39,382 nt of DNA, taken from contig JAHDQK010000053.1 in assembly GCA_018433885.1 (NCBI GenBank), positions 1-39,382 on the forward strand, in the 5' to 3' direction. Both the position numbers and the translations under genes were made by a program. Numbering within the stretch: the first letter of the stretch is position 1; each line of letters starts with the position of its first letter. The notes beneath the pieces are model-generated. The model worked only from the letters and a program-made list of their open reading frames with translations. It was not told where the DNA came from and ran no database searches. Source of the DNA: Candidatus Cloacimonadota bacterium (GTDB lineage: Bacteria > Cloacimonadota > Cloacimonadia > Cloacimonadales > Cloacimonadaceae). Below are positions 1 through 39,382 of this stretch, piece by piece.

Positions 1-39
1 AATCTCTTGATCTGCGAAAGTTAGGGTTTGCTTTTCCAT
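1..39 (-). CDS. Partial CDS, first 13 codons only, unidentified
   Basis: On the minus strand an ATG at 39-37 is preceded by AGGAG (50-46) at 6 nt, and the 13 codons that follow are open to the window edge (peptide MEKQTLTFADQEI). A -35-like TTGACA lies upstream at 94-89. This is a well-formed gene start, but the fragment is too short to assign a family. The gene is divergent from gcvPA. Confidence 0.5.
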   Translation of the reverse strand, partial: MEKQTLTFADQEI

Positions 40-66
40 GATTAGCTCCTGTGTATTGATAGAGCC

Positions 67-94
67 ATAATCATAGATCTAACTAATTTGTCAA
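67..94 (-). promoter_or_regulatory. Putative sigma70-type promoter for the partial minus-strand gene
   Basis: Read on the minus strand, a perfect TTGACA (94-89) is followed after 16 nt by GATTAT (72-67), which matches the -10 consensus at 4 of 6 positions. It sits about 30 nt upstream of the ATG at 39. The -35 is strong and the -10 weak. Confidence 0.35.
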
Positions 95-213
95 GAATTA
101 TTTAGATAAACTTTTTGTCCATTTTTACGTGCAATGGTCTTTAAGCTGAAAATTGGAAGCAAAAGGTGTTTCTCCCAGTCTGATATGCAAACTCGCTTTG
201 TTTACTATATCAT

Positions 214-299
214 GCCCATTCATCAAAGCAGTCTTCATGGCGTGCTTTAGCAGTCTGTACTGCTGCACGACTCCAGGGCAATCGCTTTGGGGAATGGGC
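214..299. repeat. Foldable intergenic element, copy 1
   Basis: The segment folds on itself in layers. GCCCATTC (214-221) pairs with GAATGGGC (292-299). Then, across a 2x2 internal loop, CAAAGC (224-229) pairs with GCTTTG (284-289). Inside, CGTGC (241-245) pairs with GCACG (265-269), and AGCAGT (249-254) pairs with ACTGCT (259-264) around a 4-nt loop. A second copy with the same outer stem and the same GCAGT/ACTGC core lies at 37116-37201. It could be a structured RNA, a MITE-like element or a complex terminator. The orientation is unknown. Confidence 0.55.
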
Positions 300-644
300 T
301 ATAAAGTATGAGTCCGGAAGCATTTAGTGAACTGGGGTAGGGGATCTTGCCTTGAGCTACCTGAAGGCTTCTCGGAGACATCCCCAGCGGGGCACAAGAT
401 GAGTTCAGGATGTAATCGAGGGGTAGTGCGGGTGAAAAAAAGCTGAACCCCAGCCAGAATCGCTGGTTCAAGTGGCTTCAAAGCAGGCAAAAGCATAAAA
501 GTAGGCAGGAAGCGGAAGGATTACCCGGAGATGCCATTGATGAACTTGGTTCCTGCTGTATCGATAGAGAATTACATTGACATAATCAGCCTTTCTGAAA
601 GGATGGATAAAATACTATTTCACGACGCTTAGAAAGGAGCAAAA

Positions 645-1979
645 ATGCCGTATATTTCTAATACTGATAGAGATAGACGGGAGATGTTTGCCAAAATCGG
701 AGTTAAGAATTTTGACGAACTCATCCAGGCTATTCCTGCCAAATTCCGTCTTAAAGACGGGCTGAAACTGGATAAGGCGCTCTCTGAGATGGAGATCACC
801 AACAAAATTAAAAGCCAGACTTGCAACAACCTCTGCGCTCAATCCGCCAATTCCTTTTTGGGAGCTGGTGTGTATGATCACTTTATTCCTGCCGCGGTGG
901 ATACCATCGTATCGCGTCCGGAGTTTTTCACTGCCTATACCCCCTATCAGGCGGAAGTAAGCCAGGGCACTCTGCAGTTTATATATGAATATCAGACAAT
1001 GATTTGCGAACTTACTGGGATGGAAATTGCCAATGCCTCGATGTATGATGCCGCCAGTGCGGTGGCAGAAGCCATCCTGATGGCGGTGCGCAAAAACAAG
1101 CTGGAAAAAGCCTTGTTACCAGCTACTCTGAATCCAGAGTTTGTGAAAGTGATAAAATCCTACACTGAGGGTGTGGGCATCCAATTGGTAACAATCCCCG
1201 CCAAGGACGGTCTCATCGATCTTGAAGCCCTAAAAGGTTTGCTGGATGAAAGTGTGGGCTCGGTCGTGATGCAAAGCCCCAATTTCTATGGCAATATCGA
1301 AGACGCGAAAGCGATCTCGGAGATCGTGCACGGTCAGCCCAAATGCCTGTTTATAGCCAGCGTGGATCCCATCTCTCTGGCGATATTAAATTCCCCGGCG
1401 GAGTACAACGCCGATATCGTGGTGGGAGAAGGTCAAGCTTTGGGCAATAGCATGTATATGGGCGGTCCGCTATTTGGCTTCTTTGCCACCAAGCTGGAGA
1501 TGAATCGCCAGATGCCGGGCAGAATCGTGGGCGGAACATTGGACAAAGTGGGCAACCGTGCCTATGCTCTTACCCTGCAAGCGCGTGAACAACATATCCG
1601 GCGCAGCAAAGCCACCTCCAACATCTGTTCAAACCAATCCCTGTGCACTCTTGCTGCCACGGTTTATATGAGTTTGATGGGCAAGGAAGGTCTGCGCGAA
1701 GTGGCGATTCAGAGTACGCAAAAAGCCCATTACCTGGCGGATGAACTGGCAAAGATCCCCAATATAAAGCTGAAATATACCCATACTCCATTCTTCAAGG
1801 AGTTTGTGATTACGGTTCCCATCAAAGCCAAAGCTCTCATCGAGAAGATGCTTCCCCGCGGAATCTACGCTGGAGTGGAAGTAGGCGAATATGATCTCAT
1901 GCTGGCGGTTACCGAAAAGAAGACCAAAGCGGCAATTGACGAATTTGTATGCGCGATGAAGGAGGTGTGCCATGCCTAA
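645..1979 (+). CDS. gcvPA: Glycine dehydrogenase (decarboxylating) subunit 1
   Basis: This is the N-terminal half of the P protein of the glycine cleavage system, which decarboxylates glycine and passes the aminomethyl group to lipoyl-GcvH. The 444 residues match the usual length of subunit 1 and carry typical P-protein stretches (YTPYQAEVSQGTLQ, GITNPxN-like region replaced by QSPNFYGNIED, and a GRIVGGT loop). The start is supported by AAAGGAG 5 nt upstream. Its stop overlaps the start of gcvPB by 8 nt, so the two subunits are probably translationally coupled. The other glycine cleavage genes (gcvT, gcvH, lpd) are not in the window. The split PA/PB form is usual in many anaerobes, archaea and Gram-positives, unlike the fused enterobacterial GcvP. 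Confidence 0.95.
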   Translation: MPYISNTDRDRREMFAKIGVKNFDELIQAIPAKFRLKDGLKLDKALSEMEITNKIKSQTCNNLCAQSANSFLGAGVYDHFIPAAVDTIVSRPEFFTAYTPYQAEVSQGTLQFIYEYQTMICELTGMEIANASMYDAASAVAEAILMAVRKNKLEKALLPATLNPEFVKVIKSYTEGVGIQLVTIPAKDGLIDLEALKGLLDESVGSVVMQSPNFYGNIEDAKAISEIVHGQPKCLFIASVDPISLAILNSPAEYNADIVVGEGQALGNSMYMGGPLFGFFATKLEMNRQMPGRIVGGTLDKVGNRAYALTLQAREQHIRRSKATSNICSNQSLCTLAATVYMSLMGKEGLREVAIQSTQKAHYLADELAKIPNIKLKYTHTPFFKEFVITVPIKAKALIEKMLPRGIYAGVEVGEYDLMLAVTEKKTKAAIDEFVCAMKEVCHA

Positions 1980-3426
1980 GACGATTTTTGAACATACATC
2001 CCCCGGACGCAGAGGAGTCTGCCTGCCTACCCGCGAGATCGATACTCCTCTGGAAAACATCCTTCCTGCAAAATATCTGCGCGACAAAGCTGCACGTTTA
2101 CCGGAGCTTAGCGAAATGGACGTCATGCGCCATTATATCAAGCTTTCGCACCAAAACCACTTCATCGAGAAAGGGCTGTATCCTCTGGGTAGCTGCACGA
2201 TGAAATATAACCCCAAGATTCACGAAAGCCTGGTGCGTCACACCTGTTTTGCAAACATCCATCCTTACCAACATGAAAGCACTTTACAAGGTGCGTTGGA
2301 GCTACTTTATGAGCTTCAGGAAGATCTCGCTGAGATTTCCGGAATGGCAAAGGTTACTTTGCAACCTGTGGCTGGTGCCCAAGGGGAATTTACGGGGATC
2401 AAGATCATCGCAGCCTATCACAAAGCAAAAGGAAATACCCACAAGACCAAGATTATCATTCCGGATAGCGCGCATGGTACAAACCCGGCTACTTGTAGCT
2501 TGGTGGGATTTGACGTTGTGGAGCTGAAATCCAACCCCGACGGACGCTGTGATATCTCCCGCTTACGTGAATTGGTGGACGAAAACACCGCCGGATTCAT
2601 GCTTACAAACCCAAATACTTTGGGGTTGTTTGAGACTCAGATCGAGGAAATCGCGGAAATCCTGCACAGCGTGGACGCGTTGATCTATATGGACGGAGCT
2701 AACCTGAACGCGCTTTTGGGCATCGTTCAGCCGGGGAAGATCGGCTTCGACATCATGCACTACAACCTGCATAAGACTTTCTCCACTCCTCACGGTGGAG
2801 GTGGACCCGGTGCTGGTCCGGTGGGCGTGGTGGAAAAACTTATCCCTTACCTGCCCGTACCGATGGTCAGCAAGGACGATGTGGGCTATCATCTGGATTA
2901 CTCTCATGAAGCTACATCGATTGGGAAAGTGCATACCTTCTATGGCAATTTCGCCGTTTTGGTGCGTGCCTACATCTACATCAAGATGCTGGGAGCCGAG
3001 GGTTTGCGCCGCGTGAGCGAAAACGCCATCATCAACGCTAACTACCTGATGGCTATCCTGAAGGATTATTATCATATCCAGCACCAGGAATATTGCATGC
3101 ACGAATTTGTAGCGGATGGAACTTCACAGAAGAAAGCCAACGGAGTGAGTACTCTGGATATTGCCAAACGGCTTTTGGACAAAGGATTCCATGCTCCTAC
3201 AGTGTATTTCCCCCTGATCATTCCAGAAGCGATGATGATCGAGCCCACCGAGACCGAAAGCTTGGAATCCCTGAATGCTTTCGCTCAGGCAATGATCGAA
3301 ATCGCGCAGGAATGTGCTGAAAACCCGGAACTATTACATGAGGCACCGATTACCACACCGGTGAGACGAGTGGACGACGTACGTGCCGTAAAAGAACTTG
3401 ATCCCATCTTTAAGATCGAGGACTAA
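1972..3426 (+). CDS. gcvPB: Glycine dehydrogenase (decarboxylating) subunit 2
   Basis: This is the C-terminal, PLP-binding half of the glycine decarboxylase P protein and works as a heterodimer or heterotetramer with GcvPA. The 484-residue length is normal. The PLP-lysine motif HYNLHKTFS is visible with Lys268, followed by the glycine-rich HGGGGPGAGPVGV loop, and the SAHGTNPA motif lies near residue 168. The start lies inside the end of gcvPA (8-nt overlap) with AAGGAGG just upstream within that gene. It is followed 17 nt later by the OmpH-like gene, so all of 645-7300 could be one transcript. Confidence 0.95.
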   Translation: MPKTIFEHTSPGRRGVCLPTREIDTPLENILPAKYLRDKAARLPELSEMDVMRHYIKLSHQNHFIEKGLYPLGSCTMKYNPKIHESLVRHTCFANIHPYQHESTLQGALELLYELQEDLAEISGMAKVTLQPVAGAQGEFTGIKIIAAYHKAKGNTHKTKIIIPDSAHGTNPATCSLVGFDVVELKSNPDGRCDISRLRELVDENTAGFMLTNPNTLGLFETQIEEIAEILHSVDALIYMDGANLNALLGIVQPGKIGFDIMHYNLHKTFSTPHGGGGPGAGPVGVVEKLIPYLPVPMVSKDDVGYHLDYSHEATSIGKVHTFYGNFAVLVRAYIYIKMLGAEGLRRVSENAIINANYLMAILKDYYHIQHQEYCMHEFVADGTSQKKANGVSTLDIAKRLLDKGFHAPTVYFPLIIPEAMMIEPTETESLESLNAFAQAMIEIAQECAENPELLHEAPITTPVRRVDDVRAVKELDPIFKIED

Positions 3427-3443
3427 AAAACCAAGGAGACTAA

Positions 3444-4100
3444 ATGAAGAAACTCAGCATATTGATCCTCGCCATGCTCACTTTCGTGGCAGCTTATGGA
3501 CAAGCCGTGAAACTGGGCTATGTAAATACCGACCGCCTGCTTTTGGACAGCAATGAAGCCGCAGAAATAGCCAGATTGTTCCAACTCGACAGGCAAAATT
3601 GGACAAACCAGATCCGCGCTCTGGATGATGAAATCAAGCAAATGGAGCGGGATTTTGAGATTCGCAGACTGTCCATCAGCGAGGCAAACAAGCGAGAGCT
3701 TCAGAACCAGATCACCAGCAAAAAGGAAGAAGCCGGAAGACTTCTCGAACAGTATTTTGGTGAAAATGGAAGAGCAGAACAGCGTTATCGTGAGCTTATC
3801 GACCCCCTTACCAACAAGATTCACGACATCATCACCCGCATTGCCGAGGATGAGAAATATACGATGATTCTGGATGTGAGCATGGGAGTAGTGCTATATG
3901 CAGCACCTTCTGCGGATATTACCGAACAGGTGTTGCAAGAGTTGAACAAGGATACCATCCGTCCTACAGACACTCCGCAAGAACCACTCCCGGGCTTTGA
4001 GCCTCCCAAAGATCCGTTTGGGGATCAGAAAAATGACGGATTTGGCGGATTCACCGATGGCTTCGGTGAAGACGAAAAAATAGAGGACATCAAACCCTGA
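3444..4100 (+). CDS. OmpH/Skp-family periplasmic chaperone
   Basis: The 218-residue protein begins with a signal peptide (about residues 1-20, [20 protein letters not shown]). It continues with the OmpH pattern: a short strand containing [15 protein letters not shown], then a long charged alpha-helical coiled coil (about residues 45-115), then a C-terminal strand region around [13 protein letters not shown]. Skp/OmpH proteins hold outer-membrane proteins in the periplasm, and in many genomes they sit, as here, directly upstream of lpxD. The last 45 residues are an unusual Pro/Gly/Asp-rich tail (repeated DPFGD, GFGGF-like units), longer than in E. coli Skp. A gap of 2 nt separates it from lpxD. 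Confidence 0.85.
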
Positions 4101-4102
4101 TT

Positions 4103-5143
4103 ATGAAACGATTCAAGAGCACTCTGAATGCGCATAGCATCAAACAGATAAGCCAGGGAACCTGGGAAGGACCTCTGGATGTAACTCTGGATAATGTATG
4201 CGAAGCCCACGAGGCGAATTCCAACTCAATGGTTTTTTGCGAGCAGGAACGCCTTGTAGATGCGGTTCTGGCATCTTCTGCCGGGTTGATCATAACCGAC
4301 GCCCGCTTTGCGCCCCGCTTTGCCGGGCGTAGCTTGATGATCGTGGAAAAACCATATCTTAGCTTTATGACGATTGTTGCCTATTGGCTGGAACTTGAAG
4401 CCGGGACTGAGGTGTATGCCATTCATCCCAGCGCGGTGATAGATCCCGATACCCGCTTTGAAGGCGAGGTAGCAATCGGCGCATACAGCGTTATCGGACC
4501 CAATGTGACCCTGGGCAAGGGAGTGCGCATCGGCAGTGGATGCACGATCGCGGAAAACGTGACCATCGGCGCAGGTAGCGTCCTTCACGATAGAGTGACG
4601 CTCTATGCTGAGACTGTGATAGGTAAGCGCTGTGAGATTCACAGTAGCGTGGTTCTGGGTGCCGATGGTTTTGGCTATCTGGTGCTGGATGGCAGGCAAC
4701 GCAAGATTCCTCAGGTAGGGAATGTGGTGATCCACGACGAAGTAGAGATCGGAGCAAACACAACCATCGACCGCGCGACTCTCGGTTCCACGGTGGTTGG
4801 CAAGGGTACCAAGATCGATAATCTAGTGCAGATCGGGCATAACTGCGTGATCGGGCAACACAGCGTTCTTTGCGCGCAGGTGGGCCTCGCAGGGAGCACG
4901 ATCGTGGGAGACTACGTGTATCTAGCTGGGCAAGTGGGCGCAGCAGGACACATCACCATCGGTTCCAAAGCCATGGTGGGTGCACAGAGCGGCATCGCGG
5001 GGAATGTTCCCGAAAACGCGCGCTATTTTGGCACGCCGGCTGCAGATGCAAATCAGATGAAACGGGTCTATGTGGCGCAGAAATATCTTCCCGATATGCT
5101 GCGGGAATACCAAAAAAGAATCAAGGAAGAAAAACATGACTGA
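4103..5143 (+). CDS. lpxD: UDP-3-O-(3-hydroxyacyl)glucosamine N-acyltransferase
   Basis: LpxD adds the N-linked hydroxyacyl chain in the third step of lipid A synthesis. The 346-residue length is standard. The N-terminal ~100 residues form the uridine-binding domain, ending in [10 protein letters not shown]. From about residue 110 a left-handed beta-helix of hexapeptide repeats runs to about residue 320 (units such as VAIGAY, VRIGSG, VTIGAG). The catalytic His corresponds to His246 in [10 protein letters not shown]. The C-terminal helix ([11 protein letters not shown]) is the acyl-carrier-protein-binding tail. The stop overlaps the lpxC/fabZ start by 8 nt. Confidence 0.95.
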
Positions 5144-6533
5144 GTACAAACACACCATCGGTTCCGAGGTTTCTTATACCGGCATTGGTCTTCATAGCGG
5201 AGAGATCTCCACGATCCGGTTCAAGCCGGCTGGCAGCGACGAAGGCATAGTCTTCATCCGTGTGGATTTGCCGGATAAGCCGGAGATCCCCGCGGATATC
5301 GATCATGTGGTGGATATTTCCCGCGGGACAACCATCGGCGTGAATGGCGCTACGGTAGGAACCATCGAGCATGTGCTCTCCGCCATCAAGGGCTTGAATT
5401 TGGATAACGTCCGTATCGAGATCGATGGCCCCGAAGCCCCAGTGGCAGATGGCAGCCCAATCGTGTTTTTCAACCTGCTCAAACAGGCGGGCAAGGTTCA
5501 ACAAGATAGCGAACGTGTCTATTTCGAGATCGAAGGTCCCATCAGCTTCTCCGCTCCCAAAGAAAATGTGGACGTGGTGATAGTACCCTCCAACGAACTG
5601 AAAGTAACCTTCATGATCGATTATCGGCATCCCTATCTGGGCACCCAATACACTTGGCTACCCAATATAGACGACTATGAAAAGGAATTTGCGGGAGCCC
5701 GTACCTTCTGTTTTATCAAAGAAATATTGCAGCTCAAAGAAATGGGGCTGATCAAGGGTGGATCTCTGGAAAACGCGCTGGTAATAGCCGAACCGGGGAT
5801 CAGCGATGAAGAACTTAAGCACTTGCAGGATGTGTTTGGTTATCACGAGAAGGTAACCGTATCTTCCGAGGGCATCTTGAACAGCCATCCCCTGCGCTAT
5901 TACAACGAGTTTGTGCGCCATAAAGTATGCGATCTGCTAGGGGATATCATGCTTCTGGGCATGCCGATCAAAGGACACATCCTGGCTGCTCGCAGCGGAC
6001 ACAAGACAAATGTGGAGCTGGTCAAGAAACTGCGCCAGATCCAAAAAAAGCAAGAGCTGCAGATGATCTATCAAAAGACCAAAAACAAAGAAGTAGTCTT
6101 TGATATCAATGCTATCATGCGCATCATCCCGCACCGGTATCCCTTCCTGCTGGTGGATAAAATCCTGGAATTTGTACCGGGAGAATCCATTGTGGGAATG
6201 AAAAACGTGACCATCAATGAACCCTTCTTCCAGGGACACTTCCCCGGTCACCCCATCATGCCGGGTGTGTTGATCATCGAGGGTATGGCGCAGGCAGGCG
6301 GCATAATGCTGCTCAATCAATTGGAAAACCCGCAAGACTATGTGGCGTATTTCGCTTCTATAGATAATGTAAAATTCCGCAAACCGGTAATGCCAGGAGA
6401 TACCCTGCGCTATGAACTTACCGTGATATCGCTCAAACGCTCGCTTGCCAAGATGCACGGCGATACCTATGTTAACGGAGAAAAAGTGGCGGAAGGCGAT
6501 TTTATGGCGATGATAACCAAGAGGAACGCATGA
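5136..6533 (+). CDS. lpxC/fabZ: Bifunctional UDP-3-O-acyl-N-acetylglucosamine deacetylase / 3-hydroxyacyl-ACP dehydratase
   Basis: The protein is a fusion of two enzymes, 465 residues from the ATG at 5136. I chose this start because AAGGA lies upstream and LpxC homology begins immediately after it; a longer open frame from 5070 lies within lpxD. The LpxC part (about residues 1-305) has the zinc ligands His79 (TIEHVLSA), His262 and Asp266 ([10 protein letters not shown]). The FabZ part (about residues 325-465) has the active-site His368 ([12 protein letters not shown]) and Glu382 ([10 protein letters not shown]). LpxC commits the cell to lipid A; FabZ dehydrates hydroxyacyl-ACP, which competes for the same hydroxyacyl-ACP pool. 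Such fusions are known in Bacteroidetes and relatives. It overlaps lpxA by 4 nt. Confidence 0.96.
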
Positions 6534-7300
6534 ACATGATACATCCTACAGCTATTATCAAAGAAGGTGCCAAGCTTGGCGCCAATTGCCAGATCGGGCC
6601 CTATTGCGTGATCGGCGAAAACGTCGTGATGGGAGATAACAATATCCTGCACAACAATGTGATTGTGGATGGCAATACAGAAATCGGCAATGGTAATAAG
6701 ATCTTTTCCTTCGCCGTTTTGGGCACTGATCCCCAGGATCTTAAGTTTGCAGGGGAACCAACCCGGCTGAAAATCGGGGATAACAACACCATTCGCGAGT
6801 TTGCTACCATCAATCGCAGTAATCAGATGGAAGAAGATACCGTGGTGGGTTCCAACAACCTGATCATGGAATATGTGCATATCGCGCATAATTGTCAGAT
6901 CGGCAACAACTGTATCATCGCAAATGTGGTGCAGCTCGCCGGGCACGTGCATGTGCACGATTTTGCCACCATTGGCGGTGTGACTGCCGTACATCAGTTT
7001 GTGCATATTGGAACCCAGGCTTTTGTGGGTGGAGCTTCGGCAGTGAAAAAGGATATCGTACCCTTCTCTCGGGGACAGGGAAATCCGTATCAGACCGTGG
7101 GACTAAACAGCGTTGGTTTGATGCGCAAAGGCTTCTCGAACGAAGTGATAGCCGGCATCAAGGAAGTCTATAACCTGTTTTATCGCAGTAAAATGAACAC
7201 CACCCAAGCGCTCAGCGCGGCAGAAGAGATGGATCTTGATGAATATCAGAAGATATTTGTGGAGTTCGTAAAAAAAGCGGAACGGGGTATATCCAACTAA
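6530..7300 (+). CDS. lpxA: Acyl-ACP--UDP-N-acetylglucosamine O-acyltransferase
   Basis: LpxA performs the first acylation of UDP-GlcNAc in lipid A synthesis. The 256 residues are the normal family length: a left-handed beta-helix of hexapeptide repeats from residue 1 to about 190 (AKLGANCQIGPYCVIGE and similar), then an alpha-helical C-terminus. The catalytic His120 is in VHIAHNCQIG. The conserved GTDPQDLKF and GGVTAVHQFVHIG segments are present. The ATG overlaps the upstream stop (ATGA). A second Met two codons in could also start. A strong terminator follows 25 nt after the stop, marking the end of the lipid A unit. Confidence 0.96.
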   Translation: MNMIHPTAIIKEGAKLGANCQIGPYCVIGENVVMGDNNILHNNVIVDGNTEIGNGNKIFSFAVLGTDPQDLKFAGEPTRLKIGDNNTIREFATINRSNQMEEDTVVGSNNLIMEYVHIAHNCQIGNNCIIANVVQLAGHVHVHDFATIGGVTAVHQFVHIGTQAFVGGASAVKKDIVPFSRGQGNPYQTVGLNSVGLMRKGFSNEVIAGIKEVYNLFYRSKMNTTQALSAAEEMDLDEYQKIFVEFVKKAERGISN

Positions 7301-7324
7301 GTTCACGATATATTAACCATTTTG

Positions 7325-7350
7325 AAAGGCGGAGGTGTTCCGCCTTTTCC
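7325..7350 (+). terminator. Rho-independent terminator after lpxA
   Basis: AAAGGCGGA (7325-7333) pairs with TCCGCCTTT (7339-7347) around a 5-nt loop and is followed by TCC within a TTTT run. It lies 24 nt past the lpxA stop. Confidence 0.8.
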
Positions 7351-7470
7351 GTATGATGGAAACAAACATCAGGGAACGGGTTGTTTCTTCTCAACAAGAT
7401 TTTTGTTGACTTGGAATCTTCCGGGAGTTTACTCAGAATATGTAAAACTACAAACGAAATGCGAGGATGC

Positions 7471-7498
7471 TTGACAAAAATGCGCAGATCATTAGCAT
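7471..7498 (+). promoter_or_regulatory. Putative sigma70-type promoter of the oadB-like gene
   Basis: A perfect TTGACA (7471-7476) is followed after 16 nt by TAGCAT (7493-7498), a 4 of 6 match to TATAAT. It lies 28 nt before the ATG at 7527. It argues against the earlier in-frame ATG at 7467, which would lie upstream of the -35. Confidence 0.5.
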
Positions 7499-7526
7499 GC
7501 CGCTTATCAGAAAAAATGGAGTTTCG

Positions 7527-8627
7527 ATGGAAACAATGCTTTCAGCGCTGCTGGAATTCCAGCTCTCGCAATTGATCATGATCATCGTTGGCATCGTATT
7601 GATTTGGCTGGCGATAAGCAAGAAGTACGAGCCTGCCTTGCTGCTGCCCATTGGTTTTGGCACTATCCTCGCAAACATACCCCAATCCGCAGCGATCGGG
7701 GAACATGGCCCTTTGACCGTCCTGTTCAAGGCAGGAATCGATACCGAGCTGTTTCCACTGTTGATTTTTATCGCGATCGGCGCTATGATAGATTTTACCC
7801 CGCTTTTAAAAAATCCATTTATGCTGCTCTTTGGTGCTGCCGCACAGTTGGGCATCTTTGTAACTATCCTGATGGCTGCGGCTTGGGGTTTCGACATCAA
7901 AGAAGCGGCATCGATCGGGATCATAGGTGCAGCGGACGGTCCCACCAGCATTTATGTGGCAAATCGTTTTGCCCCCAACCTGCTCGGTCCCATTTCGGTA
8001 GCAGCGTATTCATATATGGCCCTGGTGCCCATCATCCAACCACCTGTAATCCGTGCCCTTACCACTCAAAAAGAACGCAAAATCCGCATGGATTACCATA
8101 GTGGAGATGTAACCAAAACTGTAAAAATCCTGTTTCCCATCGCGATCACTATCGTGGCAGGGATCTTTGTCCCGGCTTCTTTAGCTTTGATCGGTTTCCT
8201 GATGTTTGGCAATCTATTGCGGGAATGTGGGGTATTGGACAGCCTGTCTAAATCCGCACAAAACGAGCTGGGCAATATTGTCACTATCCTTTTAGGTATT
8301 ACCATCGCCAGCAAGATGCAAGGAGAGTACTTCCTGCGGCCGCAGACCCTGTTTATCCTCGTCTTGGGTTTGGTAGCCTTTATCTTTGATACCGCGGGTG
8401 GAGTGATGTTCGCTAAATTCTTGAATCTGGTGCGCAAAGAAAAGGTAAATCCGATGATCGGTGCTTGCGGAATCTCCGCGTTTCCGATGAGTGCCAGAGT
8501 GATACACCAAATGGGACAAAAGGAAGATCCCTTCAACTTCCTGTTGATGCCGGCGGTGAGCGTAAATGTCGGTGGACAGATCAGCTCCGTGATCGCTGGT
8601 GGCATCATCCTTTCGCTTCTGGCATAA
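7527..8627 (+). CDS. Sodium ion-translocating decarboxylase beta subunit (OadB/GcdB/MmdB family)
   Basis: This 366-residue integral membrane protein belongs to the beta subunits of biotin-dependent Na+ pumps (oxaloacetate, glutaconyl-CoA or methylmalonyl-CoA decarboxylases), which couple decarboxylation of carboxybiotin to Na+ export. About ten hydrophobic segments are visible. The conserved GAADGPTSIY motif holds the family's essential membrane Asp, and the C-terminal blocks SAFPMSARVIHQ and NFLLMPAVSVNVGGQ are intact. I chose ATG 7527 (GGAG at 5 nt, promoter upstream). No alpha, gamma or biotin-carrier subunit is adjacent, so the substrate cannot be named. It is slightly shorter than well-studied members. 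Confidence 0.9.
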   Translation: METMLSALLEFQLSQLIMIIVGIVLIWLAISKKYEPALLLPIGFGTILANIPQSAAIGEHGPLTVLFKAGIDTELFPLLIFIAIGAMIDFTPLLKNPFMLLFGAAAQLGIFVTILMAAAWGFDIKEAASIGIIGAADGPTSIYVANRFAPNLLGPISVAAYSYMALVPIIQPPVIRALTTQKERKIRMDYHSGDVTKTVKILFPIAITIVAGIFVPASLALIGFLMFGNLLRECGVLDSLSKSAQNELGNIVTILLGITIASKMQGEYFLRPQTLFILVLGLVAFIFDTAGGVMFAKFLNLVRKEKVNPMIGACGISAFPMSARVIHQMGQKEDPFNFLLMPAVSVNVGGQISSVIAGGIILSLLA

Positions 8628-8639
8628 GGAGATATTGCG

Positions 8640-9023
8640 ATGAACAGTGAACTCACCAAGCTTTTAGAAATCGCCAAACAAGCGGCAGAGAAAGCCTATG
8701 TACCATATTCCGGGTTCAAAGTAGGCAGTGCCGTCAAATGCATCGACGGAAGTGTGTATAGTGGTTGCAATGTAGAAAACGCGTCGTATTCATTAACTAT
8801 ATGCGCGGAACGTACGGCGATCTTTAAGGCGATCAGCGAAGGCCATAAGCAGTTCACCGCGATAGCCATCTATGTGGATAGCGATAAAGTGTTTCCTCCT
8901 TGTGGAGCATGCCGACAGGTGATTAGCGAGTTCGCCCCCACGATCCCGGTGGTGTATGCAAATCTTAATGAGACCATCGAGACCACAATGGATAAGCTTT
9001 TACCGGGAGCATTTAAACTGTGA
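8640..9023 (+). CDS. cdd: Cytidine deaminase
   Basis: It deaminates cytidine and deoxycytidine to uridine and deoxyuridine in pyrimidine salvage. The 127-residue length fits the small homotetrameric class with three cysteine zinc ligands. Visible motifs are AYVPYSGFKVGSA near the N-terminus, CAE at residues 55-57 (Cys55 ligand, Glu57 proton shuttle) and PPCGACRQV with Cys88 and Cys91. AAGGAG ends 7 nt before the ATG. The last codons overlap the next gene's GTG start by 4 nt. The gap to the oadB-like gene is 12 nt. Confidence 0.95.
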   Translation: MNSELTKLLEIAKQAAEKAYVPYSGFKVGSAVKCIDGSVYSGCNVENASYSLTICAERTAIFKAISEGHKQFTAIAIYVDSDKVFPPCGACRQVISEFAPTIPVVYANLNETIETTMDKLLPGAFKL

Positions 9024-9955
9024 GTTTGAATCCTGCGCTCCAAAACTGCCGCATCTGCCCCAGAAACTGCGGAATTGACCGCTATCAAACCACAGGTTTT
9101 TGCGGGGCACCGGCAGGACTGAAGATAAATCTCGCACAATTGCACTATGGGGAAGAACCTCCGATATCCGGTACCAAGGGTAGCGGCACTATCTTTTTCT
9201 CTCATTGCAACCTGTTGTGTGTATTCTGTCAGAACCATAGCATCAGCCTGGATGGTTGCGGAACCTATATAAGTACCGAGGATCTGGCGTATCTTGCTCT
9301 TCAGTTGCAGGATAACGGAGCTCACAATATCAATCTGGTAACTCCCAGCCACTATAGCCTGCAGATTGCGGAAGCGATAGCCTTGGCAAAAACAAAAGGG
9401 CTGTCTATTCCAGTCTTATGGAACAGCAGCGCTTACGAAACTACAGAAACCCTCCGCAGACTGGATGGTTTGGTGGATATCTTTCTACCGGACTTCAAGT
9501 ACTATCATAAGATATATGCGCGACGTTATTCAAACGCAGCGGATTATCCCGAAATTGCGTTATCTGCCCTAAGGGAAATGTGGCGTCAAGTGGGACACTT
9601 CACTACGGATCCAGATGGCATGGCCACAAACGGGATGTTGGTGCGTATCCTGGTGCTTCCCAATGGCTTGGCGGGGGTGAAACAGAGCCTTTATCTGCTG
9701 GCAGATGAGTTTGGCACAGGGCTCGCGCTGAGCCTGATGGCGCAGTATTATCCAGCAGGAAAAGCAAACGATTATCCCGAATTGCGCAGGGGAATCCATC
9801 CCGAAGAGTATCAAGAGGTAGTAGAAACAGCCTCTATCTTGGGCTTTGAATGCGTTTATACACAGGATCTTTCCAGCGATGATCATTGGACACCGAAGTT
9901 CCGGTTTGGAGAAATTGCCGAACCTACCCAAGTACTGCAAGGAGTTCGAACTTGA
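9020..9955 (+). CDS. Radical SAM protein, PflX-like (putative pyruvate formate-lyase activating enzyme family)
   Basis: The 311-residue protein has the layout of the COG1313/PflX family. An N-terminal cysteine cluster (CRICPRNCGIDR, Cys10 to Cys17, and Cys28) is followed by the radical SAM 4Fe-4S motif CNLLCVFC (Cys63, Cys67, Cys70) and a partial TIM barrel (NLVTPSHY, PVLWNSSAYE, VDIFLPDFKY). The name reflects similarity to glycyl-radical activases, but no glycyl-radical enzyme is next to it and the substrate is unknown. It starts with GTG inside the cdd stop (GTGA overlap) and ends inside the amidase start (TTGA overlap), so it is tightly coupled to both neighbours. Confidence 0.88.
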   Translation: MSLNPALQNCRICPRNCGIDRYQTTGFCGAPAGLKINLAQLHYGEEPPISGTKGSGTIFFSHCNLLCVFCQNHSISLDGCGTYISTEDLAYLALQLQDNGAHNINLVTPSHYSLQIAEAIALAKTKGLSIPVLWNSSAYETTETLRRLDGLVDIFLPDFKYYHKIYARRYSNAADYPEIALSALREMWRQVGHFTTDPDGMATNGMLVRILVLPNGLAGVKQSLYLLADEFGTGLALSLMAQYYPAGKANDYPELRRGIHPEEYQEVVETASILGFECVYTQDLSSDDHWTPKFRFGEIAEPTQVLQGVRT

Positions 9956-11067
9956 AGAAACTATACACATCCCTAATGTTGCTGATCCTGCTATGTACCG
10001 GGCATGCGTTGCGAATTCAGGTGCAGGGGGAGAGTACGCGGCACAACATCCCGGAAACCAAGATCGGCAATGTGCAGTATCTTGCCATTAAAGATCTTAC
10101 TCCAATTTTTCGGTGTATTCAAAGGCAAGAGCGAAGTGACCAAAGGCTCTATCTACATTTGTATGGAGAGACATTCATCTTTATGGAAGGAACCCCATAT
10201 TATAGCTATAAACTGGATTCCTTCAACATGCACCATCCCTTGACCCGCATTGGGGGGGATTACTATCTGCCCAGAGTCTTTCTTACCGAGCATTTACCGA
10301 TGCATTTCCCCCAGGAACAACGCTATGCAGATTCCATTCTTCGCATCCAAAAGCCGGTGGATCGCAGTGTGCAGGTAATCGTACTGGATCCGGGGCATGG
10401 GGGCAAAGACCCCGGGGCAGTAGGCAGGAAGCTAAAAGCTAGGGAAAAGGACATCAACCTGGCAGTGGCTTTGATGCTGAAACCCTTGTTGGAGAAAGAG
10501 CTTGGTGTAAGAGTGTTAATGACTCGCTCCGACGACCGCTTTGTTTCCTTGGGAGATCGTACCAAGTTCGCCAATGAGAACAAAGCCGATCTGTTTGTAA
10601 GCATCCACACCAATGCCAGTAAATCCAGCAGTTCCCGCGGGACCGAAACATACTATCTGGCTACGGCGATGACTTCGGATGCCCGGGCGGTAGAAGCTCT
10701 GGAAAACCAGGTGGTGGAACTTTATGAAGGCGGTGCCTCTGCGCGCAGCAAATACGACGATCTGGATTTTATCCTCAGTGACCTTAGCCAAACAGAGCAC
10801 TTGGAAAGTAGCAACGAGCTTGCCAGTAGCATCCAACAAAACCTGATAGCTGGCACCAAGTCTTATGACCGTGGGGTCAAACAAGCGAACTTCTATGTTC
10901 TCAGAGGTGCATTTATGCCCTCGATCCTTATCGAACTTGGCTTCATATCAAACCCGGATGAGGAACGGCTTTTGGCAAACGATGAATACCAACAGCGGCT
11001 TGCTCGAACCATCTTTGAAGGAATCAAACGCTTTAAATTCAGATACGATAGGATTCGTAACACATGA
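9952..11067 (+). CDS. Secreted N-acetylmuramoyl-L-alanine amidase (Amidase_3)
   Basis: This zinc enzyme cleaves the bond between MurNAc and the L-Ala of peptidoglycan stems in the periplasm. I chose the TTG at 9952: it follows AAGGAG (9939-9944) at 7 nt, overlaps the upstream stop as TTGA, and puts a signal peptide (MKKLYTSLMLLILLCTGHA) exactly at the N-terminus. A longer ATG frame from 9886 would lack that. The catalytic domain starts near residue 138 with LDPGHGGKDPGA (ligand His149), then KEKDINLA (Glu ligand), VSIHTNAS (His ligand) and ILIELGFISN (catalytic Glu). Residues 20-135 resemble an AMIN or copper-amine-oxidase-like N-domain, but I cannot assign it firmly. It is 371 residues long and overlaps the kinase gene by 4 nt. 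Confidence 0.9.
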   Translation: MKKLYTSLMLLILLCTGHALRIQVQGESTRHNIPETKIGNVQYLAIKDLTPIFRCIQRQERSDQRLYLHLYGETFIFMEGTPYYSYKLDSFNMHHPLTRIGGDYYLPRVFLTEHLPMHFPQEQRYADSILRIQKPVDRSVQVIVLDPGHGGKDPGAVGRKLKAREKDINLAVALMLKPLLEKELGVRVLMTRSDDRFVSLGDRTKFANENKADLFVSIHTNASKSSSSRGTETYYLATAMTSDARAVEALENQVVELYEGGASARSKYDDLDFILSDLSQTEHLESSNELASSIQQNLIAGTKSYDRGVKQANFYVLRGAFMPSILIELGFISNPDEERLLANDEYQQRLARTIFEGIKRFKFRYDRIRNT

Positions 11068-11828
11068 AGAAAAAGAAGAAGCACCGATTATCATATCCAG
11101 TTCCAGAGCGCAATCAAGCTCAACCCGATGCGGCAGCGATAGCAAAGAATGCTTTTATTACCAATGTGAGCCACGAAATCCGAACCCCCATGAACGCAAT
11201 CATGGGCTTTGCCCAGATGCTGAAATGCACAGATCTGGATCCCAAACAAGGTGATTATGTGGACGTGATCCTGGATAGCGGGAAGAAGCTTCTGCTTTTG
11301 ATTGGTAACCTGCTGGATCTCTCGAACCTGCAAATGGGCAAGACGAACCTGCTACCGGTGGATTGCGATCCCAATGCACTGGTATCCAGGGTTTGGGGGC
11401 ACTACCGTCCACTTATTGCCAGCAAAAACCTGAAACCGGAATTCGTAACCGAAGAGGATCTACCAATCGTGATCGTCGATGAAGAGAAGGTGGAGCGGGT
11501 ACTCAGCTTTGTGCTCTCAAACGCTATAAAATTCACTACTTCCGGATCCGTGACCCTCAGGATGAAGCTGGTGGATGCTTTGCCATATTCTTATCTGGAT
11601 TTTGAGGTGGAAGATACAGGCTGCGGGATCGAAGAAGATAGGTTGAAACACATATTTGAGGCTTTTGAGCAAGCCGATAACAGCATCACCAGAACGTATC
11701 AGGGCTTGGGTTTGGGCTTGGGAATATCCAGCAAGATCGTTGAGCTTTTGGGAGGAGAGATCAGCGCTACATCCACGCTTGGATCGGGTAGCTGTTTTCA
11801 TCTGAAGATTCCGGTAGGAATTCGCTGA
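11064..11828 (+). CDS. Soluble sensor histidine kinase without sensor domain
   Basis: The 254 residues consist of almost only a transmitter: a HisKA dimerisation domain with phospho-acceptor His37 in FITNVSHEIRTPMNAIMG, and an HATPase_c domain with the N box (VLSNAIKFT), G1 (VEDTGCGI), F box (IFEAFEQAD) and a G2 box (GLGLGLGIS). There is no transmembrane segment, PAS, GAF or HAMP; the first 25 residues are basic and probably unstructured. No response regulator lies next to it. The ATGA overlap with the amidase and the 1-nt overlap with the DUF512 gene imply coordinated expression. The input signal and partner are unknown. Confidence 0.88.
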   Translation: MKKKKKHRLSYPVPERNQAQPDAAAIAKNAFITNVSHEIRTPMNAIMGFAQMLKCTDLDPKQGDYVDVILDSGKKLLLLIGNLLDLSNLQMGKTNLLPVDCDPNALVSRVWGHYRPLIASKNLKPEFVTEEDLPIVIVDEEKVERVLSFVLSNAIKFTTSGSVTLRMKLVDALPYSYLDFEVEDTGCGIEEDRLKHIFEAFEQADNSITRTYQGLGLGLGISSKIVELLGGEISATSTLGSGSCFHLKIPVGIR

Positions 11829-13102
11829 TGCCGCTTAAGATCAAGAGTGTGGAACCGGGTAGCTTGGCTGAGCAAGCCGGGATTGTAGCCGGTGATACCA
11901 TCATTGAACTTAACCAAGAGGATGTCCGGGACTTCTTGGATCTGGAATTCTATGCGTCCGACTATCGGCTGGAATTTCGGATCAAGGACATAGCTGGAGA
12001 CATTAGAGAACTCACCATTTATCGGGAGAGTGCCGTGCCTCTGGGCATTATTCCGCAGGACTACAGGCATCGCAATTGCAACAATCACTGTATCTTTTGT
12101 TTCATCGACCAAATGCCTCCCGGGATGCGCAGAACCCTCTACGCCAAGGATGATGACTATGTGTTTTCCTATGTTTTTGGCAATTACATCACTTTGAACA
12201 ATCTTCGTGAACCGGATATTGAGCGCATATGCGAGCAGCACATAAGTCCACTCTATGTGTCTTTACATACCACGAACCCCACCCTTCGGCAGGAGATGAT
12301 ACGTTCTGCCAGAAATATAGACGCACTGGGGCTGATGACAAGGTTATCCGGACACGGAATATCTTTTCATGTGCAGATGGTGGTGGTTCCAGGTTACAAT
12401 GACGGCAGTGAACTGAAGAATAGTTTGCTAGACCTTGCAAATCCTGATCTGAATGTGGAATCTATCGGGATCGTCCCCGTGGGTATAACCAAATATCGTA
12501 ATAATCTCTGCCAGATAAAAGCCTTCAACAAAAAAATGGCTAAGGATCTCCTGAAATTGGTAGAGGATTATACCTTAAAGACCGGAATAGACCACATCTA
12601 TCCGGCAGACGAGTTTTATATCTTGGCAGATAGGGTTATCCCCAATGAGGAGTTCTATGGGGACTATCCGCAACTGGAAAACGGCATAGGCATGTTACGC
12701 TATGCGGAAGAGCGGTTCAAAGAACAGAAGCGCAGCTTTTTGAAGACACTCCGCAAGAAAGAGGGAAATTACCATTTTATCTGTTCGGCGAGTGCGGAAT
12801 CCCTGCTGGGAAAGATCGTGAAATCGCTGGCGACGAGACTTCCAGAACGGCTATTGAGCCTTCAGACCATAGACAACGAGTTTTTCGGCGAGCATGTCTC
12901 GGTGGCGGGCTTGATCACCGCGCAGGATATTCTGGCGCAAGCAGAGATTCCCGCAGGCAGCATTGTGGTGCTACCTTCCTGCATATTCAATCATGAGGGC
13001 ATCACATTGGATGGCAAGAGCATCGACGAACTTAGGGCATTATTGGGCAGAGACATTTTGCTGGTGGATCCCCTCTGGGAAACTTGGGAACTGCACAGCT
13101 AA
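11828..13102 (+). CDS. PDZ / radical SAM / DUF512 protein
   Basis: The 424-residue protein starts with a PDZ-like segment (about residues 1-55: VEPGSLAEQAGIVAGDTI). It continues with a radical SAM core whose cluster motif CNNHCIFC uses Cys84, Cys88 and Cys91, followed by FIDQMPPGMR, and ends in a DUF512 domain (from about residue 210, with YPADEFYILA and GIGMLR motifs). This architecture is known from cyanobacteria, Firmicutes and other anaerobes, but the reaction is uncharacterised. It closes the coupled cdd-rSAM-amidase-kinase series (TGATG overlap with the kinase). A 75-bp gap with promoter-like sequence follows. Confidence 0.88.
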   Translation: MPLKIKSVEPGSLAEQAGIVAGDTIIELNQEDVRDFLDLEFYASDYRLEFRIKDIAGDIRELTIYRESAVPLGIIPQDYRHRNCNNHCIFCFIDQMPPGMRRTLYAKDDDYVFSYVFGNYITLNNLREPDIERICEQHISPLYVSLHTTNPTLRQEMIRSARNIDALGLMTRLSGHGISFHVQMVVVPGYNDGSELKNSLLDLANPDLNVESIGIVPVGITKYRNNLCQIKAFNKKMAKDLLKLVEDYTLKTGIDHIYPADEFYILADRVIPNEEFYGDYPQLENGIGMLRYAEERFKEQKRSFLKTLRKKEGNYHFICSASAESLLGKIVKSLATRLPERLLSLQTIDNEFFGEHVSVAGLITAQDILAQAEIPAGSIVVLPSCIFNHEGITLDGKSIDELRALLGRDILLVDPLWETWELHS

Positions 13103-13107
13103 AGATT

Positions 13108-13137
13108 TTGCTTGAATGTTTTTCGCACTTATATATC
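13108..13137 (+). promoter_or_regulatory. Putative promoter before ribH
   Basis: TTGCTT (13108-13113) and TATATC (13132-13137) are 18 nt apart in the only gap of this stretch. A TTGACC at 13138 is an alternative -35, but it lacks a good -10. Both hexamers are approximate. Confidence 0.3.
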
Positions 13138-13177
13138 TTGACCCACAATCGACCATTATAGGTTAAAGGAGCTATCA

Positions 13178-13657
13178 ATGCGAACAATACAAGGAAATCT
13201 GGTCTCCAAAGGATATCGGATCAGCATCGTGGTAAGCCGTTTCAACGAATTGATCAGCGGCAAGCTTTTGGAAGGTGCGTTGGACTTTTTACGCCGTAGT
13301 GAAGTGCGTGAAGAAGATATCACGGTGATTTGGGTTCCGGGAGCTTTCGAGATCCCCGTTGTGGCTCAGAAAGCCGCGGAAAACCCAAATACGGATGCAG
13401 TTATTTGCCTAGGCGCTGTGATTCGCGGTTCCACTCCTCATTTTGAATATGTCTCAGCGGAAGTCAGCAAGGGTGTTGCTCATGTCGCTCTTAATACAGG
13501 TAAACCCGTGATCTTTGGTGTACTGACCACCGACAGTGTGGATCAAGCGATCGAACGTGCAGGCACCAAAGCGGGAAACAAAGGTTTTTCTGCCGCAAGT
13601 TCGGCGGTGGAGATGGTAAGCCTGATGCGGGAGTTAAACAATGGGACAGCGTCGTAA
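13178..13657 (+). CDS. ribH: 6,7-dimethyl-8-ribityllumazine synthase
   Basis: It condenses 5-amino-6-ribitylamino-uracil with 3,4-dihydroxy-2-butanone 4-phosphate to give the riboflavin precursor lumazine. The 159-residue length is typical. Signature segments are [19 protein letters not shown] (residues 54-63) and [14 protein letters not shown] with the catalytic His88, plus [23 protein letters not shown] precedes the ATG. No other rib genes are in the window. It overlaps nusB by 17 nt, a ribH-nusB pairing that is common across bacteria. Confidence 0.97.
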
Positions 13658-14111
13658 AGCGCGCGAATTTGCCGTACAGTGCATCTACGCGCTGGATTTT
13701 GCAGAAGTAACCGCGGATTTTCGCGAATATGGTTTTCTGAACGAGTATCCCGAGATTCTCAGACAGCTTACCTCCGCCGAGAACATCAGTCCCAGCTCTC
13801 CGCTCTACGCCTTTGCGGATGAACTGGTAAAGAATACGATCATTAACATCGAGGAAATTGAGGCAGAGATCGATAAATACACTGAACACTGGTCGCTGGA
13901 ATCTATCGCTCATCTGGATAAAAGCATCCTGATTGTAGCTGTTTACGAGCTCATGTTCACCGATACTCCCGCGGCTGTGATAATCAACGAAGCCATCGAG
14001 ATTGCGAAGAAATTCTGTAGTGAACACACCGGAAAGTTCATCAACGGTATTTTGGATGCCATCAACAAAGGCATCCCCCACAGCATGCCTGGAAGACAAC
14101 TACCCACTTAA
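13641..14111 (+). CDS. nusB: Transcription antitermination factor NusB
   Basis: NusB with NusE (S10) binds boxA RNA and supports rRNA antitermination. The 156-residue protein has the all-helical NusB pattern: an N-terminal [17 protein letters not shown] motif, the central [16 protein letters not shown] segment and the C-terminal [28 protein letters not shown] motif. It starts inside ribH (17-nt overlap), which fixes coupled translation. The last residues after NGILDAINK form a short variable tail. The glycosyltransferase gene starts 4 nt after the stop. Confidence 0.95.
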
Positions 14112-14115
14112 ACTA

Positions 14116-15000
14116 ATGAAAATACCCTGCAGCATCGGAGTTTTTGCTCATAACGAAGAAGCCAATATATTGCACTTGCTGGAAGCGCTTAGTACTCAGC
14201 GCCTTGATGTGGTGGAAATCAGCGAGATCATTGTGGTTTCCAGTGCCAGCACAGACCGCACAGACGATCGTGTTCGGAATTTCGCCATCACACATAACGC
14301 TGTGACTTTGTTTACTCAAGCCAAGCGGGAAGGTAAATCCAGTGCGATAAACCTGTTTATGAAGCAAGCCCGGGAACAGATATTGGTGGTAATATCCGGA
14401 GACGTGATTCCTGCAGGGGGCACGATCGAGCGTTTGGTTTCCGCGTTTGAAGATGAGGATCTTGGCGCAACTGGCGGTAAACCAGTTCCCGTGAATAAAG
14501 ACGATACCTTTATTGGATATTGCGTGAACCTTTTATGGAGAATGCACCACCGGATGGCGATGATTTCGCCAAAACTGGGTGAGATGATCGCCTTCCGCAA
14601 AGTGATGGACGGCATTCCCCGGGAATCCGCCGTGGACGAGGCGAGCATCGAAGCCATCATCCGTCAACAAGGGCTTAAGCTGCGCTATATCCCGGAAGCG
14701 GTGATTCACAACAAAGGTCCCGAAAGCCTGAAGGATTTCATCAAACAGCGTCGCCGCATTCAAAACGGACATCTTTGGCTGATCCGCAAGCAACACTATC
14801 AGGTAGTATCTCAGGATCAATCTGTATTAACCAAGATCCTTAAAGCAGAACTTCGGGAACGCCCCGGCGACATCTGGCGCTTGATTCCGGCGATCCTGCT
14901 GGAATTGTACTGCCGGATGCTGGGTAGTTGGGACTATTTTGTGCGGGGCAAGAATCCTTTTGCTTGGGAGATTGCCACCAGCACCAAAAAGATAAGATAA
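14116..15000 (+). CDS. Glycosyltransferase family 2 protein
   Basis: The 294-residue protein starts at ATG 14116; a longer frame runs back into nusB. The GT-A fold shows as SIGVFAHNEEANI (nucleotide-sugar binding), SEIIVVSSASTDRT, then ISGDVIP in the place of the metal-binding DxD, and a later QRRRIQNGH that resembles the QxxRW motif of processive GT2 enzymes. There is no clear transmembrane segment, though a hydrophobic C-terminal stretch (LIPAILLELYCRMLGSW) could be membrane-associated. The acceptor is unknown. It is followed 8 nt later by a radical SAM gene, and both belong to the envelope-related series that leads to lpxH. The ribosome site is weak. Confidence 0.85.
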   Translation: MKIPCSIGVFAHNEEANILHLLEALSTQRLDVVEISEIIVVSSASTDRTDDRVRNFAITHNAVTLFTQAKREGKSSAINLFMKQAREQILVVISGDVIPAGGTIERLVSAFEDEDLGATGGKPVPVNKDDTFIGYCVNLLWRMHHRMAMISPKLGEMIAFRKVMDGIPRESAVDEASIEAIIRQQGLKLRYIPEAVIHNKGPESLKDFIKQRRRIQNGHLWLIRKQHYQVVSQDQSVLTKILKAELRERPGDIWRLIPAILLELYCRMLGSWDYFVRGKNPFAWEIATSTKKIR

Positions 15001-15008
15001 GGACATAC

Positions 15009-16091
15009 ATGCTTCAAATAATGATACGGATCATCTTCTACTGGCTGGCAAAGCAGCTTGGCTTCCCGCGGATTCTGCCCATGAACTACACGGTGAGTTT
15101 GCTTTATACCTGCAACTCCCGCTGTAATACCTGCAGGATCTGGAAGAAAAAAGCGAACAACTTGAGTCCCGAGGAGTATGCGAAGATCTTTCGTAGCGTG
15201 GGAAGAAGCCCATATTGGATCACGTTTAGCGGGGGAGAGCCCTTCCTAAGAAACGACATCGTGGATGTAGTTACCACGATCTATAATATCTCCCGGCCCC
15301 GCATCATTAATATTCCCACCAACGGCCTTTTGGTAAACACCATAGTAGAAAAGGTGGAATCCATCGCCCGCGCTTGCCCCAAAGCACAGATCATCATCAA
15401 CGTTTCCATCGATGGGATCGAGAGTCAGCACGATGAGATTCGCAACGTACCGGGAAACTACAAAAAAGCAATTTCCACCTTCAATAAACTCAAGGCGCTG
15501 AAACTGAGTAACTTGCAGGTGGGCATCCATACCGTGATCTCCCGCTACAATGTGGAAAGCTTCTACTCTGTAGCCAACGAGCTGCTACGCTTGCATCCGG
15601 ATAGTTACATCACGGAGATTGCCGAAGAGAGAGTGGAACTGGATACCATCGGCTTGGATATTACTCCTGGCAAAGTGGCATACAAATCTGCTATAGATTA
15701 CTTGATCCATCGGATCAAGAACGAGAAATACAAAGGCATGAGCAAGATTACCATGGCATTTCGCATCGAGTATTACAACCTTGTGAAGGCCATCATGCGG
15801 GATGAGAAGCAGGTGATCCCTTGCTACTCCGGGCTTGCTTCCTGCCAGATATCTCCGGATGGCGAAGTCTGGAGCTGTTGCGTGAAAGCAAAATCCTTGG
15901 GCAATTTACGGGAAAACGGCTACAAATTCCGCAAAGTGTGGTATTCTGCTAAAGCCCGAAAGGATCGTAAAAGCATCCATCACAAAGAGTGCTGGTGCCC
16001 CCTGGCAAACGCTTCTTATACCAATATGCTGATGAACATCCCCACTTTGATGCGGGTGAGTTATCGTAGCTTCATCAAATGGTGGAGTTGA
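15009..16091 (+). CDS. Radical SAM protein with SPASM-like C-terminus
   Basis: The 360-residue protein starts at ATG 15009, with AAGGA 5 nt upstream; a longer frame from 14928 overlaps the upstream gene. An amphipathic or hydrophobic N-terminus (MLQIMIRIIFYWLAKQLG) may touch the membrane. The radical SAM motif CNSRCNTC gives Cys35, Cys39 and Cys42, followed by ITFSGGEPFLR and NVSIDGIESQHD. The C-terminus has a SPASM/twitch-like cysteine set (CYSGLASCQISPDGEVWSCC, then CWCP) for an auxiliary cluster. The substrate cannot be inferred. Its neighbours, a GT2 enzyme and a PP2C/PQQ protein, suggest surface or lipid modification rather than peptide maturation; there is no precursor peptide gene. Confidence 0.85.
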   Translation: MLQIMIRIIFYWLAKQLGFPRILPMNYTVSLLYTCNSRCNTCRIWKKKANNLSPEEYAKIFRSVGRSPYWITFSGGEPFLRNDIVDVVTTIYNISRPRIINIPTNGLLVNTIVEKVESIARACPKAQIIINVSIDGIESQHDEIRNVPGNYKKAISTFNKLKALKLSNLQVGIHTVISRYNVESFYSVANELLRLHPDSYITEIAEERVELDTIGLDITPGKVAYKSAIDYLIHRIKNEKYKGMSKITMAFRIEYYNLVKAIMRDEKQVIPCYSGLASCQISPDGEVWSCCVKAKSLGNLRENGYKFRKVWYSAKARKDRKSIHHKECWCPLANASYTNMLMNIPTLMRVSYRSFIKWWS

Positions 16092-16092
16092 G

Positions 16093-17502
16093 ATGATCGC
16101 GATCCAAAGCTTGAAGGACAACCCTCCCTTCACTTTTGTGGAGAAGAACCTAAGCCAGGACGGCAGGTTTGGCTGGATGATCGCGATGTGGCATCCGGAA
16201 CAAGATCTGTTTCTGCAGGAAATCTCCGCGGAACTGCGTCTGGCAATGCGAAATTCAGACGCCAGCACAATAAGCCGGGCTGATGTGGAAAAGTGGTTGA
16301 AAACCTTCATGAATGAGCTGCATTGGAAGATGCACGCAAATCTGCGTAGGAGCAAGCTCACAGAAAAGGGACTTTCCGTATTTGTGGGCATGATCTATGA
16401 TCACGAGCTATTCTTCGCCCAATTTGGTAGAATCTTTTGTGGCATTATGGATTCCAAGAAGCTACGTCCAATAGGTGCGGATTATCGGCATTACCAGATG
16501 CAAACCTTGGAAAAGCTTAATCTTCTTGGTTTTGCGGATCGGGACATTACAGTAAAAGTAAACCGCGTCTTCATCGGTGAGAACCAACGTTTCTTGGCGT
16601 TAAGCGGAAATCTCTGCGCGAAGGTATTTGAAACATATCATGATCTGGCAAGTTTGGACCACTATGTGGAATCCTTTGCCAATTTCCCCAATCCCCTGTG
16701 GTTGATCATTGATGGGCGATCCCGGTTGATCCACCCCCGGCGCCGCAAGCTGAATCGCTTGCAGATCAGCACGGGAATCATCATTTTAGTAACTCTTTTG
16801 GCAACTATCTATATGATCTTTGGCAACCGCTTTCTGGATCAGCTTTTACACCGCACCCGGATCAATGTGAAGCGGAATGCAAGTCTGCGGCTGGATCAGA
16901 TCCCCAATACAATTGCCGTAGATACTCAAAACCTGTTGAAATATCTGGAACGGATCGTGAGTCTGCCCGCGCGCAATATTGAACTGGACATCCTATGGAG
17001 TGCGACCCTGCCATATCAGGTCACCAGCGCGCCTGTTTTCAGCGTAGATACCATTTTTTTGGCGTCCGAAAACAACTTGATCGCTTTTGAGAAACGGAAC
17101 CGTGAACTGCTTTGGAAGAAGTCCTTCGAAAATCGGATCAATTCCCTCTTTTTTGGTGATAACACACTAATGGTGTGCTTGGAGGACAACCAGGCATACG
17201 GTTATCGGGAGGATGGAAATCAGATATGGCAACAAGAAGTTAGTAGTCCGATCACGGATATTGGTTTTCTGGAACCTAACCGGATAAGTCCCGAAGAGGA
17301 TCCCAGGCTGGATAAATCCGTTACCGTGGTACCCTCTGCCAGGATCATCACTATCCTGGACGCGCAGCGGGGCGAAAACCTCTCCACCATCACTTTCAAA
17401 GAACAAATCTACAGCTTATCTGCATACGACAACTATGCAAATTGCTTCTATGCGATCGTTGACGATGGGCTCATCTGCATTGGTCTGAAGATCGCAAACT
17501 GA
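16093..17502 (+). CDS. Membrane protein: PP2C-like N-domain, one TM, PQQ-type beta-propeller repeats
   Basis: I do not recognise a named family for the 469 residues. Residues 1-215 are cytoplasmic in type and follow the beta-alpha layout of PPM/PP2C phosphatases (GLSVFVGMIYDHELFFAQFGRIFCGIMDSKKLRPIG, then IGENQRFLALSG), but the acidic metal ligands of active PP2C are not apparent. One transmembrane segment lies at about residues 225-245 after a basic RRRKLNR stretch. Residues 300-469 look like PQQ/YncE propeller blades (ENNLIAFEKRNRELLWKKSF, DNQAYGYREDGNQIWQQEV). The arrangement would put the propeller outside and a pseudophosphatase inside. It begins 1 nt after the radical SAM stop. Confidence 0.6.
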   Translation: MIAIQSLKDNPPFTFVEKNLSQDGRFGWMIAMWHPEQDLFLQEISAELRLAMRNSDASTISRADVEKWLKTFMNELHWKMHANLRRSKLTEKGLSVFVGMIYDHELFFAQFGRIFCGIMDSKKLRPIGADYRHYQMQTLEKLNLLGFADRDITVKVNRVFIGENQRFLALSGNLCAKVFETYHDLASLDHYVESFANFPNPLWLIIDGRSRLIHPRRRKLNRLQISTGIIILVTLLATIYMIFGNRFLDQLLHRTRINVKRNASLRLDQIPNTIAVDTQNLLKYLERIVSLPARNIELDILWSATLPYQVTSAPVFSVDTIFLASENNLIAFEKRNRELLWKKSFENRINSLFFGDNTLMVCLEDNQAYGYREDGNQIWQQEVSSPITDIGFLEPNRISPEEDPRLDKSVTVVPSARIITILDAQRGENLSTITFKEQIYSLSAYDNYANCFYAIVDDGLICIGLKIAN

Positions 17503-17514
17503 GGATGTTGGAAC

Positions 17515-18192
17515 ATGAAGCACCGTGTATCTGTGATCTTTGCCCTGGCACTACTTACTTTGGGAAGTTTGTGTGCCGTGGTGGAAAGCACGATGAGAAC
17601 CGGTTTTGCGCGCTTGCAGTATGATGGGGGAGGGGATTGGTACAATGATCCCGAAGTGTTGCCCAACTTGGCAAAATACGTAAATCAGGTACTTGGCGCT
17701 GCCATCCCCACCGATCAAAGCGTGGTAAAAGCTTCGGATTCCCGGCTCTTTGATTTCCCCTTTATATATGTTACGGGACACGGAAACATCCGGTTTTCGG
17801 ATTCGGAGATAACAAACTTAAGAACCTGGATGTTGCGCGGTGGATTTCTCTACGCGGACGACGATTATGGGATGGATGAGAGTTTTCGCCGGGAGATCAA
17901 GCGCATCTTTCCGGAACGGGAACTTATCGAACTGGATGCCAGCCACCCACTATTTAGCTCCTATTACGACTTCAACGCCGGGCTTCCCAAAATTCACGAG
18001 CATGACGATAAAACACCTCAAGCATTTGCCATGTTCGACGATTCCGGCCGCATGATGATGCTCTATACCTACGAAACCAATATCAGTGATGGCTGGGCGG
18101 ATCCGGATACTCATGGCAATCCTCAGGAACTGCGGGAGATAGCTCTATCTTTCGGACTGAACATCGTACACTATGTCATGGCAAGAAAATGA
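17515..18192 (+). CDS. Secreted DUF4159-domain protein
   Basis: The 225 residues begin with a signal peptide (about residues 1-21, ending near GSLCAVVES). The rest matches DUF4159: ARLQYDGGGDWYNDPEVLPNL, the FPFIYVTGHGNI strand-turn, LRTWMLRGGFLYADDDYG, ERELIELDASHPLF and the closing LSFGLNIVHYVM. The domain resembles a glutamine-amidotransferase-like/BatA-associated fold. The function is unknown, and it is usually found near MoxR/BatA-type operons, which are absent here. It starts 12 nt after the PQQ gene and overlaps the lpxH-like gene by 4 nt (ATGA). Confidence 0.8.
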   Translation: MKHRVSVIFALALLTLGSLCAVVESTMRTGFARLQYDGGGDWYNDPEVLPNLAKYVNQVLGAAIPTDQSVVKASDSRLFDFPFIYVTGHGNIRFSDSEITNLRTWMLRGGFLYADDDYGMDESFRREIKRIFPERELIELDASHPLFSSYYDFNAGLPKIHEHDDKTPQAFAMFDDSGRMMMLYTYETNISDGWADPDTHGNPQELREIALSFGLNIVHYVMARK

Positions 18193-18941
18193 GAATCTGC
18201 ATCATCTCGGATCTACATTTCAAATATTCCAAACCAAACGCGGAGGATATCGAAAACAGCACGATAATCCTGGAATTTCTGGAAAGCATCAAGGGGAAAT
18301 ACGACCTCTTGATTTTAGCAGGAGATATCTTCGATCTGTGGTTCGATTGGAATTTTACGATAATAAAACAGTATTTCCCGCTTTTGGTAAAGCTCTACGA
18401 GATATCCCAAAGCTCTTGCCGCATTGTTCACATCAGTGGCAATCACGATTTTTGGTTTGGCGATTTTCTGCCCGAATACCTGAAGATAGAACTTAAGGAC
18501 GAATGTTTCAGGATCACTGCCGATGGATGGAAAATCCTTGTCTGCCACGGCGATACACATACAGTGAATGATCTGAGATATCAGATCTTCCGCCGGTTCA
18601 TACGCATTCCACTGATGAAACGGATGTTTGGTTTATTGCACCCGGATCTTGCCTTGGGGCTGGGTAGCAAATTATCCCGCAGTAGCCGTGCCCGCAAAGA
18701 TCCCCCGCCTCTGCGCCGCAGGAAAAACAGCGGACTGATGAGCTTCGCGGAAAGCCAGATCAAACAAGGTAAAGCAGATATTGTAGTGATGGGACACAGC
18801 CACTACCCGGAATTGGTGCCAATCCAGAACGGATTTTATGCCAATTGTGGAGATTGGATATCGCATCATAGCTTTGTGGAAATTATCTCCGGAGAAATCC
18901 GGATACAGCATTATAATAAGTATAAAGGAGACACCGCATGA
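18189..18941 (+). CDS. lpxH: UDP-2,3-diacylglucosamine pyrophosphatase-like metallophosphoesterase
   Basis: The calcineurin-like phosphoesterase signature is complete: SDLHF (Asp8, His10), [24 protein letters not shown] and MGHSHYPEL. The LpxH subfamily marks (DLWFDW, and [14 protein letters not shown] after the HGD motif) fit the enzyme that cuts UDP-2,3-diacylglucosamine to lipid X in lipid A synthesis. At 250 residues it is close to LpxH length. It lies about 11 kb from lpxA but in the same direction, and no lpxB or lpxI is seen. It could be an LpxH2-type relative, so the symbol is probable rather than certain. It overlaps both neighbours by 4 nt. Confidence 0.8.
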
Positions 18942-19795
18942 CCTTCAAGAAGAACTACCTTCCGCTGATCCTGATCCCTGCGATTCTGATTTTGGGGCTT
19001 ACTATGCTCTACACCCAAAACAGAACTCAAACTACACCTGCCAAGGAGGCACCAGTGAAAGAAACCCCGATGAACACAGTAAAAACTATAATAACAACTA
19101 CATATGGCGATATAGAATTGGAGCTATGGCCCGATCTTGCCCCCAAAACAGTGGATAACTTCGTGAAACTCTCTTCCGAAGGCTTCTACAACCAGACCTA
19201 TTTCCACCGTGTAATCCCAGATTTCATGATCCAGGGTGGAGATCCCAATACCAAAGACGACAACAGGATGAACGATGGTCAGGGCGGGCCCGGCTATATG
19301 TTTGAAGACGAAACCTATGGCGATGGCGAAGAACTTTCCGGATCCATCAGCACAGATGAACAGGCAGAAACTGTCTGGAGCAAAGTGATCGTTCCTCATA
19401 TGCAACACAACCGTACTCCCAATCCTGACATCAATGCCGTGGTAAAAGAATGCCAGACAACTCAGAGCTTTGAACCACTCAAAAAGAACCCTGTGGAATA
19501 CTATCTTACCCGCGCGGGCCATGAAGGCAAGCTCTTCACCAAAGTTCTGAAAGCTCCCGTAATGTACGGTAATATCGCGATGGCAAACAGTGGACCAAAC
19601 ACCAACGGCAGCCAATTCTTCATCGTCACTAAAAAAGACGGTACCCCGTGGTTGAATGGAAAACACACCGTGTTCGGCAAGGTAACCAAAGGCATGGACG
19701 TAGTGCATACCATCGAAAACCTGAAGAAAGACAGCAGAGACAATCCCCTGGAAGAGAACCAAGCCTTCATCACCGGAGTTTCCTTCCCCAAATAA
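18938..19795 (+). CDS. Cyclophilin-type peptidyl-prolyl isomerase with inserted segment
   Basis: The 285-residue protein has an N-terminal signal anchor (about residues 7-25) and a PT-rich linker, then the cyclophilin domain: [36 protein letters not shown] (catalytic Arg in FHRVI), then [16 protein letters not shown] and [11 protein letters not shown]. It catalyses prolyl cis-trans isomerisation, here probably in the periplasm. Between FEDE (about residue 127) and GNIAMANSG (about residue 209) there is an insertion of about 80 residues that ordinary cyclophilins lack. It starts in the lpxH stop (ATGA). Confidence 0.9.
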
Positions 19796-19805
19796 AGGAT
19801 GAATC

Positions 19806-20249
19806 ATGGCAAAAAACAACGAATCTGCCCTACAACAAGAGATTATGGCATGGATTCGCCAAAACCAATATGTGTATTTGGCAACCTGCGATAAAAACCA
19901 TGCAAGAGTACGCCCCATCGTTCTCTTCATCCACAATGAACGCTATTTCTTTGCCACCTTTACGGGAGATTCCAAGGTTCAGCAGATCCAAAACAACAAA
20001 CATGTGGAAGTATGCATCCCACTCACGGAAGAGGGGCACACTGGCTATATTCGGCTGCGTGGCATGGCTTCCATTGTAAATAATGCAGCGCTCAAGGCTG
20101 AAGCCTCCGAGCGCTGCTATTTCTTCGATCAATACTTCAGCGGATATGATGATCCGGACTATACCTTGATCGAGTTCGACCCCGACCTGGCGGAGTATCT
20201 GCGCCCCGGCGAAGCATTTAGCCAAGGCTGTAACCTAAAACGCTACTGA
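19806..20249 (+). CDS. Pyridoxamine 5'-phosphate oxidase-like split-barrel protein
   Basis: The 147 residues follow the flavin-binding split-barrel pattern of the PNPOx-like family: QYVYLATCDKNHARVRPIV, YFFATFTGDSKVQQIQNNKHVEVCI, YIRLRGMASIVN, and a closing YTLIEFDPDLAEYLRPGE. Proteins of this class bind FMN, F420 or haem; the real substrate is unknown and pyridoxamine phosphate is only one possibility. It is 10 nt downstream of the cyclophilin gene, with AAAGGATG near the start. Confidence 0.82.
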   Translation: MAKNNESALQQEIMAWIRQNQYVYLATCDKNHARVRPIVLFIHNERYFFATFTGDSKVQQIQNNKHVEVCIPLTEEGHTGYIRLRGMASIVNNAALKAEASERCYFFDQYFSGYDDPDYTLIEFDPDLAEYLRPGEAFSQGCNLKRY

Positions 20250-20257
20250 CAAACGAT

Positions 20258-20446
20258 ATGAAGATATTCGAATATAAAGACGAGCATCTGGGCAAAAGCT
20301 ACATCGTGATCTCTAAAATCCGTGAACTCACCAAAGCCCTTGGGGAGATAGTGATCACCTTCGATAACGGCGACAAACGTGTGGTGAGTGTGGAAAACCC
20401 GGACGAGACATTGGCAGCGTTGCTGAAGGCACTTCGTGAAGGCTAG
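20258..20446 (+). CDS. Small hypothetical protein, 62 residues
   Basis: The open frame starts 8 nt after the PNPOx-like gene. I see no clear Shine-Dalgarno, but tight spacing may allow coupling. The peptide alternates charged and hydrophobic residues like a small alpha/beta fold (KSYIVISKIRELTKAL, then GEIVITFDNGDKRVVSV, then a C-terminal helix). No family is recognised. Its coding look (regular charge pattern, no rare codon runs) and its position make it likely real. Confidence 0.55.
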   Translation: MKIFEYKDEHLGKSYIVISKIRELTKALGEIVITFDNGDKRVVSVENPDETLAALLKALREG

Positions 20447-20473
20447 CTCCATAACCATTTCCGTTACCTAGGT

Positions 20474-20501
20474 ATTGAGGGGTGGGCAAGCCTACCTCAA
20501 T
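20474..20501 (+). terminator. Possible terminator hairpin at the end of the plus-strand unit
   Basis: ATTGAGG (20474-20480) pairs with CCTCAAT (20495-20501), with an inner GGC/GCC pairing. Only a weak T-run (TGTTT) follows. It is the first hairpin after the last plus-strand gene. Confidence 0.35.
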
Positions 20502-20530
20502 GCTGTTTCGAGTTGCCGGAAAGTATCCAC

Positions 20531-20565
20531 GCCGTTTCCAAGCAGTAGCACTGCATCAAAACGGC
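20531..20565. repeat. Symmetric nested hairpin
   Basis: GCCGTTT (20531-20537) pairs with AAACGGC (20559-20565), and GCAGT (20542-20546) pairs with ACTGC (20550-20554). The two stems are separated by 4 nt on both sides, and the loop is 3 nt. The GCAGT/ACTGC core is shared with the elements at 214-299 and 37116-37201, but the outer CCCATTC stem is absent here. Confidence 0.45.
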
Positions 20566-20696
20566 ATGAAGACAACTATGCGACCGCCTGCGCTAATGGG
20601 GGAGAGCTGAGAAAGCACCGGCAAAGCGCACATATTCCGAGGGTACTTCTGCCTTCTATGAATAGCTCGTGGAAGATAACCGGTTTCTCATGGCAC

Positions 20697-20724
20697 AAAA
20701 AAAACCGGAGTATAAACTCCGGTT
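20697..20724 (-). terminator. Rho-independent terminator of ppnP
   Basis: AACCGGAGT (20703-20711) and ACTCCGGTT (20716-20724) form a perfect 9-bp stem with a 4-nt loop. On the minus strand it is followed by eight T residues (20704-20697). It lies 25 nt past the ppnP stop. Confidence 0.85.
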
Positions 20725-20748
20725 CAAAGGAAAGGATGCCCCAACTAT

Positions 20749-21030
20749 CTATTCATAGCGACAAAGATAGGCAGTTTGCTCTTTTACTTTCAGTTGGAAC
20801 TTTTCATTGGCTGCCACGATGAAAGTCTCGTTTGGACCATAGCTTCTCCAATCAGCAGCTCCGGGAAGTTTGACGATGAGGGTTCCCGAAATAACGGTCA
20901 TATATTCCACGGTGCTGGTGCCAAACTCATATTCTCCGATGTCCATAACGCCCACGGTGGATTTGCCCAGGGTGTTGCTAAGCGCGATGGATTTTACTTT
21001 TCCTTCAAAATATTCATTGATCGAAAGCAT
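20749..21030 (-). CDS. ppnP: Pyrimidine/purine nucleoside phosphorylase
   Basis: The 93-residue cupin matches PpnP (YaiE, DUF1255): EYFEGKVKSIAL, STVGVMDIGEYEFGTSTVEYMTVISG, LIVKLPGAADWRSYGPNETFIVAANEKFQLKV and a final YLCRY. The family phosphorolyses several nucleosides to the base and ribose 1-phosphate. Length is standard. AGGAG lies 7 nt before the ATG. It is monocistronic, with its own terminator. Together with cdd it gives the window two nucleoside salvage genes, though they are not linked. Confidence 0.93.
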   Translation of the reverse strand: MLSINEYFEGKVKSIALSNTLGKSTVGVMDIGEYEFGTSTVEYMTVISGTLIVKLPGAADWRSYGPNETFIVAANEKFQLKVKEQTAYLCRYE

Positions 21031-21219
21031 GGTTATTCTCCTCGAAATTTTCTTTGATACCAGCTTTCTGTCTGGTCAATTTTAGGTCAAGAGGAATTAC
21101 ATCTGAGGTATGTCGTTAGAAGTGGGATAACATATCCCGGGAATCCCATTTGTGATAGTTGCTACTCAGCGCGGATCTGGGAGGAAGGTAAAAACGAGGC
21201 TAAAACTTGGTAAATAAAG

Positions 21220-21247
21220 TACGAGGCACCCGGGTGGGCACCTCGTA
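21220..21247 (-). terminator. Terminator of the secreted-protein operon
   Basis: TACGAGG (21220-21226) pairs with CCTCGTA (21241-21247), and CCC pairs with GGG inside a 2x2 internal loop. On the minus strand the sequence continues with CTTTATTT. It lies 46 nt after the stop at 21293. Confidence 0.6.
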
Positions 21248-21292
21248 ATGTGCGATAACAGATTTCTACGTTAGATGGTTTTCAGAGCTCGT

Positions 21293-22966
21293 TTACTCTG
21301 CCGTGATTTTGAAGAAGGCTTTGTCTTCGGTGGGATCAGGGCTGTAGCTGGTCCCGCTGATACTCTTGATCAGGTTGAATTCCTGATTGGGATCGTTAGT
21401 TTTGTATATGTTATATTTACGGGCGAAGGGTACGGGATTCCAGGAGATCACCGGGCTTCCGGTGCTTTCGTTTTCGGCTATCTCGACTATTGGCATCGGA
21501 TAGCTGTAGTTCGCATCCCCGATCCAGAAGTTATTCAGCATATAGTCGTTATCATCGTTGCTGATCTCGGATCCAGCGAAGAATGCCACTCTCAGGTGGC
21601 CGGTATGACCAGCCAGAGAGATCGTGATTGTCTCTCCCGTCATGGGGATATCGTTCAACACATATTCCGAACCCAGATTGTTGTAATCTCTTACTACGTC
21701 TGCTACAGACCACGTGTAGCCGTCGCCGATCAGAATGGCAAATTGGTCGTCTGTGGCACTATAGTTGGGTGGGTTTCCTTCCGGAGTCTGGCCATATCTC
21801 AGGATCGCAGCATCAATTTTCATAACATAGTTCTCTTCTGTTACTTTAAAGAGGGGAGATATCAGAAATCCCTTCATGTTGCCCCAGATGCTTATTCTGG
21901 CGGCTTTATCCGGACCGGAGTAGTTTAGCCAGTCGTCCTGACTCCACTGACTGCTGTTGGTACCTCCCAAAGTGATGGGATCGCTTAAAGCGCCGGTATG
22001 GTGCGTCCATCCATCAGGAGGGAAGGTGCTGCCATCGAAGGTTTCCAGATAGGGGAAATCCACAATGGAGGGATCCGGTTCGGTGCGGAAGCTCCAGATT
22101 GGGCAGTTCATGGCAGAGGCGATGTCGTTTATGGGAATCACTCTCCAGAAATACTCTGTATCGTATTCAAGCCTCTCAGGCAGAGTGTATCTGGGATTAC
22201 TCACGCTTTCGCCATTGATGATGTTTGAGGGAGGGTTGTCTGTGCCCACCCAGAGCATGTAACTATTCGGCATTCCGCCGTTGTGTTCCCAACGCAGAGT
22301 GGTTTCGATGGATACATCCTGTGCCGCGTTGATGGGCAGCGTAGCTGTCGCGGGAGGCGGTGGGGCATCGGGAGCAGTCATCAGCCAGATATTGGGTCGA
22401 TAATCCCGGGAACGGCTGCCATTGGAGGTTGACCAGGTAGTTCCGTTTTTGTACACAGCGCTATAGAAGGAAGTACTGGTGGTTTGGAAACTGGGAGGTC
22501 CCCCCAGCCGAACTCCGTCGCGATCTTCCCACAATATTTGCAGATGCCAGAAACTGGTGGGGTCGAAAGTGTAGGGGGTATCCAGGATGATCTCCTGCCA
22601 TCCGGGTCCGTTCCAAGAAACTGTTCCGGAAAATACCTGGGTGTGGCCACTGGGGCTTTGGTAGGAAGCGTTGGGATATTGGGCATCGTAGAAAACACCC
22701 ATATATACCCGCTGGTCGGTGGTTACATAATCGGTTTTTTCGTTGGTTACATAAAAGGCTATTCTTTCAATGGTTTGGGGTGAGTTAAACCCAGCCGCCA
22801 TCAATTCATCGTTCTTGTAGAAGAACTTACTCCAGCCATAATTTGCGTAACCATACATCGGTACTTTGTTTTGAGTGTCGTCGTCTGTGCCGATGATGTA
22901 ATCTCCGGCAAAGAGAGAGGATAGGCCGATAATCAAGCCTATTAACAGGATAATGTTTTTTTTCAT
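21293..22966 (-). CDS. Secreted multidomain protein with fibronectin-like and choice-of-anchor J domains
   Basis: The 557-residue protein has a signal peptide (residues 1-20, MKKNIILLIGLIIGLSSLFA). Residues 21-200 form a beta-rich domain with a YVTNEKTDYVTTDQRVYMGVF core. Residues 205-300 resemble a fibronectin type III unit (AQDVSIETTLRWEHNG, YDTEYFWRVIPI). Residues 305-490 resemble a cleaved-adhesin/choice-of-anchor J jelly roll (YLETFDGSTFPPDGW, GFLISPLF, LRVAFFAGS). A last FN3-like unit ends in AFFKITAE. There is no C-terminal sorting motif, unlike its neighbour. It follows the 1086-residue gene by 11 nt. It is probably a surface or periplasmic binding protein; the ligand is unknown. Confidence 0.75.
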   Translation of the reverse strand: MKKNIILLIGLIIGLSSLFAGDYIIGTDDDTQNKVPMYGYANYGWSKFFYKNDELMAAGFNSPQTIERIAFYVTNEKTDYVTTDQRVYMGVFYDAQYPNASYQSPSGHTQVFSGTVSWNGPGWQEIILDTPYTFDPTSFWHLQILWEDRDGVRLGGPPSFQTTSTSFYSAVYKNGTTWSTSNGSRSRDYRPNIWLMTAPDAPPPPATATLPINAAQDVSIETTLRWEHNGGMPNSYMLWVGTDNPPSNIINGESVSNPRYTLPERLEYDTEYFWRVIPINDIASAMNCPIWSFRTEPDPSIVDFPYLETFDGSTFPPDGWTHHTGALSDPITLGGTNSSQWSQDDWLNYSGPDKAARISIWGNMKGFLISPLFKVTEENYVMKIDAAILRYGQTPEGNPPNYSATDDQFAILIGDGYTWSVADVVRDYNNLGSEYVLNDIPMTGETITISLAGHTGHLRVAFFAGSEISNDDNDYMLNNFWIGDANYSYPMPIVEIAENESTGSPVISWNPVPFARKYNIYKTNDPNQEFNLIKSISGTSYSPDPTEDKAFFKITAE

Positions 22967-22977
22967 GAGATTCCCCT

Positions 22978-25900
22978 TTACTTAATCATGGTGATCTTTC
23001 GGGTTTGGCTATGTTCCGGCGCAGAGAAACGGATGTAGTAAACTCCACTTGCTACTCCGCTGTTGTGTTTGTCGGTGCCATCCCAAGCCACGGTGTGCAT
23101 TCCCGCAGATTTTTCTTCATTGATGAGTTCTTTTACTATTTGCCCCTTGATGTTGAAAATCTCGATCTTCACGGGGGCAGCCTTGGACAGGGTGTAGGAA
23201 ACTGTGGTGCTGGGATTGAAGGGATTGGGATACACATTTGTGATCCCGCTGATCGGCGCAGGGGTGGAGGGGTCTTCGTTGCTCACGGGGCCTATCTCCC
23301 ACCATTCCAAGAGGTCGTCTATCCATTCCGCGCGATGAGCGGGGTTCGTAAGCTGAGAGAAATCGAAGCTGAAATACAATGTGCGGTAGGATGGAGTTTC
23401 GACGGTAGTGGCGGCAACTCCGTGATACATATATGCCTGACCACCGATGGGGCCACCTTCAAAAGCGTAGATGTAATTCGCACCGATTTCGGGATAGGGA
23501 ACTGTGTCGTAGTAAGGATCTCCGGCAGCATCGTTGGGGAATATGCAATCCGGGCTGTTGGCATAAACGGGATACTCCATGTTTACTGTCCCCACCGGGG
23601 TACCGGGTAGCGCTAGAATAGTGCCGTTCTCGTAGCTGTAGCTATTGGGTCCACCCAATCCATTTGTGCCACCACCAAAACCGATGGGCACGTATGAGGT
23701 GCGGAAGTATCCGCTCATCATGCGGCGAATGTTGCTGGAATTCGGATGCGCATGTTGGGAAGAAGCCAGTCCATCGGATGCAAACCAGAGATTTTTAGGG
23801 TTCAACTCTGTTCCGGCATCCAGATATTGAGTCAACTGGGTGGCAAAGTACTGCATTCCGGCGTGGGCAGTACCAGTATTGGCATAGGCAATGATTCCCT
23901 TATAGGAAGTGGGGATGCTGTAGTTTTCGTATTCTTCCCAGTTATAGATGTCGTACACAATGTGTTGTTGACTTAGCAGGTTCTCGTAGATGGGAAGCTG
24001 GATGCGGGTGTAATCCTGAGTACCACTATAGGCGATCAGAACTTGAGCGCCATCCGTGGGGAGCACTTTGAAGCTATATACTTCCGTGGGAGCTTGTTCC
24101 GGTAGCGAGGCACTATTCCCTTCGGAATCAGTAGCGGAGAAATAGTAGGAAACTGTGGAACCCAGGGGCAAGTTTTGCAGGTTGAAGTAATAGTCGTTGC
24201 CCATGATCAAATCGTGGTTCATCTGCTCCCAACCGCTCCCGCTGTTGTAATGCAGGGTTGCGGAAATGGGGGTGGACATATCGATGATGGTTGCCACAAG
24301 CTCCTGGTCTGTAGAGAAGGTGTTTCCCTTGGCTTTGTGAGTGATAATCGGCGCTTGTTCGTCTTCTCCGAAATAGAACATGATTGCCAATTCATCATGA
24401 AGCATGTTTCCGGCAGGCACTACTCCCATATAGGTATTGTTCTGAACGATTTCCCTGAGGTAGGGTAGCCCTACGTTCGCCGCTTGATTCTGGATGCCGA
24501 CGGTGGCGCTGGCACCAAAATCGTGGGGGATGCTGGATCCCGTCTGACCTGTAGCCACAGTGTGGTACTGCATTTTGATGTTTCCATTTTCGTGCAGGAT
24601 CACTTGGAACTTCAATAGATCCTGAGGGTTGCTTCCGCTACGGAAACGGATATCGTTCCATTGCACTATAATGTAGCGGTTTGGCGCGGTGCCAAAACTC
24701 TGGAAAAATACATCCCCCGTGCCAAAGTCAGCTTCCAGATCGTCCCAATAAACAGCGATCAAGGCAGGCATCTGGGCGTATCCGGGGATGGGGTACATAT
24801 AGTTGAACATATTGCCATCGTTGTCCCAGCCATCTGCCGGATAATCTGTCTGCCAGGTGTTTGGCGCCAGTAGGATCTCACCGTTGATATCGATGTAGGC
24901 AGTGCTATAGTTGTTGCCATAGAATGGGAAGCTGAATCCCAAGGGAATGGCTTCACTGAAGTTGTCGTCGCCGGAGAAACTGTCCACGCCATACATTATG
25001 CTGGATTCTCCTGTTTCACTGATATCCAGCCATTCGTAGGCAGGACCCAGAGGGTCGTTGCTATCCAAATAGCGATAGCCAAAATCGTCCGGTCCCCCGG
25101 TTGTATAGCGATAGATAATCGTTGATAGGTGGGTATGAACGTTGTTTTCAAGATTCGAATCCAGAGTGGTAATCTCGAACACAAAGCGCAATTGCTCTTC
25201 TGTGGTGGGAGTAAAGCTGTTGGGGAGGCTCAAGCTGGCAAAACCATCCGCGGCAAGCTCCAGTTGTTGGCTTACAAAATCGCTGTGTAAAAGGGTGTTT
25301 GCCGTATCATATACTTCCAATTCCACTGTTACGTAATCGTTGAACGATGTATATCCGGAGTTTCCCACGCTGAAATCGATCGTGATGGGAATATTCAGGT
25401 ATTCTGTGGGTCTGGGAGAATCTACTGCGGCAATATAAAGATCTACCGCGGGGTCTTCCAGCACGTTAACAAGAAGCGTATCCAGCGCAAACAAGCCAGT
25501 GTAGGCGTCGTCCAAAGTGAAGTATATCTCTTCTTCTCCTGTAAAATCGGTAGCGCTGAAACTAACTACAAAGCCATCTATTTGCACAGATACATTCTGG
25601 CTGGGCTCCGCTGAGATGGAGGTATAACTGATGTCGGACGCCACGATGTAAGGCGAGAAATCCATACTAAAGGTATCGCTGGCAAAGAAACTGATGGATT
25701 CGGGCAGGTTGAGCTCCGGATTAATCGCTATTTCCTGGCCGATGTGGACGTCGTCCAATAAAATACCGTAAGTGGTGCATTGCCAGAAGAAGCCGATGTA
25801 GATGTTCATGCCTGCGTAGGCATTCAGGGAGAAGCTTTCTTGCCGATAGGTGTTGTTCAGGTTTTGGAGGTTCAGGATCTGCGTAGTGAAAGAACCTGGT

Positions 25901-26238
25901 TCGGGAGTAGTAGTGGATACATATACTTTCAGATTTTCGGTGCCATACCAGGCGCGAGTGTAAAACTCCAAGATATCCCCCACATTAACACTGATCTGGG
26001 GCGTAATCAACCAATCAGCGTTCTGGTTTGGCAGGAAGTTTTCAGCAAAAGCAGCCCGGGAACCGCTATGAGCGTTGGCATGCTGGAGGTTGCGCCAGGT
26101 ATTGCCATCACCGTCATCCACAAATGTCCAGCCCGCGGGCAGTGTGGTAATGCCTTCAAATCCTTCTTCGATATGCCACTGTGCCAGTAGCGCGACGGAG
26201 GTAAGCATCAGTAAGATCGTGAGTAATATGGGTTTCAT
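22978..26238 (-). CDS. Large secreted surface protein with C-terminal sorting-like domain
   Basis: The 1086-residue protein starts at ATG 26238 (GAGG at 6 nt, and a signal peptide MKPILLTILLMLTSVALLAQ follows). A longer frame from 26340 overlaps the next gene upstream. Residues 22-170 resemble an adhesin/choice-of-anchor J domain (EEGFEGITTLPAGW, DWLITPQI, LLDDVHIG). Residues 170-390 are Ig/CARDB-like. Residues 400-640 contain a propeller-like or nidogen-like unit (SFPFYGNNYSTAYIDINGE, ALIAVYWDDLEADF). An Ig-like unit follows, then a globular alpha/beta region of about 240 residues (AQVLIAYSGTQDYTRIQLPI to WIDDLLEWW) of unclear family. The last 85 residues are a FlgD-like/type-A sorting domain with YPNPFNPSTTVSYTL and GVYYIRF. 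Confidence 0.8.
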   Translation of the reverse strand: MKPILLTILLMLTSVALLAQWHIEEGFEGITTLPAGWTFVDDGDGNTWRNLQHANAHSGSRAAFAENFLPNQNADWLITPQISVNVGDILEFYTRAWYGTENLKVYVSTTTPEPGSFTTQILNLQNLNNTYRQESFSLNAYAGMNIYIGFFWQCTTYGILLDDVHIGQEIAINPELNLPESISFFASDTFSMDFSPYIVASDISYTSISAEPSQNVSVQIDGFVVSFSATDFTGEEEIYFTLDDAYTGLFALDTLLVNVLEDPAVDLYIAAVDSPRPTEYLNIPITIDFSVGNSGYTSFNDYVTVELEVYDTANTLLHSDFVSQQLELAADGFASLSLPNSFTPTTEEQLRFVFEITTLDSNLENNVHTHLSTIIYRYTTGGPDDFGYRYLDSNDPLGPAYEWLDISETGESSIMYGVDSFSGDDNFSEAIPLGFSFPFYGNNYSTAYIDINGEILLAPNTWQTDYPADGWDNDGNMFNYMYPIPGYAQMPALIAVYWDDLEADFGTGDVFFQSFGTAPNRYIIVQWNDIRFRSGSNPQDLLKFQVILHENGNIKMQYHTVATGQTGSSIPHDFGASATVGIQNQAANVGLPYLREIVQNNTYMGVVPAGNMLHDELAIMFYFGEDEQAPIITHKAKGNTFSTDQELVATIIDMSTPISATLHYNSGSGWEQMNHDLIMGNDYYFNLQNLPLGSTVSYYFSATDSEGNSASLPEQAPTEVYSFKVLPTDGAQVLIAYSGTQDYTRIQLPIYENLLSQQHIVYDIYNWEEYENYSIPTSYKGIIAYANTGTAHAGMQYFATQLTQYLDAGTELNPKNLWFASDGLASSQHAHPNSSNIRRMMSGYFRTSYVPIGFGGGTNGLGGPNSYSYENGTILALPGTPVGTVNMEYPVYANSPDCIFPNDAAGDPYYDTVPYPEIGANYIYAFEGGPIGGQAYMYHGVAATTVETPSYRTLYFSFDFSQLTNPAHRAEWIDDLLEWWEIGPVSNEDPSTPAPISGITNVYPNPFNPSTTVSYTLSKAAPVKIEIFNIKGQIVKELINEEKSAGMHTVAWDGTDKHNSGVASGVYYIRFSAPEHSQTRKITMIK

Positions 26239-26249
26239 TTTATACCTCG

Positions 26250-27614
26250 TTACTTTATTATGATTTGGGGTTTTTCGATGTGCATGGACCACTCGGTTGT
26301 GCCTGCCACATTGCCACCTAAGGCGCGGTTGTCCCCCCAATAAAGGGAGAGCAATCCACGGGTTTTCTGACGATAGCTATGGTCGATATTGCCCAATGAG
26401 ATATTGGGGTTGGTACCCAGACAGACCAGCGCTACTTTTCTGCCGTCGATCCCGCTTTCTACCGTGACCTTTGATATGAGATGCTGGTTGGTTTTAGCAG
26501 AGAATTTGCGGATTTCATTGTTGACTACCTCAAGCTCCGGTTCATCGATTCTTTCGCCAAAAACATATGCTACATCGCCTTTGATCTTGCCATTCATGGT
26601 GAAAGGCGCAGGCACCATCAGGATTTCTCCGCCGGGGTAGTTAATCACTGGCGATTGGAATTCGCTCTTTACAAAGGAACCGGTTTCAGCCCAGATCCTT
26701 TGCACGGCAAACCTCAACGAGTTTTCGCCACCGATCTCCAAGCTTTGCGCGCGGGAATACTCCTCGCATATACTGATGGTTTCCTTGCCGAGTCTGTCGT
26801 AGTCGATATCCAAGGCTTTCCAAAATTGTAGCTCACTCTCAATGGCTTTTTCGGAAAGGGTGTCGTTCAAAAGACCCGGCATCATCGCTACCCGGATACC
26901 CTTCTGGCCAATAATCTGCGAGCTTTTATAAAAGTGGTTCTGACGCAGTTTGACTTTGTCCGGATCTTTCAATTGGATATGGCGTGTCTCGCCGTTCAGA
27001 TTCAAATATGCATCGTGGCTGCGGAGCAAGCGGTTGAAATTCTCATAATCCGCATTGAAGGCAGCCAGGGAGTAATCCTCGTATTTGGTGCGGATCATCT
27101 CTTCATCTTGGTAGATAAGTGAAGTGCGAATGTTCAGCCTTCCGGCTTCGGCGAGGATCTTCTCCACCAAAGGGAAATTGAATTTACCGGTAACGATGAT
27201 CATTTTTTGCCGGGCTTTCAGCTTCAAAGAATCCTTGATCACGCGGGATGCGATGTGGGATAGGGGCAGCTTGTACTCGCTTTCCAGAATGTTCTGGATC
27301 ACGCTTCTGCCGTTGATCGTTCCCTCGCCCAGATGCTTGCCCAAAGCAAAATCCAACACGTAGTTCTTGGCAGTAGCCCGGTAATAGATCTCTTTTCCGT
27401 TGTCTGCGATTTCGTCGGCAATCCGGATCATCCCTTCCTCTATCAGTTGATTAAGATTGTAGTGGATTTTCTGTTTGCTAACTCCCATCACAGTGGCGAG
27501 CTGCTGACATGTGGCTGCAGAGCTGATGAGCTGACGTAGCATCTCGAACTTGAGGTCGTTCGAAAGTTCTTTGACCTGTGAATGTTTGGATACGATCTGA
27601 ACATTTTTTATCAT
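26250..27614 (-). CDS. Helix-turn-helix protein fused to a degenerate M29 aminopeptidase-like domain
   Basis: The 454 residues have an ArsR-like winged helix-turn-helix at residues 15-80 (LRQLISSAATCQQLATVMGV, then KQKIHYNLNQLIEEGMIR). From about residue 110 to the end there is an M29/COG2309 aminopeptidase-like domain, recognisable by NYPGGEILMVPAP (Glu330), LGTNPN and a final GGN with H445-I-E447. As far as I recall the family, the other metal positions differ: Leu396 for Glu, Ser423 for His, Glu447 for Asp. So it is probably not a working peptidase and may sense a ligand for the DNA-binding part. It heads a three-gene operon (11-nt gaps) with two secreted proteins. The ribosome site AGGAG is 11 nt away, longer than usual. 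Confidence 0.7.
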   Translation of the reverse strand: MIKNVQIVSKHSQVKELSNDLKFEMLRQLISSAATCQQLATVMGVSKQKIHYNLNQLIEEGMIRIADEIADNGKEIYYRATAKNYVLDFALGKHLGEGTINGRSVIQNILESEYKLPLSHIASRVIKDSLKLKARQKMIIVTGKFNFPLVEKILAEAGRLNIRTSLIYQDEEMIRTKYEDYSLAAFNADYENFNRLLRSHDAYLNLNGETRHIQLKDPDKVKLRQNHFYKSSQIIGQKGIRVAMMPGLLNDTLSEKAIESELQFWKALDIDYDRLGKETISICEEYSRAQSLEIGGENSLRFAVQRIWAETGSFVKSEFQSPVINYPGGEILMVPAPFTMNGKIKGDVAYVFGERIDEPELEVVNNEIRKFSAKTNQHLISKVTVESGIDGRKVALVCLGTNPNISLGNIDHSYRQKTRGLLSLYWGDNRALGGNVAGTTEWSMHIEKPQIIIK

Positions 27615-27920
27615 ATTTCCAGGTTCTCCTAAATTATACGCTTAATCATGGGTACTGAAAGCTGGCTATAACAATCTGAAGAAAAATAAGATGGATAGCT
27701 TGGGACGAGCTTACCGAATCAAAAAAATAGTCAAGAACTTTTTTACTAAAATCCAAAGATATTGTGGGGATTTCCGCACATCGCTTATTCCGAGGCTGTG
27801 CTCCGCCCATCCAAAATGAAGATCACCATCGGGGTCTTTCGGCAGATCCCGCTAACATTTATCTTTACAGAATTGCGCAGATTCAATAACTTGGAGGGAC
27901 TAGTAATTGAAGGAGATAAT
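27615..27920. other. Divergent intergenic region, no gene seen
   Basis: The region separates the minus-strand HTH/M29 gene from the plus-strand VOC gene. The plus-strand frame is open from 27762, but it has no ribosome site before ATG 27921 and its peptide lacks domain sense, so I do not count it. On the minus strand a TTGACT (27739-27734) is a possible -35 for the HTH/M29 gene, without a good -10. Near 27910-27915 AAGGAG serves the VOC start. Confidence 0.5.
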
Positions 27921-28292
27921 ATGCGTTTGGGAGCTTTTTCAATCAGCTTAAGCGTCAAGGATATCCAGAAGTCTTGGGATTTCTATGAGAAGCTGGGATT
28001 TCGCGTTACAGGTGGGGATATCAGCCAGAACTGGCTTATCCTGATGAGTGGCGATACAGTGATAGGGCTGTTTCAGGGGATGTTTGATGGTAATTTGCTC
28101 ACGTTCAATCCTGGATGGGATCAACACGCAAATAATCTAGAGGAGTTTGACGATATCCGGGTCCTCAAACAGTGGCTGGAGGAGCAAGGCTTGGCTCCGA
28201 TAACCATGGATTCCGAGAATCCCACCGGTCCTGCGAGCTTCTCGATTAGGGATCCGGATGGCAATGTAATCCTTGTAGATCAACAACGATAA
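27921..28292 (+). CDS. VOC-family (glyoxalase/bleomycin-resistance-like) protein
   Basis: The start at ATG 27921 is fixed by AAGGAG (27910-27915) at 5 nt. The 123 residues form a betaalphabetabetabeta VOC half-barrel pair: FSISLSVKDIQKSWDFYEKLGFRVTGGD, LFQGMFDGNLLTFNPGW, and PTGPASFSIRDPDGNVILVDQQ. The FSIRDPDGN motif is typical of glyoxalase-like proteins. Members may be enzymes or antibiotic-binding proteins; no substrate can be named. It converges on the AraC/GyrI-like regulator, and they share a bidirectional terminator. Confidence 0.88.
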   Translation: MRLGAFSISLSVKDIQKSWDFYEKLGFRVTGGDISQNWLILMSGDTVIGLFQGMFDGNLLTFNPGWDQHANNLEEFDDIRVLKQWLEEQGLAPITMDSENPTGPASFSIRDPDGNVILVDQQR

Positions 28293-28298
28293 AAAAGA

Positions 28299-28326
28299 AA
28301 GCCGAAGTCCCGAAGAACCTCGGCTT
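28299..28326 (-). terminator. Terminator, mainly for the AraC-type gene
   Basis: AAGCCGA (28299-28305) pairs with TCGGCTT (28320-28326), with further partial pairing in the loop (CCCGAAGAACC). On the minus strand it runs into TTTCTTTTTTATC, a good U-tract, 15 nt past the AraC stop. It may also act for the VOC gene on the plus strand, with a weaker tail. Confidence 0.75.
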
Positions 28327-28340
28327 GTAGAAAAAGTCCG

Positions 28341-29192
28341 TTACTTGCGGACAATTTGCACCCAGATCTCCATTACGGAATCAGGTGCTCCGAAATTGAA
28401 ACGCTCATCATAGAGTTCGAAGTCGTCTGCCACCTTGCGTTCATAACCACTTTGGGGCAGCCATTCGTTGTAGATTTCGTTGTAGGTATCGTTCAGAGTA
28501 TCCAAAGATCCCTTGTGTTCAAATACCGCATACTCCGCTTCCGGGATAGTGCGGCTGGTGAAACCTGCGGGGCACTCTTCATCCAGAGGATACTCCAATC
28601 CCGCAAGATATGTGAAGGGAGTATCTTCGTTCATTTCTGCCATATCTGTGTAATAACAGATGCCATAAGCTGCTCGAGACAAGGCACGATCCATCATTGG
28701 GCAGATCCGTTCGTTGAATTCGGACCATAACTGGGGGATGTTGTTGCTCTTCATCGTATTTTCGCAAGTGATGCCTACTACGCGGAATTTGTTCTTGTGT
28801 TCGAAACGTGGTGTTTGCATTTGTTCTCCTTTTTTGATATGTTGGATGGCGTGATAGAACTGAAGCGGGCCTACTTGGCGTCTAAGCTTCCCGGGACTGA
28901 TGCCATAGATGCCAGAGAAAGACCGGGTAAAGGCGGCTTGGGATTCGTACTGATACTCGCATGCCAGTTGTTTGATCGGCTTCTGGGTAAATACCAACTC
29001 CTTGGCGGCTTCGCTTACTCTGCGACGCCTGATATACTCTCCCACCGTGATCCCCGTGGAAGTCAGGAAAACGCGGTGAAAGTGCCACGGAGATAAATTT
29101 GCCTGGTCTGCAATGTCTTCCAATATCAGTTTGGACTTCAGCCTTGTCTCGATAAAGCGGATAGCTTTGTTCAATTCCGGACGTTTGAGCAT
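28341..29192 (-). CDS. AraC-family transcriptional regulator with GyrI-like ligand domain
   Basis: The 283-residue protein has two helix-turn-helix motifs of the AraC type at residues 8-105 (LEDIADQANLSPWHFHRVF and IKQLACEYQYESQAAFTRSFSG). From about residue 125 to the end there is a GyrI/BacR-like small-molecule-binding domain (FRVVGITCENTMKSNNIPQLWSEF, FTYLAGLEYPLDEECPAGFTSRTIPEAEYAVFEHKG, VMEIWVQIVRK). This is the Rob/SoxS-like layout used for multidrug or effector sensing. The target is not visible; the only close gene is the convergent VOC gene. A -35-like TTGACG occurs upstream (29256-29251) with TACAGC 17 nt on. Confidence 0.9.
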   Translation of the reverse strand: MLKRPELNKAIRFIETRLKSKLILEDIADQANLSPWHFHRVFLTSTGITVGEYIRRRRVSEAAKELVFTQKPIKQLACEYQYESQAAFTRSFSGIYGISPGKLRRQVGPLQFYHAIQHIKKGEQMQTPRFEHKNKFRVVGITCENTMKSNNIPQLWSEFNERICPMMDRALSRAAYGICYYTDMAEMNEDTPFTYLAGLEYPLDEECPAGFTSRTIPEAEYAVFEHKGSLDTLNDTYNEIYNEWLPQSGYERKVADDFELYDERFNFGAPDSVMEIWVQIVRK

Positions 29193-29473
29193 TCTTTGTT
29201 CCTTCTCATTTTTGATAATATTTGCTGTATGAGATGCTCAAGGATCCGTCAAGATAATTGTTTTGATCTTTTTTGCTATTGCCAAATTTATTTACGGAAA
29301 CAATGCATTGAAAATGATCTAGCCCGGGGTAGACATCCTGCCGCAGCTAATGTGGAAGCGACATTTGGACACTGGTTGTTAAAAATGTGCTACTAAATTC
29401 CGCACATACAATAAAAAGTGCGGCTAAATGCCGCACCTACATTTAAATATTGGGCTCTGGTATTTGAGTGAGT
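29193..29473. other. Intergenic region with terminator and low-complexity spacer
   Basis: Apart from the possible AraC promoter and the terminator at 29418-29436, this AT-rich stretch holds a GC-rich island at about 29320-29360 (AGCCCGGGGTAGACATCC and neighbours). I cannot assign it, though it recalls the repeat-rich spacer at 37280-37390. No open frame of note was seen. Confidence 0.45.
29418..29436 (-). terminator. Terminator after the Cache-domain gene
   Basis: GTGCGGC (29418-29424) and GCCGCAC (29430-29436) form a perfect 7-bp stem with a 5-nt loop. On the minus strand it is followed by TTTTTAT. It lies 37 nt past the stop at 29474. Confidence 0.75.
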
Positions 29474-30762
29474 TTAAGGATTTGCTTTTGCCACCAATAC
29501 TCTCCACTGCGTACCAAAAATCTCTATACTATCCCAACTTGCTGTTTTTAGAGTCTTTTGCTCTCCCCCACGGCTCTCAAAGATATAGTCTCCCTTTCCG
29601 CTCCGGTTTTGCTGCATTGCTCTGCCCAATTTCAGCAGGCTCTCATACTCGCTGTAAAGGGGGTCTTCGAAAAGTAACCTGCCGATTTCCTTGGTATCAT
29701 CATCAAACAGCAACCTTCCTGCCGGCTCCATTACCACAAGTTCCACATTCTCAGGAACCACTGTCTTTTTAACTATTTGTCCGATAATCAGTTCGGGGCT
29801 CAATATAGCGCATTATGCCCTTGGTGTCGATAAAAGCCACGTCCACAACCAGGGGGTTTTCCCGGATCAGGGCTTGCATTACATCCCGGGTGGACGTCTC
29901 TATAGCCCAGTCGATTTTTGCTTTTGTTGCTGCCAGGGCGTTTTGGGCGATCTCTTCCATACTCTTTTGCAATTCAGGAACGAGGCTTCCAAGCGAAATC
30001 TCCAGGCGAGTTTGCGTGTTTTCGTGGGCGGATTTACGCGCCATGATCAGCCACCAATCCATATCCGGAATTTTGTGGAAAAAGCCTTTATGTTGCACTT
30101 CGCCCAGATCGTATTCAATGGGACCACGGTCTATTTTCAGCGCTTCCCGGATGCTGTATTGCATCGATTCCGGTGCGTCTTCAAAGGTATTCATGAAAAT
30201 GAAATCTGCATCCATATCCAGCATGGTAAGCCCTTTAGAATCTAGCACAAACCATGTAAAATCTTCGCCCGGTTGCGATTTTTCGCTGATCTGATGGTGA
30301 AAATCGTCCAGATAAATAGAAAGCCCCATTGCTCCCTTTACTTTGCCCTCTACCATGATCGGCACTGCCATCACAGCAGATTTTTTCCCCGTGGAACGGC
30401 TGTAAACAGGATGCCCCATAATCGTTTGCCCGGCAAACAAAGGCTCAAAATATTCCCGGTTCTTCAGGTTCAGATTTGTAAAATCTCTCTGGAGGCTATA
30501 GTAGTTGCCATCTTCAAGCACGTAAAACCAAACGCCAGGAATGCGATCCGGCGCATCCTGAATTTGTTTCTTGATGCCCTGCCAATTTCCTGCCCTGGCT
30601 TCGGAACTTTTGGCTATATCCTCCAAAATTGTCAGGTTTTGCATGCAGATGGAGTTTATGTACTCGGCAGTTTTCTGCACTAATAGGGGATTAAGTTCTG
30701 GCGCGGTGCTATAAAGCAGTGAAACAATCACGCTAAACAGCAAAAATTACAATTTTTTTCAT
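29474..30762 (-). pseudogene. Cache-domain membrane-anchored sensor protein, disrupted by two frameshifts
   Basis: The gene has a good start (ATG 30762, AGGAG at 5 nt), but the first frame stops after 9 codons (M K K I V I F A V stop). Removing one base from the A7 (30759-30753) or T5 run near the start gives a continuous signal anchor MKKIVILLFSVIVSLLYS. A second break lies at the four-G run 29795-29798: with one base fewer, IEP runs on as ELIIGQIV. With both repairs the protein would be 428 residues. It carries a Cache sensor domain (GVWFYVLEDGNYYSLQRDF, then YFEPLFAGQTIMGHPVYS, VMAVPIMVEGKVKGAMGLSIYL) and a second helical/Cache-like part. It has no kinase, MCP or cyclase domain. Sequencing error and true decay are both possible. 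Confidence 0.75.
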
Positions 30763-30813
30763 CCTTTCTCCTTCCAGATTTATGGCATTTAGTTCCGAAT
30801 TGTTCAGTTTATA

Positions 30814-31842
30814 TCAAAAGGTAGCCCCAGCGATTCTCTTGCCATAGGGCCCTTCCTGCACTATAGTATGGCGGGAAGCTTTGAACACGAGCTTCTTTCC
30901 ATCCAGTCTATATAAAAAATAAGGATAAGCACTTATATAATCATCGCCGGACAATCCACCGTTGTGAATAACAATTTGCTCTCCCGAGATCAAATCTCTT
31001 CTGCGCAAAACAGCCCAATCACCCTCATCATGGGTGTAGGTAAGCTCCGCTTTGAGAGGATTTATTGCCATGTAGTTCACATCATCGATCTGAAGGATTT
31101 CATCCGTAAGGCAATCGTACACAATGCCATACATATATCCCCATACCCATATGCCTAAATATCTGCCATCAAAACTGCTACAGTAAGATGCCTGGTCCAA
31201 AAAGCCAGAAAAATGGACAATGCGATCGCTTCCATCTCTGGCGACGCTACACAGCCTCCCAAATTTAGAAATATAAAAGAATCGATCCCGCTGACAGTCG
31301 TATCTACCCCAAGTAGCCGCTTCGTTTAGCTCCAGGTACTCGATTTCGCCGGTTTCAAGATCCAGGAGATTCAAGCTTCCCCCATAATTCACATAAGTAA
31401 TACTTAGCAGGCTTATATGCCGATTATCCTCACACAATACCGGTTTCAGGAAGATTCTTTCCGCATCCGGGGTGTGGTTCACCAAGTGTTGCCCATCATA
31501 ATCGCAACTGTAAAGATCCTTATTGGCACAAAAATAGATCTTCTGCGCCAGGGTATCAACTGCCACAAAATCACCCGCTCTGATCACCAAACTATCCGGA
31601 GTGATCTGCCACCAGATGTCCTGGCTGGGATTGCCCCTTTTAAGAGATTCAACACAGCGGATTGCCAAATCATCTTGAATATAGATATCACTGTGATAAA
31701 GCGGGTTAGGATCGGTTATCCTCCAAGTTCCCTCCGCATCTACCTCACCGAACATATCAAAAGTGTAACCCATATCAGTATACAAACAGGATCCCAGCGC
31801 TAAGATCAAAAGTAATAATCCAGTTAATAGTTTTAGATTCAT
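30814..31842 (-). CDS. Beta-propeller lipoprotein
   Basis: The 342-residue protein has a lipoprotein signal peptide with the lipobox LALGSC (Cys19). The rest is beta-rich in six or seven blade-like repeats without a clear catalytic motif: KIYFCANKDLYSCDYDGQHLV, GGSLNLLDLETGEIEYLELNE, DRFFYISKFGRLCSVARDGSD, RYLGIWVWGYMYGIVYDCL. The pattern is like TolB/YncE or DPP-like propellers. It is probably inner- or outer-leaflet anchored. It lies upstream of the Cache gene (51-nt gap) in the same direction and could be its partner. AAGGAAC precedes the ATG. Confidence 0.7.
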   Translation of the reverse strand: MNLKLLTGLLLLILALGSCLYTDMGYTFDMFGEVDAEGTWRITDPNPLYHSDIYIQDDLAIRCVESLKRGNPSQDIWWQITPDSLVIRAGDFVAVDTLAQKIYFCANKDLYSCDYDGQHLVNHTPDAERIFLKPVLCEDNRHISLLSITYVNYGGSLNLLDLETGEIEYLELNEAATWGRYDCQRDRFFYISKFGRLCSVARDGSDRIVHFSGFLDQASYCSSFDGRYLGIWVWGYMYGIVYDCLTDEILQIDDVNYMAINPLKAELTYTHDEGDWAVLRRRDLISGEQIVIHNGGLSGDDYISAYPYFLYRLDGKKLVFKASRHTIVQEGPYGKRIAGATF

Positions 31843-31973
31843 CAGAGTTCCTTTTTTATGCAGATGTTATTGAAACGCATTCACCGTGCCAAACCGTGCC
31901 TCCTTAAGCAAGCTTAAATGTGGTGGCGCTGAGACATATCAGGAAGCGTATTCTTGTTTCTGCGTCCGGACTC

Positions 31974-32002
31974 ACAATATTGTACCTGATATAGATTGTC
32001 AA
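31974..32002 (-). promoter_or_regulatory. Sigma70-type promoter of the lipoprotein gene
   Basis: On the minus strand TTGACA (32002-31997) is followed after exactly 17 nt by TATTGT (31979-31974). It is 131 nt upstream of the ATG at 31842. This is the clearest -35/-10 pair in the window. Confidence 0.6.
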
Positions 32003-32127
32003 GATTTTTGCAATTTTTTCAGCGGCTTCCTCGAATACAGAGTGATTAAGATCTACAATTCTTTTTGGAGAAAAAACCAAATGAAAGACTAATGCGAATT
32101 TAGTGTCTCTTTGGACTTGACAAAAAG

Positions 32128-32154
32128 TTAGCACTCAAAAAAAGTGTTTGCTAA
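32128..32154 (+). promoter_or_regulatory. CIRCE-like operator (HrcA binding) before groES
   Basis: TTAGCACTC (32128-32136) matches the left CIRCE arm perfectly; after a 9-nt spacer comes GTTTGCTAA (32146-32154), which matches the right arm GAGTGCTAA at 7 of 9 positions. Spacer length and position upstream of groES fit CIRCE. No hrcA is in the window. Confidence 0.75.
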
Positions 32155-32175
32155 GAATACGATTCTGGCTATATT
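32148..32175 (+). promoter_or_regulatory. Putative promoter of groES overlapping the CIRCE arm
   Basis: TTGCTA (32148-32153) and TATATT (32170-32175) are 16 nt apart, 38 nt before the groES ATG. The -35 lies in the right CIRCE arm, so HrcA binding would block it. A perfect TTGACA at 32117-32122 has no fitting -10. Confidence 0.4.
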
Positions 32176-32213
32176 AAAACTATGAATCATACGTAAGAAT
32201 AATGGAGGTTAAT

Positions 32214-32486
32214 ATGAAACTGAGACCTATTGAAGACCATGTTGTGGTGAAGATTGCCACAGCTGCAGAAGAGAAGAAGATTGGCGGGATCATCATCCCG
32301 GATACAGCCAAGGAAAAGCCCCAGATCGCTGAGATCGTAGCCGTTGGAACCGATGAAGATCTTCAAAAGATCGTGAAAGTTGGCGACAAGGTTCTCTATG
32401 GAAAATATGCCGGCACCGAGATTGAGCTTGAAGGAGTAAAATACCTCATCCTCTCCAAGAGTGATATTCTGGCTATCGTAGAGTAA
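32214..32486 (+). CDS. groES: Co-chaperonin GroES
   Basis: The 90-residue protein has the GroES fold signature: [14 protein letters not shown], the mobile loop region [19 protein letters not shown], and [24 protein letters not shown]. It caps the GroEL chamber. I chose ATG 32214 because GGAGG (32204-32208) is 5 nt upstream; an in-frame ATG at 32202 precedes this ribosome site. groEL is not downstream: thioredoxin follows after 5 nt. So groEL must be elsewhere, which is unusual. Confidence 0.93.
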
Positions 32487-32491
32487 GCACT

Positions 32492-32812
32492 ATGGCTATT
32501 GTAGAAGTAAAGACCGATACCTTCGAGGCAGAAGTCCTGAAATCCGAAATCCCGGTACTGGTGGATTTCTGGGCGCCGTGGTGCGGTCCCTGTAAAGCCC
32601 TATTGCCTATCATACAGAAGCTTGCCGACGAAGTAGATGGCAAGGTCAAGATTTGTAAGGTAAACATCGACGAGAGTCCTGAAATTGCCAGCAAATACTC
32701 GATCATGTCCATCCCCACGCTACTGATTTTCAAAGGTGGAGTGGTAAGCGACCAGTTGGTAGGATTGGTTCAGAAAGGCAAGATCATGGAGAAGTTGAAC
32801 GCGCATCTGTAG
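32492..32812 (+). CDS. trxA: Thioredoxin
   Basis: The 106-residue length and the active site WAPWCGPCK (Cys31, Cys34) with the cis-Pro motif SIPTLLIFKGG identify a cytosolic thioredoxin that reduces protein disulfides. No signal peptide is present. It is 5 nt behind groES and ends before a strong terminator, so the two are probably co-transcribed as a heat-shock unit. That would put it under HrcA-type control, which is an inference. Confidence 0.96.
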   Translation: MAIVEVKTDTFEAEVLKSEIPVLVDFWAPWCGPCKALLPIIQKLADEVDGKVKICKVNIDESPEIASKYSIMSIPTLLIFKGGVVSDQLVGLVQKGKIMEKLNAHL

Positions 32813-32829
32813 GATGCTGTTTAATCGAT

Positions 32830-32860
32830 TGGGCGAAAGTTCGTGCTTTCGCCCATTTTC
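32830..32860 (+). terminator. Rho-independent terminator after trxA
   Basis: TGGGCGAAAG (32830-32839) pairs perfectly with CTTTCGCCCA (32846-32855) around a 6-nt loop and is followed by TTTTC. It separates groES-trxA from the rpmH cluster. Confidence 0.85.
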
Positions 32861-32945
32861 GTATGAAAACACTTGACTGAATAAGCCCATCCAAAAATCT
32901 GACTATCTGAAGAAGAATTTATGTTAAACAAAGGAGAACCGATAA

Positions 32946-33080
32946 ATGAAAAGGACTTATCAGCCCTCAAACAGATCCCGCAAGAACACACATGGCTTTC
33001 GCAGCCGCATGGCAACCAAGAATGGTCGCAAGGTTCTTGCCCGCCGCAGAGCCAAAGGGAGAAAGACTCTCTGCGTATAA
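32946..33080 (+). CDS. rpmH: 50S ribosomal protein L34
   Basis: A short gene of 44 codons encodes [19 protein letters not shown] followed by [20 protein letters not shown] and KTLCV. It is highly basic, and this is the family's normal length and sequence. AAGGAG (32931-32936) lies 9 nt before the ATG. It opens the rpmH-rnpA-yidD-yidC-jag cluster, which in many bacteria lies next to dnaA and the origin; dnaA is not in the window. Confidence 0.95.
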
Positions 33081-33083
33081 ACA

Positions 33084-33401
33084 ATGATCCGCTGGATCAA
33101 GGCTCATCAAGAGTACATGGAGTTTTCCCGCGCGGAAAAAGCGATTCGGACCCAATTTTTCTATGTGCCGATGTTACCGGACGATTCGGGTCCCGCATTA
33201 GGCATAACAATCAGCAAAAAAGTATCGAACTCGGTATCCCGAAACCGGCTCAAACGCCGAATGCGAGCTTGGTTTCGGGAACATCAGCAAGCTTTGCCTC
33301 GCTCTAAGAAGATGAACATCATCGCCAGACGCGGGGCCGCGGGACTTTCCTGGCAGGAACTCTGCGAGCATCTTGGAGAATTGGTAAAATGCATGGTCTG
33401 A
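33084..33401 (+). CDS. rnpA: Ribonuclease P protein component
   Basis: The 105-residue basic protein binds RNase P RNA for tRNA 5' maturation. The conserved RNR block is SVSRNRLKRRMRAWFREH, preceded by GITISKKVSNS; the C-terminal half has MNIIARRGAAGLSWQEL. The length is a little short for the family. It starts 3 nt after rpmH and overlaps yidD by 13 nt. The N-terminal ~20 residues are less typical; a second in-frame Met at residue 12 (33117) is an alternative start. Confidence 0.92.
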   Translation: MIRWIKAHQEYMEFSRAEKAIRTQFFYVPMLPDDSGPALGITISKKVSNSVSRNRLKRRMRAWFREHQQALPRSKKMNIIARRGAAGLSWQELCEHLGELVKCMV

Positions 33402-33631
33402 CCCGGAAGATTATCAGTATTCCAGCCTTGGGCATGATCCTTGTGATTCGCTTTTACCAGATGACCATTTCTCCGGTTTTACCAAAATCCTGCCGTTTCA
33501 GCCCCAGTTGTTCCACCTACGCATTGCAGGCTTTTCAGCGCTACTCCTTGCTTAGAGCATTGTATCTGAGTATATGGCGTATTTTGCGCTGCAATCCATT
33601 CTGCAAGGGTGGCTACGACCCCTTGCCATAA
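33389..33631 (+). CDS. yidD: Membrane protein insertion efficiency factor YidD
   Basis: The 80 residues match YidD: LVIRFYQMTISPVLPKSCRFSPSCSTYALQAFQRYS and a C-terminal RCNPFCKGGYDPLP. It is an amphipathic inner-membrane-associated protein that assists YidC. The three-cysteine motif CRFSPSC and the CNPF motif are intact. It overlaps rnpA by 13 nt and is followed by yidC after 10 nt. Confidence 0.95.
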   Translation: MHGLTRKIISIPALGMILVIRFYQMTISPVLPKSCRFSPSCSTYALQAFQRYSLLRALYLSIWRILRCNPFCKGGYDPLP

Positions 33632-33641
33632 GGAGATTATC

Positions 33642-35264
33642 TTGGATAAACGTACCCTTACCGCCCTATTACTCATGTTGGTTTTATACTTGGTATTCGA
33701 CCAATTTGTCTGGAAACCCCAAAGACAAAGCGCAGCTCAGGCAGCTTTGAGCGAAGAAGTAGCCACCCCGCCGGAGACTGCATCCACTCCGGATTCAACC
33801 ATTACCAGTCCGGTGGTAGTGGATAGCCTTTTCGCAACAGCCGCCAGCGAAGAAATAGTAGTTCTGGAAAACAACAAGCTGAGAGTAGAACTTAGTAATC
33901 GTGGCGCAGTGATCAAAGCCATCCGGCTCAAAGAATTCGAGTTTGGCGCGGGTGTTCAAGTAAATCTTATTCCTGAAGGCACATCCATATTGGGTTCCAG
34001 CATCTACAGCATGGGGAAGTCCCAGAATCTGGGAGATCATCTCTTTGTAGCCCAAACGGATAGTTTAGGCAAAACTGTTCGCTTCATTTTGGAAGGGGAT
34101 GGCGGTGCGTTGATCCAGAGAACTTACAGCTTGGATGATGCTTATGGCATCCACACCCAAGCTGAAATCCAGAACATGGGAAGCGTGAATGGAATGCGCT
34201 TTGAGCTTACGGCTGGCATCGCCGATAGCGAGAAGAACACCAAGAGCAAAGCTCAAGACTATCGTTTTATGCTTTATGCAGATAACGAGATTTTGAAGGT
34301 TCCGCTTTCCAAGATGCGCAAAAGTTCACCCCAAGGAAGCTTCGGCAGCTTCGGGTGGGCAGCTTCGCGCAGCAAATATTTCACCTTAGCGCTCAAAGAA
34401 AGCGAACCCGCGCTCAGCAAGAGCTTTTCCGCAAATGTGAATCCCGAAACCGGGAATCCCGGGTTTGCCTTGGATAGTTACCAGGAAATTGCCAAAGCTA
34501 CTTGGCAGCAGGGCTTTGTGCTATATGCGGGTCCTGCAGATCCCAGTATTCTGGGAGGCTACGGCAAGCAAATGGAAAATATCGCGGAGCGGGGTGCGAA
34601 TTGGTTGCGTTGGCTTACAAACATCATCGCCATTTTCCTGAGTTGGCTTCATGGCTACATCAGAAACTATGGCGTGGTGTTGATCATCCTCGCTTTGGTA
34701 TTGAAGGTAGTACTTCATCCCTTGACCCACAAGAGCATGCAGGCTTCATTCAAGATGCAGAAGATACAGCCTCAGATGCAGTTTCTGCAAAAGAAATACA
34801 AGGATGATCCCCGCACTTTACAACTGGAGATGAGCAAGCTTTACAAGGAAGCCGGCGCGAATCCGCTGTCTGGCTGTTTGCCCTTACTGTTACAGATGCC
34901 CATCTTCATCTCTCTTTACAATGTTTTGCGCTATTCGCTTGATATGCGTAATGCAGGTTTTGTGTTATGGTTAAAGGATCTTTCTGAGCCGGATCCTTAC
35001 TTGATTCTTCCCATCATCATGGGAATCTTTATGGTGATTCAATCCCTGATGATGCAGCCGCCGAAGACGGACCCGAAGGATATGGACGACAAACAGAGGG
35101 CGGCTCAGTCCTCTCAGAAGATGATGACCTGGATGATGCCGATCATGATGTTCTTCATCTTCCGCAACATGCCTGCCGGCTTGGTTCTATATTGGACAGT
35201 GTTCAATATCTTCTCGGTGATCCAGCAGTATTATCTGCTAAAACAACATAGGAATAAGGAATAG
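33642..35264 (+). CDS. yidC: Membrane protein insertase YidC
   Basis: The start is taken as TTG 33642, because AAGGAG (33630-33635) is 6 nt upstream and the first transmembrane helix (LTALLLMLVLYLVFDQFVW) follows at once. A GTG at 33609 lies within yidD without a ribosome site. The 540 residues have the Gram-negative layout: N-terminal TM, then a large periplasmic beta-supersandwich (about residues 70-320), then five TM helices with SWLHGYIRNYGVVLIILALVLKVVLHPL, GCLPLLLQMPIFISLYNVL and MPAGLVLYWTVFNIFSVIQQYYL. It inserts and folds inner-membrane proteins. Confidence 0.95.
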   Translation: MDKRTLTALLLMLVLYLVFDQFVWKPQRQSAAQAALSEEVATPPETASTPDSTITSPVVVDSLFATAASEEIVVLENNKLRVELSNRGAVIKAIRLKEFEFGAGVQVNLIPEGTSILGSSIYSMGKSQNLGDHLFVAQTDSLGKTVRFILEGDGGALIQRTYSLDDAYGIHTQAEIQNMGSVNGMRFELTAGIADSEKNTKSKAQDYRFMLYADNEILKVPLSKMRKSSPQGSFGSFGWAASRSKYFTLALKESEPALSKSFSANVNPETGNPGFALDSYQEIAKATWQQGFVLYAGPADPSILGGYGKQMENIAERGANWLRWLTNIIAIFLSWLHGYIRNYGVVLIILALVLKVVLHPLTHKSMQASFKMQKIQPQMQFLQKKYKDDPRTLQLEMSKLYKEAGANPLSGCLPLLLQMPIFISLYNVLRYSLDMRNAGFVLWLKDLSEPDPYLILPIIMGIFMVIQSLMMQPPKTDPKDMDDKQRAAQSSQKMMTWMMPIMMFFIFRNMPAGLVLYWTVFNIFSVIQQYYLLKQHRNKE

Positions 35265-35268
35265 TTTG

Positions 35269-36165
35269 ATGACCACAATCGATAAAAGCGGTGTCTCGGT
35301 GGAAGAGATCATCCGCAACTTCCGTCGTGAGCACAATATTAGTGACCACGAACTTAAATATGAGATAATCAAAAAACCAAACAAGGGATTCTTTGGACTC
35401 TTTGCAAACAAACTCGCTTTGGTGCGCTTTCAATTGCCAGAAAATGCAGATAGAGTAAGGCTTTTCACCGAGACTCTGCTCAATAAGATGGGTATTAGCT
35501 TTGGAAGCATTCTCACCAAAACTGAAGGCAGAACATTGTATCTTACCATCGAAGGCATCGTGGAAACCGGGTTCATAATCGGCAAAAACGGTTCCATGCT
35601 GGAGACGATTCAATATTTCATCAACCGTGTTTTCGAAAACGAGCGCAATATTGAACGCATCTACCTGGATGCAGACGGCTACAGAGAACGCCGGGAATCT
35701 CAATTTATCAGCAAATTCATCCCTCAGATCAACCGCATCAAGACCCAAGGCAAACCCCTCACCTTGGATCCCATGAGTGCCGGAGAACGCCGCATCATCC
35801 ACCGCCACATCGAAAAAGATAGGGGGCTTCGGACTCTTACCATCGGTGAAGGTGAAAACAAACGCATTGTGATTTTCTCTGCCAAACAAAAGGAAAGCGA
35901 CGTTTTAAAACAAAGCGAAGCCAAGCCTGCAAGCAAGAAACCCGAAGGCGAAGCCACGGACAAACCTGAGCGTCCCCGCCGTCCCAGAAGAGCACCGCGC
36001 CCTCAGATCAAGGCAGATGCATCTGTGGAAGCAGCCACTCAGGCTCAGGCTCCCGCAGATAAAACGGATACAGCGACCCTAAAATCCAGAGCTCCCCGCA
36101 AACCTTACAATAGAAATCGCAGACCCAGACCCAAGCCAGAGGTCCCAGCCGGAGACGATAAATGA
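35269..36165 (+). CDS. jag: Jag/KhpB-type RNA-binding protein (SpoIIIJ-associated)
   Basis: The 298 residues from ATG 35269 (AAGGA at 8 nt) contain the Jag-N domain (residues 5-50, KPNKGFFGLFANKLALV), a KH domain (about residues 75-135, GFIIGKNGSMLETIQYFINRV) and an R3H domain (about residues 150-205, LTLDPMSAGERRIIHRHIEKD). After residue 210 comes a basic, Pro/Ala-rich tail (PERPRRPRRAPRPQ, then RNRRPRPKPE) that ordinary Jag lacks. Jag proteins bind RNA and affect envelope or cell-wall genes. It overlaps the next gene by 4 nt (ATGA). Confidence 0.9.
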   Translation: MTTIDKSGVSVEEIIRNFRREHNISDHELKYEIIKKPNKGFFGLFANKLALVRFQLPENADRVRLFTETLLNKMGISFGSILTKTEGRTLYLTIEGIVETGFIIGKNGSMLETIQYFINRVFENERNIERIYLDADGYRERRESQFISKFIPQINRIKTQGKPLTLDPMSAGERRIIHRHIEKDRGLRTLTIGEGENKRIVIFSAKQKESDVLKQSEAKPASKKPEGEATDKPERPRRPRRAPRPQIKADASVEAATQAQAPADKTDTATLKSRAPRKPYNRNRRPRPKPEVPAGDDK

Positions 36166-36959
36166 CAAAAATCTTCAAAGTGTACGCCGGAAACTACTGG
36201 TCGGATGGCGGTGCTTTGATGGGTGTTTTACCTTACGCCATCTGGAAAGATAAAATCAAGACGGATGAGATACGCCGGCAGAAGATGGATCTGAATCTGC
36301 TCCTGATCGTGAGCGATCACCGCAGAATATTGGTGGATACTGGCTTGGGAAACCGGCTTACGGAAAAACAACGCGAGATCTATCAACCCAGCGAATTTGC
36401 CTTGCCTAATTCATTGGCAGAATTGGGATTTCGGGATACGGACATCACGGATGTGATCATGACTCACTTGCATTTTGACCATGCGGGCGGGATCATCACC
36501 GGTTTTGGGGATCATGACGCTCTCACCTTCCCCAATGCTACGTATTGGATCCAAAAGTCCGAATGGGAAGTGGCAAAAAACCCTGATGGTTTGAATAAAG
36601 CTGCCTATCAGTTTGAACAACAACTGCAACTCTTGGAGGATGCCGGCAAGATAGAATTGATCGAGGGTGAAGCAGAGATCTTTCCGGAGATCAGCTGCGT
36701 GAAAGGTGGTGGACACACCATCGGCAGTCAATATGTGCAGATCGACAGTCCGGAAGGATTCTACATCTATGCCGGAGACATCATCCCCACGAAATTTCAT
36801 AGCTCCCCCGCGATAACTTCTGCCTATGATGTGTGTCGGCAGGATACCTTCAAAGCTAAAAAACAAATCTACGAACGTCTGAAGGCAAAGAACGGAACCC
36901 TCTTGCTGGATCACGATACCCGGGAATGGGAGATACCCATCTCAAACCTTAGAGTATAA
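36162..36959 (+). CDS. Metallo-beta-lactamase-fold hydrolase
   Basis: The 265-residue protein has the MBL motif THLHFDHAGG (about residues 102-111), GGGHTIGSQ for the next His, AGDIIPT with the bridging Asp, and DHDTREWE at the end. It resembles AHL-lactonase/quorum-quenching-like hydrolases in the LACTB family, but the substrate is not certain. In this cluster the place after jag is often held by mnmE; here it is this gene, coupled by an ATGA overlap. Confidence 0.88.
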   Translation: MTKIFKVYAGNYWSDGGALMGVLPYAIWKDKIKTDEIRRQKMDLNLLLIVSDHRRILVDTGLGNRLTEKQREIYQPSEFALPNSLAELGFRDTDITDVIMTHLHFDHAGGIITGFGDHDALTFPNATYWIQKSEWEVAKNPDGLNKAAYQFEQQLQLLEDAGKIELIEGEAEIFPEISCVKGGGHTIGSQYVQIDSPEGFYIYAGDIIPTKFHSSPAITSAYDVCRQDTFKAKKQIYERLKAKNGTLLLDHDTREWEIPISNLRV

Positions 36960-36997
36960 CCCAGCCCGTTTTTTTGTAAGTAATTATCAAGATAAAT

Positions 36998-37053
36998 AAT
37001 GCCCTTTTCCTCTGCTAAACCCGAAGAGGTTTAATAGCAAGGGAAAGGGCATT
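36998..37053. terminator. Long imperfect hairpin, possible terminator
   Basis: AATGCCCTTT (36998-37007) pairs with AAAGGGCATT (37044-37053); further inside, TGCT pairs with AGCA and AACC with GGTT around CGAAGA. It lies 39 nt past the MBL stop and has only a weak T-run after it. Confidence 0.45.
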
Positions 37054-37115
37054 TATGACATCCATTTCGTTGTGAACTATTATGGGAGTCTCCGGGCTTT
37101 GCCACACCTTGCCTA

Positions 37116-37201
37116 ACCCATTCATCAAACCTATCTGGAAGCTTGGTCTGTGCAGTACGAACTGCAACAAGGTAGCTTCGCCACTGCTTCGCGGAATGGG
37201 T
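37116..37201. repeat. Foldable intergenic element, copy 2
   Basis: ACCCATTC (37116-37123) pairs with GAATGGGT (37194-37201); inside, CTTG (37142-37145) pairs with CAAG (37168-37171) and TGCAGT (37151-37156) with ACTGCA (37161-37166) around a 4-nt loop. The 86-nt length and the positions of the anchors equal copy 1 at 214-299. The outermost pair changed from G-C to A-T, and the closing inner pair from A-T to T-A, so base pairing is kept while the bases differ. Overall identity of the 83 nt between conserved anchors is about 61% by my count. Confidence 0.5.
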
Positions 37202-37284
37202 GGAGGTTTGAGGAAAGCTCTGGATTGCAGACACCTAACCCTTAAAAGTATCGTTTTGATGCGCCATTCTGCCGCGTCCACATA

Positions 37285-37307
37285 AAAGCCCCGCCAGGGG
37301 CGACACC
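37285..37307. repeat. Short palindromic repeat unit A (GCCCC..GGGGCGACAC)
   Basis: GCCCC (37288-37292) and GGGGC (37297-37301) form a 5-bp hairpin with a 4-nt loop, flanked by AAA and followed by GACACC. A related unit lies at 37371-37390. Confidence 0.45.
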
Positions 37308-37320
37308 GATTATAGCGAGA

Positions 37321-39249
37321 GTGCGTAGCTTAAGCGAAACCCCTCGTAAGGTGCGGACGCACACCCCCAAAAAGCCCTTCTGGGCGACACAAATACTGGA
37401 AACCATTATTATATCCCGTATCAGGTGGCAACCAAAATATAGTGATTTGAGAGCAATTCACGTAGAAGGTGATTCACACCTTAAGATTAGTAACAATATA
37501 ATTACTAAATATCCAATTGCTATAAGCAATAATGGTCAATTATCGTCGAATAGCATCATCAAGAACTGCTTGTTCTGGCAGAATGCCACGAACTTCATGG
37601 GCAGCCCTTACGATGTTACGGTCAATCCAGGATCATGCTTCTTTACTGATCCACAGATAACTGAAGATTATCACCCAATTTGGAATACAAACACAAAATC
37701 CCCTTGTATTGATAACGGAGACCCCGACCTGAATGCTAATGGAATTCCCTGGTACCTGGACCCCGAAGACCAGGACTCCGATGGAACCCGCAAGGACATT
37801 GGGGCATATCACAACCCTGCTCAACACATTAACGGTTATCATCGGCTATACAACTATGAGGTAAAGTACATCAGCATACCTGGAGTGGAAAACCATCCCG
37901 GCAATCAGGGTAGAAATACACTTCAGTACGTGTTTGATCTTCATCAAGGAAATAACTTATTAACAATGGACCCTCCCATCCTTGATCGTATAACCTGGAT
38001 TTACAATTCGGATACAGGTGAAGCGACACCGTTTGATACTCCCGTACACTATGTACATAGTCAGAACGGCTACAAGGTGAAACTGCTTTTTGGCGAGACC
38101 TTGGAGAAGGATATCGTGTATAGCGGGTTCTATCCCGGTTACACCCTAAATCCTGGCATGTATCATGCTGAGCTGAATGATTATACTACGAAGCACTTCA
38201 TCACGGCTCCGGATCAATTAGACGGCAATTGTGAGATCGATCCGAATACGGGAGTTCTGTTCAGGGAAACATATCTGGGATACTACCTTCCGGAAAGCCT
38301 GAAACCGTTTGATGCCCTGCTGCCCATACTTAATGATATCAAGGCAATACTGGCAGAGGACTGGGCATTGGTTCGGATACCCATCTTTGGCTATGATCCT
38401 CAACCGGGAGATCCCCCATCTGCTTACTACACAGATCTATGGTTGGGATCATACCTCATGAACAATGAAAACCTTGCCATAAATCACGGAGAAATGGTTG
38501 TGGTTCATTACATTGGAACCAATGATGTAGAATTCAAGCTTGGAGGCGATAATCCGAACCCGCCCTTTACTGATTCATATACAAGGGAAATGACTAAACA
38601 CTTCACTTACGAGGAACAGCTTGGATACATCCCTGTGTTTATCACCATGGATTTAAACCAATATGAAGATGGCAACAAGCCTACAGAAATTGCGCTGTTT
38701 ATCGATGAAGTATGCAAAGGGGCTGCTGTTATCAAAGATGGTGAAATCCAGCTTAATGCTTACATCACTAACGGAGATGACCTATCCGATGATTTGAAGG
38801 AAGTGGAGTTTCGCTTGTATTTTCCTGCCAAGTCAGCTAGTTCCATAGTTCCAGAATACGCTGTCTTTAACTTACAAACCGGAGTCTATGAATCTAAGAC
38901 AGCAAGAGTATCAGATTTCAAAGGATTCCTTAGGGTGCAGTTAACAAAAACGGGCGAGGTACTACCCCCCGCAGCAACTCAACTATTCCAGAACTATCCA
39001 AATCCCTTCAATCCGGTTACATCGATCAAGTATGATCTGGCAGAAAACAGCCAGGTGAGAATGGATATCTTCAACGTCAAGGGGCAACTCGTGAAAACAC
39101 TTCTGAATCAAGAAATGCTTGCCGGGACCCACAGCGTGATCTGGGATGGCAAAGATGGTCAAGGAAGATCTGTGTCCTCCGGTGTTTACTTCTACCGGAT
39201 GAGCTTGCCAAACAAGGTCTTGACAAATAAAATGCTACTGTTGAAATAG
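37321..39249 (+). CDS. 5'-truncated beta-helix surface protein with C-terminal sorting-like domain (likely gene remnant)
   Basis: The open frame of 642 codons begins with GTG in the repeat region, has no ribosome site and no signal peptide, and its first 25-30 residues translate the repeats. Real protein begins after about 37390 with beta-helix rungs (LKISNNIITKYPIAISNNGQ, NSIIKNCLFWQN) that end in a typical SPCIDNGDPDLNANG/RKDIGAYH cap (about residues 135-170). The middle (about 170-550) is of unclear family. The last 85 residues carry the sorting-like domain YPNPFNPVTSIKYDL to GVYFYRM. In a second frame upstream the sequence also reads NTGNHYYIPYQVATKI, suggesting a frameshift near 37435. 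The gene seems to have lost its 5' part at the repeat junction. Confidence 0.6.
   Translation: MRSLSETPRKVRTHTPKKPFWATQILETIIISRIRWQPKYSDLRAIHVEGDSHLKISNNIITKYPIAISNNGQLSSNSIIKNCLFWQNATNFMGSPYDVTVNPGSCFFTDPQITEDYHPIWNTNTKSPCIDNGDPDLNANGIPWYLDPEDQDSDGTRKDIGAYHNPAQHINGYHRLYNYEVKYISIPGVENHPGNQGRNTLQYVFDLHQGNNLLTMDPPILDRITWIYNSDTGEATPFDTPVHYVHSQNGYKVKLLFGETLEKDIVYSGFYPGYTLNPGMYHAELNDYTTKHFITAPDQLDGNCEIDPNTGVLFRETYLGYYLPESLKPFDALLPILNDIKAILAEDWALVRIPIFGYDPQPGDPPSAYYTDLWLGSYLMNNENLAINHGEMVVVHYIGTNDVEFKLGGDNPNPPFTDSYTREMTKHFTYEEQLGYIPVFITMDLNQYEDGNKPTEIALFIDEVCKGAAVIKDGEIQLNAYITNGDDLSDDLKEVEFRLYFPAKSASSIVPEYAVFNLQTGVYESKTARVSDFKGFLRVQLTKTGEVLPPAATQLFQNYPNPFNPVTSIKYDLAENSQVRMDIFNVKGQLVKTLLNQEMLAGTHSVIWDGKDGQGRSVSSGVYFYRMSLPNKVLTNKMLLLK
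37371..37390. repeat. Short palindromic repeat unit B (GCCC..GGGCGACAC)
   Basis: GCCC (37374-37377) and GGGC (37382-37385) form a hairpin with a 4-nt loop, again in the frame AAA-stem-GACAC. Between units A and B there is another inverted pair, GTGCGT/ACGCAC (37321-37326/37357-37362). It looks like a REP-type intergenic repeat, and the damaged surface-protein gene begins right after unit B. Confidence 0.45.
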
Positions 39250-39311
39250 TATCAAATGACTATAGGATGTCTTAAGGCCTTGTAAAATATGGGTTTTCTT
39301 AGGCATCTACC

Positions 39312-39359
39312 AAAATGAGAACGTGGGCACGGTCGAAAGATCGTGCCCTTACTCATTTT
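39312..39359 (+). terminator. Terminator-like hairpin after the surface protein gene
   Basis: AAAATGAG (39312-39319) pairs with CTCATTTT (39352-39359), and inside it GGGCACGGTC (39325-39334) pairs with GATCGTGCCC (39339-39348) around GAAA, with one G-T wobble. It lies 63 nt after the stop; the T-run belongs to the stem. It may act in both directions. Nothing else was seen in 39250-39382. Confidence 0.6.
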
Positions 39360-39382
39360 GTTTCCGGCTATCCCTGGCAGGT

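Follow-up and report, generated by a model that had tools for sequence, protein, structure and literature searches.

A fixed-length modular dyad repeat with regular spacing along a Cloacimonadota chromosome, and its counterparts in two sister species

The stretch of DNA analysed here (39,382 nucleotides, hereafter the window) belongs to a Candidatus Cloacimonadota bacterium and corresponds to contig 6 of the 91 that make up its draft genome of 2.42 Mb. It raises a simple question: what kind of element would occur near both ends of one contig with the same length and the same arms, and so little sequence in common? The two copies were found where a preliminary description, made from the letters alone, had placed them. 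They are of equal length, have CCCATTC/GAATGGG and GCAGT/ACTGC arms in common and are of low pairwise identity (0.60), as had been noticed. Both also fold better than dinucleotide shuffles: copy 1 reaches -39.5 and -39.3 kcal/mol (z -4.5 on the + strand and -6.2 on the - strand) and copy 2 reaches -27.8 and -31.8 kcal/mol (z -2.3 and -3.9). The statement that the element is not a terminator holds: there is no T-run, and sites of the family are also located between divergent genes. No tRNA was found at the two window copies. A third, degenerate copy lies 20.3 and 16.6 kb from copies 1 and 2. The coordinates of all these features are given in Table 1.

Table 1. Copies of the 84-bp site in the window, component parts of copy 1, and a neighbouring repeat
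Feature	Position	Strand	Basis or remark
Copy 1 of the 84-bp site	214-299 (core 215-298, one flanking base per side)		covariance model, 69.8 bits
Left cap CCCATT	215-220	+	sequence; logo of 164 arms
Heptamer 1 AAGCAGT	226-232	+	11-bp spaced units
Heptamer 2 ATGGCGT	237-243	+	11-bp spaced units
Heptamer 3 TAGCAGT	248-254	+	11-bp spaced units
Mirror heptamer 3 (ACTGCTG on +)	259-265	-	11-bp spaced units
Mirror heptamer 2 (ACTCCAG on +)	270-276	-	11-bp spaced units
Mirror heptamer 1 (ATCGCTT on +)	281-287	-	11-bp spaced units
Right cap AATGGG	293-298	-	logo
Copy 3, degenerate, about midway in the 36.9-kb gap	20507-20600 (best model match 20522-20574)		27.2 bits, E 8e-4
Copy 2 of the 84-bp site	37116-37201 (core 37117-37200, one flanking base per side)		covariance model, 64.4 bits
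Distinct dispersed repeat, not part of the site	37262-37402	+	tends to adjoin 84-bp sites

The internal organisation of the site was analyzed on many copies. Each arm comprises a cap, CANNCCCATT, and then three AWGCNGT heptamers in direct orientation at intervals of 11 bp, and the opposite arm mirrors this order around a centre of 4 bp. The logo of 164 arms displays CA at -4/-3, the cap CCCATT, then AAGCART, AWGCNGT and AWGCAGT, with heptamer starts 11 bp apart and less conserved spacers. The self-match of an arm is 0.47 at a lag of 11 bp, compared to 0.19-0.28 at other lags. The preliminary description had considered that pairing was kept rather than sequence, on the strength of double changes at paired positions. 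These changes are indeed present between copies 1 and 2, but they do not amount to covariation once many copies are compared. Among 34 copies the covariation score is 0.137 (0.139 in shuffles) and 70.1% of the symmetric cells pair, which is what shuffles give (70.2%), and the idea of conserved pairing is not supported. With 76 non-redundant copies the z score of Watson-Crick pairing is -1.5, and the two arms match at 24.9 of 40 positions within a copy compared to 25.2 of 40 between copies. The site is foldable because both arms match one half-site consensus. The symmetry resides in this consensus, which fits the expectation for a predicted double-stranded binding site. Two known classes were rejected: a structured RNA family, since no Rfam family matches the element and no covariation was seen, and an integron attC site (R'/R'' boxes, GTTRRRY type), the ends being CCCATT/AATGGG in nearly all copies.

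Further copies are numerous in this genome, and the same design was found in two relatives. The pattern CCCATTC-N{55,85}-GAATGGG matches 15 times per strand (13 true 84-bp copies, one 95-bp variant and one chance match) and the reversed control pattern does not match at all. Using a covariance model (R1) built from an alignment (A1) of 34 copies, we identified 94 distinct sites, and the addition of nine weaker copies brings the family to at least 100. Their lengths are distributed as follows: 82 sites are 84 bp long, seven are 95 bp long (84+11), three are 82 bp long and two are partial, the share of 84-bp copies being somewhat biased by a model seeded with exact-length copies and the excess of the +11 variant being free of this bias. 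The 95-bp copies owe their greater length to one additional array unit of 11 bp, such as AAGCAGGTTTG in C16:25224. Copies otherwise diverged to about 64% identity still agree in length (84) and in motif positions. With ORF-based gene calls, 74 of the 94 copies are outside predicted ORFs and the remaining 20 overlap mostly short ones, on which ground a coding repeat (84 = 28 codons) was rejected. The sites are intergenic, and the flanking genes are found in all orientations. No description of the family was found in the open-licence literature.

Two observations concern the surroundings of the sites. The dispersed repeat that closes Table 1 is intergenic, is made of two GC-rich hairpin-like blocks and has the end GGGCGACAC; 26 of its 38 matches in the genome are at most 400 bp from an 84-bp site, where 1.4 were expected, as if it targeted these sites. 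At contig ends (e.g. C62, C64 and C67), 18 sites are present within 1 kb compared to 4.9 expected. Several site-bearing contig ends have 138-146 bp in common, with some identical 141-mers, which suggests that repeats beside the sites interrupt the assembly.

The distribution of the sites along the chromosome was measured within contigs of the draft assemblies, and the contigs of this genome with at least two sites give 48 gaps. The smallest is 9,050 bp, the median is 16.7 kb and a distance of 11-20 kb is typical, with a site about every 10-20 kb. Not one of the 48 gaps is shorter than 9 kb, compared to 18.1 expected by uniform placement, and each of 2000 simulations of such placement gave at least nine gaps of this kind. 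A search for weaker copies, which covered most of the largest gaps, yielded the nine already counted, copy 3 of the window included, none of which is closer than 10.9 kb to a neighbouring site (two of them weak, E 0.15 and 0.6). With these copies there are 57 gaps with a CV of 0.36; the search gave none in C87:57.9-89.6 kb or C79:6.5-38.9 kb. Gene layout does not account for the spacing: intergenic regions of at least 110 bp occur every 5.2 kb, and a random choice among them leaves 49% of the gaps below 9.05 kb.

To what extent the family extends to other genomes was examined in 60 relatives. R1 gave strong matches only in the genome of the window; in G006 and in G003 it had one weak match each. 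These two genomes of the same genus (one contig of G003 exactly matches Cloacimonetes bacterium UBA5210 in a public collection) repeat the design of the window's genome in other letters, with the unit AAGC(C/T)GTTATC; the G006 copies are 106 bp long, with CCCTTT/AAAGGG caps. A generic pattern allowing at most two mismatches matched only these two genomes and that of the window (control 0) and had no match in viral contigs. The family is absent from nine other genomes of the genus and from 48 further relatives. The genus does not depend on the family, which is present in only 3 of the 12 same-genus genomes tested, with letters specific to each species. The spacing recurs in both relatives: G006 carries at least 107 sites, whose spacing has its mode at 8-10 kb, and, among the sites listed, none of its 56 gaps is under 5 kb (17 expected); in G003 the gaps among the sites listed start at 6.4 kb. 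Site positions differ for the most part between species, orthology being near chance in the subset of sites compared, and three site pairs of that subset have both neighbouring genes in common between species. In one of these pairs, G006:C4:33424 and G003:C58:153454, both sites lie between a C25-peptidase-like and a permease-like gene (names assigned by eye). We also observed in G003 a short version of 60 bp with two units per arm (L123:9944-10003, AAGCTGTCTTG AAGCTGT...), and in G011 near-tandem copies of CACCCCACAAAATCGCTGCACGATTCTGTGGGG hairpins (L135:2047-2631).

The G006 copies provide a clue to how the sites are spread. They are 82-89% identical, which suggests a recent amplification, and 23 of them lie midway in a MITE whose terminal repeats are CTAGTGTCATGTCAAG / CTAGTGACTCGTCAAGG and whose two edges both carry CTAG. 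In the loci L162-L201 the MITE ends read CTAGTGTCATGTCAAG.../...CCTTGACGAGTCACTAG, with the core in mid-element, and other G006 cores are bordered by different ends (TTATTTTAACAGAGATAGATAGCATAGGTG; GTCAAATGG) or by none. The core, about 90 bp from the MITE ends, is thus not the end of the MITE. Among the 23 embedded copies the core is mostly 92-96% identical and gapless, the MITE arms are for the most part 64-72% identical and gapped, and the identity of the core depends little on that of the flanks, which points to a constraint on the core, or to its homogenisation, after insertion. Left-flank and right-flank relationships are uncorrelated among these copies. Around the cores of the window's genome terminal repeats beyond the core were not seen, and some site pairs have flanks in common. 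As for mobilising enzymes, the Y1 transposase PF01797 has no match in that genome (the E. coli control was positive) and the Tn3 transposase PF01526 has none in five genomes; the TniB-family profile PF05621, taken as a marker of Tn7/Mu-type immunity (a TnsC/MuB-type ATPase), is unspecific and uninformative, matching 13 of 14 control genomes as well. A REPIN/RAYT system was rejected on the lack of a Y1 (HUH) transposase in the window's genome and of maintained hairpin pairing, and a Tn3-family element with immunity on the PF01526 result.

What has to be accounted for is a modular architecture of fixed length with independent arms, spaced along the chromosome, recurrent in two sister species and carried by MITEs in G006. 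Our tentative preference goes to a spaced chromosomal lattice of predicted protein-binding sites, seeded by mobile elements. The 84-bp site would be the double-stranded, dyad-symmetric target of a candidate oligomeric DNA-binding protein, each arm offering three direct 11-bp units (heptamer plus 4 bp) and the arms standing head-to-head between their caps. Since 84 bp correspond to about 8 helical turns, all units would face nearly one side, and a protein filament or ring might assemble on each site. Such a predicted site would explain the 11-bp units, the dyad, the fixed length and the independent arms. Protein binding, oligomerisation and a chromosomal role are inferred: jointly the sites may act as spaced anchors in nucleoid organisation, as a domain boundary or in segregation. 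New sites would be supplied by MITE-type elements carrying the core, the core being retained after insertion while the remaining MITE decays.

The self-spacing in itself has to come from one of two causes: a lattice of anchors is selected for, or insertions close by are excluded. The former is moderately favoured on two grounds: the type of flanking end makes no difference to the spacing, and the core persists in MITEs whose flanks decay. Against it, the poor positional conservation between species is unexpected for a pure housekeeping lattice, and the conservation of the core within MITEs could also reflect a constraint of mobility. The more precise proposal that the lattice, with a site every ~8-20 kb, organises the nucleoid through mobile reseeding and a co-evolving protein is rather doubtful; reseeding together with a co-evolving reader protein would be the reason why letters and positions of the sites turn over between sisters.

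Exclusion of nearby insertions is the core of a serious rival, in which binding of an enzyme or regulator to one copy would prevent insertion in its vicinity. The element would then be a non-autonomous mobile repeat (MITE- or REPIN-like), its dyad arrays being recognition sites of the mobilising enzyme and its spacing a consequence of target immunity. This is a real possibility, in line with the species-specific letters and mostly turned-over positions, with the recent-looking amplification and the MITE-borne copies of G006, and with the site pairs of the window's genome that share flanks. It is less easily reconciled with a core located in mid-MITE and bordered elsewhere by other ends or none, with a length and motif positions kept despite sequence divergence, and with a genome in which neither Y1 nor Tn3 transposase was matched. 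Improbable, in our opinion, is the site of a site-specific recombinase, where exchange would swap the flanks and deletions between close pairs would remove the short gaps. G006 cores with mixed end types on their two sides, the neighbours of C14:56952 and C14:35243, each split between two sites in a relative, and the uncorrelated flanks of MITE copies speak for it, but star-like divergence likewise gives no flank correlation and the number of shared neighbours is estimated to be near chance. Lastly, the preliminary description was right in seeing a repeated, selected-looking, dyad-symmetric element, but its selected RNA or single-stranded DNA hairpin is largely refuted and very improbable, the good folding of both window copies being outweighed by the lack of covariation in 34 or 76 copies and of any Rfam match, and by the consistently mismatched arms of the G006 MITE copies, where AAGC units are opposite CGAT units.

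The usual view of dispersed palindromic repeats in bacteria is that they lie in clusters or at random, and what they do is a matter of dispute. A self-distancing family of fixed length and independent arms is a measurable signal, replicated between species, that spacing is governed throughout the genome, either by a host protein or by a mechanism of immunity, and whether such repeats organise the chromosome becomes directly testable. REP, BIME and REPIN (RAYT) elements are likewise short intergenic palindromes with about 100 copies per genome and species-specific families, but the present genome has no Y1 transposase and the 84-bp site is not selected as a hairpin. Its arms are arrays of 11-bp units, and it is regularly spaced without clusters; REPs, in contrast, occur clustered and as tandem arrays (PMC3116915). 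MITEs and similar small mobile repeats, ERIC, RUP and BOX among them, come close in that some G006 copies reside in a MITE that has terminal repeats and is edged by CTAG; unlike them, the 84-bp sites have a fixed length and an exclusion distance, the core is not the MITE end and the copies of the window's genome show no terminal repeats beyond the core. The BOX elements of pneumococcus are also modular. ParR-type proteins bind plasmid centromeres with 11-bp direct repeats, and what the 84-bp site has in common with these centromeres is its tandem units of 11 bp, which would suit an oligomeric DNA-binding protein; it differs by its head-to-head three-unit arms and its ~100 chromosomal sites. 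Finally, MatS, Noc and SlmA sites are chromosome-organising, short (12-20 bp) and sequence-specific, with tens of dispersed copies. The 84-bp sites are likewise dispersed, sequence-specific and chromosomal, but they are composite, keep a minimum spacing and turn over rapidly between species.
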